Below are positions 1-64,000 of a stretch of DNA of 64,000 nucleotides, in pieces; the first letter of the stretch is position 1, and the number at the start of each line of letters is the position of its first letter. This stretch comes from Psychroflexus tropicus DSM 15496 (GTDB lineage: Bacteria > Bacteroidota > Bacteroidia > Flavobacteriales > Flavobacteriaceae): assembly GCF_000378765.1 (NCBI RefSeq), contig NZ_KB905345.1:1-64000 (forward strand), in the 5' to 3' direction. A program made the position numbers and the translations under genes. The notes beneath the pieces are model-generated. The model was not told where the DNA came from, did no database searches, and saw only the letters and a program-made list of their open reading frames with translations.

Positions 1-118
1 CGTTACGCACCCGTGCGCCGGTCGTCGACAAGTGCAAGCACTCTCGTTACCCCTCGACTTGCATGTGTTAGGCCTGCCGCTAGCGTTCATCCTGAGCCAG
101 GATCAAACTCTTCATCGT
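1..118 (-). rRNA. rrs: 16S ribosomal RNA, 5' end (partial)
   Basis: The reverse complement carries the universal 27F site (AGAGTTTGATCCTGGCTCAG), beginning at position 111, followed by the Bacteroidota-type start of 16S with ACACATGCAAGTCGAG. By alignment to E. coli numbering (27F begins at nucleotide 8), the mature 5' end should lie near position 118. The gene runs off the left edge of the window, so only about 118 nt are present, including the start of variable region V1. Transcription is leftward from the promoters at 341-580. Confidence 0.97.
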
Positions 119-340
119 TAAATCTTATATATCTTAACGTCTAAATGAATTCAATTCTAAAATTGTCTTCTCAGGAATTAACTCTAATCTTTTACAATTA
201 GTCTAATCTTTTTAATGTTTCTAATTCTATAAGTATTCCTACTTATAATTGTCAATTCAATATGTCAATGAACTTTTATTCTTGTCGTTTAAAATCTAAC
301 CAAAGACCCTTAAACTCGTACCGCTCTCGCTAAGCGGATG
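119..340 (-). other. 16S rRNA leader (pre-rRNA spacer)
   Basis: This AT-rich stretch without a plausible gene lies between the mature 16S 5' end and the most proximal rRNA promoter. It should be transcribed as the pre-16S leader and hold the left half of the processing stalk, whose partner lies downstream of 16S outside the window. A boxA-like element is at 258-273. The rest of the gene-free stretch 119-737 contains the three rrn promoters and, at its right end, the control region of the MarR gene; nothing else is recognisable in it. Confidence 0.7.
258..273 (-). promoter_or_regulatory. boxA-like antitermination site in rRNA leader
   Basis: On the minus strand this reads GTTCATTGACATATTG. 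It resembles the boxA core (GYTCTTTGAnA) that loads NusB/S10 on rRNA transcripts, and as I recall similar GTTCATTGACAT strings occur in Bacteroidota rRNA leaders. Its position about 140 nt upstream of mature 16S fits. The assignment rests only on motif and position. Confidence 0.45.
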
Positions 341-371
341 CAAAACTAAAACTTATTTTTGATATAACAAG
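341..371 (-). promoter_or_regulatory. rrn promoter, proximal (TAGTTTTG)
   Basis: The minus strand has TAGTTTTG at 348-341, an exact match to the Bacteroidota -7 consensus TAnnTTTG, with CTTG at 371-368 as an approximate -33 box 19 bp away. The sequence after the -7 box is GC-rich (CATCCGC), as expected for a stringently controlled rRNA promoter. Transcription should start near 335. It is one of three copies of the same -7 octamer. Confidence 0.65.
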
Positions 372-433
372 TAGTAATTAAGAGAAAAATAAAAACTTTT
401 TTTAAGAACGTCTGTCTCTCTAAAACAGGACCG

Positions 434-465
434 CAAAACTAACACCTTTCCAAGAATCTCACAAC
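434..465 (-). promoter_or_regulatory. rrn promoter, middle (TAGTTTTG)
   Basis: The minus strand reads TAGTTTTG at 441-434 with GTTG at 465-462 as an approximate -33 box, spacer 20 bp. A GC-rich discriminator (CGGTCC) follows. The octamer is identical to that in the flanking copies, 93 bp from the proximal promoter. Confidence 0.65.
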
Positions 466-547
466 CCTTTTTAAGCAAAATAAGATAAAGATTATCCCTA
501 TCTTATCTCTTTGTTAACCTTACTTCAATACCTCAATTAGCGGGGTG

Positions 548-580
548 CAAAACTACAACTAATTCCACTTACCAACCAAA
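548..580 (-). promoter_or_regulatory. rrn promoter, distal (TTTG-N21-TAGTTTTG)
   Basis: This is the best match of the three. The minus strand has TTTG at 580-577, a 21-bp spacer and TAGTTTTG at 555-548, followed by a GC-rich discriminator CACCCCGC. It lies 114 bp upstream of the middle promoter. Confidence 0.7.
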
Positions 581-691
581 AGAATTTGAAGGTTTTTTTT
601 GTTCAATATTCATCTCTCTCAGAATTAAGTGAATGCATAATTATTAAAATTAATTATACTGTAATTCAGCTGAAAAATAATTCATATTTAT

Positions 692-722
692 TATGCATGC
701 ATAGTAAATTTATTTATATTTG
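692..722 (+). promoter_or_regulatory. promoter and palindromic operator candidate of the MarR-fad operon
   Basis: TATATTTG at 715-722 matches the Bacteroidota -7 box and lies 15 bp before the ATG at 738. Just upstream, in the spacer/-33 area, is the perfect 12-bp palindrome TATGCATGCATA (692-703). MarR dimers bind such palindromes and often control their own operons, so this is a plausible autoregulatory operator. There is no good TTTG -33 box. Confidence 0.45.
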
Positions 723-737
723 TCTTAATACTAGAAT

Positions 738-1196
738 ATGAAAGAAAAAACAATCGACTACGTCTTAAGGTCTACTTGGATAGCAGTTGCTAAATTATAT
801 AACGAAGAGGCGAATAAGAAGGGAAGTAGCATGGCTACTGGATTTGCTTTGTTAAGTATTGATCCTGAGAATGGTACTCCTTCTACGGCATTAGGTCCTA
901 AAATGGGAGTAGAATCTACGAGTTTGTCCAGGACTTTGAAGACTATGGAAGAAAAAGGCCTAATCACTAGAGAGAAGAATCCAAATGATGGCAGAAGTGT
1001 TTTAATCCATTTAACTGATTTTGGAATAGAAATGAGAAAATTCTCAAAATACGTCGTGTTATCATTCGATAATGCCGTTAAAGAAAATATCTCAAAAGAG
1101 GATCTAGATGTATTTATGAAAGTAACCGATCAAATCAATAAAATTATATCAGAGAAGAAAGTCTTTGTAAAAGAAGAACAACCTAAAATTCAATAA
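738..1196 (+). CDS. MarR-family transcriptional regulator of fatty-acid degradation operon
   Basis: This 152-aa protein has the MarR winged-helix layout: an N-terminal dimerisation helix, a helix-turn-helix at about residues 45-72 containing STSLSRTLKTMEEKGL, and a wing with the conserved D84-G85-R86. It has no extra domains. It is the first gene of the operon, with fadN starting 4 bp after its stop, so it probably senses an acyl-CoA or fatty acid and represses beta-oxidation. The family and role are confident as a class; the ligand is inferred only from context. A 12-bp palindrome upstream could be its operator. Confidence 0.9.
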   Translation: MKEKTIDYVLRSTWIAVAKLYNEEANKKGSSMATGFALLSIDPENGTPSTALGPKMGVESTSLSRTLKTMEEKGLITREKNPNDGRSVLIHLTDFGIEMRKFSKYVVLSFDNAVKENISKEDLDVFMKVTDQINKIISEKKVFVKEEQPKIQ

Positions 1197-1200
1197 TTAT

Positions 1201-3606
1201 ATGAAAAGAAGAATCAAAAAAGTTGCCGTTGTAGGCTCTGGAATTATGGGAAGTGGTATTGCTTGTCATTTTGCCAACATAGGTGTAGAAGTTTTACTCC
1301 TTGATATTGTGCCAAAAGAACTTACTGATAAAGAACAAAAACAGGGAAAAAAACTAGAAGATGTTTCAGTACGTAATAGAATAGTAAATGACGCGCTAAC
1401 ATCTTCCTTAAAATCTAACCCTTCTCCTATTTATCATAAAGACTTTGCCAAGAGAATTGAAACTGGAAATTTAGAAGATGATATTTCTAAAATAAAAGAT
1501 GCTGATTGGATTATAGAAGTTGTTGTAGAGAGACTCGATATTAAAAAACAAGTGTTTGAAAATTTAGAGAAACACAGAACACCAGGAACTTTAATCTCTT
1601 CTAACACATCTGGTATTCCTATTAAATTTATGACTGAGGGAAGGTCTGATGACTTCAAAAAACACTTTTGTGGTACACATTTCTTTAATCCACCACGCTA
1701 CTTAAAATTATTGGAAATTATTCCTGGACCTGATACTTCAAGTGAAGTTTTAGATTTCTTAAATACTTATGGAGAAAAATTCTTAGGTAAAACTACAGTC
1801 GTTGCTAAAGATACGCCTGCTTTTATAGGAAACAGAATTGGTATTTTTAGCATTATGAGCCTTTTTCATATGGTTAAGGACATGGATATGACCATTGAAG
1901 AAGTCGATAAACTTACAGGTCCTGTTATTGGAAGACCTAAATCTGCAACCTTTAGAACTGTAGATGTTGTAGGGCTTGATACCTTAGTGCACGTCGCTAA
2001 TGGACTTTATGACAATGTCCCTAACGACGAAAGACATGATTTATTTAAGCTGCCAGACTTTATAGAGCATATGATGAAGGAAAAGTGGTTGGGAAGTAAA
2101 ACCGGTCAGGGTTTCTATAAAAAAGTTAAGCATGATGATGGTTCTTCTGAGATTAAATCCTTAGATCTCGACTCTTTAGACTATAGAGATAAAAAATCAG
2201 CCAAATTTGATACTCTAGAGAAAACTAAGTCTGTTGATATTGTAGCCGATCGATTCCCAATTCTTGTGGATGGTAAGGACAAAGCTGGAGAATTTTATAG
2301 AAAAAATTTCGCTGCACTATTTGCCTATGTGCAACATAGAATTCCTGAAATTACGGATGCCTTATATAAAATCGATGATGCTATGAAGGCTGGTTTTGGC
2401 TGGCAACATGGCCCATTTCAAATTTGGGATGCTATTGGACTCGAAAAAGGTATTCAATTGATGAAAGATGAAGGTTATGAAATAGCAGATTGGGTCAAAG
2501 CCCTTTCAGAGTCTAATGAGAAATCATTTTACCATATCAAATCTGGTAAAACGTATTTCTATGATATCGATAAAAAAGAGCACGCTAAAATACCTGGACA
2601 GGATGCCTTTATCATTCTAGACAATATTAGAGAAAGTCACGAAGTTTTTAGTAATAAAGATCTTGTTGCCGAAGACTTAGGAGATGGTATTTTGAATATC
2701 GAATTTAGAAGTAAGATGAATTCCATCGGTGGAGATGTACTTAATGGTATCAATACCGCTATGGACATTGCAGAGAAAGATTATGATGGTGTTGTCATTT
2801 CAAATACTGGTGATAATTTCTCTGTGGGAGCCAATATTGGAATGATTTTTATGTTTGCTGTAGAACAGGAATATGAAGAATTGAACGGAGCTATAAAATA
2901 TTTCCAAGATACTATGATGAGAATGCGCTACTCCTCCATTCCAACAGTAGCGGCCCCACATCAAATGGCACTTGGAGGTGGATGTGAATTATCCATGCAT
3001 GCCGATAAAGTAGTAGCTCACGCTGAAACTTATATCGGGTTAGTAGAATTTGGTGTAGGCGTCATCCCAGGTGGTGGTGGTTCTAAAGAAATGACCAGAC
3101 GAGCAGCGATGACATTTCAAAAAGACGATGTTGAACTTAACAGGTTGAGAGAAAATTTCTTAACTATAGGTATGGCAAAAGTCGCAAAATCAGCTCATGA
3201 AGCTTTTGATTTGAATATTTTCGAAAGAGGAAAAGATATGGTTGTCGTAAGTCGTGATAGACAGCTTGCTGTGGCTAAAGAACAAGCGAGGTTGATGGCT
3301 CAAAACGGATACACACAGCCAGTAAAAACAAATGACATTAAAGTATTAGGCCGTCAGGCCTTAGGCGCTTTCTTAGTAGGTACAGATCAGATGAAAGCTG
3401 GTAAATACATCAGCGAACACGATCAAAAAATAGCCAATAAACTTGCTTATGTCATGTCTGGGGGCGATTTATCCGAAGCCAATCACGTCTCAGAACAATA
3501 CCTATTAGACTTAGAACGCGAAGCTTTCTTATCTCTTTGTGGAGAAAGAAAAACTTTAGAACGTTTGCAACACATGATTAAAAAGGGAAAGCCGTTAAGA
3601 AACTAA
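1201..3606 (+). CDS. fadN: 3-hydroxyacyl-CoA dehydrogenase / enoyl-CoA hydratase (FadN-type)
   Basis: This 801-aa bifunctional beta-oxidation enzyme hydrates trans-2-enoyl-CoA and oxidises 3-hydroxyacyl-CoA with NAD+. The N-terminal half is the dehydrogenase, with the Rossmann motif GSGIMGSG near residue 12 and dehydrogenase C-terminal segments at about 200-430. The crotonase domain is C-terminal (about 480-700), with the oxyanion-hole region ALGGGCELSMHAD and VEFGVGVIPGGGG. This order is the reverse of E. coli FadB and matches Bacillus FadN (about 790 aa). It is followed by FadA and FadE, the same trio as the Bacillus fadNAE operon. Start ATG lies 4 bp after the MarR gene. Confidence 0.93.
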   Translation: MKRRIKKVAVVGSGIMGSGIACHFANIGVEVLLLDIVPKELTDKEQKQGKKLEDVSVRNRIVNDALTSSLKSNPSPIYHKDFAKRIETGNLEDDISKIKDADWIIEVVVERLDIKKQVFENLEKHRTPGTLISSNTSGIPIKFMTEGRSDDFKKHFCGTHFFNPPRYLKLLEIIPGPDTSSEVLDFLNTYGEKFLGKTTVVAKDTPAFIGNRIGIFSIMSLFHMVKDMDMTIEEVDKLTGPVIGRPKSATFRTVDVVGLDTLVHVANGLYDNVPNDERHDLFKLPDFIEHMMKEKWLGSKTGQGFYKKVKHDDGSSEIKSLDLDSLDYRDKKSAKFDTLEKTKSVDIVADRFPILVDGKDKAGEFYRKNFAALFAYVQHRIPEITDALYKIDDAMKAGFGWQHGPFQIWDAIGLEKGIQLMKDEGYEIADWVKALSESNEKSFYHIKSGKTYFYDIDKKEHAKIPGQDAFIILDNIRESHEVFSNKDLVAEDLGDGILNIEFRSKMNSIGGDVLNGINTAMDIAEKDYDGVVISNTGDNFSVGANIGMIFMFAVEQEYEELNGAIKYFQDTMMRMRYSSIPTVAAPHQMALGGGCELSMHADKVVAHAETYIGLVEFGVGVIPGGGGSKEMTRRAAMTFQKDDVELNRLRENFLTIGMAKVAKSAHEAFDLNIFERGKDMVVVSRDRQLAVAKEQARLMAQNGYTQPVKTNDIKVLGRQALGAFLVGTDQMKAGKYISEHDQKIANKLAYVMSGGDLSEANHVSEQYLLDLEREAFLSLCGERKTLERLQHMIKKGKPLRN

Positions 3607-3661
3607 TATATAGAATTAAGATATTAGAAATTAGATATTAGACTAAAATCGACCTAGAATC
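3607..3661. repeat. TTAGA-rich flank of the four-helix-bundle gene (left)
   Basis: The spacer consists of degenerate ATTAGA/ATATTAGA units (AGATATTAGAAATTAGATAT at its core). A similar motif in the opposite orientation occurs on the other side of the gene at 4031-4059 (TCTAAGTTCTAAAATCTAAA). The pair may mark the ends of an inserted unit. The match is by motif, not exact. Confidence 0.4.
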
Positions 3662-4030
3662 ATGCATAATTATAAAGAATTAAAAATATGGAAAAAGTCA
3701 ATGGACTTAGTTGAAAACGTATTTCAACTTACAGCGAGTTTTCCTAATTCTGAAAAGTATGGTTTAATAGATCGAATTAAAAGAAGTTCAATATCAGTTC
3801 CCTCTAATATTGCTGAAGGTGCTGGAAGAACTAGTAATAAAGATTTTAGCAGATTTTTATCTATTTCTAGAGGATCTTTAAATGAACTAAATACTCAGCT
3901 CATCATAGGTTATCGTTTAAATTTTATTGAAAATGAACAACTAAATGAGCTAGAGATAATAATTAATGAAATACAAAAAATGATTTATAAATTTAATACA
4001 GGCTTAGAAACTAAGAAAAATCAATCTTAA
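3662..4030 (+). CDS. four-helix-bundle protein (23S rRNA intervening-sequence protein family)
   Basis: This 122-aa protein belongs to the short four-helix-bundle family first found inside 23S rRNA intervening sequences. The family signature is clear: YKELKIWKKSMDL at the N-terminus and RSSISVPSNIAEGAGR in the middle (about residues 41-56). Related folds include Avd, the accessory protein of diversity-generating retroelements. Its function is unknown. It sits between fadN and fadA, genes that normally adjoin, and both flanks are degenerate TTAGA-rich repeats (3607-3661 and 4031-4059). This suggests a small inserted unit and not a beta-oxidation gene. Confidence 0.88.
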   Translation: MHNYKELKIWKKSMDLVENVFQLTASFPNSEKYGLIDRIKRSSISVPSNIAEGAGRTSNKDFSRFLSISRGSLNELNTQLIIGYRLNFIENEQLNELEIIINEIQKMIYKFNTGLETKKNQS

Positions 4031-4059
4031 ATCTAAGTTCTAAAATCTAAAAGTCCACT
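4031..4059. repeat. TCTAA-rich flank of the four-helix-bundle gene (right)
   Basis: The 29-bp spacer before fadA is made of ATCTAAG/TTCTAAAA/TCTAAAA units, the reverse complement of the TTAGA units on the left side of the four-helix-bundle gene. See 3607-3661. Confidence 0.4.
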
Positions 4060-5247
4060 ATGAAAACAGCATATATAGTTAAAGGTTATAGAACCGCAGT
4101 AGGAAAAGCCCCAAAAGGCGTATTCCGCTTTAAAAGACCAGATGATCTGGCCGCTGAAACTATTGAGTACATGATGAAACAATTACCGGATTTTGATAAA
4201 TCCAGGATTGATGATGTCATTGTTGGGAATGCCATGCCAGAAGCTGAACAAGGTTTAAACATGGGAAGATTAGTCTCTCTCATGGGATTAAAATCTGAAG
4301 AAGTTCCTGGTGTAACCGTCAATAGATATTGTGCCTCAGGTATTGAAACAATCGCTATGGCCTCTGCTAAAATCCAAAGTGGGATGGCAGACTGCATCAT
4401 CGCCGGAGGAGCGGAAAGCATGAGTTATATACCAATGGGAGGTTATAAACCAGTCCCAAATTATGAAACTGCCAAAGCAGGTAACGAGAGTTACTATTGG
4501 GGAATGGGCTTAACTGCAGAAGCTGTAGCAGAGAAATATAAAATCAATGCTAAAGATCAGAATGAATTTGCCTACAAGTCTCATCAGAAAGCCATCAAAG
4601 CACAAAAAGAAAACCGGTTTAAAGATCAGATTGTACCCATTGAAGTTGAGGATATTTTTGTGGATTCAAAAGGAAAAAAACAGTCTAAGACTTATACAGT
4701 AGATCAAGATCAGGGACCACGAGCTGACACCTCTGAAGAAGTCTTGAATAAACTAAGACCCGTATTTGCTGATGGTGGAAGTGTTACTGCAGGTAACTCC
4801 TCTCAGATGAGTGACGGAGCTGCGTTTGTCATGTTAATGAGTGAAGAAATGGTCAAGGAATTAAACTTAGAGCCAGTAGCTCGATTGGTATCCTACGCTA
4901 CAGTAGGTGTAGAACCTAGAATTATGGGTATTGGTCCTGTAAAAGCAATTCCTAAGGCTTTAGACCAGGCCAATCTTAAACTAAAAGATATTGAACTTAT
5001 AGAACTCAATGAAGCCTTCGCTTCTCAATCTTTAGCTGTGGCTAGAGAATTGGATATTAATCAGGAAATTTTAAACGTGAACGGTGGTGCCATAGCACTT
5101 GGTCACCCACTAGGTTGTACTGGAGCTAAACTATCGGTTCAAGTATTTGATGAAATGAAAAAAAGACAATTAAAAAATAAATATTCCATGGTTACTATGT
5201 GCGTTGGTACAGGACAAGGAGCTGCTGGAATTTATGAAGTATATTAA
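4060..5247 (+). CDS. fadA: acetyl-CoA C-acyltransferase (3-ketoacyl-CoA thiolase)
   Basis: This 395-aa thiolase catalyses the last step of beta-oxidation, cleaving 3-ketoacyl-CoA to acetyl-CoA and a shortened acyl-CoA. The nucleophilic cysteine is C91 in NRYCASGIETIA. The C-terminal catalytic pair is H349 in GGAIALGHPLGCTGA and C381 in MCVGTGQGAA. Length is normal for the family. It lies in the fad operon, 16 bp before fadE. Confidence 0.95.
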   Translation: MKTAYIVKGYRTAVGKAPKGVFRFKRPDDLAAETIEYMMKQLPDFDKSRIDDVIVGNAMPEAEQGLNMGRLVSLMGLKSEEVPGVTVNRYCASGIETIAMASAKIQSGMADCIIAGGAESMSYIPMGGYKPVPNYETAKAGNESYYWGMGLTAEAVAEKYKINAKDQNEFAYKSHQKAIKAQKENRFKDQIVPIEVEDIFVDSKGKKQSKTYTVDQDQGPRADTSEEVLNKLRPVFADGGSVTAGNSSQMSDGAAFVMLMSEEMVKELNLEPVARLVSYATVGVEPRIMGIGPVKAIPKALDQANLKLKDIELIELNEAFASQSLAVARELDINQEILNVNGGAIALGHPLGCTGAKLSVQVFDEMKKRQLKNKYSMVTMCVGTGQGAAGIYEVY

Positions 5248-5263
5248 CTAAAAAAGGAAAAAC

Positions 5264-7072
5264 ATGGAAACTAAAGAAAAAATTGCTGAAATGATCCGAG
5301 GAGGTCAATTCATCGTGAAAGAGACTAAAGCAGAAGAGGTCTTCACACCAGAGGATTTTTCTGATGAACAAAAAATGATGAGGGACTCTGTAAAGGAGTT
5401 TGTCGACAGAGAAATCTGGCCTAAGAAAGAAGAGTTCGAAAAAAAGAATTATGATTTGACTGAAGAAGTCATGCGTAAAGCGGGAGAGCTTGGCTTCTTA
5501 GGTGTTGCTGTACCAGAAGAATATGATGGCTTAGGAATGGATTTCGTATCCACAATGCTGGTATGTGATTATATTTCCGGAGCTACTGGTTCTATTGCCA
5601 CTGCATTCGGTGCTCACACTGGTATCGGTACGTTACCAATTACTCTTTATGGAACAGAAGAACAAAAGAAAAAATACATCCCTAAATTAGCGACTGGAGA
5701 GTGGTTTGGAGCTTACTGTTTGACAGAACCAGGCGCTGGATCAGATGCTAATTCAGGGAAAACCAAAGCGGTTTTGTCTGAAGATGGTTCACATTATACA
5801 ATCACCGGTCAAAAAATGTGGATTTCCAATGCTGGATTTTGCGACCTTTTTATAGTCTTCGCAAGAATTGAAGATGATAAAAACATTACTGGATTTATTG
5901 TAGAGAAAGATTTAGAGAACGGAATTTCCATGGGTGATGAAGAGAAAAAACTTGGAATTCACTCCTCTTCTACTCGTCAGGTATTCTTTAACGAAACCAA
6001 AGTACCGGCAGAAAATTTATTAGGAGAAAGAAATGGCGGATTCAAAATCGCTATGAATGCCTTAAACGTTGGTAGGATTAAACTAGCAGCAGCCTGCTTA
6101 GATGCACAGCGAAGAGTTTTAGGATCTGCGGTGAGTTATGCCAATGATAGAGTTCAGTTTAAAACTCCAATTTCAAAATTCGGTGCTGTTCGTTCCAAAT
6201 TAGCTGAAATGGCAACGTCTATCTATACAGATGAAGCAGCTTGTTATAGAGCTTCGAAAAATATCGAAGACAGAATTAACTTAAGAAGAGAAAATGGTAG
6301 TTCTCATCAGGAAGCTGAATTGAAAGGTGTAGAAGAATTTGCTATTGAATGTTCTATCCTTAAAGTGGCAGTTTCTGAAGATATTCAGAAATGTACTGAT
6401 GAAGGTATCCAAATTTATGGAGGAATGGGCTTCTCTGCTGATGCACCTATGGAATCTGCTTGGAGAGATGCTCGTATATCTAGAATATACGAAGGTACCA
6501 ACGAGATAAACAGAATGCTTTCTGTAGGTATGCTCGTGAAGAAAGCAATGAAAGGTCACGTAGATCTCTTAGGTCCGGCTAAAGAAGTTGCTGATGAATT
6601 AACTGGTATTCCTTCTTTTGACACCCCAGATTATTCTGAATTATTAGCTGAAGAAAAAGCAATGCTAAGAAAACTGAAAAAAGTGTTCTTAATGGTCGCT
6701 GGTAGTGCAGCTCAGAAATATGGTGCAGAGTTAGAAGAACACCAGCAATTGCTCCTGGCTTCCGCAGACATTTTAATTGAGACTTACATGGCAGAATCTG
6801 CTATTTTAAGAGCAGAGAAAAATGCTAAGCGATATGGTGAAGATTCTCAAACCGTTCAAATTGCCATGGCTAAATTGAGATTGTACAAGGCCGTTGATAA
6901 AATCAATGAAAAAGCCAAAGAAGGTATTATTTCTTTTGCCGAAGGCGATGAGCAAAAAATGATGTTGATGGGATTGAAGCGTTACACCAAGTATGAAAAC
7001 TATCCTAACATCGTTGAATTGAGAAATACTATTGCAGACAAAATTGTAGAAGACAATAAATATGCTTTTTAA
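5264..7072 (+). CDS. fadE: acyl-CoA dehydrogenase (FadE-type, long form)
   Basis: This 602-aa FAD-dependent enzyme introduces the trans-2 double bond at the start of each beta-oxidation round. Visible are the N-terminal helical domain, the beta domain with the FAD-binding motif CLTEPGAGSDA, and the C-terminal helical domain with RIYEGTNEINR, whose glutamate is the usual catalytic base. About 170 extra C-terminal residues form a helical extension, as in Bacillus FadE (about 594 aa). It is the last gene of the operon; a strong hairpin terminator follows at 7095. The electron acceptor (ETF) is not encoded here. Confidence 0.94.
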   Translation: METKEKIAEMIRGGQFIVKETKAEEVFTPEDFSDEQKMMRDSVKEFVDREIWPKKEEFEKKNYDLTEEVMRKAGELGFLGVAVPEEYDGLGMDFVSTMLVCDYISGATGSIATAFGAHTGIGTLPITLYGTEEQKKKYIPKLATGEWFGAYCLTEPGAGSDANSGKTKAVLSEDGSHYTITGQKMWISNAGFCDLFIVFARIEDDKNITGFIVEKDLENGISMGDEEKKLGIHSSSTRQVFFNETKVPAENLLGERNGGFKIAMNALNVGRIKLAAACLDAQRRVLGSAVSYANDRVQFKTPISKFGAVRSKLAEMATSIYTDEAACYRASKNIEDRINLRRENGSSHQEAELKGVEEFAIECSILKVAVSEDIQKCTDEGIQIYGGMGFSADAPMESAWRDARISRIYEGTNEINRMLSVGMLVKKAMKGHVDLLGPAKEVADELTGIPSFDTPDYSELLAEEKAMLRKLKKVFLMVAGSAAQKYGAELEEHQQLLLASADILIETYMAESAILRAEKNAKRYGEDSQTVQIAMAKLRLYKAVDKINEKAKEGIISFAEGDEQKMMLMGLKRYTKYENYPNIVELRNTIADKIVEDNKYAF

Positions 7073-7094
7073 TATCTCTTAATTTTCTAAATTT

Positions 7095-7119
7095 AACCCA
7101 CCCTACGGTGGGTTTTTTT
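7095..7119 (+). terminator. rho-independent terminator of the fad operon
   Basis: A perfect 8-bp stem AACCCACC / GGTGGGTT with a CTAC loop (7095-7114) continues into a T-run to 7119. It lies 22 bp after the fadE stop. Confidence 0.9.
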
Positions 7120-7138
7120 ATACCTAAAAATCAATTTT

Positions 7139-7849
7139 ATGAAACTATTTTATTTAATTATTGTAATGCTAATCAATTCTAGCCTAATGCATTCTCAGAC
7201 TCTCAATGGAGCATGGGAAAAGGTTAAAAATCATTCTAATGATCAAAGAACGATTAAACTCTATAGTGATGCTTATTTTACGAGCTCAACTTACTTAGGA
7301 TCAACTGGAGAATTCGTTTCTGCATCAGGAGGAGTGTATTCGCTATCTAGTTCAGATTATATTGAAAATTATGAAATCAACTCTGAGTCGAGAGCGGTTA
7401 CAGGGACCTACTTGAATTTTCATTATGAAGTTCAGAATGACACGTTATACTTATCAGATAAAAATTCTCGAAATGAAGAAGTATGGGTTAAAATCGATAC
7501 AGCTGACAAAGAGAATGTAACCTGCTGGAAGATTCACCAAGCGTTTCGAGATTCAAAATGGCTTACTATCGAAGATAAACCAAGAAAAACTCTAAAAATG
7601 CTGACAGACAATTACTATCAGATTTTAGCATTAAATAGCCAAACAGGAGAGTTTTTTGGATCAAGTGGTGGAAAATGGACTCAAGATGATGATAAACACA
7701 ATGAAATCATTCAATTTTTCTCTAAAAATCCTGAGATGGTTGGAGATACACTTTCTTTTAAAAAACAAATTTCAGAAGGCATTTGGAATCATAATGGGAA
7801 AAGCTCTAAAGGCGAATATATTCAAGAACGCTGGAAACGCTTTAAATGA
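7139..7849 (+). CDS. secreted protein of unknown function with an internally duplicated domain
   Basis: The 236-aa product begins with a hydrophobic signal peptide (about residues 1-19, ending in MHSQ), so it should be exported. The mature part appears to contain two copies of the same fold. Residues about 20-120 carry GSTGEFVSASGGVYSL, and about 135-236 carry SQTGEFFGSSGGKWTQ in the equivalent place, each preceded by a phrase like RTIKLYSDAYF or KTLKMLTDNYY. This resembles small lipocalin-like or DUF4488-type beta-barrel repeats, but I do not recognise the family firmly. It stands alone between the fad terminator and the convergent ribBA. Confidence 0.75.
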   Translation: MKLFYLIIVMLINSSLMHSQTLNGAWEKVKNHSNDQRTIKLYSDAYFTSSTYLGSTGEFVSASGGVYSLSSSDYIENYEINSESRAVTGTYLNFHYEVQNDTLYLSDKNSRNEEVWVKIDTADKENVTCWKIHQAFRDSKWLTIEDKPRKTLKMLTDNYYQILALNSQTGEFFGSSGGKWTQDDDKHNEIIQFFSKNPEMVGDTLSFKKQISEGIWNHNGKSSKGEYIQERWKRFK

Positions 7850-7886
7850 AATTTCCTTAAAATATGAAACATTCAAACATATCAAA

Positions 7887-7949
7887 TTGAGTGCAGTCGA
7901 AATATTTTGAACGTTTAAGATCTTGATTTCTCAACTCCGCTCGAAATGA
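7887..7949. repeat. degenerate dispersed GCxGTCGAAAT-type intergenic repeat
   Basis: The convergent gap holds TTGAGTGCAGTCGAAAT (7887-7903) and ATTTCTCAACTCCGCTCGAAAT (7926-7947). Strings of this type (tttcgactgcgctcaa and variants) are, from memory, scattered as short palindromic repeats between genes in many Flavobacteriaceae. Only one copy is visible here, so its repeat nature is inferred. Confidence 0.35.
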
Positions 7950-7991
7950 AAACTATATAAGTTTAGGACGGCTACTTTTTATTAAATCTTA

Positions 7992-9128
7992 CTAATAATT
8001 GACGTAATCAACTATTTCTAAGCCATAACCTATCATACCCACTCGTTTCTTTTGTTGTGTGTTGGACATCAACTTAATTTTATGGACGCCTATGTCGTGC
8101 AAAATTTGTGCACCTATACCAAAATCCTTTTCATCCATAACTACGCGTGGAGCTTTAGCAATATCATTGTCTTTCTGATTTTGTTTCAGCTCCTTAAGTC
8201 TGGAGATAAGGTTAAGCCCTTGCACATCCTGATTGATAAATACTATAGCTCCTTTTCCTTCAGAGTTTAATTGTTTGAACATATTATCCAGCTTCTGATC
8301 AGCATTCGAGGTAAGCGTTCCCAAAATATCATTATTGACTAAAGTTGAATTCATTCTTACTAAAACAGGTTCATCTGTTTTCCAGGAGCCTTTAGTCAGC
8401 GCCAGATGAACACGATCGTTAGTGGTTTGATGGTAGGCTCTTAATCTATATTGACCAAATTTGGTTTGCAGTTCAAAATCTTCTGACTTTTCGATTAGGG
8501 AATCATGCTGCATTCTATAAGCCACTAAATCTTCTATTGAAACCAATTTAAGATCATGCTCTTTTGCAACTTTGACCAATTCTGGAAGTCTAGCCATGGT
8601 TCCATCTTCATTCATGATTTCACAAATGACGCCAGCAGGTTTCAAACCTGCCAATCTTGCAAAATCAATAGAAGCTTCGGTATGACCTGTACGTCTTAGG
8701 ACACCTCCTTCCTTAGCGATTAGTGGGAAAATATGTCCAGGTCTATTCAGATCATGTGGTTTTGTATTCTCATCACAGAGTGCTTGAATTGTTTTAGCTC
8801 TGTCTGCAGCAGAAATTCCTGTAGTTACCCCTTTTCCTCTTAAATCGATAGAAACTGTAAAGGCGGTTTCCATAGGATCTGTATTATTACCTACCATGGA
8901 AGTCAGGTTTAACTCTTTACATCTGCCTTCTGTAAGAGGAGAGCAAATTAAGCCCCTTCCATGTTTTGCCATGAAATTTATCATCTCTGGCGTGACTTTC
9001 TCTGCAGCAGCAAGAAAATCACCTTCGTTTTCTCTATCTTCATCGTCAACAACGATAATTACTTTTCCAGCCCTTACATCGTCAATTGCTTCCTGAATCG
9101 AATCCAATTTAATCTTTCCTTCTGTCAT
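7992..9128 (-). CDS. ribBA: 3,4-dihydroxy-2-butanone-4-phosphate synthase with degenerate GTP cyclohydrolase II domain (RibBA)
   Basis: This 378-aa protein makes the four-carbon riboflavin precursor from ribulose-5-phosphate. The N-terminal domain (about 1-205) is intact, with the acidic metal site [11 protein letters not shown] and RPGHIFPL. The C-terminal domain (about 206-378) has the GTP cyclohydrolase II fold, including [20 protein letters not shown], but the zinc site is gone: where active enzymes read HSECLTGDVFGSLRCDCG, this one reads [18 protein letters not shown], so all three cysteines are lost. RibA activity is therefore unlikely and a separate ribA should exist elsewhere. Its start codon overlaps the LptF/G stop by 1 nt. 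Confidence 0.95.
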
Positions 9129-10681
9129 TACTTTTTATTTCTGATATTAAAAACGTTCGCTTTAATGTTTTTTATGAGTTTATCTATGGGCACAGCTATG
9201 AAATCTAAATTAACAAAGCCCTGATCTGTGGTTGCCCTATAAGTTAGATATATACTTAATGGGAAAAGTATGATGGTTGATAACCAGGAGCCCAAAAATG
9301 GGGATAAACCACCCCCTTCTGCTGTATTAGAAGCAAATAATCCTATAAAGTGATAAGTTAAGAAAATTAAAATAGCTATAACCATTGGTAATCCTAAACC
9401 TCCCTTTCTGATAATAGCTCCTAATGGGGCTCCAACAAAAAATAGAATTATACATGCAAAAGGCAATGCATATTTACTATGCATCGACATTTCAATTTTA
9501 TTTAGTAGGATTCTTTTTTGCTTGAATTGATTTTTCTTCGAGCTGATTTGCGGCATTATGCTATTCACCGAATTAGTAGCTACATTGAAAAGTTGTGTTC
9601 GTTGTCTAAAAGGATACTCCCAAAACAAGCTGTCTATCGATTGTGTGGCGTACAAATCGTAGGGCTCGTTCTCATCGGTTTTAGAAATGGTATCCTCCTC
9701 ACTCAATCGCTGAGTAATACTTTTTTTAAGTTGACGGGGACTATCCTTCTGTACCTTAGATTTATTTAAATTTAAAGATCTCTGAAGGCCACTTCTCTGC
9801 TTTATTAGTCTATCGTAACTATCCACTCCTTTGTTATAATTATTTGAAAACGAATCTAATTGAATTCTGAGTTCGCTTGTATTCAACATCTTATAAGGGT
9901 GTTTTAAACTTTCATCTTCTAAGTCTACGTTATTAAAAGAAGAAAGATCCATATTAAGAACATATTTTTGAAATGCCGATTTTACAAAAGGAGCTTTCAG
10001 TTTTTCCTGATAAGTTTTAGTGGGAACTTCATCATAATAATTCCCGTCAAATAGAGTAAGTGATAATACATTGGAGTTTTCTCCAGACTCAATGACTCCA
10101 CGATCTGCCTTAATAACAGTATAATTCCCTACTCTGTTTTCAGACTTTTTATGTATAATAACATCTTCCAGATCCCTACCATTTGGGCCACTCTTTTTGC
10201 TAACTTTAATATTGATACTTCCCAAATCATTAAAAGCTCCCTCTACAATAGCCATAGCAGGTTTCACCTGAGCGATATTTTTACGCATGTTTAAGACCTT
10301 TCCTTCTGCATATGGAATTACGGTATTTGCAAAATAAAAAGTAACGGCTCCGAGAATAAGAATAAAAATGATAAGACTCTTCATGGCTCGCTGAAGAGAA
10401 ATCCCAGCAGACTTCATAGCAGCAAATTCGTACTGCTCAGCAAAACTTCCAAATGTCATAATCGATGACAACAGAATGGTTAACGGAAGAACCATTGGAA
10501 TTAAATTAGGAAGTAAGAACAAAAGAAATTTAGAAATAATTTCTAAGTCAATATCCTTACCCGCAAATTCATCAATAAACCTCCAAACTGATTGGAGAAT
10601 AAAAATGAACATCAGGATAGTAAAAACAGAAAGAAATGTCTTTATGAAAGAAGATAAAATATAACGATCGAGAATTTTCAA
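9128..10681 (-). CDS. LptF/LptG-family lipopolysaccharide export permease
   Basis: This 517-aa inner-membrane protein belongs to the YjgP/YjgQ family, permeases that work with LptB to extract lipopolysaccharide from the inner membrane. It starts with the family hallmark LDRYILSSFIKTF and TM1 (about 8-30), has two further N-terminal TM segments (about 55-80 and 98-120), a long periplasmic region and three C-terminal TM segments (about 395-485). The periplasmic part includes a low-complexity charged stretch near 290-345, longer than in E. coli LptF (about 366 aa). It lies between lolA and ribBA in one transcription unit. Whether it acts as LptF or LptG cannot be told. Confidence 0.9.
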   Translation of the reverse strand: MKILDRYILSSFIKTFLSVFTILMFIFILQSVWRFIDEFAGKDIDLEIISKFLLFLLPNLIPMVLPLTILLSSIMTFGSFAEQYEFAAMKSAGISLQRAMKSLIIFILILGAVTFYFANTVIPYAEGKVLNMRKNIAQVKPAMAIVEGAFNDLGSINIKVSKKSGPNGRDLEDVIIHKKSENRVGNYTVIKADRGVIESGENSNVLSLTLFDGNYYDEVPTKTYQEKLKAPFVKSAFQKYVLNMDLSSFNNVDLEDESLKHPYKMLNTSELRIQLDSFSNNYNKGVDSYDRLIKQRSGLQRSLNLNKSKVQKDSPRQLKKSITQRLSEEDTISKTDENEPYDLYATQSIDSLFWEYPFRQRTQLFNVATNSVNSIMPQISSKKNQFKQKRILLNKIEMSMHSKYALPFACIILFFVGAPLGAIIRKGGLGLPMVIAILIFLTYHFIGLFASNTAEGGGLSPFLGSWLSTIILFPLSIYLTYRATTDQGFVNLDFIAVPIDKLIKNIKANVFNIRNKK

Positions 10682-10691
10682 TACCTGGAAA

Positions 10692-11345
10692 TTAATCTAA
10701 TTCGTTGATGTAGTAATCTGCATACTTAGACCTTTGAAATTCAAAATGAGTAGCAGATAAGGGCTCATTGGTTTTAAATTTAGTGACTCTAAATTCAATT
10801 TTAGTATCATCTGGCTGAACTTGAATCAAATTGAAAATATGTTTGGTTTGTTTATCTATTCCCAATAGTATTTGTTTCATTTCGTTATTAGAATCTATTG
10901 GAATTAATTCTACATATTGGATCTTTCTGCCCTGAACATTTTGAAGAATATCCATCTTAAAGCGGTATCCTTCTTGATAGAAAGTTAACATTTTTGAAGG
11001 AGTAATCTGTTCTGTGTCGGTCTTGTCATATTTTGAAATGGTCACTTCATCATCTTCCGGGACAATGGTATAAATTTTAGAACCATCAAAAATTTGAGTC
11101 GTTCCCATGAGATTTAAGACGTACTTTTCACCTTTAATACTCACCTCTCCCCTGGTTTCTTGCTTTATATTTTGCTCAGTATTTTCTAGAGTATAGGTGA
11201 AATCAATCACAAAATTATTATAAGATTCTACTTTGTCTAAAACCTCTTTAACTAGGGCCTTCGCTTCATTATTACTCTGAGCCATAACTCCAGAAGTCGA
11301 TATTGATAAAAGAAAAATTGCAATTATAGTTTTGATAATATTCAT
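10692..11345 (-). CDS. lolA: LolA-like outer-membrane lipoprotein carrier
   Basis: This 217-aa protein has a signal peptide (about 1-22, ending GVMAQ) and a LolA-like unclosed beta-barrel sequence, including FVIDFTYTLENTEQN and the RGEVSIKGEKYVLNL strand typical of the family. It should carry lipoproteins through the periplasm. It is 10 bp downstream of ftsK and 10 bp upstream of the LptF/G gene, grouping division, lipoprotein and LPS transport in one operon. Confidence 0.88.
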   Translation of the reverse strand: MNIIKTIIAIFLLSISTSGVMAQSNNEAKALVKEVLDKVESYNNFVIDFTYTLENTEQNIKQETRGEVSIKGEKYVLNLMGTTQIFDGSKIYTIVPEDDEVTISKYDKTDTEQITPSKMLTFYQEGYRFKMDILQNVQGRKIQYVELIPIDSNNEMKQILLGIDKQTKHIFNLIQVQPDDTKIEFRVTKFKTNEPLSATHFEFQRSKYADYYINELD

Positions 11346-11355
11346 GAGTCTAATA

Positions 11356-13779
11356 TTAAGTATTTTGTTCGTTTTTTAATAATTCTTCTAAGGCTATAAA
11401 GTCCGCTACCAGCACTTGTCTAGCTTTGCTTCCCTCAAATGGACCAACTATACCCGCAGCTTCAAGCTGATCTATAATTCTGCCAGCTCTATTATAGCCC
11501 AGCTTTAACTTTCGTTGTAACAATGAAGCAGACCCTTGCTGTGCAGTAATTATTACCTCTGCTGCTTCTCGGAAAAGCTTATCTCTTTCTTCGATATCAT
11601 TATCAACACTTATGCCAGATTCTTCACCAGAATACTCTGGCAAGAGATGAGCATCTGCATAGGCTTTTTGTGAACCAATAAAGTCGGTGATTTTTTCTAC
11701 CTCAGGCGTATCCACAAAGGCACACTGCAGTCTAATTAAATCATTACCCTGGGTAAATAACATATCTCCACGACCAATAAGCTGGTCGGCCCCTCCAGCA
11801 TCAAGAATAGTTCTGGAATCTATTTTAGATGTCACTCTAAATGCCATTCTAGCAGGGAAGTTAGCCTTAATCATACCGGTAATCACATTTACAGATGGTC
11901 GTTGAGTGGCTATGATAAGATGAATTCCAATAGCACGTGCCAACTGGGCTAAACGGGCTATAGGAGTTTCCACTTCTTTACCAGCAGTCATAATCAGATC
12001 TGCAAATTCATCGACTACCAAAACAATATAAGGAAGGAATTTGTGACCATTTTCTGGATTCAATTTTCTTGCCTTGAATTTGACATTGTATTCTTTAATG
12101 TTTCTTACCATGGCATCCTTCAAGAGGTCATAGCGATTGTCCATTTCGATACACAACGAGTTCAAGGTGTTGATTACCTTGGTGTTGTCTGTAATTATAG
12201 CTTCGTCTGTATCTGGAAGTTTAGCCAAGTAATGCCTCTCAATTTTGTTGAAAAGTGTCAGCTCCACTTTCTTAGGGTCTACCAGAACAAATTTAACCTC
12301 AGCTGGATGTTTTTGATATAGTAAAGAGGTAAGAATTACATTTAAGCCAACCGATTTACCTTGACCTGTAGCCCCTGCCATGAGCAAGTGAGGCATCTTA
12401 GCTAGATCTACAGTATAAGTTTCGTTAGATATGGTCTTTCCCATAGCTATAGGCAATTCCATTTCAGCATTTTGAAACTTATTAGAAGCAATCACAGAAC
12501 GCATCGGAACCACAGAAGGATTTTGATTGGGAACTTCTATACCAATGGTCCCTTTTCCAGGAATCGGTGCTATAATTCTAATTCCTAAAGCAGATAAAGA
12601 TAAAGCAATGTCATCCTCAAGGTTTTTGATTTTTGATATACGTATCCCAGCTTCGGGAACGATTTCATATAAGGTCACAGTGGGTCCTACTGTCGCTTTT
12701 ATTTGAGCAATTTCTATTTTATAGTTCTTAAGCGTATCTACAATCTTATTCTTATTCTGTTCCAGTTCTTTTTGATCTATTGTGATTCCTCGACCAGAAT
12801 TGTAGTCTTTAAGCAGTTCTATACTTGGAAATTGATAGTTAGCTAATTCCAAGGTTGGATCAAATTCACCAAAATCTTCTACCAGTTTCTTGCTGAGCTG
12901 ATCGGATTCTTCTTCGTCTTCAGCAGTTTCAACCTCCATGGCCACATCATCTTTATCTTCAGATTTTATTACAATTTTTTCTTTTTCTATTGGTTCAAGA
13001 TTTGATTTTTCACTAAAAGAATTCTCAATTTCGACGTCTTTTGCTTGATTAGCTTCATTTGTGGAATCCTGATAGGAGGAGCTTGCTATTTCAAGTTCCT
13101 GGTCAAAATCTGAAGTTTTAGTTGAATTTGTTTCTGTGGTTTGTTTTGACTTGAATTTAATTTCAGAAACCTCATCTTTGATGTTTTTTCCGTGGCTTGA
13201 AAATGACTTTGATAAAGCATCTGGTGTTAAATTTAATCGAGAAACCAAATAAATTATCAACATGAAAATCAGGATGAGAGCCACACCTAATTTTCCTATG
13301 TAATCTTGTAAATAATCATTCAATTCGTAGCCTACTGCACCACCCAAAATCGGATTTGATTCTGCAAAAAAACCAAATAACAATGAAAATCCTAAGATGA
13401 GATAAGCGCCCCAAAACCAGAGAGACCTCAATTTAAAAAGCTTTAGGTTTAGGAACAGATAAACTCCGGTTACGAAAATCATTACTGGCAAACTTATTAC
13501 AGAGATACCAAAACCCTTATAGATCAAACTGTGACTTATATAAGCACCAAACTTGCTCAGCCAATTATTGGCAGAACGACTGCGATCTAATACATCTCCC
13601 ATTAAGGATTGATCTGCTTGCCAATTGAAAAAATAAGAAATGAAAGAAATAATAAGACCTATAGAAAATAGAATGAGGAAACTACCAAAAATAATTTTGG
13701 TACGTTTTGAAGCCTTCAGGTTTAAGCTTTTTTTGGGTTGCTTGGTTTTTGCTGCTTTACGCCTTGTTTGTTTAGCCAT
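11356..13779 (-). CDS. ftsK: DNA translocase FtsK
   Basis: About 807 aa from the ATG at 13779 (an in-frame TTG at 13791 would add four residues; MAKQTRRK fits better). It pumps the chromosome terminus across the division septum and activates XerCD. Four TM segments lie in the first ~190 residues, then an acidic linker (about 190-300), then the RecA-like motor with Walker A GATGQGKS (near 466) and Walker B VLVVDEFADLI. A C-terminal winged-helix gamma domain (about 745-800, LLQRKLKLGYNRAGRIIDQLE) reads polarity sites. The length is typical of Bacteroidota FtsK, shorter than in E. coli. Confidence 0.95.
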   Translation of the reverse strand: MAKQTRRKAAKTKQPKKSLNLKASKRTKIIFGSFLILFSIGLIISFISYFFNWQADQSLMGDVLDRSRSANNWLSKFGAYISHSLIYKGFGISVISLPVMIFVTGVYLFLNLKLFKLRSLWFWGAYLILGFSLLFGFFAESNPILGGAVGYELNDYLQDYIGKLGVALILIFMLIIYLVSRLNLTPDALSKSFSSHGKNIKDEVSEIKFKSKQTTETNSTKTSDFDQELEIASSSYQDSTNEANQAKDVEIENSFSEKSNLEPIEKEKIVIKSEDKDDVAMEVETAEDEEESDQLSKKLVEDFGEFDPTLELANYQFPSIELLKDYNSGRGITIDQKELEQNKNKIVDTLKNYKIEIAQIKATVGPTVTLYEIVPEAGIRISKIKNLEDDIALSLSALGIRIIAPIPGKGTIGIEVPNQNPSVVPMRSVIASNKFQNAEMELPIAMGKTISNETYTVDLAKMPHLLMAGATGQGKSVGLNVILTSLLYQKHPAEVKFVLVDPKKVELTLFNKIERHYLAKLPDTDEAIITDNTKVINTLNSLCIEMDNRYDLLKDAMVRNIKEYNVKFKARKLNPENGHKFLPYIVLVVDEFADLIMTAGKEVETPIARLAQLARAIGIHLIIATQRPSVNVITGMIKANFPARMAFRVTSKIDSRTILDAGGADQLIGRGDMLFTQGNDLIRLQCAFVDTPEVEKITDFIGSQKAYADAHLLPEYSGEESGISVDNDIEERDKLFREAAEVIITAQQGSASLLQRKLKLGYNRAGRIIDQLEAAGIVGPFEGSKARQVLVADFIALEELLKNEQNT

Positions 13780-13830
13780 ATAGATTTTCAACTACTAAGC
13801 AAAAATACAAATATTAACCGCTTAAACTAA

Positions 13831-14205
13831 TCAAATTAAGGTGAGGAAATATGGAATATAAATAATTAAAGCTATGACAATTGCAAAAATACCTGAAATC
13901 AAGACTGAGCCTGCTGCAATATCTTTTACTTTACCTATCACTTTATTATGTTCTGGTTGCACGTAATCTGAAAGTAACTCAATCGAAGAATTCAAACCTT
14001 CCAGACCTAAAACTAGAGTCGTCATGATTAACTGTATACACCATTCTAGACTAGTAATATTAAAATATAACCCAGCAATGATAAATAAACCAGAAAATAA
14101 AAGCTGAAACTTGAAACTATCTTCATTAAGAATTAAATACCTTAATCCTTTCCATGCATAAAGAAGAGACTTCAATCTTTCTGTTATGGTCTTAATTTTA
14201 AACAT
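13831..14205 (-). CDS. dgkA: diacylglycerol/undecaprenol kinase family protein
   Basis: This 124-aa membrane protein has the DgkA signature EGLNSSIELLSDYVQP followed by GKVKDIAAGSVLI, and three TM segments (about 30-46, 52-72 and 98-120). The family phosphorylates diacylglycerol or, in many bacteria, undecaprenol; which applies here is not clear. It lies 51 bp upstream of ftsK on the same strand, and a terminator separates it from the upstream DUF6952 gene. Confidence 0.88.
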   Translation of the reverse strand: MFKIKTITERLKSLLYAWKGLRYLILNEDSFKFQLLFSGLFIIAGLYFNITSLEWCIQLIMTTLVLGLEGLNSSIELLSDYVQPEHNKVIGKVKDIAAGSVLISGIFAIVIALIIYIPYFLTLI

Positions 14206-14235
14206 TAAAAACTAAATTACAATTAAATAAAGTCA

Positions 14236-14270
14236 CAAAAAAAGGGAAATCATGTTTATGATTTCCCTTT
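14236..14270 (-). terminator. rho-independent terminator after the peroxiredoxin-thioredoxin operon
   Basis: A perfect 13-bp stem (AAAGGGAAATCAT at 14241-14253 with ATGATTTCCCTTT at 14258-14270) and a 4-nt loop. On the minus strand it is followed by a run of seven T. It lies 21 bp past the stop of the 83-aa gene. Confidence 0.92.
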
Positions 14271-14291
14271 AAAGTTTGATTACTATTCAAC

Positions 14292-14543
14292 TTAATTTCT
14301 ATCGATAGAACCTAAGACACGTTGTGCAAAAGCGTTGGCAGCATCTTTTTCTGACATACCTTCTTTTACCATTTTATCCATTTCTATAGCTCCAGCGATA
14401 TTAGTTATAATTTCACCAACGATGTCCATTTCTTCTTCTTTTACAGAACGATGTTCAGTAAAAGATTCTAAAACTTCGATAGTATGTTCAAGTTTTTGAA
14501 CATCATTATTCTTTTGAAAATGTTTAATTACTGGTAACTTCAT
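14292..14543 (-). CDS. DUF6952-type small conserved protein
   Basis: This 83-aa protein, probably helical and cytosolic, begins MKLPVIKHF. It looks like the small conserved Bacteroidota family I recall as DUF6952, found beside thioredoxin and peroxiredoxin genes. It overlaps the 3' end of the thioredoxin gene by 20 bp, so the two are probably translationally coupled. There are no cysteines or known catalytic motifs. Function unknown; context suggests peroxide defence. Confidence 0.7.
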   Translation of the reverse strand: MKLPVIKHFQKNNDVQKLEHTIEVLESFTEHRSVKEEEMDIVGEIITNIAGAIEMDKMVKEGMSEKDAANAFAQRVLGSIDRN

Positions 14544-14838
14544 TGACTAACTCTTTTAAAGATTCAAACTTATTCGTTTGAACTTGATTCTTAAATTCTC
14601 CATTTTTAAAAGTTGCAAATGTTGGTAAGTTATCCACATTGGCTAATTTTCTAGATTCAGGAAATTTTTCTGCATCTACCATTATAAATGGAATATCTTC
14701 ATTTTCACCTGCAAGCTTTTTAAATTTAGGTTTCATCAATCTACAATTCCCGCACCAAGTTGCAGAAAATTGTACTACAACGGTGTCGTTATTTTCAACT
14801 GATTCTGCTAAATTATCTTGCTCTAATTCTTTAAACAT
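14524..14838 (-). CDS. thioredoxin-family protein (CGNC active site)
   Basis: This 104-aa single-domain thioredoxin has the active site WCGNC (C29, C32) in place of the canonical WCGPC. The cis-proline segment is DNLPTFATF. No signal peptide, so cytosolic. It is placed 37 bp after the peroxiredoxin stop and probably reduces that enzyme. The proline-to-asparagine change between the cysteines would be expected to shift its redox potential. Confidence 0.9.
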   Translation of the reverse strand: MFKELEQDNLAESVENNDTVVVQFSATWCGNCRLMKPKFKKLAGENEDIPFIMVDAEKFPESRKLANVDNLPTFATFKNGEFKNQVQTNKFESLKELVNEVTSN

Positions 14839-14857
14839 AATTTTAATTTTATGACTA

Positions 14858-14874
14858 ATTCAGTTAAACTGAAT
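14858..14874. repeat. 17-bp perfect palindrome between peroxiredoxin and thioredoxin genes
   Basis: ATTCAGTTAAACTGAAT is a perfect palindrome around a single central base. It lies directly after the peroxiredoxin stop and 19 bp before the thioredoxin ATG. No T-run follows on the minus strand, so it is not a standard terminator. It may be an operator or an intercistronic hairpin. Confidence 0.5.
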
Positions 14875-14875
14875 A

Positions 14876-15514
14876 TTAATTATTTGATAAGTATGATGCT
14901 ACACCTTCTCTGTCGGCTTTCATACTTTCTTTACCCTCTTCCCAGTTGGCAGGACAAACTTCACCATGCTTTTGTACGTGAGTATATGCATCTATCATTC
15001 TGATAAATTCATTTACATTTCTACCAAGTGGCATGTGGTTGATACTTTCCTGAAATACCGTTCCTTCCTCATCAATTAAATAAGTAGCTCTGTACGTTAC
15101 GTTGTCACCATCTACGGTTAAATGACCTTCTTCATCATCAAAACGTTCATTGGTGATATCTAAAATTCCTAATCTGCTACTTAAGTTTCTGTTGGAATCT
15201 GCTAGAATTGGGTAGGTTACACCTTCAATTCCTCCGTTATCTTTTGAAGTATTTAACCACGCAAAATGAACCTCTGCAGTGTCACATGATGCTCCGATTA
15301 CAATTGTATTTCTTTTTTCAAATTCTGGTAGAGCTTCTTGAAACGCATGTAATTCTGTAGGGCATACATATGTGAAATCTTTTGGATACCAAAACAAGAT
15401 TACTTTTTTATTTTCTTTTTTAGCTTTATCTAAAATATTAACTTGAAAAGTATCACCCATTTCGTCCATGGCGTTCACTTTTAAATCTGGAAATTTTTTA
15501 CCTACAATTGACAT
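14876..15514 (-). CDS. peroxiredoxin (AhpC-like, 2-Cys)
   Basis: This 212-aa typical 2-Cys peroxiredoxin detoxifies hydrogen peroxide and organic peroxides. The peroxidatic cysteine is C51 in FTYVCPTE and the resolving cysteine is C187 in GEVCPANW. It is the first gene of a set with a thioredoxin, its likely reductant. A possible -7 box TATTTTTG is on the minus strand at 15553-15546, but no clear -33 box accompanies it. Confidence 0.94.
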   Translation of the reverse strand: MSIVGKKFPDLKVNAMDEMGDTFQVNILDKAKKENKKVILFWYPKDFTYVCPTELHAFQEALPEFEKRNTIVIGASCDTAEVHFAWLNTSKDNGGIEGVTYPILADSNRNLSSRLGILDITNERFDDEEGHLTVDGDNVTYRATYLIDEEGTVFQESINHMPLGRNVNEFIRMIDAYTHVQKHGEVCPANWEEGKESMKADREGVASYLSNN

Positions 15515-15635
15515 ATCTATAATTTTTAGTTGATTAAATATGTCACAAAAATATAATCAATACTAGATAAAAATAGCTAATTGTTAACGTCTCTTCTTAT
15601 ATACTCATAAGCTAAACTTATGATATGTCGTCAAA

Positions 15636-16778
15636 CTATAGGCTAGCTGCAAAAGCCATTCGAAGATCTCTTTTTAAATCACCAGTATCTTCAATACCAA
15701 CTGAGAATCTAACCAAATTAGAATTGATTCCCTGAGCTTTTCTTTCTTCAGGCGTAAGAAGGGAATGGGAAGTCTTTTCTGGAGAGAGCACTGTGCTTTC
15801 TACCCCTCCTAAGCTCAATACATTTTTTATAAGCTTTAAGCCATTAAAGAATTTTGAAATATCACATTTCTCATTCAAATCAAAAGACAACATACCTCCA
15901 AACCCTTTCATCTGCGATTTCGCAAGTTCATGTTGTGGATGGGAGACCAGTCCAGGATAATAGACATGGTCAACATATTCTGATTGTTGGAGATATTCTG
16001 CTAAATCAAGAGCATTAGCAGACTGAGCTTTCACACGAAGATTGAGAGTTTTCATACTTCGCTCTAGTAGCCACACCGTCTGGTCTGCTAAACTACCTCC
16101 AAAATTTTTAGCTTTCGAAAACACTTTTTTCATAATACTATGAGAGGATGCTACCGCACCTGCAGTTATGTCACTATGCCCACCTAGATATTTGGTAGCA
16201 CTGTGAATAACAATATCTACTCCGTGATCTATAAGAGTTTGGTTAATAGGACTAGCAAACGTATTATCTGCCATAGTTAGCACGTCATGTTCTTTAGCAA
16301 ATTCAGTAACGAGCTTTACATCCGTGATTTCTAATAAAGGATTGGATGGTGTTTCGATATAGATAAGCTGAGTTTCTGGACGAAGCGTTGACTTTAATTC
16401 AGACCAATTATTGACGTCAATGAAGTCAAAAGAAATTCCGTACTGCCTACACTCTTCTATAATAAAATTTCGAGTCCCTCCGTAAATTTGATTTTGAAGA
16501 ATTACGTGATCACCAGACTTTAAAATACTGAGCATAGCGGTAGTGATAGCGGCCATACCACTCCCAAATATTAAAGCCGCCTCTGCATGTTCTAACTCAG
16601 CGATTTTTTTTGATAAATTGAGCTGATTTGGACTATTAAAGTACCTTGGGTAAATAGAAGTTTCTAAACCATCGTAAGCATAAGCAGTTGATAAATACAT
16701 TGGAGAGACTGCTCCTTTGTAAAGTTTATCTTCAACCTCGCCAGTGTGTACACATATTGTATTTAGTCCTTTTTGCAT
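15636..16778 (-). CDS. PLP-dependent trans-sulfuration enzyme (cystathionine gamma-synthase/lyase family)
   Basis: This 380-aa member of the Cys/Met metabolism PLP family has the PLP lysine K196 in HSATKYLGGHSDITAG. Other conserved blocks are FGSGMAAITTAM, YIETPSNPLLEITDV and LGGVESTVLSPEKTSH near the C-terminus. The family includes cystathionine gamma-synthase, cystathionine beta/gamma-lyase, O-acetylhomoserine sulfhydrylase and methionine gamma-lyase, and sequence alone does not decide among them. It is monocistronic and divergent from the arginase-like gene. Confidence 0.9.
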   Translation of the reverse strand: MQKGLNTICVHTGEVEDKLYKGAVSPMYLSTAYAYDGLETSIYPRYFNSPNQLNLSKKIAELEHAEAALIFGSGMAAITTAMLSILKSGDHVILQNQIYGGTRNFIIEECRQYGISFDFIDVNNWSELKSTLRPETQLIYIETPSNPLLEITDVKLVTEFAKEHDVLTMADNTFASPINQTLIDHGVDIVIHSATKYLGGHSDITAGAVASSHSIMKKVFSKAKNFGGSLADQTVWLLERSMKTLNLRVKAQSANALDLAEYLQQSEYVDHVYYPGLVSHPQHELAKSQMKGFGGMLSFDLNEKCDISKFFNGLKLIKNVLSLGGVESTVLSPEKTSHSLLTPEERKAQGINSNLVRFSVGIEDTGDLKRDLRMAFAASL

Positions 16779-16887
16779 CAGTTCAATTTTTTCTCAAATT
16801 TAAATCATTAGACACAACTAAGGGTTTATTAAAGGCAAATTTTAGAATGATAGAAAAAATCTCTAATTTTCAGAAACAAATTAAGTC

Positions 16888-17850
16888 ATGAAACATTTTA
16901 ACCTCTGCTCAAAAGATAATCTTACCTTTCCTGTAAATCAGAAACTCAACAACGAGTTGATGGGTAATTACATTACAACAGTAAATCATTTAGATGATTT
17001 GAGTTCAGTTGGTTCTACCTATGTATTGATTGGCTTACCAAGCTTTTCCATTGAAGATTCGAAACCTGTCATTTCAGACAACTCCTTTAGTGAAGCCATT
17101 GCACCACTTTTAAACTTTCTTCAAAGCCCGTTCAATGATGGAACAGACATCCTAGCCTTAGGTGAAATAAAGGCAAATTCAATCTTAAAGTCGCTTCAGC
17201 AGGATGCTGACATAAAATCAGACCTTGTGGGAGCTTATCAAAAAGAGGAACTTATAATTATAGAAGAGCTTATTTCAATTATTACTGACGCGGAGAAAAT
17301 ACCTATTTTCATCGGTGGTAACGCACAACATAGTTTTTTCATTTCAAAGTTCTTGAGTTTAGCTTTAGTATCTCAAATAAACCTATTGGATATTTCGCCT
17401 AATTTTAATATTAGGGCTAAAAATATCCAAAATGGAAAAAACCTGAGCGAATTCAAACTCCACAAGTATGACGTTTTTGGTTTGCATAAGAATTATGTAA
17501 GTCAAACAAATTACGAGTTGATATCTACTTCAAAAAAGATCAACGTACAGTATTATGAAGACACTCTACATCTTACCACTCTTGATAAGTGTGTAAAGCT
17601 TAAAAATGCAATAGATTATTTAAATAGAAGCTTTGGTGTGAGACTAGATGCAAAAAGCATTGAAAATTGTACCAACGCCATAGAATCTTCTTCAGGTTTT
17701 AGCATTAGAGATCTAAGGACATTCATAAAGATGATAAAGAAAGAGGAAGTACATTTTGCACATTTTTGTGGCTTCGAATCATCACAATCTACAAGAACCC
17801 GTAACTTACTGAGTTATTTAATTTCAGATTTTATCAGGCAAGAAGAATAA
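16888..17850 (+). CDS. arginase/formimidoylglutamase-fold protein, metal site lost (probable pseudoenzyme)
   Basis: This 320-aa protein resembles the flavobacterial formimidoylglutamase-like family in layout: IFIGGNAQHSFFISK, NLLDISPNFNIRAK, and SFGVRLDAKSI near residue 250. Active members need a binuclear manganese site built from GGGH, DAHxD and SxDxD motifs. Here these read GGNAQH, DISPNFN and GVRLDAK, so most metal ligands are missing. It is unlikely to hydrolyse an amidino group and may be structural or regulatory. It is convergent with porQ, only 1 bp between the stops. Assignment is from fold-level similarity. Confidence 0.7.
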   Translation: MKHFNLCSKDNLTFPVNQKLNNELMGNYITTVNHLDDLSSVGSTYVLIGLPSFSIEDSKPVISDNSFSEAIAPLLNFLQSPFNDGTDILALGEIKANSILKSLQQDADIKSDLVGAYQKEELIIIEELISIITDAEKIPIFIGGNAQHSFFISKFLSLALVSQINLLDISPNFNIRAKNIQNGKNLSEFKLHKYDVFGLHKNYVSQTNYELISTSKKINVQYYEDTLHLTTLDKCVKLKNAIDYLNRSFGVRLDAKSIENCTNAIESSSGFSIRDLRTFIKMIKKEEVHFAHFCGFESSQSTRTRNLLSYLISDFIRQEE

Positions 17851-17851
17851 A

Positions 17852-18874
17852 TTATTGTAAGTCTATATTCAAACCAAAGAAACTGGAACTTGCAGCCCTG
17901 TTAAATTGTGCGTAGGAATAACTGAATCTAACTTTGTTAAATCGAATACTCACACCACCAGTCAGACCTGAAAAAGCCCTTTGATCTTGAATTCTTAACT
18001 CCTCCCCTCGCCTAAAGTTGTATCCTAATTGAACACTGAATCCGCCATCAGGAAAAAGCTCTGCACCCAAAACCGTATGTCTCAAGGCGTTATTTATAAA
18101 ACCAGGGTCATCTGGAGTAATATTTCCGCTTAAATCCTCTTCATCTCTAGCAGTATTCCTGAATGCAATGTTCCACTGTTGCATATTTTCCAAAGTAATA
18201 TGCCAGCGAATAGGAGCTTTCTTAAGCTTCTGCGAAATGCCAAAAATCACCTCAAAAGGCATGCTTTCTCTTACATCATTAAAGGCTCTGAATTGAGTCC
18301 CTGCATTTCTAACGAGGCCAGTCACAATCAAGTCCCATTCTGGGTAGATATAAGCTACACCCAAATCTATAGCTCCGGCAAAAGAAGAATATTGCTCCAG
18401 CTTAGAAGAAACCAGTTTAAGATTAGCGCCAGCATAAAAATCGGTTCGGCCTATCCGTCTGGCATAGCCAAAGGATAAGGCCGCCTCCTGTCCCCCGAAT
18501 TCTGAAGTAGAATTTCCAGACTCATCAAAACCGTCGAAGCTACCGTAGTCTACATACGTAACACCAGCTTGTATAATTTGAGTTCTTCGTCCGACATCAT
18601 AAGCATAAGAAGCAGTCCCATAGTTAACATCTGCGAAGTAATTCATGTAATTTGCAGACATCTGGTTATGCATTTCAAAGTTGATTAAAGCTGGATTGGC
18701 CATTGCGTTAGCAGGATCGAAAGAATAAGAAGTCACATTCTTACCACCTAAAGCTGAAATTTTAGGTGAAACCGGTAAATTCAAAAATTGATAGGTATTA
18801 CGTCCGCCAATTTGGGCAAATGCATGACAAGATATCCCTAAAGATAAAACTAAATAAGCGATTTTTTTGTTCAT
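17852..18874 (-). CDS. porQ: type IX secretion system protein PorQ
   Basis: This 340-aa outer-membrane beta-barrel has a signal peptide (about 1-20, SCHAFAQ) and the PorQ N-terminal block YQFLNLPVSPKISALGG, then repeated amphipathic strands ending in a C-terminal aromatic-rich strand. PorQ belongs to the attachment complex that anchors type IX secretion cargo, needed for secreted enzymes and adhesins in Bacteroidota. Its neighbour lon is consistent with the flavobacterial arrangement I recall (porQ near cmk and lon). Confidence 0.9.
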   Translation of the reverse strand: MNKKIAYLVLSLGISCHAFAQIGGRNTYQFLNLPVSPKISALGGKNVTSYSFDPANAMANPALINFEMHNQMSANYMNYFADVNYGTASYAYDVGRRTQIIQAGVTYVDYGSFDGFDESGNSTSEFGGQEAALSFGYARRIGRTDFYAGANLKLVSSKLEQYSSFAGAIDLGVAYIYPEWDLIVTGLVRNAGTQFRAFNDVRESMPFEVIFGISQKLKKAPIRWHITLENMQQWNIAFRNTARDEEDLSGNITPDDPGFINNALRHTVLGAELFPDGGFSVQLGYNFRRGEELRIQDQRAFSGLTGGVSIRFNKVRFSYSYAQFNRAASSSFFGLNIDLQ

Positions 18875-18940
18875 GTAAAGTCTTGAATACCTTGTATGGA
18901 AACGCTGTGCAATGTAATTTATTTTGAATTATCTTATCAA

Positions 18941-18972
18941 TAAAAAACCAGATGAATAATTCATCTGGTTTT
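18941..18972 (-). terminator. rho-independent terminator of lon
   Basis: A 13-bp perfect stem (AAAACCAGATGAA at 18944-18956, TTCATCTGGTTTT at 18960-18972) with a 3-nt loop. On the minus strand it runs into T residues. It lies 22 bp after the lon stop. Confidence 0.9.
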
Positions 18973-18994
18973 AATTTATGACGTAGAAAAGTGC

Positions 18995-21442
18995 TTAAAG
19001 AGTCTTGGCATCCTTAACTTTCTGTTTCGTCAGGGCTAAATCTAAAACCTCATGCATTTCATTCACGAAGTTAATTTTTAGTCCTTTAAGGTAGTCTTCC
19101 TTAATTTCTTCTATATCCTTTCGGTTCTCTTCGCACAAAATGATTTCCTTTATTTTTGCACGTTTGGCTGCAAGTATTTTTTCTTTAATACCTCCTACTG
19201 GTAACACTTTCCCTCTTAAGGTGATTTCTCCAGTCATCGCCAAATTCTTTTTGACTTTACGCTGAGTGAAGAGCGATACCAATGAAGTTAGCATGGTTAT
19301 ACCAGCGCTAGGTCCATCTTTTGGAGTGGCGCCTTCTGGTACGTGAATATGAACATTATAATTTGAAAAGATTTCAGAATCAAGGTTAAATTTATCGGCG
19401 TTAGACTTGATATACTCAAGGGCTATGGTCGCAGATTCTTTCATCACTTTGCCCAGATTACCAGTAATGCTTAGGTTTCCTTTACCTTTAGATAAGATAG
19501 ACTCGATATATAATATCTCTCCACCTACACTAGTCCAGGCTAGACCTGTCACAACACCAGCTACTTCATTATTTTCGTAAGAATTCCTTGGTCTGGCAGG
19601 ACCTAAGATTTTCTCTAGCTGTTCGTTAGAAACTTTTACCTCATACTCCTCCTCCATAGCAATATTTTTAGCGATGTTTCTCACCACTTTTGCTATTTGT
19701 TTTTCTAGATTACGAACACCAGATTCTCGAGTATACCCATCGATTATTTTTTCCAATTGCTGCTTACCAAGCTTGATATCTTCTTTTTTAATACCATGCT
19801 CTTTAATTTGTTTTGGAAGTAAGTGTCGTTTTGCTATCTCTACTTTTTCTTCCACAGTATACCCATTTACATGAATGATTTCCATACGGTCTCTTAAAGC
19901 AGGATGTATTGAAGCTAAATTATTGGAAGTGGCCACAAACATAACTTTAGATAAGTCGTAACCTACTTCAAGGAAATTATCATGAAAATCATCATTTTGC
20001 TCAGGGTCTAAGACTTCAAGCAAGGCAGAAGAAGGATCGCCCTGGTGACTGTTACCTAATTTATCAATTTCATCTAAGACAAAGACAGGATTGTTGGTCC
20101 CAGCTTTCTTTAAACTTTGAATAATCCGACCTGGCATCGCTCCAATATAAGTTTTCCTATGACCTCGAATTTCAGCTTCATCGCGCAAACCACCTAAAGA
20201 AACACGTGCATACTTTCTACCTAAGGCTTCAGCTATAGATTTACCTAGTGAAGTCTTACCGACACCGGGAGGTCCATATAAGCAAAGTATTGGAGACTTC
20301 ATATCTTTTCTAAGCTTTAGTACTGCGAGGTATTCTATGATACGCCTCTTCACATCCTCCAATCCGTAATGATCTCTATCGAGAACTTTTTGAGCACGTT
20401 TAAGATCAAATATATCTTCACTTGTTTCGTCCCACGGGAGATCTAAGAATAAATCCAGGTAGTTTCTTTGAATAGAATATTCTGCCACCTGTGGATTCAT
20501 TTTCTGTAATTTAGCCAATTCTTTATTGAAATGGTTCTCTACCTTTTCATTCCAGTGTTTGGCCTTGGCTCTTTCTCTCATTTCTTCAAGCTCACCTTCG
20601 GAAGAAACTCCTCCCAACTCTTCTTGGATTGTTTTCATTTGCTGATGAAGAAAATACTCGCGTTGTTGTTGGCTCATGTCACTTTGAACCTTAGACTGAA
20701 TATCATTTTTGAGTTCAAGTTTCTGAAACTCAACATTCATATATTTAAGCGTAGATAGAGCCCTTTCTTTTAGGTCACTAGTTTCCAATAGTTTTTGTTT
20801 GTCTTCGACATCAACACTCATGTTAGACGAAACAAAATTGATTAAAAAGGAAGAACTTTCAATATTCTTGATAGCAAAAGAAGCCTCTGATGGTATATTA
20901 GGACTATTCTTTATAATCCTTAATGAGAGATCTTTTATTGAATCAATGATTGTTTTGAACTCTTCATCTTCTGATACAGGTTTCAGCTCTTCAAATTCTT
21001 GTATTCTACATCTCAAATAAGGATCATCACTAACAGGCTCTGTTATTTTGAACCGCTTTTTACCCTGAATGATCACTGTAGTATTCCCATCTGGCATTTT
21101 TAGTACTCTCAAGATTCTGGCTACCACACCTACTTTGTGAATGTCTTTATATGAGGGGTGCTCCTCATCATCATTGGTTTGAGCTACTACACCTATGGTT
21201 TTGTTGCCATTGTTAGCATCGTTAATTAATTTGATAGACTTATCTCTACCGGCAGTAATAGGAATAACAACACCAGGAAAAAGCACTGTATTTTTCAGAG
21301 GAAGGATAGGTAGGTCTTCTGGTAAGACCTCACGATTGATCTCCTCTTCATCTTCTGAAGTCATCAAAGGAATCAACTCCGCATCTTCATCAATATGTTC
21401 TGTAGATATATTATCTAAATTAAATAGTCCGGATTTTGCCAT
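18995..21442 (-). CDS. lon: ATP-dependent protease Lon (endopeptidase La)
   Basis: This 815-aa cytosolic AAA+ protease degrades misfolded and regulatory proteins. In order: LON substrate-binding domain (about 38-240, [19 protein letters not shown]), a coiled-coil linker, the ATPase module with Walker [12 protein letters not shown], and the proteolytic domain with the catalytic serine in [11 protein letters not shown] and a conserved lysine in [13 protein letters not shown]. Length is typical. A 7-bp inverted repeat with a 9-bp spacer lies upstream at 21515-21537 and may be regulatory. Confidence 0.97.
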
Positions 21443-21514
21443 AATATTTTTTTTGTCAAAATGTCAGTAAACACTGACTCATCTTCTCGTTTTATGTTAT
21501 CTCAACTAAAAAAC

Positions 21515-21537
21515 CTTGATTTTCAACTCCAATCAAG
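21515..21537. promoter_or_regulatory. inverted repeat upstream of lon (operator candidate)
   Basis: CTTGATT-N9-AATCAAG lies 72 bp upstream of the lon start. The 9-bp spacer recalls the CIRCE architecture of heat-shock operators, but the arm sequence is different. Only symmetry and position support it. Confidence 0.3.
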
Positions 21538-21645
21538 ATTCCTTTACATAAGGTTCAATTCCCATGCCACGCTAATTTATTACTATTGTAAGTTTTACTT
21601 TTGTTTTCTGTAAGATTTAGTCGAAATTTACCATTTATTATAACT

Positions 21646-22188
21646 ATGGATACAAATCAACAATTTGATAGCATCGTTGAAGAAACGAGAGAGCTGTTTA
21701 TAAAAAAAACGAAAGACTACGGGACAGCCTGGAGAATCTTGAGACTTACGTCACTTACCGATCAAATTTTTATAAAAGCAAGCAGAATAAGGAGCCTTCA
21801 GGAGAACAAGGCACAGAAGGTAGAAGAAAATGAAGATGCTGAATTTATTGGCATTATTAATTATTCAATAATGGCTTTGATACAGATCGATTTAGGTGTT
21901 TCTGAAAAAGCAGATCTTAATGCCAAAGAAGCTGTAACCCATTATAATTTGCAAGTGGAAAAAGCTAAAAAACTAATGATTGATAAGAACCATGATTATG
22001 GAGAAGTTTGGAGAAAAATGAGGGTGAGTTCACTTACAGATTTGATCCTACAAAAGTTACTACGCATCAAACAAATTGAAGATAATAGTGGTAAAACCCT
22101 GGTAAGTGAGGGCATCGAAGCAGGATATCTTGACATCATTAATTATTCTGTATTTGCTTTAATTCATTTAAATACCTCTTCAAAATGA
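21646..22188 (+). CDS. DUF1599 domain-containing protein (duplicated domain)
   Basis: About 180 aa from the ATG at 21646; an in-frame TTG at 21601 overlaps a promoter-like TACTTTTG (21596-21603), so I prefer the ATG. The protein contains two copies of one helical unit: TKDYGTAWRILRLTSLTDQI and NHDYGEVWRKMRVSSLTDLI, each followed by an arginine-rich helix and by xIINYSxxALI. This is the DUF1599 family, typical of Bacteroidota, of unknown function. It overlaps the next gene by 4 bp, suggesting coupling. Confidence 0.85.
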   Translation: MDTNQQFDSIVEETRELFIKKTKDYGTAWRILRLTSLTDQIFIKASRIRSLQENKAQKVEENEDAEFIGIINYSIMALIQIDLGVSEKADLNAKEAVTHYNLQVEKAKKLMIDKNHDYGEVWRKMRVSSLTDLILQKLLRIKQIEDNSGKTLVSEGIEAGYLDIINYSVFALIHLNTSSK

Positions 22189-23273
22189 AATTCATTGTAG
22201 GATTTGCAAGAGTTTTTGTAGGGTTATTATTTATATTTAGTGGTTTTGTTAAACTCAACGACCCTATTGGTTTTTCTTACAAGCTAGAGGAATATTTTGG
22301 TGAGGCCGTTCTCAACTTAGAGTTTTTAATTCCTTACGCTCTAGTCCTAGCTATTTTTATCGTCATTTATGAGCTGCTTCTTGGAATTACGTTATTGATT
22401 GGTTATGCGCCGAAATTCACGAAGTGGAGCTTACTGCTCATGATTGTATTTTTCACATTTCTGACTTTTTACTCAGCGTATTTTAACAAGGTAACCGACT
22501 GTGGTTGTTTTGGAGATGCGATTCCTCTCACTCCTTGGCAGTCATTTTACAAAGACATTATCCTTTTGATCTTGATTCTGATTCTCTTTTTCAATGAAAG
22601 ATTTATAAAACCAATTTTTGCTAAAGCCTCTTTGAAGTGGATTGTATTTGCTGCCAGTATTGGATGTTTATACTTTGCCTATCATGTACTAATGCATTTA
22701 CCAGCTATAGATTTTAGACCCTATAAAATAGGAACTCATATTCCAGATGCTATGTCTTTTCCAGAAGATGCCAAGGAAGCAGTTTATGAATATAGATGGA
22801 CTTTCCAGGCTGATGGAGAAGAGCAGATTATAGTTACCAGTGGAAATTATCCTGAGGCTGCAGGCGAATTTATGGGTGTAGAAACTGAGCTTGTAAGCGA
22901 AGGTTATACACCTCCGATTCATGATTTTTCTTTGATTAAAAATGATGAAGATCATTTGGATGAGCTTATGGATGAAGAAAAATTGCTTGTTATAGTAGCT
23001 TATAATTTATCGGAAACAGAAAATGAAGGCTGGAATACTATTAAATCAGCTATTAATCAAGCTGAAAAATCAGGTTACAAAGTCATTGGACTTACGGCTT
23101 CTGGAGATAAAGCTATTGATAATTTTAAAGATCAATTCGAATTGAATTTTGACTTTTACTTTGCAGATGAAACAGCAATAAAGACTATTGTAAGAGCAAA
23201 TCCGGGTATTGTAGAAATACAAAAGGGTATTATCACCAATAAATTGCATTGGAATGATGCAGATGAACTTTAA
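22185..23273 (+). CDS. BT_3928-type membrane protein (DoxX/MauE-like with thioredoxin-like C-terminus)
   Basis: This 362-aa protein has an N-terminal four- to five-TM DoxX/MauE-like module (about 5-165) with the conserved VTDCGCFGD cysteine motif between TM3 and TM4. A periplasmic region follows, then a thioredoxin-like fold (about 260-355; LLVIVAYNL, FYFADETAIKTIVRANPG) that lacks a CxxC. MauE-like proteins handle disulfides or electron transfer in the periplasm; the substrate here is unknown. Its position after DUF1599 and before tpiA is typical for the group. Confidence 0.82.
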   Translation: MKFIVGFARVFVGLLFIFSGFVKLNDPIGFSYKLEEYFGEAVLNLEFLIPYALVLAIFIVIYELLLGITLLIGYAPKFTKWSLLLMIVFFTFLTFYSAYFNKVTDCGCFGDAIPLTPWQSFYKDIILLILILILFFNERFIKPIFAKASLKWIVFAASIGCLYFAYHVLMHLPAIDFRPYKIGTHIPDAMSFPEDAKEAVYEYRWTFQADGEEQIIVTSGNYPEAAGEFMGVETELVSEGYTPPIHDFSLIKNDEDHLDELMDEEKLLVIVAYNLSETENEGWNTIKSAINQAEKSGYKVIGLTASGDKAIDNFKDQFELNFDFYFADETAIKTIVRANPGIVEIQKGIITNKLHWNDADEL

Positions 23274-23285
23274 AATAGATTTCTG

Positions 23286-24356
23286 TTGCTAAAACACATT
23301 CTTCAAAAAACTGGCTATGCATTTGTGACCCTTATAGGTGTAGTGACCGTTATTTTTTTTCTTTTTAGTGTTTTACCAGGAGATCCGGCTCAAATGATGT
23401 TAGGTCAAAATGAAACCGAAGAGCAACTTCAACAACAAAAGGCTAAATATGGATTTGATAAAAGCATAGGTCAGCAGTATCTCTATTATCTTAATGATCT
23501 TTCGCCAATTTCTTGGCATAGTTCAAATTCTACAGAATTTAGTTTTTATAGTGATAAAAAATACAGCGGGGTAAAACTATTGCCTTTCTTCTGGAATGGC
23601 GATCTCTATTTAAAAATACCTTACCTGAGAACGTCTTTCCAGCGTCAGGACCAGAAGGTATTAGATATCATTAAGCAAACTCTTCCAAATACTGCTATTC
23701 TTGCTGTATCATCAATTGCTATCGCTCTTGTAATAGGAATTTTTTTAGGCATCATCTCTGCCCTTAGAAAAGATTCTTTTTTAGATAAAAGTATACAAGT
23801 ACTAAGTACACTTGGAATGAGCTTACCCTCCTTTTTTAGTGCCATTTTGGCGGCCTGGCTGTTTGGTTTTGTCCTAAAAGAATATACTGGTCTTAATATG
23901 ACTGGAAACCTCTATGAACTGGATGATTTTGGAGAAAAAAGAGAATTACATCTAAAAAATTTAATTTTACCTGCCTTAGTATTAGGCATTCGACCGTTAG
24001 CTGTTGTTATTCAATTGATGAGAAGTTCCTTACTGGAAGTATTTCAACAAGATTATATCAGGACAGCTAAAGCCAAAGGACTCAACACTTACTCAATTGT
24101 AGCCAGACATGGTATTAAAAATGCATTAAATCCAGTGGTTACAGCAATATCAGGATGGTTTGCTTCCATGCTTGCTGGTGCTGTTTTTGTTGAGTATATT
24201 TTTGGCTGGAATGGATTAGGAAAAGAAATTGTAGATGCGCTTAATACCTTGGATTTACCAATTATTATGGGTGCAGTGTTAACTATTGCTATCCTTTTTA
24301 TCATTATTAATATCTTAGTGGATATTATATATAAATTATTAGATCCTAGAATATAA
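23286..24356 (+). CDS. ABC transporter permease, DppB/OppB type (orphan)
   Basis: This 356-aa inner-membrane permease has the N-terminal LQKTGYAFVTLIGVVTVIFFLFSVLPGDP hallmark (first TM and conserved GDP) and the EAA-loop region YIRTAKAKGL preceding the last TM segments. It resembles dipeptide/oligopeptide or nickel permeases. The start codon is TTG at 23286; no in-frame ATG lies near. No partner permease, ATPase or binding protein is encoded nearby, so its transport partners must lie elsewhere. An insertion with SPISWHSSNSTEFSFYSDKK (about 74-100) lengthens the periplasmic loop. Confidence 0.87.
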   Translation: MLKHILQKTGYAFVTLIGVVTVIFFLFSVLPGDPAQMMLGQNETEEQLQQQKAKYGFDKSIGQQYLYYLNDLSPISWHSSNSTEFSFYSDKKYSGVKLLPFFWNGDLYLKIPYLRTSFQRQDQKVLDIIKQTLPNTAILAVSSIAIALVIGIFLGIISALRKDSFLDKSIQVLSTLGMSLPSFFSAILAAWLFGFVLKEYTGLNMTGNLYELDDFGEKRELHLKNLILPALVLGIRPLAVVIQLMRSSLLEVFQQDYIRTAKAKGLNTYSIVARHGIKNALNPVVTAISGWFASMLAGAVFVEYIFGWNGLGKEIVDALNTLDLPIIMGAVLTIAILFIIINILVDIIYKLLDPRI

Positions 24357-24370
24357 CTTAAAATAAAAAT

Positions 24371-25123
24371 ATGAGAACTCAAATAGTAGCAGGAAACTGG
24401 AAAATGAATTGTAATTTAGATGAATCTCAACACCTGCTCAACGCTTTAAATCAAAAGAATTTTACTACAACTGATGTTGAAGTTATTGTTGCACCTCCCT
24501 ATACCAATCTATATGCTGCTCATCAATCTTTAAAAGATTCACCTATTAAGCTTTCATCACAAAACCTAAATGAAAATGAAAAAGGGGCCTATACCGGTGA
24601 AATTTCTCCAGCTATGCTTAAGAGTGTTGGGGTAGAATATGTTATTATAGGTCATAGCGAACGTAGAGTTATTTATAAGGAAACAGATCATCTTCTGGCC
24701 AAAAAAGCAACTACTGCCGCAAAACATAACCTGAAAATCATGTTTTGTATAGGAGAAGTACTAGAACAAAGAAAAGAGGGAAGGCATTTCGAAATTGTCA
24801 AAGAACAATTAGAGAAAGGGCTTTTTCACCTTAGTGCCACAGAGATGAAGAATGTCGTGATTGCCTATGAACCCGTCTGGGCTATTGGTACAGGCGAAAC
24901 CGCTTCTCCAGAACAGGCACAAGAGATGCACCAGTACATAAGAAAGGTTATAGCTGATCACTACACAATTAAAATTGGAGAACAAACGTCTATACTTTAT
25001 GGAGGAAGTGTAAAACCCAATAATGCCAAAGAAATTTTTGCAAAAGAGGACGTCGATGGCGGACTTATTGGTGGCGCTTCATTAGATGCGGATAGTTTTG
25101 CAGATATTGTGATGTCCTTTTAG
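24371..25123 (+). CDS. tpiA: triose-phosphate isomerase
   Basis: This 250-aa TIM-barrel glycolytic enzyme interconverts dihydroxyacetone phosphate and glyceraldehyde-3-phosphate. Catalytic residues are visible: lysine in AGNWKMN, histidine in IIGHSERR and glutamate in AYEPVWAIGTG, with the flexible loop just after. Phosphate binding is at LYGGSVKP and GGLIGGASL. Length is normal. It is 14 bp after the permease gene and 1 bp before prmA. Confidence 0.97.
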   Translation: MRTQIVAGNWKMNCNLDESQHLLNALNQKNFTTTDVEVIVAPPYTNLYAAHQSLKDSPIKLSSQNLNENEKGAYTGEISPAMLKSVGVEYVIIGHSERRVIYKETDHLLAKKATTAAKHNLKIMFCIGEVLEQRKEGRHFEIVKEQLEKGLFHLSATEMKNVVIAYEPVWAIGTGETASPEQAQEMHQYIRKVIADHYTIKIGEQTSILYGGSVKPNNAKEIFAKEDVDGGLIGGASLDADSFADIVMSF

Positions 25124-25124
25124 T

Positions 25125-25949
25125 ATGATCTACATAGAATATAAATTTGTAGTTGAACCATTGCAGCCAGGAAGAGACATCCTTCTAGCAGAATTGGGAG
25201 ATTTGCCATTCGAAAGTTTTGAAGATCATCAAGATGGTCTTTTAGCTTACATTGATCAGACGCAGGATAAAGAAAATCTACTGGCTCAAATACGCATTTT
25301 GTCTTCCAAGGAATTCCATATTAATTACACTAAAACTACCATAAAACAGATCAACTGGAATGAAGAATGGGAGAAAAACTTCCACCCTATTCACATTGAT
25401 GACCGCTGTACTATTCGTGCCCCGTTTCATCCTAAAACCCAGGCGGACATTGATATTATAATTGAACCAAAAATGTCATTTGGTACAGGACATCATGCCA
25501 CCACCTATCAAATTTCTGAAATGCTTCTTGAAGAAGACTGTCAAGGAAAACGAGTACTAGATATGGGCTGTGGAACAGGCGTGCTAGGCATTTTATCAGA
25601 AATCAGAGGAGCAAATAAAGTAGATTATATCGATATTGATTCATGGTGTGTGGAAAATACCATTGAAAACCTTGAGCGTAATTCCTGCAAAGGCAAGGTG
25701 ATGCTCGGAGGAGCTGAGAAAATTAATGCTGATTATGATATGATTCTGGCTAACATCAACCGAAACATTTTAGTGGAAGATATGTCTGTGTATGCCAGTC
25801 ACTTGGTCTCAGGAGGTATAATTTTTTTTAGTGGCTTTTATAAAGAAGACCTTCCATTAATTCAATCTGAAGCTGAAAATCAGGCATTGACAATTGTTAA
25901 CTATCGAATAAAAGATGAGTGGGTAGCAGCCAAATTCACAAAAAATTAA
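25125..25949 (+). CDS. prmA: ribosomal protein L11 methyltransferase
   Basis: This 274-aa SAM-dependent methyltransferase trimethylates ribosomal protein L11. The N-terminal substrate domain (about 1-110) includes INWNEEWEKNFHPIHI. The catalytic domain has FGTGHHATTYQ, SAM motif I VLDMGCGTGVLGIL and the motif IV region MILANINRNIL. It begins 1 bp after the tpiA stop and is probably cotranscribed. Confidence 0.95.
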   Translation: MIYIEYKFVVEPLQPGRDILLAELGDLPFESFEDHQDGLLAYIDQTQDKENLLAQIRILSSKEFHINYTKTTIKQINWNEEWEKNFHPIHIDDRCTIRAPFHPKTQADIDIIIEPKMSFGTGHHATTYQISEMLLEEDCQGKRVLDMGCGTGVLGILSEIRGANKVDYIDIDSWCVENTIENLERNSCKGKVMLGGAEKINADYDMILANINRNILVEDMSVYASHLVSGGIIFFSGFYKEDLPLIQSEAENQALTIVNYRIKDEWVAAKFTKN

Positions 25950-25971
25950 AAAACAGATTTAGAAAACTCTA

Positions 25972-25979
25972 TATATTTG
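25972..25979 (+). promoter_or_regulatory. -7 box candidate for clpS
   Basis: TATATTTG matches TAnnTTTG and lies 11 bp before the first ATG of clpS. No convincing -33 TTTG is present at the usual distance, so it is tentative. Confidence 0.35.
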
Positions 25980-25990
25980 CTAAAAATTAG

Positions 25991-26269
25991 ATGATGAGTA
26001 CTAGAGAAGAAGTTTTAGAAGATGTTGATGTCAAGGAGAAACTTACAGATTCTCATGAGATCGTGGTCTATAATGACGAGGTGAACACCTTTGACCACGT
26101 GATTGAAACCTTGATTAAAACTTGCGATCATGATGCTCTCCAAGCCGAGCAGTGTACGCTACTCATTCATTATAAAGGTAAATGTGCTGTTAAATCGGGA
26201 GAATATGACGATTTAAAGCCCCGCTGTACAGAGATTTTACGAGCTGGAATTAGCGCAGAAATAGTATAA
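25991..26269 (+). CDS. clpS: ATP-dependent Clp protease adaptor ClpS
   Basis: This 92-aa N-end-rule adaptor delivers substrates to ClpAP or ClpCP. The substrate pocket is formed around VVYNDEVNTFDHVIETL (N and D of YNDEVNT), and the C-terminal block AGISAEI is present. A flexible N-terminal tail of about 20 residues precedes it, as in other ClpS. Start may be the first or second ATG (25991 or 25994). A bidirectional terminator follows. Confidence 0.95.
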   Translation: MMSTREEVLEDVDVKEKLTDSHEIVVYNDEVNTFDHVIETLIKTCDHDALQAEQCTLLIHYKGKCAVKSGEYDDLKPRCTEILRAGISAEIV

Positions 26270-26298
26270 AAAAAGCCTCGATAATCGAGGCTTTTTTA
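26268..26298. terminator. bidirectional rho-independent terminator between clpS and the DegT gene
   Basis: GCCTCG / CGAGGC with a short ATAAT loop, flanked by an A-run on the left and a T-run on the right, so it can stop transcription from both convergent genes. Confidence 0.9.
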
Positions 26299-26313
26299 TT
26301 TCAGTGATTACTT

Positions 26314-27486
26314 CTACCCTACCACTTTAATAATTTCTGAAGTGATATAGTCTATTTGTTCTTTATCCAATTCGGTATGCATGGGTAAAGCAATCACTTC
26401 ATCCACCAATTGATTAGTCACACCAAATTCCTTTTCATCATAACGCTCATCTTTGTAAGCCTTTTGAGAATGTAGGGGTATCGGATAGTAGATACCGTGA
26501 GGAATATTATTTTTCTTAAAATGCTCCGCTAATTCATCTCGCTTTCCATTTTTGATTTTAATGGTGTACTGATGAAAGACATGACAATCGCAGGTATCAC
26601 AAATGCCTTGTGAATTATCGCATCTTTTGTGAGTTTTAGTTTGTGGAGTTTCAATATGTTCAGACTTACTTAAGGCTTCCGTATAATGTCTGGCCGCATT
26701 TTGACGTCTTGAGCTATACTCGTCCAAGTGCCCAAGTTTGATGTCTAAAATAGCTGCTTGTATGCTATCTAAACGTGAATTCACCCCTACTACATCGTGA
26801 TGGTAACGTTCGTACATCCCGTGGTTTACAACCCCTCTTATGATGTGTGCTAAGTCGTCATCGTTAGTGAAAATTGCGCCTCCGTCACCGTAAGCTCCTA
26901 AGTTTTTAGAGGGGAAAAAAGACGTTGCCCCTACGTCACCAATAGTTCCAGCTTTTTGCTGAGATCCATCTTTGAATGTATAATTGGCACCAATAGCTTG
27001 AGCATTATCCTCTATCACGTAAAGATCGTGAGCCTTTGCAATCTCCATGATTTCTTCCATCTGCGCTACGTGACCAAAGAGATGAACTGGAACTATAGCC
27101 TTTGTTTTTGGAGTAATGGCTTCTTCCAATTTTTTAAGATCCATATTGAAACTATCCTTATCAACGTCGATAAGAACAGGCGTTAAATTCAATAGGGCGA
27201 TCACTTCTACTGTAGCGGCAAAGGTGAAATCCACAGTAATGACTTCGTCTCCGGGTTTTAGGCCGAGACCCATCATAGATATTTGCAAGGCATCTGTTCC
27301 ATTAGCACAAGGAATCACATGCTTTACGCCTAAATAAGTTTCCAGGTGTTCCTGAAATTTTTTGACCGCAGGGCCATTGATATAAGACGTTGAATTTAAA
27401 ACTTCAAAAATGGATTGATCCACTTCTTCTTTTATTTGATCGTATTGACCCTTCAGGTCAACCATTTGTAATTTTCTCATTTGCAT
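26314..27486 (-). CDS. DegT/DnrJ/EryC1/StrS-family sugar aminotransferase
   Basis: This 390-aa PLP enzyme of the sugar aminotransferase family typically makes amino sugars for surface polysaccharide. The PLP lysine is in FFPSKNLGAYGDGGA, with the family blocks ANGTDALQISMMGL and DVTFAATVEVIALLNL-like segments nearby (exact: VDFTFAATVEVIALL). An unusual insertion at about residues 287-300 holds four cysteines (C-x6-C-x2-C-x-C, RCDNSQGICDTCDCHVFHQ), a possible metal site. It is divergent from the Kdo transferase gene. A -7-like TATTTTTG lies on the minus strand at 27505-27498. The start may be the first or second ATG. Confidence 0.88.
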   Translation of the reverse strand: MQMRKLQMVDLKGQYDQIKEEVDQSIFEVLNSTSYINGPAVKKFQEHLETYLGVKHVIPCANGTDALQISMMGLGLKPGDEVITVDFTFAATVEVIALLNLTPVLIDVDKDSFNMDLKKLEEAITPKTKAIVPVHLFGHVAQMEEIMEIAKAHDLYVIEDNAQAIGANYTFKDGSQQKAGTIGDVGATSFFPSKNLGAYGDGGAIFTNDDDLAHIIRGVVNHGMYERYHHDVVGVNSRLDSIQAAILDIKLGHLDEYSSRRQNAARHYTEALSKSEHIETPQTKTHKRCDNSQGICDTCDCHVFHQYTIKIKNGKRDELAEHFKKNNIPHGIYYPIPLHSQKAYKDERYDEKEFGVTNQLVDEVIALPMHTELDKEQIDYITSEIIKVVG

Positions 27487-27497
27487 TGTATCTCCTA

Positions 27498-27524
27498 CAA
27501 AAATAAGAATATTAAGTATTCAAA
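27498..27524 (-). promoter_or_regulatory. promoter candidate of the DegT gene
   Basis: The minus strand has TTTG at 27524-27521 and TATTTTTG at 27505-27498. The -7 box is an exact consensus match, but the 15-bp spacer is shorter than the usual 17-23. The box ends 11 bp before the ATG. Confidence 0.4.
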
Positions 27525-27567
27525 TGGACAATTCTTCTAAAAGCTTATTTTTGGAAAAAATCCTGAT

Positions 27568-28809
27568 TTGAAATTTTTGTATCAATGCATCATCCATTTT
27601 GTTCAATTTATTCTACCAGTTCTAAAAATATCTGGTGGTAAATTAAAATCGTTTGTTGAAGGTCGTCAAGGCTGGGCAGATAACTTAAGACATCAGGTCT
27701 CTGATAATGATAAGGTTATATGGTTTCACGCCGCTTCTTTAGGCGAATATGAGCAGGCTGTACCTATCATTAACTCCCTTAAGACTTCACATCCGTATTA
27801 TAAAATTGCGGTGAGTTTTTTCTCTCCTTCTGGCTATGAAGTAAAAAAGAAAGATTCTAAATTGGATGTAGTAACATATCTCCCCTTGGATACTAAAAAA
27901 AATGCAAAGTTATTTCTTGATATTTTAAAGCCTAAACTTGCTCTAATTATCAAATATGAAGTCTGGCCCAACATGATGGATGTGCTCTACGAGCGTAAAA
28001 TTAATAGTTACCTTATCTCTGGATTATTTCGGCAAGAGCAATTGTATTTTAAACCTTTAGGTAAATTCATGGCTCAGGCTTTAGGTAAGTTTGATCATAT
28101 TTTTGTTCAAAATGAAGAGTCTTTAAAGCTTCTTCAACAACACGGCTTCAATCATTCAAGCATTTCTGGTGATACTCGCTACGATAGAGTTATAGCTCAA
28201 TTGGGCATGGATAATCAATTGGATTTTATGGAGTCTTTTACTGCTTCAGGAGAACTCACGATTGTATTTGGAAGTACCTGGCCGGAAGACCTATCGGTAT
28301 GTATAGACGCCATCAATAACTTACCAAAAAAGATTAAGGTTGTTATCGCCCCTCATCAGATCAATTCTAACCAAATTCAGCATATAAAAAAGAAGTTGAC
28401 AAAGAAAACGCTTTGTTATACTCAGTTAACAAGCCAAGATTTGAATAATTATCAGGTATTGATTCTAGATACCATTGGCTTACTCACCAAAGTATACAGC
28501 TATGCCAATGTGGCATATGTAGGCGGAGGTATGGGCCTAAGTGGACTTCACAACATTTTGGAACCCGCAGCTTTTGGAATACCAGTGATTATTGGAAAAA
28601 ATTACGGTAAGTTCCCGGAAGCCAAAATGCTAAGACGTTTAGGAGGATTGTTTAATATTGATTCTAAGGAGGAGTTTAACTCTATTCTAGAAAAAATGAT
28701 AAATGATAAAACCTTTAGAGAAAAAAGCGGACAGATTTGCGGGCATTTCGTCAATAGTGAAGCTGGCGCTACTCCAGTTATTTTGGAGAAAATTACAAAG
28801 CAGTTATAA
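27568..28809 (+). CDS. waaA: 3-deoxy-D-manno-octulosonic acid (Kdo) transferase
   Basis: This 413-aa glycosyltransferase adds Kdo to lipid A precursor at the cytosolic face of the inner membrane. An N-terminal membrane anchor (about 1-20) precedes the Kdo-transferase domain with FVEGRQGW, VIWFHAASLGEYEQA (the glutamate being the catalytic base in the family) and IIKYEVWPNM. The donor-binding domain has YVGGGMGLSGLHNILEPA. The start is TTG at 27568; no in-frame ATG precedes the conserved region. A TATTTTTG -7-like box lies at 27546-27553. Confidence 0.93.
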   Translation: MKFLYQCIIHFVQFILPVLKISGGKLKSFVEGRQGWADNLRHQVSDNDKVIWFHAASLGEYEQAVPIINSLKTSHPYYKIAVSFFSPSGYEVKKKDSKLDVVTYLPLDTKKNAKLFLDILKPKLALIIKYEVWPNMMDVLYERKINSYLISGLFRQEQLYFKPLGKFMAQALGKFDHIFVQNEESLKLLQQHGFNHSSISGDTRYDRVIAQLGMDNQLDFMESFTASGELTIVFGSTWPEDLSVCIDAINNLPKKIKVVIAPHQINSNQIQHIKKKLTKKTLCYTQLTSQDLNNYQVLILDTIGLLTKVYSYANVAYVGGGMGLSGLHNILEPAAFGIPVIIGKNYGKFPEAKMLRRLGGLFNIDSKEEFNSILEKMINDKTFREKSGQICGHFVNSEAGATPVILEKITKQL

Positions 28810-28854
28810 CCAGAAAATATCATTGCAACTTCTTCATTAGGGAACTAGAAACTA

Positions 28855-30342
28855 TTAAGCCCTTGGTTTTTTATTTAATCTTATCACGAAGAAAACCATA
28901 AATACCACGCAGAGTAATGCCAATGCAAGAGAGCTTACAATAAGAAGTTTTTGAACGGCTTCCAGTACGTTGGTTGCAGCGCTAAAATTTCCTAAAACCA
29001 GAAAGCCCAGAGTAAAGATAAATAGCAGAGATCCCCAAAGCCATTTGTGAAGTGTTGAAGGATTAATCCTTTCTAGGTCTGAAAACATACTCAACACGAA
29101 TATTGCAGAATCTACTGAAGTGATTAAAAATCCAAATAATAAGATCACTGCTAAAACAACTGCATAACTCCCTAATGGATATTGATTTAAAAGAACAAAT
29201 GTTGCAGTGAAAACATTTTCAAATGCTGATTCTGAAACCAGTCCGCTTTCAATAAGTTCTATTGCAGAAGTTCCAAAACTGGTAAACCAAATAAAAGTAC
29301 CTAAGCTTGGGACAATCAAAACTCCCAAGATCATCTCACGAAGGCTCCTCCCTTTAGATATTCTGGCAATAAATATCCCAGTAAAGGGAGCCCAGGCCAA
29401 CCAAAACGCCCAATAGTAATAGGTCCAATCTGATAAAAATACTTCACTAAAATTAAAATCTCCTATAGCCAAGCTAAGCGGAAAAAAGTCTATTATAAGC
29501 GCAATAGAAGTGTTGAAAAAATTGGATACAAGGTGAGAAAAATCAGTTTGAAGACTCGCAAAGGCAAGAAGAAGTAGCGTAAGTCCAATATTGAGATTTG
29601 AAAGCAGCTGTATTCCTCTTTTAAGGCCTCGTATTGAAGATGTTATGGCTAACCCGAAAATTAAAAAGCAAAGTATGATAGTAGAGCTGAAATTTAATTC
29701 CACATCAGAGATAAAGTCAAGCCCACCTTTTAATTGTCTGATGCCAAGAGCCACAGCACTCACGATACCAAATACAGTTGTCAAAATAACCAAAAGGTCA
29801 ATAGGCAAAGCAATACTATCAACTTGCTTATGGGTAATAACGTGACTTAATTGAATATTCTTTTTTTGAACAAAAAGTAAATAAGCGATGAAGACCGCAA
29901 AGAGTCCATAAAAAGCCCAGGCCGTAAAGCCCCAATGATAAAAAGTCATCTCCAAACCATGAATAAGCTTAGACCCCTCCAGCTCTATTCCAGGATTTTG
30001 CATCATAAAAACAGGCTCCTGCACGGCTCTTAAAATTATTCCTGCACCCATCCCAGTAGAATACATCATTGCCAGCCAGGATAAAGTAGAGTATTCTGCT
30101 GGGTCATTACCTAACTTCAACTTTCCAAACTTAGAAAATGCTATAACTAACAAATAAACAAGAATGACGAGTCCCAGCACTAGATAAAATCCACCAAATA
30201 GGGATCTAATCCAATTTGAAGCTAAAGTGATAGAATGAAAAGATTGATTTGGAAAAAACAGAAACATGATGCTCAATAAGCCTAAAACCAAAAGACATGC
30301 CAGTAGAATTCTATTTTTCTTTTGAAGTGAAGGCAACATCAA
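28855..30342 (-). CDS. BCCT-family betaine/choline/carnitine-type transporter
   Basis: This 495-aa inner-membrane transporter with about 12 TM segments has the BCCT hallmarks: YSTGMGAGIILRAVQEPVF in TM3-4 (compare GxGIG...EP) and the tryptophan-rich YYYWAFWLAWAPFTGIFIARIS in TM8-9. BCCT proteins take up quaternary ammonium osmolytes or related zwitterions by sodium or proton coupling. The glycine motif reads MGAGI, which is GxGI but not the usual GIGIG, so the coupling ion is unclear. It is 6 bp downstream of the DUF2461 gene and probably cotranscribed with the S24 repressor. Confidence 0.9.
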   Translation of the reverse strand: MMLPSLQKKNRILLACLLVLGLLSIMFLFFPNQSFHSITLASNWIRSLFGGFYLVLGLVILVYLLVIAFSKFGKLKLGNDPAEYSTLSWLAMMYSTGMGAGIILRAVQEPVFMMQNPGIELEGSKLIHGLEMTFYHWGFTAWAFYGLFAVFIAYLLFVQKKNIQLSHVITHKQVDSIALPIDLLVILTTVFGIVSAVALGIRQLKGGLDFISDVELNFSSTIILCFLIFGLAITSSIRGLKRGIQLLSNLNIGLTLLLLAFASLQTDFSHLVSNFFNTSIALIIDFFPLSLAIGDFNFSEVFLSDWTYYYWAFWLAWAPFTGIFIARISKGRSLREMILGVLIVPSLGTFIWFTSFGTSAIELIESGLVSESAFENVFTATFVLLNQYPLGSYAVVLAVILLFGFLITSVDSAIFVLSMFSDLERINPSTLHKWLWGSLLFIFTLGFLVLGNFSAATNVLEAVQKLLIVSSLALALLCVVFMVFFVIRLNKKPRA

Positions 30343-30348
30343 TTTTTT

Positions 30349-31005
30349 TTAAACAGTCACTGCTTTATTAAGGTATCTTCTAAAAGGCAGCATGACCTTG
30401 TAAGCTTCAATAACCTTATCCATAAAATCATCTGCGAAAACGTCTTTTCGTGAAAAGGGTTTCATAGCTGCAAAGCTTTTGAGTCTTAGCAACTCTATAT
30501 GCCTATGCTCTTGAGTAAACCCCTTAGGTGAGGTTTTCAATTTATCATCATCTTCCATCAATCCACCAAAATGCTTTTGAAATTCATTTGAGTTGATGAT
30601 ATCCTTAAACTCCTCGCCATTATAATCTATAGCTTCTCGAATACTTTTCAACAGCTCAGATTTAGGCTTATAAAAGCCACCTGCAACAAAAATTTCTTCT
30701 ACCCCTAAATGAATATAAAAATCACCGGTTTTAGGACGCTTATCCATCCCCGCTCCAAAATGGTCTTTGTAAGTAGGTTTGTTAGGATGATAAAGCAAGT
30801 TATTATTAATTCGATTTACAGCCTTTTTACCAGAGGATGAATAATAATATTCATCGAGTTTAGAAAGTTTATGATCGAGTTCCTCAAGCCATTTTACATA
30901 ATCAGCTTTAACGGTTTCATACCAATCACGATTATCATCCATCCAGTCTTTACTATTGTTCTTTTGAAGGGCTTCCAAAAAGTCAAATAAACGTTTAAAG
31001 TCCAT
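30349..31005 (-). CDS. DUF2461 domain-containing protein
   Basis: This 218-aa soluble protein is of the DUF2461 family, recognised by LEALQKNNSKDWMDDNRDWYE at the N-terminus and by NPNKPTYKDHFGAG-like (exact: HPNKPTYKDHFGAGMDK) and FYIHLGVEEIFVAGGFYKP in the middle. Function unknown; the family is widespread in Bacteroidota. Its start codon overlaps the stop of the upstream repressor by 1 nt, so the two are coupled. Confidence 0.85.
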   Translation of the reverse strand: MDFKRLFDFLEALQKNNSKDWMDDNRDWYETVKADYVKWLEELDHKLSKLDEYYYSSSGKKAVNRINNNLLYHPNKPTYKDHFGAGMDKRPKTGDFYIHLGVEEIFVAGGFYKPKSELLKSIREAIDYNGEEFKDIINSNEFQKHFGGLMEDDDKLKTSPKGFTQEHRHIELLRLKSFAAMKPFSRKDVFADDFMDKVIEAYKVMLPFRRYLNKAVTV

Positions 31006-31778
31006 TAATTAGATTTTATAGAATTAAGTTGTGTTTTGAGCTCTTCCATAGATTGCTCTAGTTTTTTGAGCATACTATTCTCAGAATTCTCATTAATCGA
31101 AAAAGTTAATTTACTGGTCACTTCCCAAATCTCCTGGATTTCTGAAGCTTCAACTTCATACGGAGGATAATAGGTGTTGGTCGAAATCAGTGAAATCTTA
31201 TGAGAGTTAGGATGTTTGTGGAGCTTTTTCACCATGACAGAATCCTGCAAAACAAACACGTAAACTTTATGATTGACAGCCTGCTGGAGACTCTCCACAG
31301 ACTTACCTAAAACCCAGTCTTCAGAATGAAAGTTAGGTTCCATACTATCTCCTTCTACCTGAAAACCCCTGTAGGAAGCATTCCGAAACTGTGGAATTGG
31401 CATCTCAAAGGCTGGAAGCTGATGATACCATTCTGCATCACCAATGTTTTGAGGATAACCTGCCGCCGCTTTCTGATTAACCAATAGCATATTCTCTCTG
31501 GAATTGGTTTCGTCTACTGAGATGACCTTAGGCATCGAATTGATGTGATGTACATCGAGCTTCTTTTGAAAACTTTCTCCATAAAGCCATAGCGGATTAA
31601 CTTCAAATATTTTAAGAAGCATCATTACTACTTGCCCTGAGAGCTTTGTCTTACCTCGTTCTATATCGGATGTTGAGTTTTTGATGTGAAGTACCTCTGC
31701 GAATTCAGATTGAGTAAAATTATGCTCTTCTCGAATTTGTTTGAATCGTTTAATTTCTAAGGGTAAATCCGCTTTCAT
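31005..31778 (-). CDS. XRE-type helix-turn-helix repressor with S24 (LexA/CI-like) peptidase domain
   Basis: This 257-aa regulator has an N-terminal HTH (about 8-62; REEHNFTQSEFAEVLHIKNS and SDIERGK) and a C-terminal S24 domain. The S24 part has an Ala-Gly site in KAAAGYP (about 95), the nucleophile serine in VEGDSMEPNF, and the catalytic lysine in VMVKKLHK. Such repressors can cleave themselves when RecA is activated. A C-terminal coiled coil (about 228-257) is extra. It heads an operon with DUF2461 and the BCCT transporter, and a 42-bp inverted repeat directly upstream (31793-31834) is a good operator candidate. Confidence 0.9.
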   Translation of the reverse strand: MKADLPLEIKRFKQIREEHNFTQSEFAEVLHIKNSTSDIERGKTKLSGQVVMMLLKIFEVNPLWLYGESFQKKLDVHHINSMPKVISVDETNSRENMLLVNQKAAAGYPQNIGDAEWYHQLPAFEMPIPQFRNASYRGFQVEGDSMEPNFHSEDWVLGKSVESLQQAVNHKVYVFVLQDSVMVKKLHKHPNSHKISLISTNTYYPPYEVEASEIQEIWEVTSKLTFSINENSENSMLKKLEQSMEELKTQLNSIKSN

Positions 31779-31792
31779 AGTTAAAATGATTA

Positions 31793-31834
31793 GATTAGGA
31801 ATTATTCCATGAAGCTAAGGAAAAAATCCTAATC
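31793..31834. promoter_or_regulatory. 42-bp inverted repeat, operator candidate of the S24 repressor
   Basis: Two 16-bp arms, GATTAGGAATTATTCC (31793-31808) and GGAAAAAATCCTAATC (31819-31834), are separated by 10 bp. The outer 8 bp of each arm match perfectly and 14 of 16 match overall. It starts 15 bp upstream of the repressor ATG and lies in the divergent gap with aroQ. There is no T-run, so it is not a terminator. Confidence 0.55.
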
Positions 31835-31864
31835 AATTAAAATATTTCGCTTAAATTATTTTAA

Positions 31865-31872
31865 TAAATTTG
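31865..31872 (+). promoter_or_regulatory. -7 box candidate of aroQ
   Basis: TAAATTTG matches TAnnTTTG, 18 bp before the aroQ ATG. An imperfect -33 box TTTC is at 31845-31848 (16-bp spacer). It is 31 bp from the edge of the inverted repeat at 31793-31834, close enough for the repressor to affect it. Confidence 0.45.
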
Positions 31873-31890
31873 ATTTCTAATTCATTCTCT

Positions 31891-32307
31891 ATGAAAATAC
31901 ATATCATTAATGGTCCCAACCTTAATATTCTTGGCAAAAGAGAGCCTGAAATTTACGGAAAGTCCACCTTTAAAGACTACTTCACAGAACTTCAATTTGA
32001 ATTTAAGGAGTTGGAACTGTCTTATTTTCAATCCAACATTGAAGGCGAACTCATTTCTGAGCTGCAAGAAGCTGATGATAATGTAGATGGTATAATACTT
32101 AACGCAGCTGCTTACACCCATACCTCTGTTGCCATTGGAGATGCCATTAAAGCTATTGGCACTCCCGTTATAGAGGTGCATATTTCGAACACTCATGCCA
32201 GAGAAGATTTTAGAAAAACTTCATTTGTATCTCCCAATGCTTTTGGAATCATTACTGGTTTCGGCTTGAGAAGCTATGAGTTAGCCATCAGAAGTTTTTT
32301 AGACTAA
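31891..32307 (+). CDS. aroQ: 3-dehydroquinate dehydratase, type II
   Basis: About 138 aa from the ATG at 31891 (MKIHIINGPNLNILG); an in-frame TTG at 31870 lies inside the -7 box and is less likely. It performs the third step of the shikimate pathway. Type II hallmarks: INGPNLNILGKREPEIYG, the catalytic tyrosine in that stretch, QSNIEGELISELQEA, LNAAAYTHTSVAI and EVHISNTHAREDFR with the catalytic histidine. Length is normal. Confidence 0.96.
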   Translation: MKIHIINGPNLNILGKREPEIYGKSTFKDYFTELQFEFKELELSYFQSNIEGELISELQEADDNVDGIILNAAAYTHTSVAIGDAIKAIGTPVIEVHISNTHAREDFRKTSFVSPNAFGIITGFGLRSYELAIRSFLD

Positions 32308-32311
32308 TACT

Positions 32312-32893
32312 ATGAGAATTATGATCAGACGCGGATTAATTATTACATTTTTATTACTTATAAACTTTGGTTTTTCCCAAGAGAAAAACGAGGTAGAAAA
32401 ACGAGTCAAGAAGAATGAAGTTCCCGAAACTGCCTTAGAATGGTTGAAAGATGCTTATGAAAAAAAGCGTAGAACAAAATGGTATTTTCAAACCGATGGT
32501 GAGGAAGAAGTTTTTGAAGCTAAACTTAAGCATAAAAGACATTTACACAGTATAGAGTTTAATATGAGAGGAGTCGTTCAAAATATTGAAGTGCTCATCA
32601 AAGAAAAAGAAATCGATGAAGATGTCTATGAAGTGATCTTATCCTATCTTAAAGAAACCTACACTAAGTATTCGTTATCGAAAATTCAAATTCAATATAC
32701 AGGTCAACCCGACGATCTTGAAGATTTAATAGACGAAAATGAATTAGAGAATTTAAAAATCAGCTACGAAATCGAATACTATGGCAAAACCGAAACTAAA
32801 GATGAATTATGGGAGGGCTTATTTGATCACTCTGGCCGTTTATTAAATAAACGTATCGTGAAAATTAAGAATACCGATAATCTAGATTACTAA
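32312..32893 (+). CDS. exported protein of unknown function (PepSY-like charged repeats)
   Basis: This 193-aa protein has an N-terminal signal peptide (about 1-22, NFGFSQ). The mature part is very rich in lysine and glutamate and has the LKDAYEKKRRTKWYFQTDGEEEVFEAKLKH pattern of PepSY-like/BLIP-fold periplasmic proteins. Two similar halves (about 35-105 and 105-185) are possible. It follows aroQ by 4 bp and is 1 bp from the next gene, so it is probably translated with the DUF2490 protein. No function is assigned. Confidence 0.72.
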   Translation: MRIMIRRGLIITFLLLINFGFSQEKNEVEKRVKKNEVPETALEWLKDAYEKKRRTKWYFQTDGEEEVFEAKLKHKRHLHSIEFNMRGVVQNIEVLIKEKEIDEDVYEVILSYLKETYTKYSLSKIQIQYTGQPDDLEDLIDENELENLKISYEIEYYGKTETKDELWEGLFDHSGRLLNKRIVKIKNTDNLDY

Positions 32894-32894
32894 T

Positions 32895-33575
32895 ATGAAG
32901 TATATTTACCTCATTGCCATATTATTTTTATGCCTCAACTTAAAAGCACAAAATGATCGTTTTATTTTTGGTTTTTTCCCTGAAGCGTCTTTAAAATATA
33001 ATATTTCAGAAAAATATTCTATCACTCATAAAGTCGAATCCCAACACGGTCTTTTCGATTCTAACCGACTAAATGATGAGCTTCAGTATGAGCATAGCTT
33101 GACCGATTTGCAAAGTTTTATAGGGAGACGCCTTACCCCTTTTCTTAAGGCTGATATCGGTTATCAATATAGAGTTGAAGAAGGTGAAAACACCCACAGA
33201 ACCATACAACAGGTGTCGATTTTGCAAAGAGGTTCGTTTTATAGAATCGGACATCGAGTACGAATCGATCAAACTTATTTTCAAGAAGAATCTACACTCC
33301 ACAGGGCTCGTTACAGAATTAAAGGTCAAATTCCTTTACAGGGACGAGAATTGGATCCAGGTGAAAACTATCTAGCCATTTCCAACGAATTGATCTACAT
33401 GATTCAAAGCAGTGAAGACGATCTTGAAAACCGACTAACAGCTGCCTACGGGTTCTACATTGATGATAAAAATAAAATTGAAATAGGGCTAGATTATCGG
33501 ACTGATGATTATTTAGTTAAAGACCGATTTAGACACCGCTTATGGTTCAAATTTGGGTATTACAAATCGCTTTAA
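32895..33575 (+). CDS. DUF2490 domain outer-membrane beta-barrel protein
   Basis: This 226-aa protein has a signal peptide (about 1-18, LNLKAQ) and alternating amphipathic strands rich in arginine and aromatics, for example FYRIGHRVRIDQTYF and RFRHRLWFKFGYYKSL at the C-terminus. It matches the DUF2490 barrel family common in Bacteroidota, located in the outer membrane, function unknown. It starts 1 bp after the upstream secreted protein. Confidence 0.82.
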   Translation: MKYIYLIAILFLCLNLKAQNDRFIFGFFPEASLKYNISEKYSITHKVESQHGLFDSNRLNDELQYEHSLTDLQSFIGRRLTPFLKADIGYQYRVEEGENTHRTIQQVSILQRGSFYRIGHRVRIDQTYFQEESTLHRARYRIKGQIPLQGRELDPGENYLAISNELIYMIQSSEDDLENRLTAAYGFYIDDKNKIEIGLDYRTDDYLVKDRFRHRLWFKFGYYKSL

Positions 33576-33584
33576 ATCTAAGAT

Positions 33585-34796
33585 ATGAAAATACTTCATA
33601 CCGCAGATTGGCACATAGGTAAACGCTTGCATAAGGTAGATTTATCTCAAGATTTTGACCTGTTTATAGACTGGCTCCGTGAGTATTTGAAAAAAAATCC
33701 TGTAGACATTCTCCTGCTATCTGGTGATGTTTTTGATTTTTCAAATCCATCTAGCGAGTCTAGAAACCAATATTACAGGTCACTTATAAAGCTGAAAACA
33801 TTCCAGCTAAAAATCATAATTACAGGAGGCAATCATGATTCTCCTAGTGTGTTGGAGGCTCCTAAAGAAATTTTGAATCAGCTGGATATTCATGTCATTG
33901 GGCAGATGCCTGAAGCCTTTGAAGACTGTTTGATCCCAGTACCATCGGCCCAAAACACGGAGTTGGTAATAGCCGCAATTCCTTATCTAAGAAGTAAAAA
34001 TCTACAGCGACAATTTTCTGCTGAATGTCATGAGAATAAACAGGCCGCCGTTAAAGAAAGTATTGCTTATCACTTTCAGGAAGCGGCCAAACTGGCCAAA
34101 AAGAATTATCCTCACCTTCCACTTGTTGCGATGGGACATTTATTCGCGACAGGCGCTAGTGTTTCTGAAAGTGAACGCGATATTCAAATTGGGAATTTAG
34201 CAGGACTTGAGGCCAGTCATTTTGGAGAGGATTACAGTTACATCGCTTTGGGGCATATTCACAAACCCCAGCGATTACAGGCCGAAACTCCAATTTTTTA
34301 CAGTGGTTCCCCTATTCCACTCTCCTTTAGTGAACGCAGAAATGAGAAACGCATTTTGATTTTAGATACGGAAAAATCTTATGAACCCAAGGGCATTTCT
34401 ATTCCTAAATTCAGAGATTTGGTACTTATCAAAGGGACGTTAGAAGAGATCAAAACGAAATTGGTAAGTATAGAAAATAATCATCCGTTGAAGACTTTGA
34501 TTGAAATTGAATTGCACGAAGCAGAATTTTCAGCTTCCAAAACCTATGAGTTGGAACAACTCATTGAAAGCTTCAATCAACCTAATTGCGAGATTGTAAA
34601 GCATAAGGTCATTTTTAAAAACAAGTCTGAAATTGAACGGGGCATTTCTTCTGTGGAAAGTCAGATTTCAGATTTCACACCAAAAGAAGTCTTTCAAAAG
34701 AAACTAGAAGGAATTGATGAGACAGAGGATACCAAGCTAGAGCTCATGTCTGCATTTGAAGAAATTCTGGACGAACTGAATAGGTCTGAAGAATGA
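33585..34796 (+). CDS. sbcD: exonuclease subunit SbcD
   Basis: This 403-aa Mre11-type calcineurin-like phosphoesterase is the nuclease subunit of SbcCD, which opens hairpins and trims DNA ends. Metal-binding motifs: LHTADWHIGK, LSGDVFDFSNP, GGNHDSP, MGHLF and ALGHIHKPQ. The capping domain fills the C-terminal ~130 residues. The stop overlaps the sbcC ATG (ATGA at 34793), a classic coupled pair. Confidence 0.95.
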   Translation: MKILHTADWHIGKRLHKVDLSQDFDLFIDWLREYLKKNPVDILLLSGDVFDFSNPSSESRNQYYRSLIKLKTFQLKIIITGGNHDSPSVLEAPKEILNQLDIHVIGQMPEAFEDCLIPVPSAQNTELVIAAIPYLRSKNLQRQFSAECHENKQAAVKESIAYHFQEAAKLAKKNYPHLPLVAMGHLFATGASVSESERDIQIGNLAGLEASHFGEDYSYIALGHIHKPQRLQAETPIFYSGSPIPLSFSERRNEKRILILDTEKSYEPKGISIPKFRDLVLIKGTLEEIKTKLVSIENNHPLKTLIEIELHEAEFSASKTYELEQLIESFNQPNCEIVKHKVIFKNKSEIERGISSVESQISDFTPKEVFQKKLEGIDETEDTKLELMSAFEEILDELNRSEE

Positions 34797-37700
34797 AAAT
34801 AGAACGTCTACATTTTAAAAATATCAACTCCCTAAAGGGTGAGCATGAGGTCAATTTTGAAGAATCCCCAATCAATTCTGGTGGATTGTTTGCCATTATT
34901 GGCCCAACTGGTAGTGGAAAAAGCACGCTTTTGGACGCCATTTGCTTGGCCTTATATGCTAGAACTCCACGAATCTCGAGCGTTACTAAAAGTAAAATTG
35001 AACAGGACGGTAGCATCTTGACTAAGTATCAGAAAGAAGCTTACGCCAAAGTTCAGTTTTCCTGTAAGGGAGGACAGTTTGTCTCTACATGGTCTATTTC
35101 TACCAACAGGAACGATAACTTGAGGGAATACGAGATGGACCTCTGGAATCTAGAGACTGAAGAGTCTTTTAGCGAAAAGAAGACAGAAGTTTTGTCTGAA
35201 ATTCAGCGCCTTATCAGCTTATCTTATGATCAATTTGTTAAGTCTGTATTACTTTCTCAAGGAGAGTTTGCAACCTTATTAAAGTCCAATGAAAAAGAGC
35301 GAAGTGAGCTTTTAGAGAAAATCACCAATACGAGCATTTACAGACAGATAGGACGTAAAGTCTACGAAAAATATAATGCACTCAAGTCTAAAATCTCCAG
35401 TCAAAAAACATTGATGGACGATCTAAGGCTTAAGCTGTTAAGTGAGGATGATCTGAGCACAAAGCAGGATAAAAAAAATCAACTAGAAAAACTTGTGAAA
35501 GATCAAGAGTTGAAAAAGTCTAGCTATGAAAAGGATCTTAATCAACTCCAAACTAAAGAAAAGCGAGATCAAGAATTTAAGATTGAGTCTAAAAAGCTTG
35601 AGCAATACCAGGACAAATTAGAAACTTTTCAGGCTGAAAACGCTGAAAGATTAAGCAAACACTCTAAAACCCTAGCCTTTGAGGAGGAATTGCTGGACTA
35701 TAATATCCTGGCAGAAAAAAACCAAAATCTGGTAGAAAAAATTAAAGGCTTAGATTATGAGCGAACTCAGCTTCAAAATCATATTTCTGAGCTAAAAACT
35801 GAGGCTCAGGAACTTCTTAAGACTGAAGTAGAGACCTCTGAACTAGACCATAAGCTTGATGTTCTGCTTGAAGCCTATCAAAAGCTTGAAAATAGAAGAC
35901 AAATAAAGCTCAACGATTATAAATCTAAAGTTGAACTTCTGAATAAAGCATTGGAAGGTTTAAATCTGAAATTTAAAAATCAGCCCATATCAGATTTCAA
36001 AAATGAGTTACAGGAAAGACTAAGGAAGTCCAAGCAGAAAATTAAAGGCTTGGCTATTCAACTTGAAAGCGATTCCTCTTTAGGTGAAACCATAAAGGCC
36101 AAATATCAATTACTAAATCAAATTAAGGAAGCAAAACACGAGGAAAATTCTTTAAACGAATTAGATGAGCAATTGGTAAAGCTAAGCCAACAAATCAAGT
36201 CGAGTAAAGAAGAACTCTCCAGGTTTCCTCGTTTGATTTCAGAAAAAGAAAAAGCAGAAAAAAGTCTTGAAAAAGAGGCTATCTACCTGGAGACCGAAAA
36301 AGAAAACCAAAACCTAAAGTTAGAAGTCAAAGATCTTAGAAGGAAGCTACAGGAACATGAGCCTTGCCCGGTTTGTGGCTCCAAAAATCATCCCTACTCA
36401 GCACATGAACCCGCCCTGGATTCTGAATTGGACAAAAAGCTAAAAACTAAGAAAGATGAGCTACAGATCGTATCTAAAGCGATTGAAGCCTTAAAAGCTC
36501 AACAAAAGTCTAAAGCAGAACGAGTTAAAGAACAAGACACAGATCTTGAATCCTTGAAGCAAAAGTTTAACCAAAAGAAGGCTGCTTTCGCTCAAACCTA
36601 TGAGCAGATACTTTTAGAGCTCAAAGAAAAAAGCCTTTTAGATTTGGAACGTTCTACAGCACAGGAGATTGAAAACCTCGAAACCACACAACAGCTTCAG
36701 GATGAAATACAAGCTTTGGAAAATGCTATGGATGTTTTAGATGAGCTTGATCAAATCAAAATACAAGGAAGTCGATTAAAAACTGAAATGCAAGCCTTGT
36801 ACACTGGAGAAGATTTGAATGCTTTAATTTCTAGATTGAAGAAAAACTGGATTGCTTTACACTCCAACTTATCCTCTACTGAGAAAGCTTTAGGCAGTGA
36901 AAAAGAGCAATTGAAAAGTATAAATTTAAGGCTAGAATCACTTCAGGCGAACTTAGAACCGAAAATAAAAGCCAGTGCATTTTCAAGCATTTCTGAAGCC
37001 AATTCATCCCGCATGAAAGCGGCAGACTTCCAGGTATTAAGCCAACAGCTCAATGAATTAAGAGAACGGATTCAAATTCAGAAGGAAAAAGTGAAAGGCA
37101 TTCAATTGCAAATTGAAGAGTTGAACTATAAATTTTTCTCTAACATTCACGAGGCAGAGCTGGCTATCAGGGAACTGTCTGAAAGCTTAGAAAACAAAAA
37201 ACTTGAGCTGGAAGAAGTCAATAGGCAGTTGAAAAACAACAAGGATTTAATCCTTGAACTCCAAAAGATCGGAGAAAGTATAGCTGAAGAACAAAAAGCG
37301 AACCGGAAGTGGGAAATCTTGAATAAGCTTATTGGTGATGCTACAGGAACTGAGTTTAACAAATTTGCGCAAGATTTGAGTTTACAACGCCTCATCTTTC
37401 TGGGAAACAAGCGCTTAAAACATTTAAATGAACGTTATGAGCTGGACAGGTATTTACCAAACGAGGACAAAGACCAACTCTATGTCATAGATCACCATAT
37501 GGGGGGCATGCGTCGATCTGTAAAGACTTTATCGGGTGGGGAAACTTTCTTAATGAGTCTTGCTTTAGCCTTAGGTCTATCAGATTTAGCCTCTAAAAAC
37601 GTTGAGATTAATAGTCTGTTTATTGACGAGGGTTTTGGAACGCTAGATCCGGAAACCCTGGATTTAACTTTAGATACACTCGAGCGTTTGCAGGCAGAGA

Positions 37701-37816
37701 GCAACAAAACCATTGGGATCATAAGCCACGTTGGAGCTCTCAAGGAACGAATTTCTACTCAAATCGTTTTGGATAGAAATGCCCAGGGCTACAGCAGCTT
37801 GCAAGTTGTTGGCTAA
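34793..37816 (+). CDS. sbcC: exonuclease subunit SbcC (Rad50-like ATPase)
   Basis: This 1007-aa SMC-like ATPase is the partner of SbcD. The N-terminal head has Walker A GPTGSGKSTLLDAI (about residue 39). Two long coiled-coil arms flank a zinc hook CPVCGSKNHPYS (about 524). The C-terminal head has the signature motif TLSGGETFLMSLALALG and Walker B FIDEGFGTLDPETL. Length is typical. A gene-free stretch of about 200 bp follows. Confidence 0.95.
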   Translation: MKIERLHFKNINSLKGEHEVNFEESPINSGGLFAIIGPTGSGKSTLLDAICLALYARTPRISSVTKSKIEQDGSILTKYQKEAYAKVQFSCKGGQFVSTWSISTNRNDNLREYEMDLWNLETEESFSEKKTEVLSEIQRLISLSYDQFVKSVLLSQGEFATLLKSNEKERSELLEKITNTSIYRQIGRKVYEKYNALKSKISSQKTLMDDLRLKLLSEDDLSTKQDKKNQLEKLVKDQELKKSSYEKDLNQLQTKEKRDQEFKIESKKLEQYQDKLETFQAENAERLSKHSKTLAFEEELLDYNILAEKNQNLVEKIKGLDYERTQLQNHISELKTEAQELLKTEVETSELDHKLDVLLEAYQKLENRRQIKLNDYKSKVELLNKALEGLNLKFKNQPISDFKNELQERLRKSKQKIKGLAIQLESDSSLGETIKAKYQLLNQIKEAKHEENSLNELDEQLVKLSQQIKSSKEELSRFPRLISEKEKAEKSLEKEAIYLETEKENQNLKLEVKDLRRKLQEHEPCPVCGSKNHPYSAHEPALDSELDKKLKTKKDELQIVSKAIEALKAQQKSKAERVKEQDTDLESLKQKFNQKKAAFAQTYEQILLELKEKSLLDLERSTAQEIENLETTQQLQDEIQALENAMDVLDELDQIKIQGSRLKTEMQALYTGEDLNALISRLKKNWIALHSNLSSTEKALGSEKEQLKSINLRLESLQANLEPKIKASAFSSISEANSSRMKAADFQVLSQQLNELRERIQIQKEKVKGIQLQIEELNYKFFSNIHEAELAIRELSESLENKKLELEEVNRQLKNNKDLILELQKIGESIAEEQKANRKWEILNKLIGDATGTEFNKFAQDLSLQRLIFLGNKRLKHLNERYELDRYLPNEDKDQLYVIDHHMGGMRRSVKTLSGGETFLMSLALALGLSDLASKNVEINSLFIDEGFGTLDPETLDLTLDTLERLQAESNKTIGIISHVGALKERISTQIVLDRNAQGYSSLQVVG

Positions 37817-38025
37817 AATTTAACGCTATACGTTAGCTAAGATATATAGGCATCAACTACAGAAATGCTAAAGAATATGCAGCATAAAACCGATGACATT
37901 ATTAAATTCTCAATTTTTTGACTAAATATTGATTTTTATTGATAAAAGTTCAATTCATATCGCATCATCAAGAGAAAAAACTCGATGAAATTTAGTATAT
38001 TCGCGAGAGTCTAAAAATTGAGAAA

Positions 38026-40437
38026 ATGCAAGATAACGTTCAAAAAAAAGAAGATCTTTCTTTTGATGAGTTCAAAACACAAGTAATAGAAGATTACAAG
38101 ATAGCCGTTACCAGTAGAGAATGTAGCTTGTTGGGCAGACGTGAGGTATTAACAGGAAAAGCAAAGTTTGGCATCTTTGGAGATGGTAAAGAAGTTCCTC
38201 AACTGGCCTGGGCCAAGTCATTTAAGAATGGTGATTTTCGTTCAGGTTACTACAGAGATCAAACCTTTATGATGGCTATTGGAGAACTCAGTATTGAACA
38301 ATTTTTTGCTGGACTTTATGCCAACACCAATCTAGATGATGAACCTATGTCTGGTGGACGCCAAATGGGAGGCCACTTTATGACTCATAGTTTGAATGAA
38401 GATGGAAGCTGGAAAAATTTAACTGAGCAGAAAAATTCAAGTGCTGACATCTCTCCTACTGCTGGACAAATGCCGAGATTGCTTGGTCTTGCACAGGCTT
38501 CTAAGATCTATAGAAATGTCGAAGGGATTGATGCTACTAATTTTTCTAAAAATGGAAATGAAATTGCCTGGGGTACTATTGGTAATGCTAGTACTAGTGA
38601 AGGTCATTTCTGGGAGACTTTTAATGCTGCTGGTGTGATGCAAGTTCCTATGGTCATCAACGTGTGGGATGATGACTACGGCATTTCTGTGCACGCAAGA
38701 CACCAAACAACAAAAGAAAATATTTCTGAAATTTTAAAAGGGTTTCAAAAAGAGAATGATACCAACGGTTACGAAATTATAGTGGTAAAAGCTTGGGATT
38801 ATCCTGCACTAATCGAGGCATACGAAAAGGCCGAGAAAATTGCTAGGGAACAGCATATTCCTGTTTTAATTCACGTTGTAGAAGTAACTCAACCACAAGG
38901 CCACTCAACATCTGGCTCTCATGAGCGCTACAAAAGTGAAGATAGGTTGCAATGGGAAAAAGAGCATGATTGCAATGCTAAGATGCGAGAGTGGATGATT
39001 TCTAATGGATTTTCTACTGACGAAGAATTAAGCGAACTTGAAAAGTCGATCAAAAAACAAGTTCGTGATGGTAAGAAAGCAGCCTGGACTGCTTTTGGAA
39101 AAACTGCCAAAAACGAAAATAAAGTTGTCATTAAGTTGCTGACAGAATTAGCCAATTCATCTGAAAACAAAAACTTTATCAACAACTTAGTCAACGAACT
39201 GAAAGAAAATGATGAACCTTTAAAGTCGGTGATATTAGCTACTGCAAGAAAAGCCATGCGTTATGTAAGAGGTGAGCAGTCTGAGGCTAAAGCAAACTTG
39301 TTGCAATGGATTAAAGACTTTAGCGCCAGAACACAGCCAGACTACAGCAGTCATTTATGGAGCGAATACGAAGGTAAGGCTAGCAATATTTCTCCTGTTG
39401 AACCCACTTATGATAATGAAGCCGAAGAAGTCGATGCCAGAATTATCTTAAGAGATAACTTCGATAAGATTTTTGAAACGCATCCTGAGACTTTAATTTT
39501 TGGTGAAGATGCTGGTGAAATTGGTGACGTTAACCAAGGACTCGAAGGACTTCAAGAAAAATATGGCAAACTAAGAGTCGCTGATACAGGAATTAGAGAG
39601 GCTACCATATTAGGACAAGGTATAGGTATGTCATTGAGAGGACTAAGACCTATAGCTGAGATACAATATCTAGATTATGTGCTTTATGCCTTACAAATTA
39701 TGAGTGATGATTTAGCTACAACAGCATACAGAACTAAAGGCAAACAGAAATCACCATTAATCGTTAGAACGCGAGGCCATCGATTGGAAGGTATTTGGCA
39801 TTCGGGGTCACCTATGGGTGGGATATTAAATCTCATACGTGGCGTTAATGTTCTAGTTCCACGAAATATGACAAAAGCCGCAGGATTTTATAATACGATG
39901 CTTGAAAGTGACGAGCCAGCTTTAATCGTAGAATGTCTTAATGGATACCGATTAAAAGAAAAGAAACCTAGTAATCTTGGAGAGTTTAAAACTCCCGTAG
40001 GTCAAGTTGAGACCATTAGAGAAGGGTCTGATCTTACCATTGTGTCCTATGGCTCTACCTTAAGAATTATTGAAAAAGCAGCCCAAGAGCTTTTAGAGGT
40101 AGGTATTGATGTAGAAATAATAGATTGTCAATCTCTATTGCCATTTGATTTAGATCATGATATCGTTAAAAGTCTAGAAAAAACGAATCGATTGCTTATA
40201 GTCGATGAGGATGTACCAGGAGGTGCTTCTGCATTTATTTTACAACAAATTTTAGATGTTCAGGATGGATACAGGTATTTAGATAGTAAACCCCAAACGC
40301 TTACCGCTAAAGCGCACAGACCAGCTTATGGTACTGATGGTGATTATTTTTCTAAACCTTCATCTGAGGATGTGTTCGAAAAAGTATATTCTATTCTACA
40401 CGAGTTTAAACCGGAAGCGTATCCAAAATTGATGTAA
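38026..40437 (+). CDS. branched-chain 2-oxoacid dehydrogenase E1, alpha and beta subunits fused
   Basis: This 803-aa protein combines the two E1 subunits in one chain, as often seen in Bacteroidota. The N-terminal alpha part (about 1-350) has the ThDP-binding block GNASTSEGHFWETFNAAGVMQ with GTIGN before it. The beta part (about 450-803) begins ILRDNFDKIFETHPETLIFGEDAG and ends with transketolase-like C-terminal motifs (LLPFDLDHDIVKSLEKTNRLLIVDED). It decarboxylates branched-chain 2-oxoacids from valine, leucine and isoleucine. The E2 and E3 subunits are not here. A terminator follows at 40461. Confidence 0.92.
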   Translation: MQDNVQKKEDLSFDEFKTQVIEDYKIAVTSRECSLLGRREVLTGKAKFGIFGDGKEVPQLAWAKSFKNGDFRSGYYRDQTFMMAIGELSIEQFFAGLYANTNLDDEPMSGGRQMGGHFMTHSLNEDGSWKNLTEQKNSSADISPTAGQMPRLLGLAQASKIYRNVEGIDATNFSKNGNEIAWGTIGNASTSEGHFWETFNAAGVMQVPMVINVWDDDYGISVHARHQTTKENISEILKGFQKENDTNGYEIIVVKAWDYPALIEAYEKAEKIAREQHIPVLIHVVEVTQPQGHSTSGSHERYKSEDRLQWEKEHDCNAKMREWMISNGFSTDEELSELEKSIKKQVRDGKKAAWTAFGKTAKNENKVVIKLLTELANSSENKNFINNLVNELKENDEPLKSVILATARKAMRYVRGEQSEAKANLLQWIKDFSARTQPDYSSHLWSEYEGKASNISPVEPTYDNEAEEVDARIILRDNFDKIFETHPETLIFGEDAGEIGDVNQGLEGLQEKYGKLRVADTGIREATILGQGIGMSLRGLRPIAEIQYLDYVLYALQIMSDDLATTAYRTKGKQKSPLIVRTRGHRLEGIWHSGSPMGGILNLIRGVNVLVPRNMTKAAGFYNTMLESDEPALIVECLNGYRLKEKKPSNLGEFKTPVGQVETIREGSDLTIVSYGSTLRIIEKAAQELLEVGIDVEIIDCQSLLPFDLDHDIVKSLEKTNRLLIVDEDVPGGASAFILQQILDVQDGYRYLDSKPQTLTAKAHRPAYGTDGDYFSKPSSEDVFEKVYSILHEFKPEAYPKLM

Positions 40438-40460
40438 ATCAATTAAAATTTATTAGTATA

Positions 40461-40493
40461 AAAACCTTAATACAAAACGTATTAAGGTTTTTT
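40461..40493 (+). terminator. rho-independent terminator of the E1 gene
   Basis: A 13-bp perfect stem (AAAACCTTAATAC, GTATTAAGGTTTT) with a 5-nt loop and a T-run, starting 24 bp past the stop. Confidence 0.9.
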
Positions 40494-40543
40494 ATGTTTT
40501 AAATAACGATTATACAACACATTGAATAAATAAAAAACTTAAA

Positions 40544-40571
40544 TTTGGATTTTTATATTTACTTAATTTTG
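40544..40571 (+). promoter_or_regulatory. promoter of the PAS-domain gene
   Basis: TTTG at 40544-40547, a 16-bp spacer and TAATTTTG at 40564-40571 match the Bacteroidota promoter. The ATG at 40580 is only 9 bp downstream, so the mRNA would be nearly leaderless, or translation starts at the in-frame ATG at 40598. Confidence 0.55.
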
Positions 40572-40579
40572 AGATAGTT

Positions 40580-41056
40580 ATGAAAAGAGGACCTTTAATG
40601 TCGTGGGATGTTTATTCTGAATATATATTTAATTTCTTAAAATCTTTGAAAAAGAAGAAAGAGGCTGAACGTTTAAATAAATTTCAGCATAAGTTCAATT
40701 GGGATTTTCAAATAGAAGAAACACTATTCAAAAATGAATATAAAGCCATTGTTGTAACTGATAAAAATCAAAATATAATTTGGGTTAATGATGGTTTTAA
40801 AGACATGACTGGTTATAGTTTATCTTACGTTAAAAACAAGAATCCAAAAATATTGCAGGGGGAAAAAACTTCTAAGGAAGCTTTAAAAAAATTGAAAGAA
40901 GAGTTATCTAAAGAATCCATCTGTGAAACTTCAATGGTCAACTACAGAAAGGATGGAAGTGAATACATGTGCGACATTAAAATCTACCCGATTCATAACA
41001 AAAATAAGAAAGTAGAACATTACCTGGCTTTAGAAAATGAGTCTCAACTGAATTAA
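40580..41056 (+). CDS. single PAS-domain protein, LOV-like but lacking the photoactive cysteine
   Basis: This 158-aa protein consists of a short N-terminal helix region (about 1-50) and one PAS domain (about 52-155). It closely follows the LOV pattern (VVTDKNQNIIWVNDGFKDMTGY, then LQGEKTS, then NYRKDGSEY). In the flavin-binding helix, LOV receptors have GRNCRFLQG, but here the stretch reads NKNPKILQG, with proline in place of the cysteine that bonds flavin. It has no output domain, so it probably acts through a partner. The start may be 40580 or 40598. Confidence 0.82.
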   Translation: MKRGPLMSWDVYSEYIFNFLKSLKKKKEAERLNKFQHKFNWDFQIEETLFKNEYKAIVVTDKNQNIIWVNDGFKDMTGYSLSYVKNKNPKILQGEKTSKEALKKLKEELSKESICETSMVNYRKDGSEYMCDIKIYPIHNKNKKVEHYLALENESQLN

Positions 41057-41057
41057 A

Positions 41058-42590
41058 TTAAATCCAGTCTTTATCTACAGATTCTATTTTATAGATTAAA
41101 TAATTCAACAAATCTCGAGCTTCATTTAGCTTGAGGTATTCTACAGTAACACTTCCGGATGCAGTTTCTAAGACAACATCGGCATGGTCGTTAAATTGTT
41201 GAAAAATATTCCTACTTAATCTTACCGATTGGAGTTTGTAGATTTCTATCATCTTAAATTTTGTATCGATAGACCCCTTTCTGATAGAAACCAGATCATC
41301 ATTAAATCCAATATTACTTTTCCTAACTTTTAAAACTGAAACGTAGATCAGTAATAAGAAAATTAAGATTAAAACACTTATGCTAATCCAATTGAAAAAA
41401 AGAAAATAGGCCGCTACAAAAAGTCCAAGCATCAAAAACAAACTGCGATAAAAGTATCTGAAGAAAAGACGGTTCTGAGATTTAAAATAATCGTATTTCA
41501 AATCTTCAAAGTCGATTTGGAATAAAGAACTAAAAAGGAGGTTTACATTTTTTAAAGACAAACCTACCAATCCGATTTTTTGTTTTTCAGTGAGTTGATG
41601 AGATGACGCCTGACTCACATATACACTTCTAATTTTGAATACGTTTTTTACGGGGTTAGTACGAATTTCGAAGATTTGTGTTTTTGTCTTTTTGATCACT
41701 TTATTCACTCGCTTAAACAAGCCATACTCTACTTCATAGTTTTGCTGATTTTTAAGTATTCTAAGATCAAAATACTTTAAAACTGTAGTCATGATGGTGA
41801 TTAAAAACCCAATCACTAAAACGCCAAGAATTAAAAAACTTATAAATGTTATGGTCTCAGGAATACGATCTTTTACATCTTCCTCAAGATTAAAATCATA
41901 AAATTGCGTCACAAAGTCTCTCAAAAAATTATAGAGATAAGCGAAAAAAGCCATAAGCAAACCTACCCCTCTAAACAAATTAGAACTTATTCCAACCTTG
42001 ATCAATGTCTTGAAGTCCAACTTAAATAAAAGTGATTCTTCTTCAGCAGGGGTCCCTACTTCATTTTTGGCTTCATCTAATTCGTGTGTTTTTGTTTGTG
42101 AATCTTCACTTACCTCAAGTTTTTTCTTTTCCTCTATTAATTTGCTTTTAAGGGCAGTAGCAAACTCTTTATCTAAAGCTTTTATTTTTATTTCAGCTGT
42201 TCCTTCCCCAGCAGTTTCAATTTCAAAACCTACCACATTCAAAACTTGCTGTAAAATATTTTGTTGTAGATTAATATTTTGAATTCTTTCGAAAGGGATT
42301 TCAACATGACTGAGTTTGATTACGCCATGATCTAGATGAAAAGCATCTTCCTGAATAGAAAACTTAAATTTCTTGTAGGATAAATAAGAAAAAACAAATT
42401 GAAGAATAACAAGTAAGCCTAGTCCTATATAAATATAAGTTCCATAATCCCTGAACACATTATTTTTAAAAAATGGAACGGCTAGAATATATATATTTTG
42501 ACGTATTCGCTTGGCTAGATCGGTGAAGAAAATTAAAAAGATACCGTTAAAGGACTGAAGCCTTGGTACTGAAAAATCAATCTGTGACAT
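41058..42590 (-). CDS. bacterial PH-domain membrane protein (YdbT-like)
   Basis: This 510-aa inner-membrane protein contains bacterial PH (bPH2/DUF304) domains separated by paired TM segments, as in YdbT. A first PH-like strand block is around HLDHGVIKLSHVEIPFERIQNI (about 84-105), a second near YEVEYGLFKRVNKVIKKTKTQI (about 285-306), a third near VSIRKGSIDTKFKMIEIYKLQ (about 440-460). TM pairs are at about 47-68, 207-228, 248-275 and 378-415. The YdbS/YdbT pair is widespread, function unknown. It overlaps the partner gene by 14 bp. Confidence 0.82.
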   Translation of the reverse strand: MSQIDFSVPRLQSFNGIFLIFFTDLAKRIRQNIYILAVPFFKNNVFRDYGTYIYIGLGLLVILQFVFSYLSYKKFKFSIQEDAFHLDHGVIKLSHVEIPFERIQNINLQQNILQQVLNVVGFEIETAGEGTAEIKIKALDKEFATALKSKLIEEKKKLEVSEDSQTKTHELDEAKNEVGTPAEEESLLFKLDFKTLIKVGISSNLFRGVGLLMAFFAYLYNFLRDFVTQFYDFNLEEDVKDRIPETITFISFLILGVLVIGFLITIMTTVLKYFDLRILKNQQNYEVEYGLFKRVNKVIKKTKTQIFEIRTNPVKNVFKIRSVYVSQASSHQLTEKQKIGLVGLSLKNVNLLFSSLFQIDFEDLKYDYFKSQNRLFFRYFYRSLFLMLGLFVAAYFLFFNWISISVLILIFLLLIYVSVLKVRKSNIGFNDDLVSIRKGSIDTKFKMIEIYKLQSVRLSRNIFQQFNDHADVVLETASGSVTVEYLKLNEARDLLNYLIYKIESVDKDWI

Positions 42591-43098
42591 TTACCTCTGT
42601 GGTTTTGTCAAGCACTTTGGCCTTCAATTTTTGAGCAGTGGACTTATCGAGCCCATCTATGATTAAATCTCCTGAGGAAGCTCCTGCAGTATATAGTCGT
42701 AATGAGTATAAAGTAAATAATCTCGAAAGTGGTCCTTGTTTGATTTCTACATGCTGAATACGATTATAGGGAACCACAGTTTCAGTATAATGAAAAAAAC
42801 CAGATTGATAAATCATATCGTACTGACGAATTCCGAATTTACGAATAGGAAATCCTTTTTCGACCTCTATTACTCTAAGTATAAATATTACGCTCAGTAA
42901 ACACAGAAATAATACTGAAATCCAAGAAGGAATCTCATCGAAAAGAAAACCAAAAATGGGTAAAGTAAATAAAGGTACAAATAAGGCAATGACATTAAGC
43001 CAAAGCAATTTTTTGTACCGCTTTTGAACTGCTTCTAACTTCACAGTCTTAAAATCTGGTAAATCTTTAAGATCTAAAGCTAGATTCTGAAAACTCAT
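42577..43098 (-). CDS. bacterial PH-domain protein (YdbS-like)
   Basis: This 173-aa protein has two TM segments (about 30-52 and 57-75) and one bacterial PH domain (about 85-165) with the block YTETVVPYNRIQHVEIKQGP, the YdbS hallmark. It is the upstream, coupled partner of the larger YdbT-like gene; their 14-bp overlap supports a shared complex at the inner membrane. Confidence 0.85.
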   Translation of the reverse strand: MSFQNLALDLKDLPDFKTVKLEAVQKRYKKLLWLNVIALFVPLFTLPIFGFLFDEIPSWISVLFLCLLSVIFILRVIEVEKGFPIRKFGIRQYDMIYQSGFFHYTETVVPYNRIQHVEIKQGPLSRLFTLYSLRLYTAGASSGDLIIDGLDKSTAQKLKAKVLDKTTEVNVTD

Positions 43099-43103
43099 AA
43101 CTA

Positions 43104-43685
43104 TTAATAATTTGATTTTACGCGTTCACCGTCCTTATAAAACCCTACAAAAGCATCACGGAAATTTAGTTGTCTTATTACCTTTCTCAATTTTTCTGCT
43201 TCTTCTTCAGTTTCAAAAACACCTAGAGTAAATAAATTAAAATCTTTATAACTCGCATTATGGACTACACTATAGCTATCTGAAGATAACTTAGTGTTGA
43301 ATTTTTTAAATGCCCCTAGTTGAACCGCATAAAATTCATTTAACTCCAGAGGATTGGTATAGGGAGAAGTTTGATTTTCTAATTCCATAACTCGCTTTTG
43401 ATAATTCTCTAATCTGGATTTTTTTACAACTTCTTCATCTTCTGCAATTTGAACGCCCTTGTTCAACTCAAGTAAATTAGGCTGAAATAAAACAGTAAAT
43501 AACAGAGCTAAAAATAAAATTGCCAATATCACAGTGGAGGTTAAAAAGCCTCTTCGCTGATTTCGAATAGCTTTTTTTTCTTCGTATAATTCATCGATTT
43601 GCTGGTTCTTTTCTTCGATTTTGGCTTTAGCTTCTGTCTCTTTATTGACAATGTCTTGAAGTTCTTGTTCAGTTAGGATTGGCAT
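43104..43685 (-). CDS. single-pass membrane protein with SPOR-like C-terminal domain
   Basis: This 193-aa protein has a basic cytosolic N-terminus with a coiled coil (about 5-45), one TM segment (about 47-67), and a periplasmic region ending in a SPOR-like repeat (about 117-188). The last part, FYAVQLGAFKKF and FTLGVFETEEEAEKLRKVIRQLNFRDAFVGFYKDG, matches the SPOR pattern of peptidoglycan-binding division proteins. It is 5 bp upstream of the PH-domain pair. A role at the cell wall is inferred from the domain only. Confidence 0.78.
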   Translation of the reverse strand: MPILTEQELQDIVNKETEAKAKIEEKNQQIDELYEEKKAIRNQRRGFLTSTVILAILFLALLFTVLFQPNLLELNKGVQIAEDEEVVKKSRLENYQKRVMELENQTSPYTNPLELNEFYAVQLGAFKKFNTKLSSDSYSVVHNASYKDFNLFTLGVFETEEEAEKLRKVIRQLNFRDAFVGFYKDGERVKSNY

Positions 43686-43724
43686 AGCTTATGAGTTATT
43701 GATTTTCAGTTATTAACAACTAAT

Positions 43725-44558
43725 TTAGGAAATCCATTTGATATTTTTAAAGTTTGGTTTTCTTTTTTCCAAAAAGGCGTTTCTTCCTTCCTTAGCCTCT
43801 TCTGTCATGTACGCCAAACGTGTTGCTTCACCTGCAAATACCTGCTGTCCTACCATTCCATCATCGGTAGCATTAAAAGCAAATTTCAACATTTTGATAG
43901 AAGTTGGTGATTTTTCTAAGATTTCCTGAGCCCATTCATAAGCTGTGGCTTCGAGTTCATCATGAGGAATAACAGCATTAACCATTCCCATTTCAAAAGC
44001 CTCTTGTGCAGAGTAATTTCTGCCTAAGAAGAAAATTTCTCTCGCCTTTTTTTGACCGACCATTTTAGCCAAATAGGCAGAACCATAACCTCCGTCAAAG
44101 CTGGTAACATCAGCATCGGTTTGTTTAAAAATAGCATGTTCTTTACTGGCTAGGGTAAGGTCGCAAACCACATGCAGAGAATGACCGCCACCAACAGCCC
44201 AACCAGGAACTACAGCGATGACTACCTTAGGCATAAAACGAATTAAACGTTGAACTTCCAAAATATTTAGTCTTGGAGTACCATCATCATCTACATAACC
44301 CTGATGCCCTCTGGCGTTCTGGTCTCCTCCACTACAAAAGGCATATTTACCATCCTTTGGTGATGGGCCTTCTCCAGAGAAAAGAACGACCCCAATTTTG
44401 GGGTCTTCTCTAGCATCTAGAAACGCCTCAAAAAGTTCACTAACAGTTTTTGGACGAAAAGCATTTCTCACTTCTGGCCTGTTGAAAGCTATTCTGGCGA
44501 CGCCATCACATTTTTTATAGGTAATATCGGTGTATTCTTTAACTGTTTTCCAGTTCAT
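43725..44558 (-). CDS. menB: 1,4-dihydroxy-2-naphthoyl-CoA synthase
   Basis: This 277-aa crotonase-fold enzyme closes the naphthoquinone ring in menaquinone biosynthesis. MenB hallmarks are [29 protein letters not shown] and the catalytic aspartate in [16 protein letters not shown]. Length is normal. It is 11 bp downstream of the cysteine dioxygenase gene; the two reactions are unrelated as far as I can tell. Other men genes are outside this window. Confidence 0.95.
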
Positions 44559-44569
44559 GGTTTTTAAAT

Positions 44570-45106
44570 TTAATTGGATACTATTTTTTTATTTTTTGAG
44601 TAGTAGTCTAAATCCTTAAATACAAATTTGTCTTTTTCCTCTTTGTAAACAGAACACTCATCAATTGGTCCCACATAAAGATGCAGGCTTAATGAGGTGC
44701 CTTTGTTTAGATTATGTAAAGAATGGTAACCTAACTCATCGTTCATATAAGATAATCGATCTTGGGTCATTTTCACATCAGCAGTTAATTTTAAATCTCC
44801 TTGCTTCTCAACATATCGTTTTTCGCGAAGTTGACCTTTTGCTAAATACACCCAACATTCTTCACCATTATGACAATGGATTGGAGTCTCCTGCCCTTCT
44901 TGCCAACATAGAAGCAAAAGCTCATATTTATCTGTTCGTACAACACAGTTTCGGGTATAAGTTTCATCAGACCAGAACGCATAAGGTTTTAAGTCTTCGA
45001 CAGGGATAGAAAGATGCTTTGCCAATTTATAGTAGTCCTCTCCCTCACATTGAGGTAAAACTTCTAAAAGTTTGTTTAAAGATTCGATGTTTTCTCCTGA
45101 GTACAT
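44570..45106 (-). CDS. cysteine dioxygenase, type I
   Basis: This 178-aa cupin oxidises L-cysteine to cysteine sulfinic acid with O2 at a three-histidine iron site. The first two ligands are in [12 protein letters not shown] and the third in [11 protein letters not shown] cysteine lies in the HCH motif and a substrate-binding arginine in the [15 protein letters not shown] block. The product is the substrate of the divergent decarboxylase next door, pointing to hypotaurine/taurine synthesis. Confidence 0.92.
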
Positions 45107-45175
45107 GCTTTTTAATTATTTTTATGAAATTCGAGTAAATCGATATGGAGTAAATATAAATTTCAATTCAGGCTT

Positions 45176-46555
45176 ATGCAAGCAGACCTTGAACTATTTC
45201 AAAAACTTTCATATAAACTAGTACACCACGAAAAGCAAAATGGAGTCGTAAAACCCATAAAAGCGGAGAACCTTTTGAAGGTCATGGATCTAAATTTAGA
45301 AGATCAGGGGCTTGACGAAGAAAGATTTGAAGCACTACTGGAGGATATTGTATTAAGTACTCCGAGAACCTCTACAAAGCTTTTTTTCAATCAACTTTTT
45401 GGAGGACGAAATTCAAAAGGGACTCTGGGAGAATTACTGGCAGTCATGCTTAATAATAGCATGTATACTTATAAGGTTGGAGGACCACAGGTAGGAATTG
45501 AAAAAATGATCATAGCCAAAGTCTGTGATATGTTGAATTTTGGCGAAAACGCAGATGGTACCTTTCCACCTGGTGGCTCAATGAGTAATTTTATGGCTAT
45601 GCTCATGGCTCGAGATGCCTACAATCGTGATATCAAGTTTGAAGGAGTTTCAGAAAAAATGATAATTTATACGTCTTCCACTTCTCATTATTCAATTACT
45701 AAAAATGCCATGTTCGGTGGAATTGGTATACAGCAAATCCGATTTATAGAAAGTGATAAATACGGAAAAATGATCCCTAAGGCTTTGCAAGAGCAAATTG
45801 AAGAAGATCTCAAAGAAGGTTTAAAACCTTTCTTTGTGAATGCTACAGCAGGAACTACAGTTATGGGAGCCTTTGATGATATCCATGAAATACATGAAGT
45901 TACTAAACTTTATGATAAACTTTGGTTGCATGTAGATGGTGCTTATTGTGGCTCTGTCATTTTTAGTGAAAAGTACAAGCACCTGGTGAGTGGAGTTGAA
46001 AAAGCAGATTCTTTCAGCTTTAACGCACATAAAATGCTGAATGTACCACTTAGCTGCTCCATCTTAATCACCAAGGAAAGACACAACCTTAGACATAGTT
46101 TTGCATGTGAAGCAGATTATCTTTATCAAACAGACAGTGATGATTATAATTTAGGAAAGACATCTTTACAATGCGGAAGAAGAAATGATGCACTTAAATT
46201 TTGGACCTTATGGAAGTCGGTTGGAACCAAAGGGCTAAATCAAATGGTTGACCAGCAGTTTCACCTTTCTGAAGTCGCTAGAAATTATGTTAGGAATCAT
46301 CCAGATTATGAGCTTTATTCATATGAAGACTCAATTTCAGTTTGTTTTAATTACAAGAATATAGATCCAAAAGATCTATGCAATTCACTTTATGAAGAAG
46401 GCAAACTCATGGTTGGGTATGGAGAGTTTAGAGGGACAACATTTGTAAGACTAGTAACTATCAATAGTAACAATCAAGAGACAGATATCTTGAATTTCTT
46501 CCAGGTACTTGAAACTTATGTTGAAGAGGCTAAAGAAGAGCTAATTACTATTTAA
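45176..46555 (+). CDS. PLP-dependent group II decarboxylase, probably cysteine sulfinate decarboxylase
   Basis: This 459-aa decarboxylase of the GAD/CSAD family has PLP lysine in FSFNAHKMLNVPL and the aspartate in LWLHVDGAYCGS. It shares unusually close blocks with animal CSAD and GAD: FFNQLFGG, SMYTYKVG, SHYSITKNAM, RFIESDKYGKM and TAGTTVMGAFDDI, plus LQCGRRNDALKFWTLWK. With cysteine dioxygenase 69 bp away and divergent, the likely reaction is cysteine sulfinate to hypotaurine. Aspartate or glutamate decarboxylation remains possible. Start ATG at 45176 chosen from homology of the N-terminus. Confidence 0.85.
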   Translation: MQADLELFQKLSYKLVHHEKQNGVVKPIKAENLLKVMDLNLEDQGLDEERFEALLEDIVLSTPRTSTKLFFNQLFGGRNSKGTLGELLAVMLNNSMYTYKVGGPQVGIEKMIIAKVCDMLNFGENADGTFPPGGSMSNFMAMLMARDAYNRDIKFEGVSEKMIIYTSSTSHYSITKNAMFGGIGIQQIRFIESDKYGKMIPKALQEQIEEDLKEGLKPFFVNATAGTTVMGAFDDIHEIHEVTKLYDKLWLHVDGAYCGSVIFSEKYKHLVSGVEKADSFSFNAHKMLNVPLSCSILITKERHNLRHSFACEADYLYQTDSDDYNLGKTSLQCGRRNDALKFWTLWKSVGTKGLNQMVDQQFHLSEVARNYVRNHPDYELYSYEDSISVCFNYKNIDPKDLCNSLYEEGKLMVGYGEFRGTTFVRLVTINSNNQETDILNFFQVLETYVEEAKEELITI

Positions 46556-47039
46556 TTGAAAGCATCATTTTTTCAACTATTTTGAAAGCAGCCGGACAAA
46601 TCTCGACATTTTTGAGAGTTAAATGGCTAATCTGTTGAAACTTCTTACGATCTGTATGTGGAAACTCCGCACATGCTTTAGGTCTCACCTTGTAAATGAG
46701 GCAATAATTGTCATCCCCTAGAAATGGGCAGGGGGCGCTTTGTAAAACATAATCCTTGTCTTCATCAATTTTTAGATAGGTGTCAATAAACACAGAAGGT
46801 TTCATTCTAAAGTGTTTAGATATTCGCTCTATATCTTTATTGGTAAAGAGGGGTCCGGTGGTTTTACAGCAATTAGCACAAGTTAGACAATCTACCTCTT
46901 CAAAAGTTTCATCATGTAAGCTTTGCATAGCCTGATCTAGATGCTTAGGTGGCTTCTTTTTTAGTCGCTTAAAATAATCTTTATGCGATTTATGTTTATC
47001 TTTGGCTAGCTGAGGTAATTCCTTAAGAAACTCTTCCAT
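46548..47039 (-). CDS. YkgJ-family cysteine-cluster protein
   Basis: About 163 aa from the ATG at 47039; an upstream in-frame start at 47126 would add 29 residues of no visible similarity and reach into the divergent gene. It has the metal-binding signature EVDCLTCANCC (C-x2-C-x2-CC) and further cysteines in CPFLGDDNYCLIYKVRPKACAEFP. The family binds zinc or an iron-sulfur cluster; function is not established. The C-terminus overlaps the decarboxylase 3' end by 8 bp. Confidence 0.85.
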   Translation of the reverse strand: MEEFLKELPQLAKDKHKSHKDYFKRLKKKPPKHLDQAMQSLHDETFEEVDCLTCANCCKTTGPLFTNKDIERISKHFRMKPSVFIDTYLKIDEDKDYVLQSAPCPFLGDDNYCLIYKVRPKACAEFPHTDRKKFQQISHLTLKNVEICPAAFKIVEKMMLSIK

Positions 47040-47062
47040 AATACAAATATAAAATCTACAAC

Positions 47063-47776
47063 TTGAATCTACACTCTCCCTCAAAGGATATCTTTGGCCT
47101 GGCTGTTGAAAATTATTATTTAACAAAAGACCAAACTCCCATCCTAGTGCATCATGAAGATTTTTTTGATGATGAAATTCCTGTAGAATATCTTTTTAGA
47201 AGCTACGATGATATGCCTAAGCTAGAACAGAAAGCGTTAGATCTGTGTCAGGGTAGCGTACTCGATATTGGCTGCTGTGCTGGTAGTCATAGTTTAATAC
47301 TGAAATCGAAAGGACACCAGGTGTTACCTATAGATCTCTCAAAAAAATGTATTGAAACCTGCAAAAAAAGAGGACTGGAAGAGGCAAAACGATTAAACTT
47401 TTTCGATTTAAAATCTCAGTCGTTCGATACACTACTTTTACTGATGAATGGTACAGGTATTGCTCGAACTTTAAATGAATTAGAGGCGTTTTTTGATCAA
47501 CTGAAAAGCTTGATGCACAAAAATAGTCAAGTACTAATTGATTCTTCTGATCTTATATTTTTGTTCGAAGATGAAGTTATTGAAAACGACAAATCATCTT
47601 ATTATGGTGAAATGATATACAGAACGAGTTATAAAAATCAACTATCAGATCCATTTCCTTGGCTGTACCTGGATTTTAACACCCTTAAAAAAGAGGCAGA
47701 AAAGGCCAGCCTAGAGTGTTCACTCATTTTCGAAGATGAACATTACGGATATTTAGCAAAATTGAACTTTACTTAA
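47063..47776 (+). CDS. class I SAM-dependent methyltransferase
   Basis: This 237-aa protein has a SAM-binding motif I GSVLDIGCCAGSHSLILKSKG (about 67-87), followed by the acidic end of beta-2 (LPIDLS) and a motif IV-like LLLLMNGTG. The start is TTG at 47063; nothing better lies in frame. It is divergent from the YkgJ gene and convergent with the amidohydrolase (8-bp overlap). The substrate is unknown. Confidence 0.82.
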   Translation: MNLHSPSKDIFGLAVENYYLTKDQTPILVHHEDFFDDEIPVEYLFRSYDDMPKLEQKALDLCQGSVLDIGCCAGSHSLILKSKGHQVLPIDLSKKCIETCKKRGLEEAKRLNFFDLKSQSFDTLLLLMNGTGIARTLNELEAFFDQLKSLMHKNSQVLIDSSDLIFLFEDEVIENDKSSYYGEMIYRTSYKNQLSDPFPWLYLDFNTLKKEAEKASLECSLIFEDEHYGYLAKLNFT

Positions 47777-49409
47777 GTTCAAAAACCTGTTCTCCATTGA
47801 TGTAGGTCGATAGTACTTTAGTGTCTGGAATAGCGCCTTCCTCAACAGTCATAGGATCTTGATCTACGATGATGAAATCAGCAAATTTTCCAGCCTCAAT
47901 ACTTCCTTTTTCTTGGTCTTCAAAATTGGAATAAGCTGCCCAAATCGTCATGCCTCTTAAAGTTTCTTCTCTGGAAAGCTTTTGCTCTGGTATAAATCCC
48001 TTATCAGGATAATTTTGTAGATCTTTTCTAGCGACTGCCGCATAAAAAGTTAAAAAGGGATTGACATTTTCAATAGGAAAATCGGTTCCCAGGGCAACCA
48101 GATCAGCATTTTCTAAAATAGTTTTGTAAGCGTAAGCATGCTGCACTCTTTCTTCTCCTAATCTATCTTCTGCCCAGTACATGTCACTTGTAGCATGTGT
48201 GGGCTGTACCGAAGGTATGATGTTTTCTCCATCAAAATAATTGAAATCATCATTATCCATCACTTGAGCATGTTCAACTCTCCAACGTTTATCAGATTCA
48301 TCTTTAAGCAATTCGTTGTATGTTTTTAAAACTACATAATTAGCAGAATCTCCGATAGCGTGTGTATTCATTTGAAATTCAGTATCTTTTAGACGCTTAG
48401 CTAGAGTTTGAAAATCGTCCAAATCGATAATCATACTCCCAAAGTGATGCTCCTGATCTGAGTAAGGTGCTTTCAAAGCTGCTCCTCTGGAACCTAAGGC
48501 TCCATCAGCATATACTTTAACAGATCGTACATTTAGTCGATCTGTTTTGAGGATTCCAGACTCTAGGAACTCGCTAATATTTGCTTCATTGTTACTGAGC
48601 ATTGCGTATATTCTCAATTTCAATTCTCCTTGTTTATGTAAATCATCAATGAGGTGAATCACATCGGAGTTTAAGCCAGCATCAACCAAACTCGTTAGTC
48701 CAAGTGAGATAGCAATTTCTTCTGCAGATTTTAAAGCTTTTATTTGTGCCTCTCGATCTACAACAGGAAAGGTAGCTTCAACAGTTTCCATAGGATTATC
48801 TATCAAAATTCCTGTGAGCTCTCCATTTTTCTTTTGTATTTCTCCGCCAAAGATTTCGGTAGTTTCATCAATACCAGCCTTATCTAGAGCTTTTTGATTC
48901 ACTAGCATGGCATGACCATCTATTCTGGTAAGCGCAACAGGCGTATCTGGAAAAAGGATATCTAAAGTGTCTTTAGTAGGAAATTCTTTTTCCGCCCAAT
49001 CGTTTTGATCCCATCCTCTACCTATGATGTAGTCCGCCTCTGGATTCTTAGTTTGAAACTCTTGTAATCTAGAAATGACATCAGCGTAACTAGTTGTCCC
49101 ATCTAAGTCCACTCGACTTAATTTCAATCCTAGGTTATACAAATGCGCGTGAGCATCGATAAGGCCTGGCAATATGGTTTTTCCTTCAGCATCTATAACT
49201 TCTGCTGCAGTAAATTTTGAGTTAAGATCTGAGGTAGATCCTGTTTCTACGATTTTACCGTCAGTTACTGCAAAAGCTTCAACTGTGGAAAAAGCTTCGT
49301 CAACCGTATAGATATTGGCGTTAGTGACTAATAGGTCAACCTTTGTCTTTTCGTTGCAGGATACTAAAATAGCTGCAAAAACCAACAATAAAATAAAGTT
49401 CTTTTTCAT
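47769..49409 (-). CDS. amidohydrolase lipoprotein (YtcJ-like)
   Basis: This 546-aa amidohydrolase-superfamily protein has a lipoprotein signal (about 1-18, lipobox ILVSC). Metal-binding HxH is in GLIDAHAHLYNLG, a carboxylate and histidine block follows at VDAGLNS and MNTHAIGDSAN, and the final aspartate in LGTDFP. It resembles the YtcJ branch. Substrate unknown. It shares 1 nt with the stop of the upstream PiT-like gene. Confidence 0.88.
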   Translation of the reverse strand: MKKNFILLLVFAAILVSCNEKTKVDLLVTNANIYTVDEAFSTVEAFAVTDGKIVETGSTSDLNSKFTAAEVIDAEGKTILPGLIDAHAHLYNLGLKLSRVDLDGTTSYADVISRLQEFQTKNPEADYIIGRGWDQNDWAEKEFPTKDTLDILFPDTPVALTRIDGHAMLVNQKALDKAGIDETTEIFGGEIQKKNGELTGILIDNPMETVEATFPVVDREAQIKALKSAEEIAISLGLTSLVDAGLNSDVIHLIDDLHKQGELKLRIYAMLSNNEANISEFLESGILKTDRLNVRSVKVYADGALGSRGAALKAPYSDQEHHFGSMIIDLDDFQTLAKRLKDTEFQMNTHAIGDSANYVVLKTYNELLKDESDKRWRVEHAQVMDNDDFNYFDGENIIPSVQPTHATSDMYWAEDRLGEERVQHAYAYKTILENADLVALGTDFPIENVNPFLTFYAAVARKDLQNYPDKGFIPEQKLSREETLRGMTIWAAYSNFEDQEKGSIEAGKFADFIIVDQDPMTVEEGAIPDTKVLSTYINGEQVFELK

Positions 49410-50539
49410 TAAAACAGGTTTAATATTGAATTATAAATTTCTTCTCTTATGGAAGCATTTCCACTTGCAGCAAGGATAACTGAAACTAATAGACCGATCA
49501 TGGCATATAAAAAGTCTTTCCCAATCATTTTGGCAGCCTTTTTTTTATGTTTATTACCTTTTTTCTTTCTGGATAAACTTATAGCAATTTCCCTACCTCC
49601 AATGATACCAAGAAACACCCATGTTGTACTCATTGGTACAGTCGATATAAAAAGTTTGTAGATAAGTAGAATTACGTAGGATAAATCAATAAGTGTAGCT
49701 GCACGTATGTCAGACACTCTTGTTTTTTCACTAACGACGCCTTGTATTTTATCACCTCTCAAGTAAAAAAGTAAACCAAGCCCGAAGAAAATGGTAAGCG
49801 CAAATACCAGAAACTGACTCATACTTTGTTCTCTGGGTAAATAAACCGCAATATTAGCTCCATCCTGCATTACCCAGGTAGCCCAAAGGGAACCACTTAC
49901 AAGCCATTGAACAACTATCCAGTAATTGCTAAACTTTCGGCTTTTAAAGTACTTTCTAATCGTATTGTAAGATAAATACCAAACTAGAAAAGAAATGATG
50001 AAAGCCAGGATGTAACCAGACCAGCTTTTTAATACTACGGAGGTAATCCCTGATGTATTGGCACTAAATACACTTAATAGTAAGAAAGTGGTAGACACCG
50101 GCATTCTTAATCTGGTCAGGATTAAAAGCACCAGTGGAGCAATAACCTGGAAGAATGTAAATTTATCTGGGTGTGGATAATCTGTTGAACCATCGGGATT
50201 CGTTAATCTCTGGTAGGTGACATCGCCATCAAAATAAATAAAACTAAAAGTGACGGTTGCCAAAAATATTCCCCCAATAAACAGCCATAAAATCCACCAT
50301 TTATTGGCTTTATTACTTTCAATAAAAGTTCCCAAAGACTGTATGCTGTCGTTGGCAACTGCCGCATAGGCGGCAAAAAAGAAGCCAATCCACATGGCGA
50401 GATTGGCGTTGGTAGTAGCCGTTGCAGCTAATATGAGTCCAACTACAACTATAATAAGAAATGTCTTCTCTTCGGAGAAAAAATCAACTAGATTTAAGTA
50501 GGGACGATCTCGGTCGTTGCGCTTAAATTTATTTGCCAT
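49409..50539 (-). CDS. PiT-superfamily (inorganic phosphate transporter-like) membrane protein
   Basis: This 376-aa protein has about nine TM segments and shows the PiT internal duplication. The first repeat has AAVANDSIQSLGTFIESNKA (compare GANDVANAFG) with TRLRMPVSTTFLLLSV, and the second has QDGANIAVYLPR with VPMSTTWVFLGIIGGRE. The paired PxSTT motifs are PiT hallmarks. The GANDVAN core is altered (VANDSIQS; DGANIAV), so phosphate transport is not certain. It is probably cotranscribed with the amidohydrolase. Confidence 0.75.
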   Translation of the reverse strand: MANKFKRNDRDRPYLNLVDFFSEEKTFLIIVVVGLILAATATTNANLAMWIGFFFAAYAAVANDSIQSLGTFIESNKANKWWILWLFIGGIFLATVTFSFIYFDGDVTYQRLTNPDGSTDYPHPDKFTFFQVIAPLVLLILTRLRMPVSTTFLLLSVFSANTSGITSVVLKSWSGYILAFIISFLVWYLSYNTIRKYFKSRKFSNYWIVVQWLVSGSLWATWVMQDGANIAVYLPREQSMSQFLVFALTIFFGLGLLFYLRGDKIQGVVSEKTRVSDIRAATLIDLSYVILLIYKLFISTVPMSTTWVFLGIIGGREIAISLSRKKKGNKHKKKAAKMIGKDFLYAMIGLLVSVILAASGNASIREEIYNSILNLF

Positions 50540-50630
50540 TAGATTTGTTCAATTCTAAAATCTTTTTTCGCAAATCTACTTAAATTAAGCGTTCTAATGT
50601 TTCCTTTTCGTTAAGAAAATTAAGGAAACC

Positions 50631-52394
50631 TTACCAATCAAATTGATAAATTAAACCTCCAAGAATTTGAAAACCCTGAACATCAAAATTCTGCCAGCGA
50701 TTATAATCTGCATTTAAAAGATTATTGGCGTTGGCAAACGCAGAAAGTCTGGAATTAATTTTATATTCTATGGATGCATTTAAATCTAAGTAACCGTCTA
50801 TCGTTCTGATTTCGCTTCGATTAATATTTATGTTACCAGCAGGGAAAGTGGTAAAATCTTCACTAAAATCTTTACGATCTCCAATATAAAATAAGGAAGC
50901 AGAGAAATTCCAATTTTTGGTAAAATTATAATCTGCATAGGCTTTCAATTCTAATTCTGGCATGTTATAGGCTTCTTGGAGTTGAGACGTTGAAAAGTCT
51001 GAAAACTTGCCAAAAAATCCAATATTGAAATCGGTTTCAATTTGATAAGCCAAGTCAGCAGAAATAGAAAGTTGATCTAAATCGTCATAAATTACCCTAA
51101 ATGAGTTTTGATAGTCAAAATCCCTGCGGGCTGGTGTTCTGGATACAAAAGTATTACTTGGATTAGCCACAAAAAAAGCATAGTTGGAAGCACTGGAATA
51201 ATTAACCTTTGCAGAAAGGACAAGATTGGTTAACAATTTGGTAGAAAATCCTGCAAAAGCATTGTATTGCAGATCAGTAGGAAATATAAATTGAAAAGGC
51301 GCAATAAAAGGATTTTGCAAACTAAAATTCTCATAAGTGTTTTGTTGCAGGTCTCCATTTACTCCAACATTAAATTCAATGGTTTGTTGATTGAGTAAAA
51401 ACTCTGCCCTGAGATCTGGATAAAAGAATACATCACTAGAGCTTTGTTCAAAATCACTTAAAAAAACTGCTTTTGCACCGAGCTTAACTTTTACATTATC
51501 ATAATTCAAATTTATGAATGGATTTAGTCCAGCCTGAAGTTGTTGATAATTCGATTCAAACTCTCTAAAAGTGGTAGTTTCAAAGCCTCCATTTAAGAAT
51601 TTAAAATCAGCATCGATTTGTAAATCTTGAGTCCTAAGAGGAATCACTACAGATGGTTCAACGCTAAGTAATTGTTCTGAATTGCTGTAGTCATCTGAAA
51701 AATTTTGAAGTTTTATTTGAGCCTCTCTCAAAATACCATTATCAAATTGGATCCCTCCAAAAGCTTCTAAAGTGGTGTACGTTTGTTTTGGATCAATAAA
51801 ATTAATTTGATCTTGAGATAATACAGTTTTTAATTCAGGAGATAAACCGTAGTAATTTATTTCTCTATGCTGAAGCTCTACTCCACTATTCCAATCGAAG
51901 TACCGATCTTGAGATGTAAGATTTAATCCCAAAGCTGTATTGGAATAATCATCATCAAGAACTACATCGTCAATACCACCTTGTGAAGACAAGTGAGAAA
52001 ACTTGATATCTAAACTTCTATCTCTGTTTAAATCGAAATTACTATAAAAATCAGCTAGAATAGTCGAAAAATTACCTGCACCAAAACGAGCATAATTTTC
52101 AAATAATTTATCTGGAGCGGGTATTCTTACTCCAGAAGCAGTCCCTTTGGCAGGAGTAAAGGTAGAGGCAACAGGAACATCGATAAACGAATAATTTATG
52201 GTTTTCCGTTGTTGCTTAATCGTATCCTTTTCACTTGGCTTTTGCTTTATTTTAAATGCATCGTTTACCGTTGGGGAGTACTGTTTTACGATGATTAATT
52301 TATCGGTACTTATCGTGTCCCTCTGACTATAAGCTGAGTCAACAAACAATAATCCTATGAAGATCGAAGAAAAAAGATTTAAGTATAATTTCAT
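50631..52394 (-). CDS. outer-membrane beta-barrel protein of TonB-receptor type, without an obvious plug
   Basis: About 587 aa from the ATG at 52394 (an in-frame GTG at 52415 is less likely). A signal peptide (about 1-24, FVDSAYSQ) and a long run of amphipathic strands end with NANNLLNADYNRWQNFDVQGFQ and GGLIYQFDW, the C-terminal features of TonB-dependent receptors. No plug domain or TonB box is visible and the N-terminus starts with DTISTDKLIIVKQYSPTVND. I place it with the short TonB-receptor-like barrels of Flavobacteriaceae; its ligand is unknown. Confidence 0.8.
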   Translation of the reverse strand: MKLYLNLFSSIFIGLLFVDSAYSQRDTISTDKLIIVKQYSPTVNDAFKIKQKPSEKDTIKQQRKTINYSFIDVPVASTFTPAKGTASGVRIPAPDKLFENYARFGAGNFSTILADFYSNFDLNRDRSLDIKFSHLSSQGGIDDVVLDDDYSNTALGLNLTSQDRYFDWNSGVELQHREINYYGLSPELKTVLSQDQINFIDPKQTYTTLEAFGGIQFDNGILREAQIKLQNFSDDYSNSEQLLSVEPSVVIPLRTQDLQIDADFKFLNGGFETTTFREFESNYQQLQAGLNPFINLNYDNVKVKLGAKAVFLSDFEQSSSDVFFYPDLRAEFLLNQQTIEFNVGVNGDLQQNTYENFSLQNPFIAPFQFIFPTDLQYNAFAGFSTKLLTNLVLSAKVNYSSASNYAFFVANPSNTFVSRTPARRDFDYQNSFRVIYDDLDQLSISADLAYQIETDFNIGFFGKFSDFSTSQLQEAYNMPELELKAYADYNFTKNWNFSASLFYIGDRKDFSEDFTTFPAGNININRSEIRTIDGYLDLNASIEYKINSRLSAFANANNLLNADYNRWQNFDVQGFQILGGLIYQFDW

Positions 52395-52455
52395 TTTAAA
52401 TTTCAAATTAATCACTACAAATAACGGTATCTTTAGAACATTAATAACTGATTGG

Positions 52456-52475
52456 TCATGATATTTATTTCATGA
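52456..52475. promoter_or_regulatory. paired TCATGA sites upstream of the aldehyde dehydrogenase
   Basis: Two TCATGA palindromes (52456-52461 and 52470-52475) have centres 14 bp apart, in the divergent gap between the barrel and the aldehyde dehydrogenase. A regulator site is possible; no other support. Confidence 0.25.
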
Positions 52476-52500
52476 TGAATCAAATTTAAAAAAGTATATT

Positions 52501-53877
52501 ATGAAGGAAAGAGATATCAAAGATTTAATTAAATCACAGGATAACTTTCTCGAACACTCTACTGAACATACAATTGAAAAACGTATTTCAATATTAAAGA
52601 CACTTAAATCTACGATCAAATCTCATGAACAGGAGATTGTAGATGCTATATATAAAGATTTTCAAAAACCAGAATTTGAAGTTCTCACCACCGAACTGTT
52701 TGTTGTTTATAAAGAGCTGAATATTTTTATAAAAAATTTAAAAAAATGGTCAAAACCAAAATCCGTGTCTTCGGCCTGGCTCAATTTTCCTTCTAGCGAT
52801 AAAATCTATTACGTCCCCTGGGGCAAAGTTCTTGTCATTGCTCCCTGGAATTATCCGTTTCAATTGGCGATTACTCCTTTGATTGGCGCCATTGCCTGTG
52901 GAAATACAGTAGTTTTGAAACCCTCCGAGCATGCTCCCCACACGGCTGATATCTTAGAGAAAATAATAAGCGATGTTTTTGAACAGAAGCAAGCAAAAGT
53001 AATTCAGGGAGCGGTTGACACCGCTAAAAATTTACTAAATCAAAAGTGGGATTATGTGTTTTTTACAGGCAGCGTTCCTGTTGGCAGAATTGTCTCTCAA
53101 CAAATCGCCAAGCATATGACACCCCACACCCTCGAGTTGGGTGGTAAAAACCCATGTATTATTGATTCCTCTGCAAACCTAGATATTGCTGCCAAGCGTA
53201 TTTGCTGGGGAAAGTTTTTAAACGCAGGACAAACCTGTATCGCCCCAGATTATTTAATGATCGATGAAAATATAAAAACCAAATTTGTCGAAAAACTGAT
53301 CTCCACTCTTAAAGAGTTTTACAAGGATGAAGCTTACGGCGATTATGCAAGGATGATTCATGCCGATCATTTCGAAAAGCTAGTCGGCTTTTTAGACGAT
53401 CAGGCTGTAATTTATGGAGGCGAGCATAACGCTAAAACTAATTTTCTAGCACCAACACTGGTAGATTCTCCGGAGTTTTCTTCCGATTTGATGAAAGAAG
53501 AAATTTTTGGACCCATTCTACCTATTTATGGCTATTCAACTTTCGATGAATTAAAGTCAACAATTAAGGCTTTCGATAAACCCCTTTCACTTTATGTGTT
53601 TAGTGAACAAGATCAATTTATTAAAAAAGTGAATCAAAACTTTGATTTTGGCGGCGGAGTTATAAACGACACTATTGTTCACTTTGTAAACGACAAGCTT
53701 CCTTTTGGCGGAGTTGGTGCTAGCGGCGTGGGTAATTACCACGGTAAGGCTTCCTTTTACACCTTTACCAGGCAAAAACCCCTAGTCCATCGTAAAAACT
53801 GGTTGGATATCCCCATAAAATACCCACCATACACCAAGGTGAGTTCTTTTAAATCTTTTCTGAATTTATTTCGCTAA
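52501..53877 (+). CDS. aldehyde dehydrogenase, class 3-like
   Basis: This 458-aa NAD(P)-dependent aldehyde dehydrogenase is the short type related to fatty-aldehyde enzymes. The catalytic cysteine is in LNAGQTCIAPDYL and the glutamate in LELGGKNP; the cofactor loop is FTGSVPVGRIV. Blocks VIAPWNYPFQLAITPLIGAI and KPSEHAPHTA are standard. Its 3' end overlaps the convergent pxpC by 29 bp. Substrate is not determined; long-chain aldehydes are plausible. Confidence 0.92.
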   Translation: MKERDIKDLIKSQDNFLEHSTEHTIEKRISILKTLKSTIKSHEQEIVDAIYKDFQKPEFEVLTTELFVVYKELNIFIKNLKKWSKPKSVSSAWLNFPSSDKIYYVPWGKVLVIAPWNYPFQLAITPLIGAIACGNTVVLKPSEHAPHTADILEKIISDVFEQKQAKVIQGAVDTAKNLLNQKWDYVFFTGSVPVGRIVSQQIAKHMTPHTLELGGKNPCIIDSSANLDIAAKRICWGKFLNAGQTCIAPDYLMIDENIKTKFVEKLISTLKEFYKDEAYGDYARMIHADHFEKLVGFLDDQAVIYGGEHNAKTNFLAPTLVDSPEFSSDLMKEEIFGPILPIYGYSTFDELKSTIKAFDKPLSLYVFSEQDQFIKKVNQNFDFGGGVINDTIVHFVNDKLPFGGVGASGVGNYHGKASFYTFTRQKPLVHRKNWLDIPIKYPPYTKVSSFKSFLNLFR

Positions 53878-54706
53878 GCTTAAAATGCACCTTTGATTTT
53901 GCTCTGAACTGGGACAGCTGATTTATAGCTTTTTCAGATAATTGTAAGATACGTGGGTAGCCACCAGTAACCTGAGCATCTCTCATTAAAACAATCATCT
54001 TGCCCGCTGGAGTATACTGAATGGTACCTGGTAAAACTGGGCCAGTGATGATCTCTTTTAGCTCATTTTCTAAAGTCTCTTGAATCTGATAAGCCATTCG
54101 ATTTAGATTCGCAGATAATGAAAAATCAGCATTGATTAATTGATATTGCAGGGTTAGACTCAATTTTGAAAATTCCGGACCTTTAAAGACCTGTAAATCT
54201 GATTTGTAATAATTAAAATCAAAGTCAGGTACGTTACCTCCACTTGTTCCATCATACTCCTCATAATTATATTCATCTCCGCTCTGGAACCGTTTTTTTG
54301 TAAAGGCTTCATAGAAACTTTGGCTTTTAAAAAACTCAGAAGAATCAAAACCATTTTTAATAGCTATATAGCCCCAGTTCCCTTTTTTCATTTCTCTAAT
54401 TTTCAAAATATCATCGGGCTTGATATTAATTATTTGAAATGTACTTATGGGTTCACCATTGAGTTGTAAATTAATTTCAAGCCCTCCTACACAAATAAAC
54501 GTAGGTTTGAGAAACTGAATTTCTAAGCCTTGATGAAAGAACTCTATACAGGAGGCATTAGGAAGGTTATCCAAAATACGATTTACAAAATGGTATACAT
54601 TTAAATCCATGGCTCCAGAAACTGGAACTCCATGAGACATTCCAGTGTATCTCCCATCATCCTGTAGAGAAGAAAACAAACCTGGCTGAAGTATTTTTAA
54701 GCTCAT
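53849..54706 (-). CDS. pxpC: 5-oxoprolinase subunit PxpC
   Basis: About 285 aa from the ATG at 54706 (MSLKILQPGLFSSLQDDGR), preferred because it starts 4 bp after the pxpB stop; the longer reading at 54757 is upstream of it. It is the biotin-dependent carboxyltransferase-like subunit of the three-part 5-oxoprolinase, which converts 5-oxoproline to glutamate with ATP. Markers: QPGLFSSLQDDGR, SGAMDLNVYHFVNRIL and MRDAQVTGGYPRILQL. It overlaps the 3' end of the aldehyde dehydrogenase. Confidence 0.92.
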   Translation of the reverse strand: MSLKILQPGLFSSLQDDGRYTGMSHGVPVSGAMDLNVYHFVNRILDNLPNASCIEFFHQGLEIQFLKPTFICVGGLEINLQLNGEPISTFQIINIKPDDILKIREMKKGNWGYIAIKNGFDSSEFFKSQSFYEAFTKKRFQSGDEYNYEEYDGTSGGNVPDFDFNYYKSDLQVFKGPEFSKLSLTLQYQLINADFSLSANLNRMAYQIQETLENELKEIITGPVLPGTIQYTPAGKMIVLMRDAQVTGGYPRILQLSEKAINQLSQFRAKSKVHFKLSEINSEKI

Positions 54707-54710
54707 AGTA

Positions 54711-55418
54711 TTACATTTTGAGATCCTTGGGATTAGAGTTGAGGTAGTCAAATTCATCTTTAGAAATCGATTCGAAAGTCAATCGATCTCCAGGAGACAA
54801 TAAACTAGGTGAAGTGGAATTCTCTTTATCAAATAGCTTTAAAGGAGTTTTGCCGATGATCTGCCAGCCTCCAGGAGAGGCAGAAGGATAGATTCCGGTT
54901 TGATTTCCAGCAATGCCTACCGACCCCATTTCAATTCTTGATCTTGGGTGTTGTTTTCTTCGACAATATAGAGACGAATCCAGACCTCCTAAGTAAGGAA
55001 AACCAGGCAAAAATCCTATAAAATAAACACGGTACTCAGGCTTGGTATGTCGGTTAATAATTTCATCAAAATCTAATCCAGTTGCATCAGATAATTGTTC
55101 AGCATCTAAAGCGAATTCTTCATCGTAACATACCGGAATTTTTATTAGCTTAGTTTGCGGTTTAAAAGCTTCATCAATAGCATGACAATCCTCTAAAAGC
55201 TGTTCTTTCACATCATAGAAATTATTTATAGTTGATTTATAAGTAATTAGTAATGAGTTGTATGTATTGATTACTTCAAGTATTAGATCACTATATTTCT
55301 GTTGTACTTGCGTCTTTAAACTTAGCAATATATTTAAAGTTTGAGGATCGATATTAGACTCCAACTGAATCAAAATAGACCGTTCGTTCATCTGAAAAAC
55401 ATGAGGTTGAATTGACAT
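54711..55418 (-). CDS. pxpB: 5-oxoprolinase subunit PxpB
   Basis: About 235 aa from the ATG at 55418 (MSIQPHVFQMNERSILIQ), chosen because it lies 4 bp after the pxpA stop. It has the KipI-like block IPVCYDEEFALDAEQLSDATGLDFDEIINRH and the C-terminal FLPGFPYLGGLD and GSVGIAGNQTGIYP motifs. It is the second gene of pxpABC. Confidence 0.93.
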   Translation of the reverse strand: MSIQPHVFQMNERSILIQLESNIDPQTLNILLSLKTQVQQKYSDLILEVINTYNSLLITYKSTINNFYDVKEQLLEDCHAIDEAFKPQTKLIKIPVCYDEEFALDAEQLSDATGLDFDEIINRHTKPEYRVYFIGFLPGFPYLGGLDSSLYCRRKQHPRSRIEMGSVGIAGNQTGIYPSASPGGWQIIGKTPLKLFDKENSTSPSLLSPGDRLTFESISKDEFDYLNSNPKDLKM

Positions 55419-55422
55419 TGTT

Positions 55423-56154
55423 TTATTTGATTTTGATCCCATGTTGGTCAAGATGATTTTTTAAAGACATTAAAATTTGAACTGAATTTTGTGTATCACT
55501 GTGCACGCAAATGGTATCGAATTTCTGAGGAATACTTTCTCCTGAAATCGTGCTTACCTTTAGATCCTCAACCATTTTTAAAACTCGATTTGAAATCTGG
55601 ATGGGATCACTCAAAACAGAGTCTTTTTCACCCCTAGACACTAAGCTTAAATCTGAATTGTAGCCTCGATCTGCAAAACCTTCTGTCCATAACCTAATTG
55701 AAATGGGTATTTCAGAGCTAAACTCAAGCTTAGGTGGAACAAAGAGAATAATATCTTGATTTCGTTCTGTAATGACTTCCAACACTAGATCAGCTATTGC
55801 TTTATCCTTTCGCATATCGTTATACAAAGCCCCGTGAGGTTTAATATGATGTAAGTCGACTTCAAATTCTTGACAAGCCATTTCTACCAGATCAATTTGT
55901 TGATGAAGTGAAGTTTTTAAGTCTTCTCTCGGGAGTGATACCGAAGTTCTTCCAAAATTAGTTGGATCTGGATAAGAAGGATGTGCTCCAATATGCACGT
56001 TATGCTTTTTAGCTAAGCTCACAGCTTTATGTACTGAGGCCTTATCACCATAGTGACCACCACAGGCAATATTACAAGAAGAAATTAGAGGCATCAGGTC
56101 TTTATCAAACTCCCCTCCTTCCCCTAGATCACAATTGATATCGATGTGCTTCAA
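55423..56154 (-). CDS. pxpA: 5-oxoprolinase subunit PxpA (LamB/YcsF family)
   Basis: This 243-aa member of the LamB/YcsF family opens with DINCDLGEGGEFD and has SCNIACGGHYGDKASVHKAV, GAHPSYPDPTNFGR, HHIKPHGALYNDM and the histidine-aspartate CVHSDTQNS near the end. It begins the operon pxpA-pxpB-pxpC for detoxifying 5-oxoproline, a spontaneous product of glutamine and of proteins. It is divergent from the DUF4139 gene. Confidence 0.95.
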   Translation of the reverse strand: MKHIDINCDLGEGGEFDKDLMPLISSCNIACGGHYGDKASVHKAVSLAKKHNVHIGAHPSYPDPTNFGRTSVSLPREDLKTSLHQQIDLVEMACQEFEVDLHHIKPHGALYNDMRKDKAIADLVLEVITERNQDIILFVPPKLEFSSEIPISIRLWTEGFADRGYNSDLSLVSRGEKDSVLSDPIQISNRVLKMVEDLKVSTISGESIPQKFDTICVHSDTQNSVQILMSLKNHLDQHGIKIK

Positions 56155-56232
56155 TTTTTTTTATTTGAAATGTATAAAAGATTAGACGAGTTCAAAACTA
56201 TTTTAAGTATTTTTCAGCATAAAATCAATCCA

Positions 56233-58086
56233 ATGAAAACTCTATTTGCTAGTCTTATTCTATTCATATTCACAATAAACCAAGTTCAAGCTCAGCACAA
56301 AACCCAATCCGTAACTTCAAAGGTGGTTTCTGCTGTAGTTTACAACTCAGGAGCTCAGGTCACTTCACAAAAAAAAATTCAGCTTAGTAAAGGGACTCTT
56401 ACGTTGATCTTTGAAGATTTGACGCCAAATATTGATGAATCAAGCATTATAGTGAATGGTCTCGAAGGCATCAGTCTTAGTTCTATAACTTATGAAACCG
56501 ACTATTTAAATGAAATGAAAACCTCCAAAGCTCTGGAAGAACTAAAGTCAAGTCTAAAGGAAATAGAAAAAGAAAAGGCCTTTGCGGGGAACAAAAAACT
56601 GTCCTTAGAAAAATCGATTCTTCTGTTGGAAAAAAATCAAGAGTTGAAAAGCAAGGAGAGTGAACTTAATGTGGCGAAAATCAAAGCATATAAAGAGTAT
56701 TATGCCAGTGAGATAGAATCGCTAAATAACTCTATCTATAGTCTTGGTATAGCCATAGAAGAATTGGAAAAATCCCGAAAAAAATTGGTTCAGGAAATCA
56801 ATAAACTGGAAAGTGAAAACCGCGTCAATAGAGGGAAAATCAGCTTAGAATTAGAGGTCACTAAATCAGTTTCCACCAATTTAAGCCTCAGTTATTTTAT
56901 CTATGATGCTGGTTGGTACGCTTCTTATGATCTCAAATCGAAGGGAATAGATCAGGACATGTCCTTAAGCTATAAAGCTAAAGTGTATCAAACCAGCGGC
57001 CAAGATTGGGAAAATATTACTCTTAAACTTTCCACAGCAAATCCTGTATCCAACAAGACCAAACCCGAATTAGAACCTTATTATTTGGATTTTGACAGAA
57101 CTCTTAAACCCATTTCAAAATTAAGATCATCAAATTTTAAATATAATCCTAATGTAAGAGAGGTAAGAGGGAAAATATTAGATAATGAGGGATTACCATT
57201 ACCTGGTGTAAATGTAAGTATTGGAAATAGTGGTACTCAAACGGATTTTGATGGAAATTATGCTCTAAAAGTTAATGGTGGTAGAAATATTAGATTTAGC
57301 TACATCGGTTTTAAAAGTCAATCATTACCTATATACAGCAGTAATATCAATTTGACCTTAGAACCGGATAATGCTAGCTTAGATGAAGTTGTTGTTGTAG
57401 CTTATAGCTCTTCAAAAGGCTCCAATGCTGTAAATGAAATAGCAGAGGAAGAAGTGACTGAAATCGTAGAACAGCAAAACTCAGTTGAATTTATCTTACC
57501 GAAATCTATCAGCCTGAGCTCTTCGCGTGACCCAAAACAGTTTCAACTCGATCAACATGAGTTAAAGACTTCGTACCAGTATTACGTAGCCCCTGAAATA
57601 TCAGAGTCAGTGTTTTTGATGGCAGAATTGGAAGACTGGCAAGATTTAGAACTTATTTCAGGAGAAGCTAATCTATACTTTGAAGACAGCTATCTTGGTA
57701 ATACGTTTGTAAATACAGCTCAATTGGAAGACAATCTTGTTTTCTCTTTAGGAATTGATGATAAGATACTTTTAGACAGAACACTGCCTAAGAAGAAGAC
57801 TTCTAAAAATTTTTTTGGAAGTACGACTATTGTGGATAAGGCCTATGAATTGGAGTTAAAAAACAATAAGCGATTAGCCACTTCTATACTGGTTCAGGAA
57901 CGTTTGCCCATTTCCAGAAATGAAGCGATAAAGATCGAAAACAAAACTTATCAGGGAGCAACTCTCGATGAGGACAAGGGCTATTTGAATTGGGAGTTTA
58001 ATCTCGAACCAGGAGCAACTAAAACTTTAAAGTATAGCTACACAGTAAAGTATCCAAAGAATAGAAGGCTTTACTTAAGACCTTAA
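56233..58086 (+). CDS. DUF4139/MuiA-like secreted protein with an inserted carboxypeptidase-regulatory-like domain
   Basis: About 617 aa from the ATG at 56233 (MKTLFASLILFIFTINQVQAQ, a clear signal peptide); an in-frame start at 56146 would overlap pxpA. It has an N-terminal DUF4140-like part and coiled coil (about 90-200) and a C-terminal DUF4139 barrel-like domain, the mucoidy-inhibitor-A type. Inserted at about residues 310-395 is a CarboxypepD-regulatory-like beta-sandwich (GKILDNEGLPLPGVNVSIG, GFKSQSLPIY) followed by LDEVVVVAY, the string seen at the N-terminus of SusC-type receptors. Its stop is 1 bp from the detached yifB fragment. Confidence 0.85.
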   Translation: MKTLFASLILFIFTINQVQAQHKTQSVTSKVVSAVVYNSGAQVTSQKKIQLSKGTLTLIFEDLTPNIDESSIIVNGLEGISLSSITYETDYLNEMKTSKALEELKSSLKEIEKEKAFAGNKKLSLEKSILLLEKNQELKSKESELNVAKIKAYKEYYASEIESLNNSIYSLGIAIEELEKSRKKLVQEINKLESENRVNRGKISLELEVTKSVSTNLSLSYFIYDAGWYASYDLKSKGIDQDMSLSYKAKVYQTSGQDWENITLKLSTANPVSNKTKPELEPYYLDFDRTLKPISKLRSSNFKYNPNVREVRGKILDNEGLPLPGVNVSIGNSGTQTDFDGNYALKVNGGRNIRFSYIGFKSQSLPIYSSNINLTLEPDNASLDEVVVVAYSSSKGSNAVNEIAEEEVTEIVEQQNSVEFILPKSISLSSSRDPKQFQLDQHELKTSYQYYVAPEISESVFLMAELEDWQDLELISGEANLYFEDSYLGNTFVNTAQLEDNLVFSLGIDDKILLDRTLPKKKTSKNFFGSTTIVDKAYELELKNNKRLATSILVQERLPISRNEAIKIENKTYQGATLDEDKGYLNWEFNLEPGATKTLKYSYTVKYPKNRRLYLRP

Positions 58087-58087
58087 A

Positions 58088-58444
58088 TCAGCCCAACCAG
58101 CCATCGCGATCCAGGCTTCTGTATTGGATAGCTTCAGAAATATGGCTCCCTTGAATATCTGGGCTAGACTCCAAATCGGCTATGGTTCTGGATACTTTCA
58201 ATATCCTATCGTAGGCTCTTGCCGATAGGTTAAGCCTTTCCATGGCGGTCTTTAGCAGTGTTTTTGAAGATTCCTCTAGCTTACAGAAGGCTTTGATGTG
58301 CTTCACGTTCATTTGAGCATTATAATGCACATTTTCAAAGTCTTTGAAGCGCTCAGTTTGAAACTCCCTGGCTTTAGTCACGCGTTCTCTTATTTGTACA
58401 CTGCTCTCCCCTTTTCGTTCATCACTCAGTTTATCAAAAGGCAC
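58088..58444 (-). pseudogene. yifB: detached 3' end of yifB (second copy, about 118 codons)
   Basis: The protein of this fragment is identical to the last ~118 residues of the intact YifB at 60664-62202. The DNA (58092-58444) differs at 7 of ~353 positions, all of them synonymous, and homology ends at the stop codons (TGA here, TAA in the intact gene). Upstream of 58444, two more codons still align (TP), then similarity stops. It lacks the ATPase and N-terminal domains, so it is probably a remnant. It is convergent with and 1 bp from the DUF4139 gene, the likely original location of the yifB end. Confidence 0.92.
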
Positions 58445-58450
58445 AGGGGT
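58088..58450. repeat. ~360-bp direct repeat, left copy (yifB 3' end)
   Basis: Same-orientation repeat of 60664-61026, about 98% identical. Differences by my reading lie at 58147 (C/T), 58172 (C/T), 58181 (T/A), 58194 (T/A), 58202 (T/A), 58298 (G/A) and 58403 (G/A), with two more beyond the fragment edge. Confidence 0.9.
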
Positions 58451-58459
58451 TATCGATAC

Positions 58460-58469
58460 AATTCTACTG
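58460..58469 (+). repeat. 10-bp direct repeat AATTCTACTG, left copy
   Basis: Lies 15 bp inside the yifB fragment boundary. The identical string at 60647-60656 is 7 bp from the stop of the intact yifB, so the pair brackets the insert. Chance agreement of this length between two short AT-rich windows is possible but uncommon. Confidence 0.4.
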
Positions 58470-58641
58470 AAGTATTAAAACTAACCTAATAATCAATTAA
58501 AGCTCGTATTAAGATTAGAAACTTAAAATCTTGTTAAGTAGCCAAACAATAGTTAATTACGGTTTTCCCGTACATGGATTATTTATTGTAATAATTTTAT
58601 CTCTTATTCCCTTTGCAGTATTTTTTTAACTTAAAAAGATT

Positions 58642-59671
58642 TTGAAACAATTTAAGCTCTTTTTCTTTATTCCAATTTGGTTATTATATGAAGTATTTCA
58701 TAATTTATCTAGTATTTCATTTCCCTGGCTAACTCTAGGTAATTTATTTTCAACTAATGTTAATTTAGTTCAATGGTATAACTACACTGGAGTTTTAGGT
58801 GGAAGTTTGTGGTTTCTTACAATATGCTATTTTTTATATTGTGTCATAAATCATAAAAAACGTAGATACTACCTCATTTCGGTTTTATTACTTTTCTTGC
58901 TACCAAGTATTTTTTCTATAAACTATTTTATTGTAAAAAAATCAGAAAATGATAGAACTTTAAGGGATAAAACTTTTATAACCTTCAATAACGAAAAAGT
59001 TTCTGATTCATTATACGGAAAAGATTTGGCCTTTTATATACTTAAAAAAACAAGAAACTTGAAAGCCAAAAATAAGGTTTTAATTATTCCAGAGACAACA
59101 TTTAAAGGACTAAATATTGATAAATTTCAACATCATTTAATATATAAATTTTTAGAAAAAATAATTACGGAAAACGGTTTTGAAGAAGTTTACTTTGGTA
59201 CTTCACTGTATAAATCTAAACAATACATTGCCAATGGTAGTGTATTTATAACAAAAAAAAAATTACACTAAAACGAAAGAAAAATTAATTATATTCAATG
59301 AATATGTACCTAAAATATTTTCTACAACACTATTTAAGAAAAAATTTAATCCTTACGCTAATGATACATCCGATAATATTACAAATGATCTAGGTGTTTT
59401 ACCGCTTATCTGTTATGAAGCATTTTACTGCTACTTTATACTGCAAAAAAATGAAAATGCAAAAATCATGTATTTATTATCAAGCGAAAAATTTTTTAAT
59501 AATACTATTTGGGGTGCTAGACAATATAATAATATTCTCAAATTACGTTGTATTGAAAATAAAATGCCAATGATTAAAAGCTCTAATTATGGGAGTTCAA
59601 TCATGATAGATTCTAAAGGTAATATTTTGATTGAACTGAACGATGAATTAAATATTTTTAAAAACAGCTAA
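58642..59671 (+). pseudogene. lnt: apolipoprotein N-acyltransferase-like gene, truncated and frameshifted
   Basis: The reading frame from TTG at 58642 (210 codons) matches the later TM region of Lnt (SFPWLTLGNLFSTNVNLVQW, YTGVLGGSLWFL) and the start of its nitrilase domain (VLIIPETTF). It stops at 59271, but the frame shifts at a run of ten A (59253-59262). Removing one A gives a continuous 342-codon frame to 59671 containing LPLICYEAFYCYF, the catalytic cysteine region, and SSNYGSSIMIDSKGNI. The first ~100 residues of Lnt are missing; upstream, 58558-58626 encodes YGFPVHGLFIVIILSLIPF, similar to Lnt TM1, ended by TAA at 58627. So it is a decayed gene, or one expressed by slippage. Confidence 0.8.
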
Positions 59672-59681
59672 TCATCCACTT

Positions 59682-60527
59682 ATGAGGCAAATAATTATAG
59701 TATTTTTTTTCATGAATTACTTGCTTATACATAGCCAGCCGAATGAGTTTGAAATTGGGATTTACAACGTTAGTTTGGGTGGAATTGGAAGTGGGATTGG
59801 GGCTGTTATAAATAAGAAACCTAATGAAAAATTTTTAAAAGTATTTACTAATGGATTCTTGAAAGGATCAGTTGGTGGAGCTCTAATTTTTGGGAGCAAA
59901 AAAATGGTTAGCCAAATTTATATTGAAGAGAAATTAGAGTATAATTGGCCTGCAAAAGTATTGAACTCGTTGGGTACATCTATAATTGAAAATGCCTCCA
60001 GCAATAGAGGGTTTTTAGAACAAATTCATATAAATATAGGGTTTAATCGAATTGAGTTTTACCCGAATGAAGATTTTAGGGTTAAATATAAATTAATGCC
60101 AGCTGCTTTTGTCACAACATTTGTTAGCGCAATAGATAGTAAACCCGAATGGAATCTAATGTTACGTTCTGGTGAAGTAATATTTTCTACAAATGAAAGT
60201 AATTTGAATAATTTAAATGCCCAAGCGTTATTAACAAGTTTTAAAGTAAGAGAATCTGAAATTAAAAATTACTCAGTCTTGGCTCATGAAATTATACACC
60301 TTTATCAATATAACGACTATAATTTTGTAAATCCTTATTTTAACAATTACACTGATAAATTAAGTATGGCTAACAATTTTATTAAATCATACATATATTG
60401 GGATTTTAATTCAATTGTAATAGGTGGTCTTTATCAATTAGAAAACATTAATAGATCTAATTATTACGATAATTTTTATGAATATGAGGCAGCATTTTTC
60501 TCAGACACTTTATATCAAATTGACTAA
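59682..60527 (+). CDS. secreted HEXXH-motif protein, conserved in Flavobacteriia, unknown function
   Basis: This 281-aa protein has a signal peptide (about 1-18, LLIHSQ) and, after a glycine-rich segment SLGGIGSGIGAVINKKPNEK, a long stretch with NWPAKVLNSLGTSIIENAS. Near the C-terminus is the zinc-protease-like HEIIHLYQY (H202, E203, H206), and YEYEAAFF (about 266-272) offers a possible third ligand. From memory, similar proteins with GAVINKKPNEK and HEIIHxYQY occur in other flavobacteria. It starts 10 bp after the lnt-like gene, so the two form one unit. Peptidase activity is only suggested by the motif. Confidence 0.75.
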   Translation: MRQIIIVFFFMNYLLIHSQPNEFEIGIYNVSLGGIGSGIGAVINKKPNEKFLKVFTNGFLKGSVGGALIFGSKKMVSQIYIEEKLEYNWPAKVLNSLGTSIIENASSNRGFLEQIHINIGFNRIEFYPNEDFRVKYKLMPAAFVTTFVSAIDSKPEWNLMLRSGEVIFSTNESNLNNLNAQALLTSFKVRESEIKNYSVLAHEIIHLYQYNDYNFVNPYFNNYTDKLSMANNFIKSYIYWDFNSIVIGGLYQLENINRSNYYDNFYEYEAAFFSDTLYQID

Positions 60528-60572
60528 TCATATCTATTATACAATAAAAGAATCCAAAAGGTTTAACGCCTA

Positions 60573-60595
60573 GGTATGAAGATTTCCTTCGTATC
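60573..60595 (+). terminator. weak hairpin downstream of the HEXXH gene
   Basis: GGTATGAAG-ATTTC-CTTCGTATC can form a 9-bp stem with two G-U pairs. There is no T-run after it, so it may be only a 3' stabilising hairpin. Confidence 0.3.
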
Positions 60596-60646
60596 TACGT
60601 ATCAATTATAATTTAAGAATATTATTTACTTATGTTGTTTTTAGTA

Positions 60647-60656
60647 AATTCTACTG
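60647..60656 (+). repeat. 10-bp direct repeat AATTCTACTG, right copy
   Basis: Identical to 58460-58469; see there. Confidence 0.4.
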
Positions 60657-60663
60657 CATTAAC

Positions 60664-61026
60664 TTACCCCAACCAGCCATCGCGATCCAGGCTTCTGTAT
60701 TGGATAGCTTCAGAAATATGGCTTCCTTGAATATCTGGGCTAGACTCTAAATCGGCAATGGTTCTGGAAACTTTCAAAATCCTATCGTAGGCTCTTGCCG
60801 ATAGGTTAAGCCTTTCCATGGCGGTCTTTAGCAGTGTTTTTGAAGATTCCTCTAGCTTACAGAAGGCTTTGATATGCTTCACGTTCATTTGAGCATTATA
60901 ATGCACATTTTCAAAGTCTTTGAAGCGCTCAGTTTGAAACTCCCTGGCTTTAGTCACGCGTTCTCTTATTTGTACACTACTCTCCCCTTTTCGTTCATCA
61001 CTCAGTTTATCAAAAGGCACGGGAGT
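60664..61026. repeat. ~360-bp direct repeat, right copy (yifB 3' end)
   Basis: The same sequence as 58088-58450, about 98% identical, as part of the intact yifB. See the left copy for the differing positions. Confidence 0.9.
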
Positions 61027-62202
61027 CACTTCAATATGAATATCAATTCTATCGAGCAAAGGTCCACTTATTTTACCCAAATAGCGTTGCATCTCTGCTG
61101 GAGAAGAGGTCACGGGTGCATCAGGATCGTTAAAGTACCCACCAGGACTTGGATTCATACTGGCTACTAGCATAAAACTTGAGGGATAAGTAACCGTAAA
61201 TTTAGCTCTGGAGATGGTTACTTCTCTATCCTCTAAAGGCTGACGCATGACTTCCAACACTGTCCGTTTAAATTCAGGCAATTCATCTAAAAATAGAATA
61301 CCATTATGAGCTAAAGAAATCTCTCCAGGTTGCGGATAGGCTCCACCACCTACAAGGGCTACATCTGAGATCGTGTGATGCGGGCTTCTAAATGGGCGTT
61401 CAGCCATCAATCCTACATTTTCTTTGACTCTACCCACAACAGAATGAATTTTGGTGGTTTCCAAAGCCTCGTGCAGGCTCATAGGCGGTAAAATACTTGG
61501 CAAGCGTTTGGCCAACATGGTTTTACCAGAGCCAGGAGGACCAACCATGATAATATTATGACCCCCAGCTGCAGCAATCTCCATACAGCGTTTGATGGAT
61601 TCCTGACCTTTAACATCGGCAAAATCATACTCAGGATGCGCCAGGTTATCATAAAAGATTTCTCTGGTGTTGATCTTCAAAGGCTCTAAAGCTTCGCCTT
61701 TATCAAAGAAATTAATGACCTCACTGATGGATTCTACACCGTAGACCTCTAAATCATCAACGATAGCTGCTTCTTTAGCATTTTGCTTAGGAAGAATAAA
61801 GCCTTTAAAACCTTCTTCTCTAGCCTTAATCGCGATAGGCAAGGCTCCTTTGATGGGTTGCAAACTCCCATCCAGCGAAAGTTCTCCCATAATGATGTAG
61901 CGATCAATGTCTTCAGAGTTGATTTGATTTGAGGCTGAAAGAATACCTAAAGCTAATGTAAGATCATAAGCTGAACCTTCTTTTCGCATATCTGCAGGTG
62001 CCATATTCACGATGATTTTTTTGCCCGGAAACTTAAAGCCATTGTTTTTTAGTGCGGCTTGAATTCTAAAACTACTCTCACGAATGGCATTATCTGGTAG
62101 TCCTACCAAATGGTAGCCAATGCCCTTTTCCATATTGATCTCGATTGTGATAATCTCAGCATCGACTCCAAAAACAGAACTTCCAAAGACTTTAACAAGC
62201 AT
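60664..62202 (-). CDS. yifB: YifB/ComM-family Mg-chelatase-like AAA ATPase
   Basis: This 512-aa protein has an N-terminal Lon-protease-like ChlI domain (about 1-165, with MAPADMRKEGSAYDLTLALG), a AAA+ core with Walker A GPPGSGKTMLAKR (about 218) and Walker B GILFLDELPEF, and a C-terminal Mg-chelatase helical domain. ComM homologues promote branch migration in natural transformation. The gene is intact. Its last ~118 codons are duplicated at 58088-58444, so its 3' end could have been replaced by the copy that arrived with the insert. Homologues of comM are known insertion sites for genomic islands. Confidence 0.93.
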   Translation of the reverse strand: MLVKVFGSSVFGVDAEIITIEINMEKGIGYHLVGLPDNAIRESSFRIQAALKNNGFKFPGKKIIVNMAPADMRKEGSAYDLTLALGILSASNQINSEDIDRYIIMGELSLDGSLQPIKGALPIAIKAREEGFKGFILPKQNAKEAAIVDDLEVYGVESISEVINFFDKGEALEPLKINTREIFYDNLAHPEYDFADVKGQESIKRCMEIAAAGGHNIIMVGPPGSGKTMLAKRLPSILPPMSLHEALETTKIHSVVGRVKENVGLMAERPFRSPHHTISDVALVGGGAYPQPGEISLAHNGILFLDELPEFKRTVLEVMRQPLEDREVTISRAKFTVTYPSSFMLVASMNPSPGGYFNDPDAPVTSSPAEMQRYLGKISGPLLDRIDIHIEVTPVPFDKLSDERKGESSVQIRERVTKAREFQTERFKDFENVHYNAQMNVKHIKAFCKLEESSKTLLKTAMERLNLSARAYDRILKVSRTIADLESSPDIQGSHISEAIQYRSLDRDGWLG

Positions 62203-62294
62203 AATAATCTGATTAGTGGTTAGTTAACCTAAAAATATACTTTTTTCCTTAAAATCAGAAAAAACCAGATTGAAAACATGGCTAATTAAAACGC

Positions 62295-62328
62295 AAAAAA
62301 AAATCCGAAATAAATATTTCGGATTTTT
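62295..62328 (-). terminator. rho-independent terminator of pgi
   Basis: A 13-bp stem (AAAAATCCGAAAT / ATTTCGGATTTTT, loop AAAT). On the minus strand a run of T follows. It lies 25 bp past the pgi stop. Confidence 0.9.
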
Positions 62329-62352
62329 AATCAGTAGTCTTGCTTACAGTTT

Positions 62353-63987
62353 CTAGGACTTATAATGTTTTAATAATTCATTTGTAGAGGAATCATGTTG
62401 ATTTTCAATTTTAGAAAACTGAATATCTTTCAATGTGTTTTTAGCCAATTGTTTTCCTAGTTCAACGCCCCATTGATCGTAGCTGAAAATATTCCAAACC
62501 ACGCCTTGAACGAAGATCTTATGCTCATACATAGCCACAAGTTTTCCAAGAGATTTCGGATTGAGCTGATCAATTAAAATTGAAGTGGTGGGTTTATTAC
62601 CTTCAAAGACTTTAAAAGGAAGTAATTTTTGGATCTCTTCCGTGCTTAGGCCCTGCTCCTCTAATTCCTTATGAACTTCATCCTTCGTTTTACCTTGCAT
62701 TAAAGCTTCAGTCTGAGCAAAGTAATTGGCCATCAAAATATCATGGTGATTTTTATTTCCATATAAAGGCGCTTTAAATCCAATAAAATCACAAGGTATT
62801 AACTTAGTTCCTTGATGAATCATTTGAAAAAAAGCATGCTGAGAATTGGTACCTGGTTCCCCCCAAACAATTGTGCCCGTTTGGTAGTTTACTTTATCGC
62901 CTGCTCTGTCTACACTTTTACCATTACTTTCCATAGAAGCCTGTTGGAGATAAGAGGCTAATTTTTGAAGATACTGGGTGTAAGGAATAATAGCTTCACT
63001 TTCTGCTCCTAAAAAGTTGTTGTACCATATACCTATAAGCGCAAGAACTACAGGTATATTTTGGTCGAAAGTTGCATTTTTAAAATGCACATCCATTTCT
63101 TCGGCTCCATCTAACAGTGCTTGAAAATGTTCTGAACCAAGACTAACAGCAATAGAAAGCCCAGCTGCACTCCATAGTGAAAATCGACCTCCGACCCAAT
63201 CGTACATGGGGAAGATATTTTCTTTCACAATTCCAAAATCTTCTACTGCTGAAATGTTAGTGGATACCGCAACAAAATTATGCTTAACATCGTCTGGATT
63301 AGCTGTTTTCAGGAACCAGTCTCTTATTGTATTGGCATTAGTCAGCGTCTCCTGAGTGCTAAAGGATTTAGAAACAATAACGAATAAAGTCGTCTCTGGA
63401 TTTAGGTGTTTAATCGTTTCCATCACATGATCGCCATCAACATTGGAAACGAAATGGGGTGTGATGTCAGTCTTATAATAAGCCAAGGCGTCTACAATCA
63501 TCTGTGGACCAAGATCTGATCCGCCAATTCCTATATTCACCACATCTGTGAATGTTTTACCTGTATAGGATTTACGATTTCCTGAATTAACCTGATTAGC
63601 AAAATTTTTAATTTTTGCTAATACAGACTGAACGTCCTCATAAACATCAACCCCGTCAACCTGAGCTGAATTGTTTTTAGCCGATCTTAAACCTGTGTGT
63701 AACACAGCACGACCTTCAGTTTGATTGATTTTATCGCCATTGAAGTATTTTTGAATCGCTGATTTCAAATCTGACTCTTCGGCCAGCTTCATTAGCTGAT
63801 TAAACACTTCTTTATCTACAAGATTTTTAGAAAAATCTACCAAAAACTCATTATCATGAATCGAAAATTCTTCAAATCGGTTGGTGTTAGATTCAAATAA
63901 TGATTTTAAATCAAAATTAGCTTGAGATAATTTTTCTAAAGTCTTCCAGGATTTGAAGTTGACAGGTGACGTAGTATTTAAGGGCAT
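62353..63987 (-). CDS. pgi: glucose-6-phosphate isomerase
   Basis: This 544-aa glycolytic isomerase interconverts glucose-6-phosphate and fructose-6-phosphate. It shows the PGI signatures VNIGIGGSDLGPQM, VSKSFSTQETLTNA and the C-terminal block YDQWGVELGKQLAK. Catalytic glutamate and histidine regions FQMIHQGTKLIP and NGKSVDRAG are present. Length is typical of the longer bacterial type. The start ATG at 63987 is 13 bp from the window edge, so any promoter lies outside. Confidence 0.97.
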   Translation of the reverse strand: MPLNTTSPVNFKSWKTLEKLSQANFDLKSLFESNTNRFEEFSIHDNEFLVDFSKNLVDKEVFNQLMKLAEESDLKSAIQKYFNGDKINQTEGRAVLHTGLRSAKNNSAQVDGVDVYEDVQSVLAKIKNFANQVNSGNRKSYTGKTFTDVVNIGIGGSDLGPQMIVDALAYYKTDITPHFVSNVDGDHVMETIKHLNPETTLFVIVSKSFSTQETLTNANTIRDWFLKTANPDDVKHNFVAVSTNISAVEDFGIVKENIFPMYDWVGGRFSLWSAAGLSIAVSLGSEHFQALLDGAEEMDVHFKNATFDQNIPVVLALIGIWYNNFLGAESEAIIPYTQYLQKLASYLQQASMESNGKSVDRAGDKVNYQTGTIVWGEPGTNSQHAFFQMIHQGTKLIPCDFIGFKAPLYGNKNHHDILMANYFAQTEALMQGKTKDEVHKELEEQGLSTEEIQKLLPFKVFEGNKPTTSILIDQLNPKSLGKLVAMYEHKIFVQGVVWNIFSYDQWGVELGKQLAKNTLKDIQFSKIENQHDSSTNELLKHYKS

Positions 63988-64000
63988 TTAATTAACTTTT

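Follow-up and report, generated by a model that had tools for sequence, protein, structure and literature searches.

A probable displaced yifB 3' end in Psychroflexus tropicus and stranded yifB ends in the family Flavobacteriaceae

How does a genome come to hold an intact yifB gene and, about 2.2 kb away, a second copy of the last 357 bp of that gene? This arrangement lies in the first 64,000 nucleotides of contig NZ_KB905345.1 of Psychroflexus tropicus DSM 15496, the whole stretch analysed here and hereafter called the window (Table 1). The intact gene is a full-length member of the YifB/ComM family with 96% identity to YifB of P. montanilacus, and its C-terminal end, identical in protein sequence to the detached copy, carries the Mg_chelatase_C domain (PF13335, E 1e-35 by Pfam in the detached end). 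The detached copy covers yifB codons from about 392-394 to 512 plus the stop. Alignment from the stop codon, with positions offset by a constant 2576, gives nine differing bases in 357, and 9/9 differences are silent (58089, the TGA/TAA stop; 58091, the last Gly; 58148, 58172, 58181, 58193, 58202, 58298 and 58403). Beyond the GTG, two further silent differences at 58445 (Pro) and 58448 (Thr) bring the total to eleven. An earlier note on this DNA had counted seven in about 353 bases (nine with the adjoining codons), all silent, which is the same observation made on a somewhat shorter alignment. Homology breaks off sharply at ~58450, with only short shared words nearby, and on the other side at the stop codon. 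A DNA search of the genome itself found the yifB end in these two copies only.

Table 1. Features of the window around the two yifB 3' ends
Feature	Coordinates	Strand	Basis
DUF4139/DUF4140 gene, convergent neighbour of the native yifB end	56146..58086	+	PF13598, E 1.3e-48
Detached yifB 3' end, stop TGA	58088..58444	-	ORF, 118 aa from GTG; 97.5% identity
2.2-kb insert, G+C 26% against a window mean of 35.5%	58451..60663	.	
10-nt direct repeat AATTCTACTG, first copy, near the insert edge by the detached end	58460..58469	+	
lnt-like gene, first part (LNT_N domain)	58642..59271	+	PF20154, E 6e-8
Second ORF	59468..59671	+	ORF call; no Pfam match
281-aa protein, HEIIH motif and signal-like N-terminus (both by eye)	59682..60527	+	ORF
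AATTCTACTG, second copy, 7 nt past the intact yifB stop codon	60647..60656	+	
Intact yifB/comM (YifB-family Mg-chelatase-like AAA ATPase, 512 aa)	60664..62202	-	ORF; stop TAA
GATGT core, yifB codons 280-281, uninterrupted	61361..61365	-	attB; coordinates computed from codon 280
pgi, upstream neighbour of yifB; C-terminus used as control	62353..63987	-	ORF

The silent differences bear first on a local tandem duplication whose dead copy then drifted. The earlier note had set the neutral probability of this pattern at 1e-5, a value that assumes every change on the neutral copy and does not hold up. Under a corrected model with one copy selected and the other drifting, the expected silent fraction is 0.35-0.44 and the probability of 9/9 silent changes is 7e-5 to 6e-4 (about 2e-4), or 2e-4 to 1.3e-3 with the stop-codon change dropped. 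Thus, the corrected value still makes local duplication unlikely. In agreement with duplication, each end resembles the other more closely than it does any compared end from another species; however, their stop codons differ and their 3' flanks are unrelated, the detached one matching P. montanilacus. Together with the diverged pairs of other species described below, these points leave local duplication highly improbable.

Comparison within the genus indicates which end is resident. In P. montanilacus (G007 in our numbering of genomes; loci are numbered L), the intact yifB directly adjoins the DUF4139 gene with a 1-nt gap (L036), which is the empty site that the earlier note had proposed looking for. 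The detached end of the window shares with that gene the same stop codon and the same 1-nt gap to DUF4139; the intact window yifB, with its TAA stop and unrelated flank, differs from it. Among 23 same-genus loci, DUF4139 lies no more than ~100 nt from an intact yifB in five (G007, G003, G016, G019 and G022), and a DUF4139 remnant is kept in a sixth genome (G025). As DUF4139 stands beside intact yifB in relatives, we take the detached copy, on these sequence comparisons, as the displaced resident end and the intact end with the insert as incoming.

The intact gene's 3' end and flank would have come from a very close lineage. When we examined how the copies group by species, neither joined another one: each shows 74-79% identity to ten other ends from the genus, and the bases of relatives at the nine sites assign neither copy to another species. 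Against this range, the 97.5% identity between the two ends implies that the donor would be conspecific or a near sister. Strong support exists for separate evolution of the two ends, each under selection in its own genome and these genomes very close, before they were brought together.

The insert is itself compositionally unusual, as 0/309 sampled 2.2-kb stretches of the window have a G+C content as low as 58445-60663. Its lnt-like gene has a frame apparently broken at an A-run near the end of the first part, and the second ORF is probably the remainder; the product of the first part has 33% identity to another lnt-type gene of the same genome (C6:96993-97571). The 281-aa protein has a weak SprT-like match in Pfam (E 0.025, under the curated cut-off) and is matched in 5/59 relatives, two of these five matches being broken or partial. 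When the insert genes were sought in 60 genomes (this one included), no match beside yifB was noticed. None of the three insert ORFs matched a transposase family in Pfam, and no recombinase was detected among the ORFs by Pfam or in the insert by tblastn with six large recombinases. The 10-nt direct repeats lie near, not exactly at, the insert ends, and so do not form a transposon target-site duplication; an equally long shared word occurs in 20/2879 random pairs of 45-nt insert stretches.

Taken as a whole, this anatomy is probably best explained as a displaced resident gene end, the reading offered in the earlier note and supported by the empty site and the silent differences. An intact yifB carries one 3' allele, a low-G+C insert follows, and the other 3' allele is still joined to its native neighbour. 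Incoming DNA carrying a donor 3' end, its flank and cargo would have recombined with the resident gene through homology at its yifB end, and its far end would have joined illegitimately inside the resident gene near codon 392. Such an event, of the type called homology-facilitated illegitimate recombination, would keep yifB whole, cost no downstream gene and strand the old tail. The silent differences and the alien flank are consistent with a putative homologous joint between donor allele and resident yifB.

A Campbell-type single crossover would give the same final structure from a circle bearing a yifB 3' fragment and cargo; the circle could have been excised from a genome that had the same direct repeats. 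Long direct repeats could excise and reintegrate, and in Escherichia coli conjugation ligated circles are described as integrating by single crossing-over (PMC3240628). However, the yifB fragment of the circle must start at codon ~393. With yifB codons 277-512 as query, 20 of 24 phage matches and 30 of 53 plasmid matches were listed, and those listed name other bacterial groups and no Flavobacteriaceae. One viral contig (L198, the one inspected of 57 viral loci) does end in yifB codons 277-512. We regard the single crossover as somewhat unlikely.

Stranded yifB ends recur across the family. At least two matches to the yifB C-terminus occur in 27/349 family genomes with a match (window included), a count that contains false cases, against 6/349 for the N-terminus (Fisher P 2e-4) and 1/384 for the pgi C-terminus (P 3e-8), both control counts being raw match counts. 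Besides the window, 14/26 genomes were confirmed to have a tail on the same strand as an intact yifB and 0.4-8.6 kb downstream of it; the other 12/26 were not confirmed near an intact gene. These comprise a second full-length paralogue (G143), second matches not reproduced with the full-length query (G150, G163 and G353), second pieces on a separate contig (G084, G131 and G211) or 0.45 Mb away on the opposite strand (G275), broken yifB genes (G312, G348 and G352) and a tail 39 kb away (G243). Tails lie downstream on the same strand in 19/19 cases, a figure biased because the stretches were mostly chosen around known tails; around 80 named loci, searched up to 7 kb on both sides, 2/2 tails at E 1e-5 lie so. 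Against the wider pattern, detached tails were present within at most 7 kb at only 3/80 of these nearest named yifB loci (L091, L146 and L152, all three tails short); the 80 loci, of which L052 is from G275, also serve as controls in the recombinase comparison below. In G062, the gene following the detached end resembles by eye the one beside yifB in its congeners G292 and G442.

These other genomes also bear on two further accounts. An assembly chimera of two strains could be suspected in a draft of 16 contigs with alleles 97.5% alike. However, contamination is 0.09%, the joint between insert and tail lacks any long repeat that could misguide assembly, and the arrangement is also found in genomes assembled as one contig (G296, G387 and G443, for example); a chimera is scarcely credible. 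The detached 118-aa ORF might alternatively be expressed and selected, with replacement changes purged, as the earlier note had allowed. Its frame is open, its residues are conserved, and several detached ends elsewhere also lack stops. However, it would yield only a partial protein starting at what is a Val codon in the intact gene, stops occur in the homologous fragments of G296, G286, G171, G131, G377 and G397, and the G296 fragment, despite its stops, shows dN 0.044 at dS 1.15. We therefore consider a selected ORF very unlikely.

Diverged tail pairs in other species sharpen the argument. When eight detached ends were compared with 15 intact genes, each was nearest to the intact gene of its own genome. 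The earlier note had counted such clustering in a relative with the same tandem arrangement against its reading, and in form it is present in all eight. It is countered, however, by the depth of divergence in G424 (dS 0.66, dN 0.024), G178 (dS 1.24, dN 0.021) and G296, where P is at most 7e-18 against one neutral copy, using the silent fraction of the window. Local duplication and drift cannot give such dS and dN values, and these pairs join ends from separately selected lineages. In a comparison of G424 with G265 that is ambiguous, both G424 3' ends (dS 1.7 and 2.19) are more diverged than the 5' part (0.79). Local duplication does fit G047, of another family, whose pair shows 1.5 silent against 5.5 replacement changes and looks like such an event.

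Some tails begin at a recombinase site. The GATGT core at codons 280-281 is the yifB site used by large serine recombinase elements in relatives. In five genomes (G004, G352, G098, G342 and G204), yifB is broken, stopping at codon ~280 with a large serine recombinase next to it. Fragments that start at codons 271-277 cluster at this site, and we read displaced ends starting there as scars of an interrupted, later restored yifB. The arm word CACATTA is present at 4/8 codon-280 scars and absent at the other 4/8, a raw count, and in G424 codons 264-281 of yifB persist 52 bp beyond the intact gene. Searching the stretches fetched for 18 scar loci gave no large recombinase; among these loci, L072 is from G352, a genome that has its element on L073. 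Small resolvases occur at 1/18 scar loci vs 5/89 control loci, showing no enrichment. The window junction lies elsewhere, as its core is intact and its detached end starts at codon ~393. We considered an earlier codon-280 interruption in the window as well, but the insert holds neither the CACATTA word nor any further yifB piece, so that such a prior interruption is unsupported.

It might still be that a site-specific element carrying its own yifB 3' end regenerated the gene in the window, leaving the native end detached at a fixed crossover. The window anatomy fits, as do the direct repeats near both insert edges, the G047 tail that starts at nearly the same codon (395) and the real recombinase site at which the codon 271-277 starts cluster. 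However, the insert lacks a recognisable recombinase, and yifB is broken in all five genomes where a large serine recombinase sits at codon 280. Tail start codons are 275-277, 332, 368, 390, 395 and 433-494; outside the codon ~276 cluster, the only one with a recognised site, they scatter over about 330-494. A fixed attachment site near codon 393, suggested by G047, was dropped given these scattered starts and the neutral-like divergence of the G047 pair. We judge a site-specific element unlikely.

Returning to a displaced resident end, the wider pattern suggests that yifB, a gene reported to promote transformation, is repeatedly targeted by large-serine-recombinase elements, and that restoration or replacement by incoming yifB leaves scars, sometimes several per genome. 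We tentatively propose, as a possibility rather than an expectation, that yifB in Flavobacteriaceae is a fossil record of repeated breaking and rescue, in which each round strands the previous 3' end downstream (two or three in some genomes) and the window tail is a young layer left by rescue from a neighbour strain. With a displaced resident end, the odd duplicated tail of the window becomes understandable as a recombination scar.

Known systems resemble the window in part. Phage 21 and e14 insert into icd of E. coli, and each element carries its own 3' end of the gene and regenerates the target on insertion. As proposed for the window, the 3' end is replaced by a near-synonymous version and the old end is displaced; in contrast, the window has neither an integrase that we could find nor a fixed crossover codon. 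Homology-facilitated illegitimate recombination, with one homologous and one illegitimate joint and a gain of foreign DNA (PMC3240628), is also similar. It is described there from experiments, whereas the window case is inferred from anatomy, and here the illegitimate joint would fall inside the anchor gene and give a duplicated tail, unlike the events described.

Mobile elements that interrupt comM/yifB (AbaR/Tn6022, Tsy and large-serine-recombinase elements) share their target gene with the window, and the gene is known to be a major target. For the large serine type, 12.4% of predicted site-specific integrases are reported to target a magnesium chelatase gene (PMC10083194), and TnsF elements target the Walker B region of yifB/comM (PMC10293859). 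In the window, by contrast, the gene is whole, with only a displaced tail, and the insert has no recognised element genes. YifB mutants of Riemerella anatipestifer are among those with lost or decreased transformation (PMC8459023), and it has been suggested that transformation-blocking elements avoid their own curing by that route (PMC4774983). Regain of broken competence genes is difficult to observe, since nothing remains to be read after a clean recombination event. A stranded yifB tail is a trace that can be counted, mapped onto a phylogenetic tree and given an age from its silent divergence, and would make such regain directly testable. In Acinetobacter, recovery of interrupted comM by recombination has been raised (PMC11472951), and it resembles the present reading in that incoming homologous DNA makes comM whole. 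That paper examined recombination tracts, which showed no excess over chance, whereas in the window the earlier end stays physically in the DNA, where it can be read and counted.

In fixed register, the intact yifB and the detached yifB end of the window differ at nine positions, every one silent, which confirms the silent-only difference described in the earlier note. Two of the nine fall in the final Gly codon and in the stop codon (TGA in the detached end, TAA in the intact gene), two further silent differences lie at 58445 and 58448, and homology stops near 58450. A DNA search found no third copy of the yifB 3' end in the source genome, which is Psychroflexus-like and 3.0 Mb in size. Neutrality predicts a silent share of 21-28% of changes for this 357-bp stretch, and the probability of 9/9 silent is 8e-7 to 1e-5 if all changes fell on a drifting copy. 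A fairer neutral model limits the intact copy to silent changes while the detached copy drifts, and gives 7e-5 to 6e-4. Thus, we suggest that the two ends had separate selected histories, as was claimed before, with weaker support than the order of 1e-5 then put forward.

Features around the two yifB ends of the window
Feature	Position	Strand	Description
Intact yifB	60664-62202	-	ORF, 512 residues
Detached yifB end	58088-58444	-	second copy of the last 357 bp of yifB, same strand as the intact gene
DUF4139 gene	56146-58086		carboxypeptidase-regulatory-like domain PF13715 (residues 340-417) inside the DUF4139 match

In P. montanilacus (genome G007, fetched locus L036), 1 nt separates yifB from a convergent DUF4139 gene, providing the empty site that the earlier note envisaged. 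One nucleotide likewise separates the detached end from DUF4139 in the window, with TGA and similar next bases. Among 23 same-genus loci, DUF4139 is also no more than about 100 nt away from an intact yifB in genomes G003, G016, G019 and G022, and G025 keeps a DUF4139 remnant. The intact window yifB runs from its TAA into unrelated sequence. Given the junction shared with P. montanilacus and the position of DUF4139 beside yifB in relatives, we regard the detached end as native. The comparison with relatives' yifB ends, also proposed earlier, placed the window ends nearest each other (97.5% identical, each sharing 74-79% identity with ten further ends from the genus), with only the detached end having the P. 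montanilacus junction. A conspecific or sister-species donor would thus have supplied the incoming yifB end.

The window holds two alleles, a native junction and, between the two copies, a low-G+C insert of 2.2 kb (26.2% G+C, below all 309 sampled 2.2-kb window stretches). The insert carries an lnt-like gene (Pfam LNT_N, E 6e-8) whose frame is apparently broken at an A-run (59240-59275), which could reflect a pseudogene, phase variation or sequencing error; another lnt-type gene elsewhere in the genome is 33% identical over the matched part. A 281-aa protein of the insert has a HEIIH motif and no Pfam match above cut-off. A 10-nt direct repeat lies near both insert ends (58460-58469 and 60647-60656), and 20 of 2,879 random pairs are as good. 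We suggest that incoming DNA recombined homologously on the yifB side and was joined illegitimately near codon 392 of the resident yifB. This combination would yield a tail of arbitrary length with its 3' end kept, spare the neighbouring gene and account for the lack of an integrase. The same final structure would also result from a single crossover of a circle.

Similar tails recur in relatives. The C-terminal 123 aa of YifB matched 349 of 397 family genomes searched, with at least two matches in 27 of the 349, window included, versus 6/349 for the N-terminal 123 aa (Fisher P 2e-4) and 1/384 for the C-terminal 123 aa of pgi (P 3e-8). Beside the window, 14 of 26 genomes were confirmed to have, on the same contig and strand as an intact yifB, a tail 0.4-8.6 kb downstream of it; several of the remaining 12 lack real tails. 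Tails keeping codon 500 or later were downstream on the same strand in 19/19 cases, in stretches mostly picked around known tails, and a distant exception, G275, has its second piece 0.45 Mb off on the other strand. G286 has three yifB pieces, and G425 has several (codons 454-482; 276-300 then 494-512; 454-512) with one or two ORFs between. Among other genomes, sampled class-wide, 6/118 had at least two matches (pieces on one contig in G491 and G537), and only 3 of the 80 nearest named yifB loci had a tail in flanks of at most 7 kb, each of them short. Stranded yifB tails were absent among the literature matches listed, a weak negative limited to open-licence papers.

Eight pairs of intact and detached ends from the same genome were compared, shorter tails being left out. 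Silent/replacement changes were 9/0 in the window, 17/9 in G062, 9/2 in G243, 4/2 in G237, 72/13 in G424, 99.5/11.5 in G178, 91/23 in G296 (86/21 in a second computation) and 1.5/5.5 in G047. High dS (0.66, 1.24 and 1.15) with low dN (0.024, 0.021 and 0.044) in G424, G178 and G296, respectively, indicates that these ends were working genes in different lineages before coming near each other, even though the detached end of G296 contains stop codons. P against one neutral copy was at most 7e-18 for these three and 0.005-0.006 for G243 and G062, and was not significant for G237 (0.17) and G047 (0.83). The G047 pair (another family) is consistent with simple duplication followed by drift; its insert encodes an apparent OLD-type AAA/TOPRIM nuclease (L033:6138-7673, by eye). 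G062 repeats the window's case: in its congeners G292 and G442 yifB adjoins a gene that looks, by eye, like the one coming after the G062 detached end. The two-lineage interpretation of the window ends is supported and widened.

Elements with large serine recombinases break yifB near codon 280. The frame stops there beside the recombinase gene in G352, G098, G342 and G204, and in G004 at an element with the recombinase at its far end (confirmed by Pfam in G004, G342 and G204, assigned by 31-48% identity in G098 and G352). In G004, of the window's genus, the 9.5-kb element splits yifB at codon 280 without regenerating it (L034:4244-15358). A GATGT core marks the yifB junction in G004, G352, G098 and G204; in G342 the place searched showed none. 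Intact yifB is accompanied by detached ends that begin within codons 273-277 in G178, G424, G425, G286 (twice), G237, G296 and G243 (39 kb away in the last). The arm word CACATTA lies just ahead of the core in 4/8 of these (G178, G424, G425 and one of the G286 pair) and in 2/3 recombinase-bearing elements (G098, G352; CACATTT in G004). In G424, codons 264-281 also persist as a fragment that ends with the core, 52 bp past intact yifB. These detached ends look like the right-hand product of insertion at codon 280, and we read them as scars left where incoming yifB restored a gene that had been interrupted. Counting against this reading, the fetched stretches of 18 scar loci yielded no large recombinase, and small resolvases were no commoner there (1/18 versus 5/89 controls). 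Because neither CACATTA nor a leftover yifB piece was found in the window insert, earlier breakage in the window strain is only possible.

Other loci add variants. G352 (L072 and L073) combines its broken yifB and recombinase element with three further yifB tail pieces and, downstream, a series of roughly a dozen short genes resembling one another (MINFFRKIRQQLL...). In two genera, TGTTACAAATGG lies just ahead of a yifB piece from codon ~275 (L071:9331-10044 in G243; L055:7418-8110 in G296), and may mark where elements of a second family end. Viral contig L198 terminates with codons 277-512 of yifB; a 595-aa protein nearby is distantly similar (21-26%) to large serine recombinases, and no GATGT core was seen within the 45 nt looked at.

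Published work describes comM (yifB) as hit by mobile elements, with blocked transformation the likely gain (PMC4774983, PMC10293859, PMC11472951). In a survey of large serine recombinases, 12.4% of predicted site-specific integrases target a magnesium chelatase gene (PMC10083194). Riemerella anatipestifer YifB mutants are tabulated among those with lost or decreased transformation (PMC8459023), and recovery of comM by recombination has been considered for Acinetobacter, with no excess over chance (PMC11472951). In G048 (L035:3872-18001), yifB breaks off at codon ~128, and after it come apparent Tn7/Tn5053-type transposition genes and a resolvase (by eye), an arrangement reminiscent of AbaR islands in comM.
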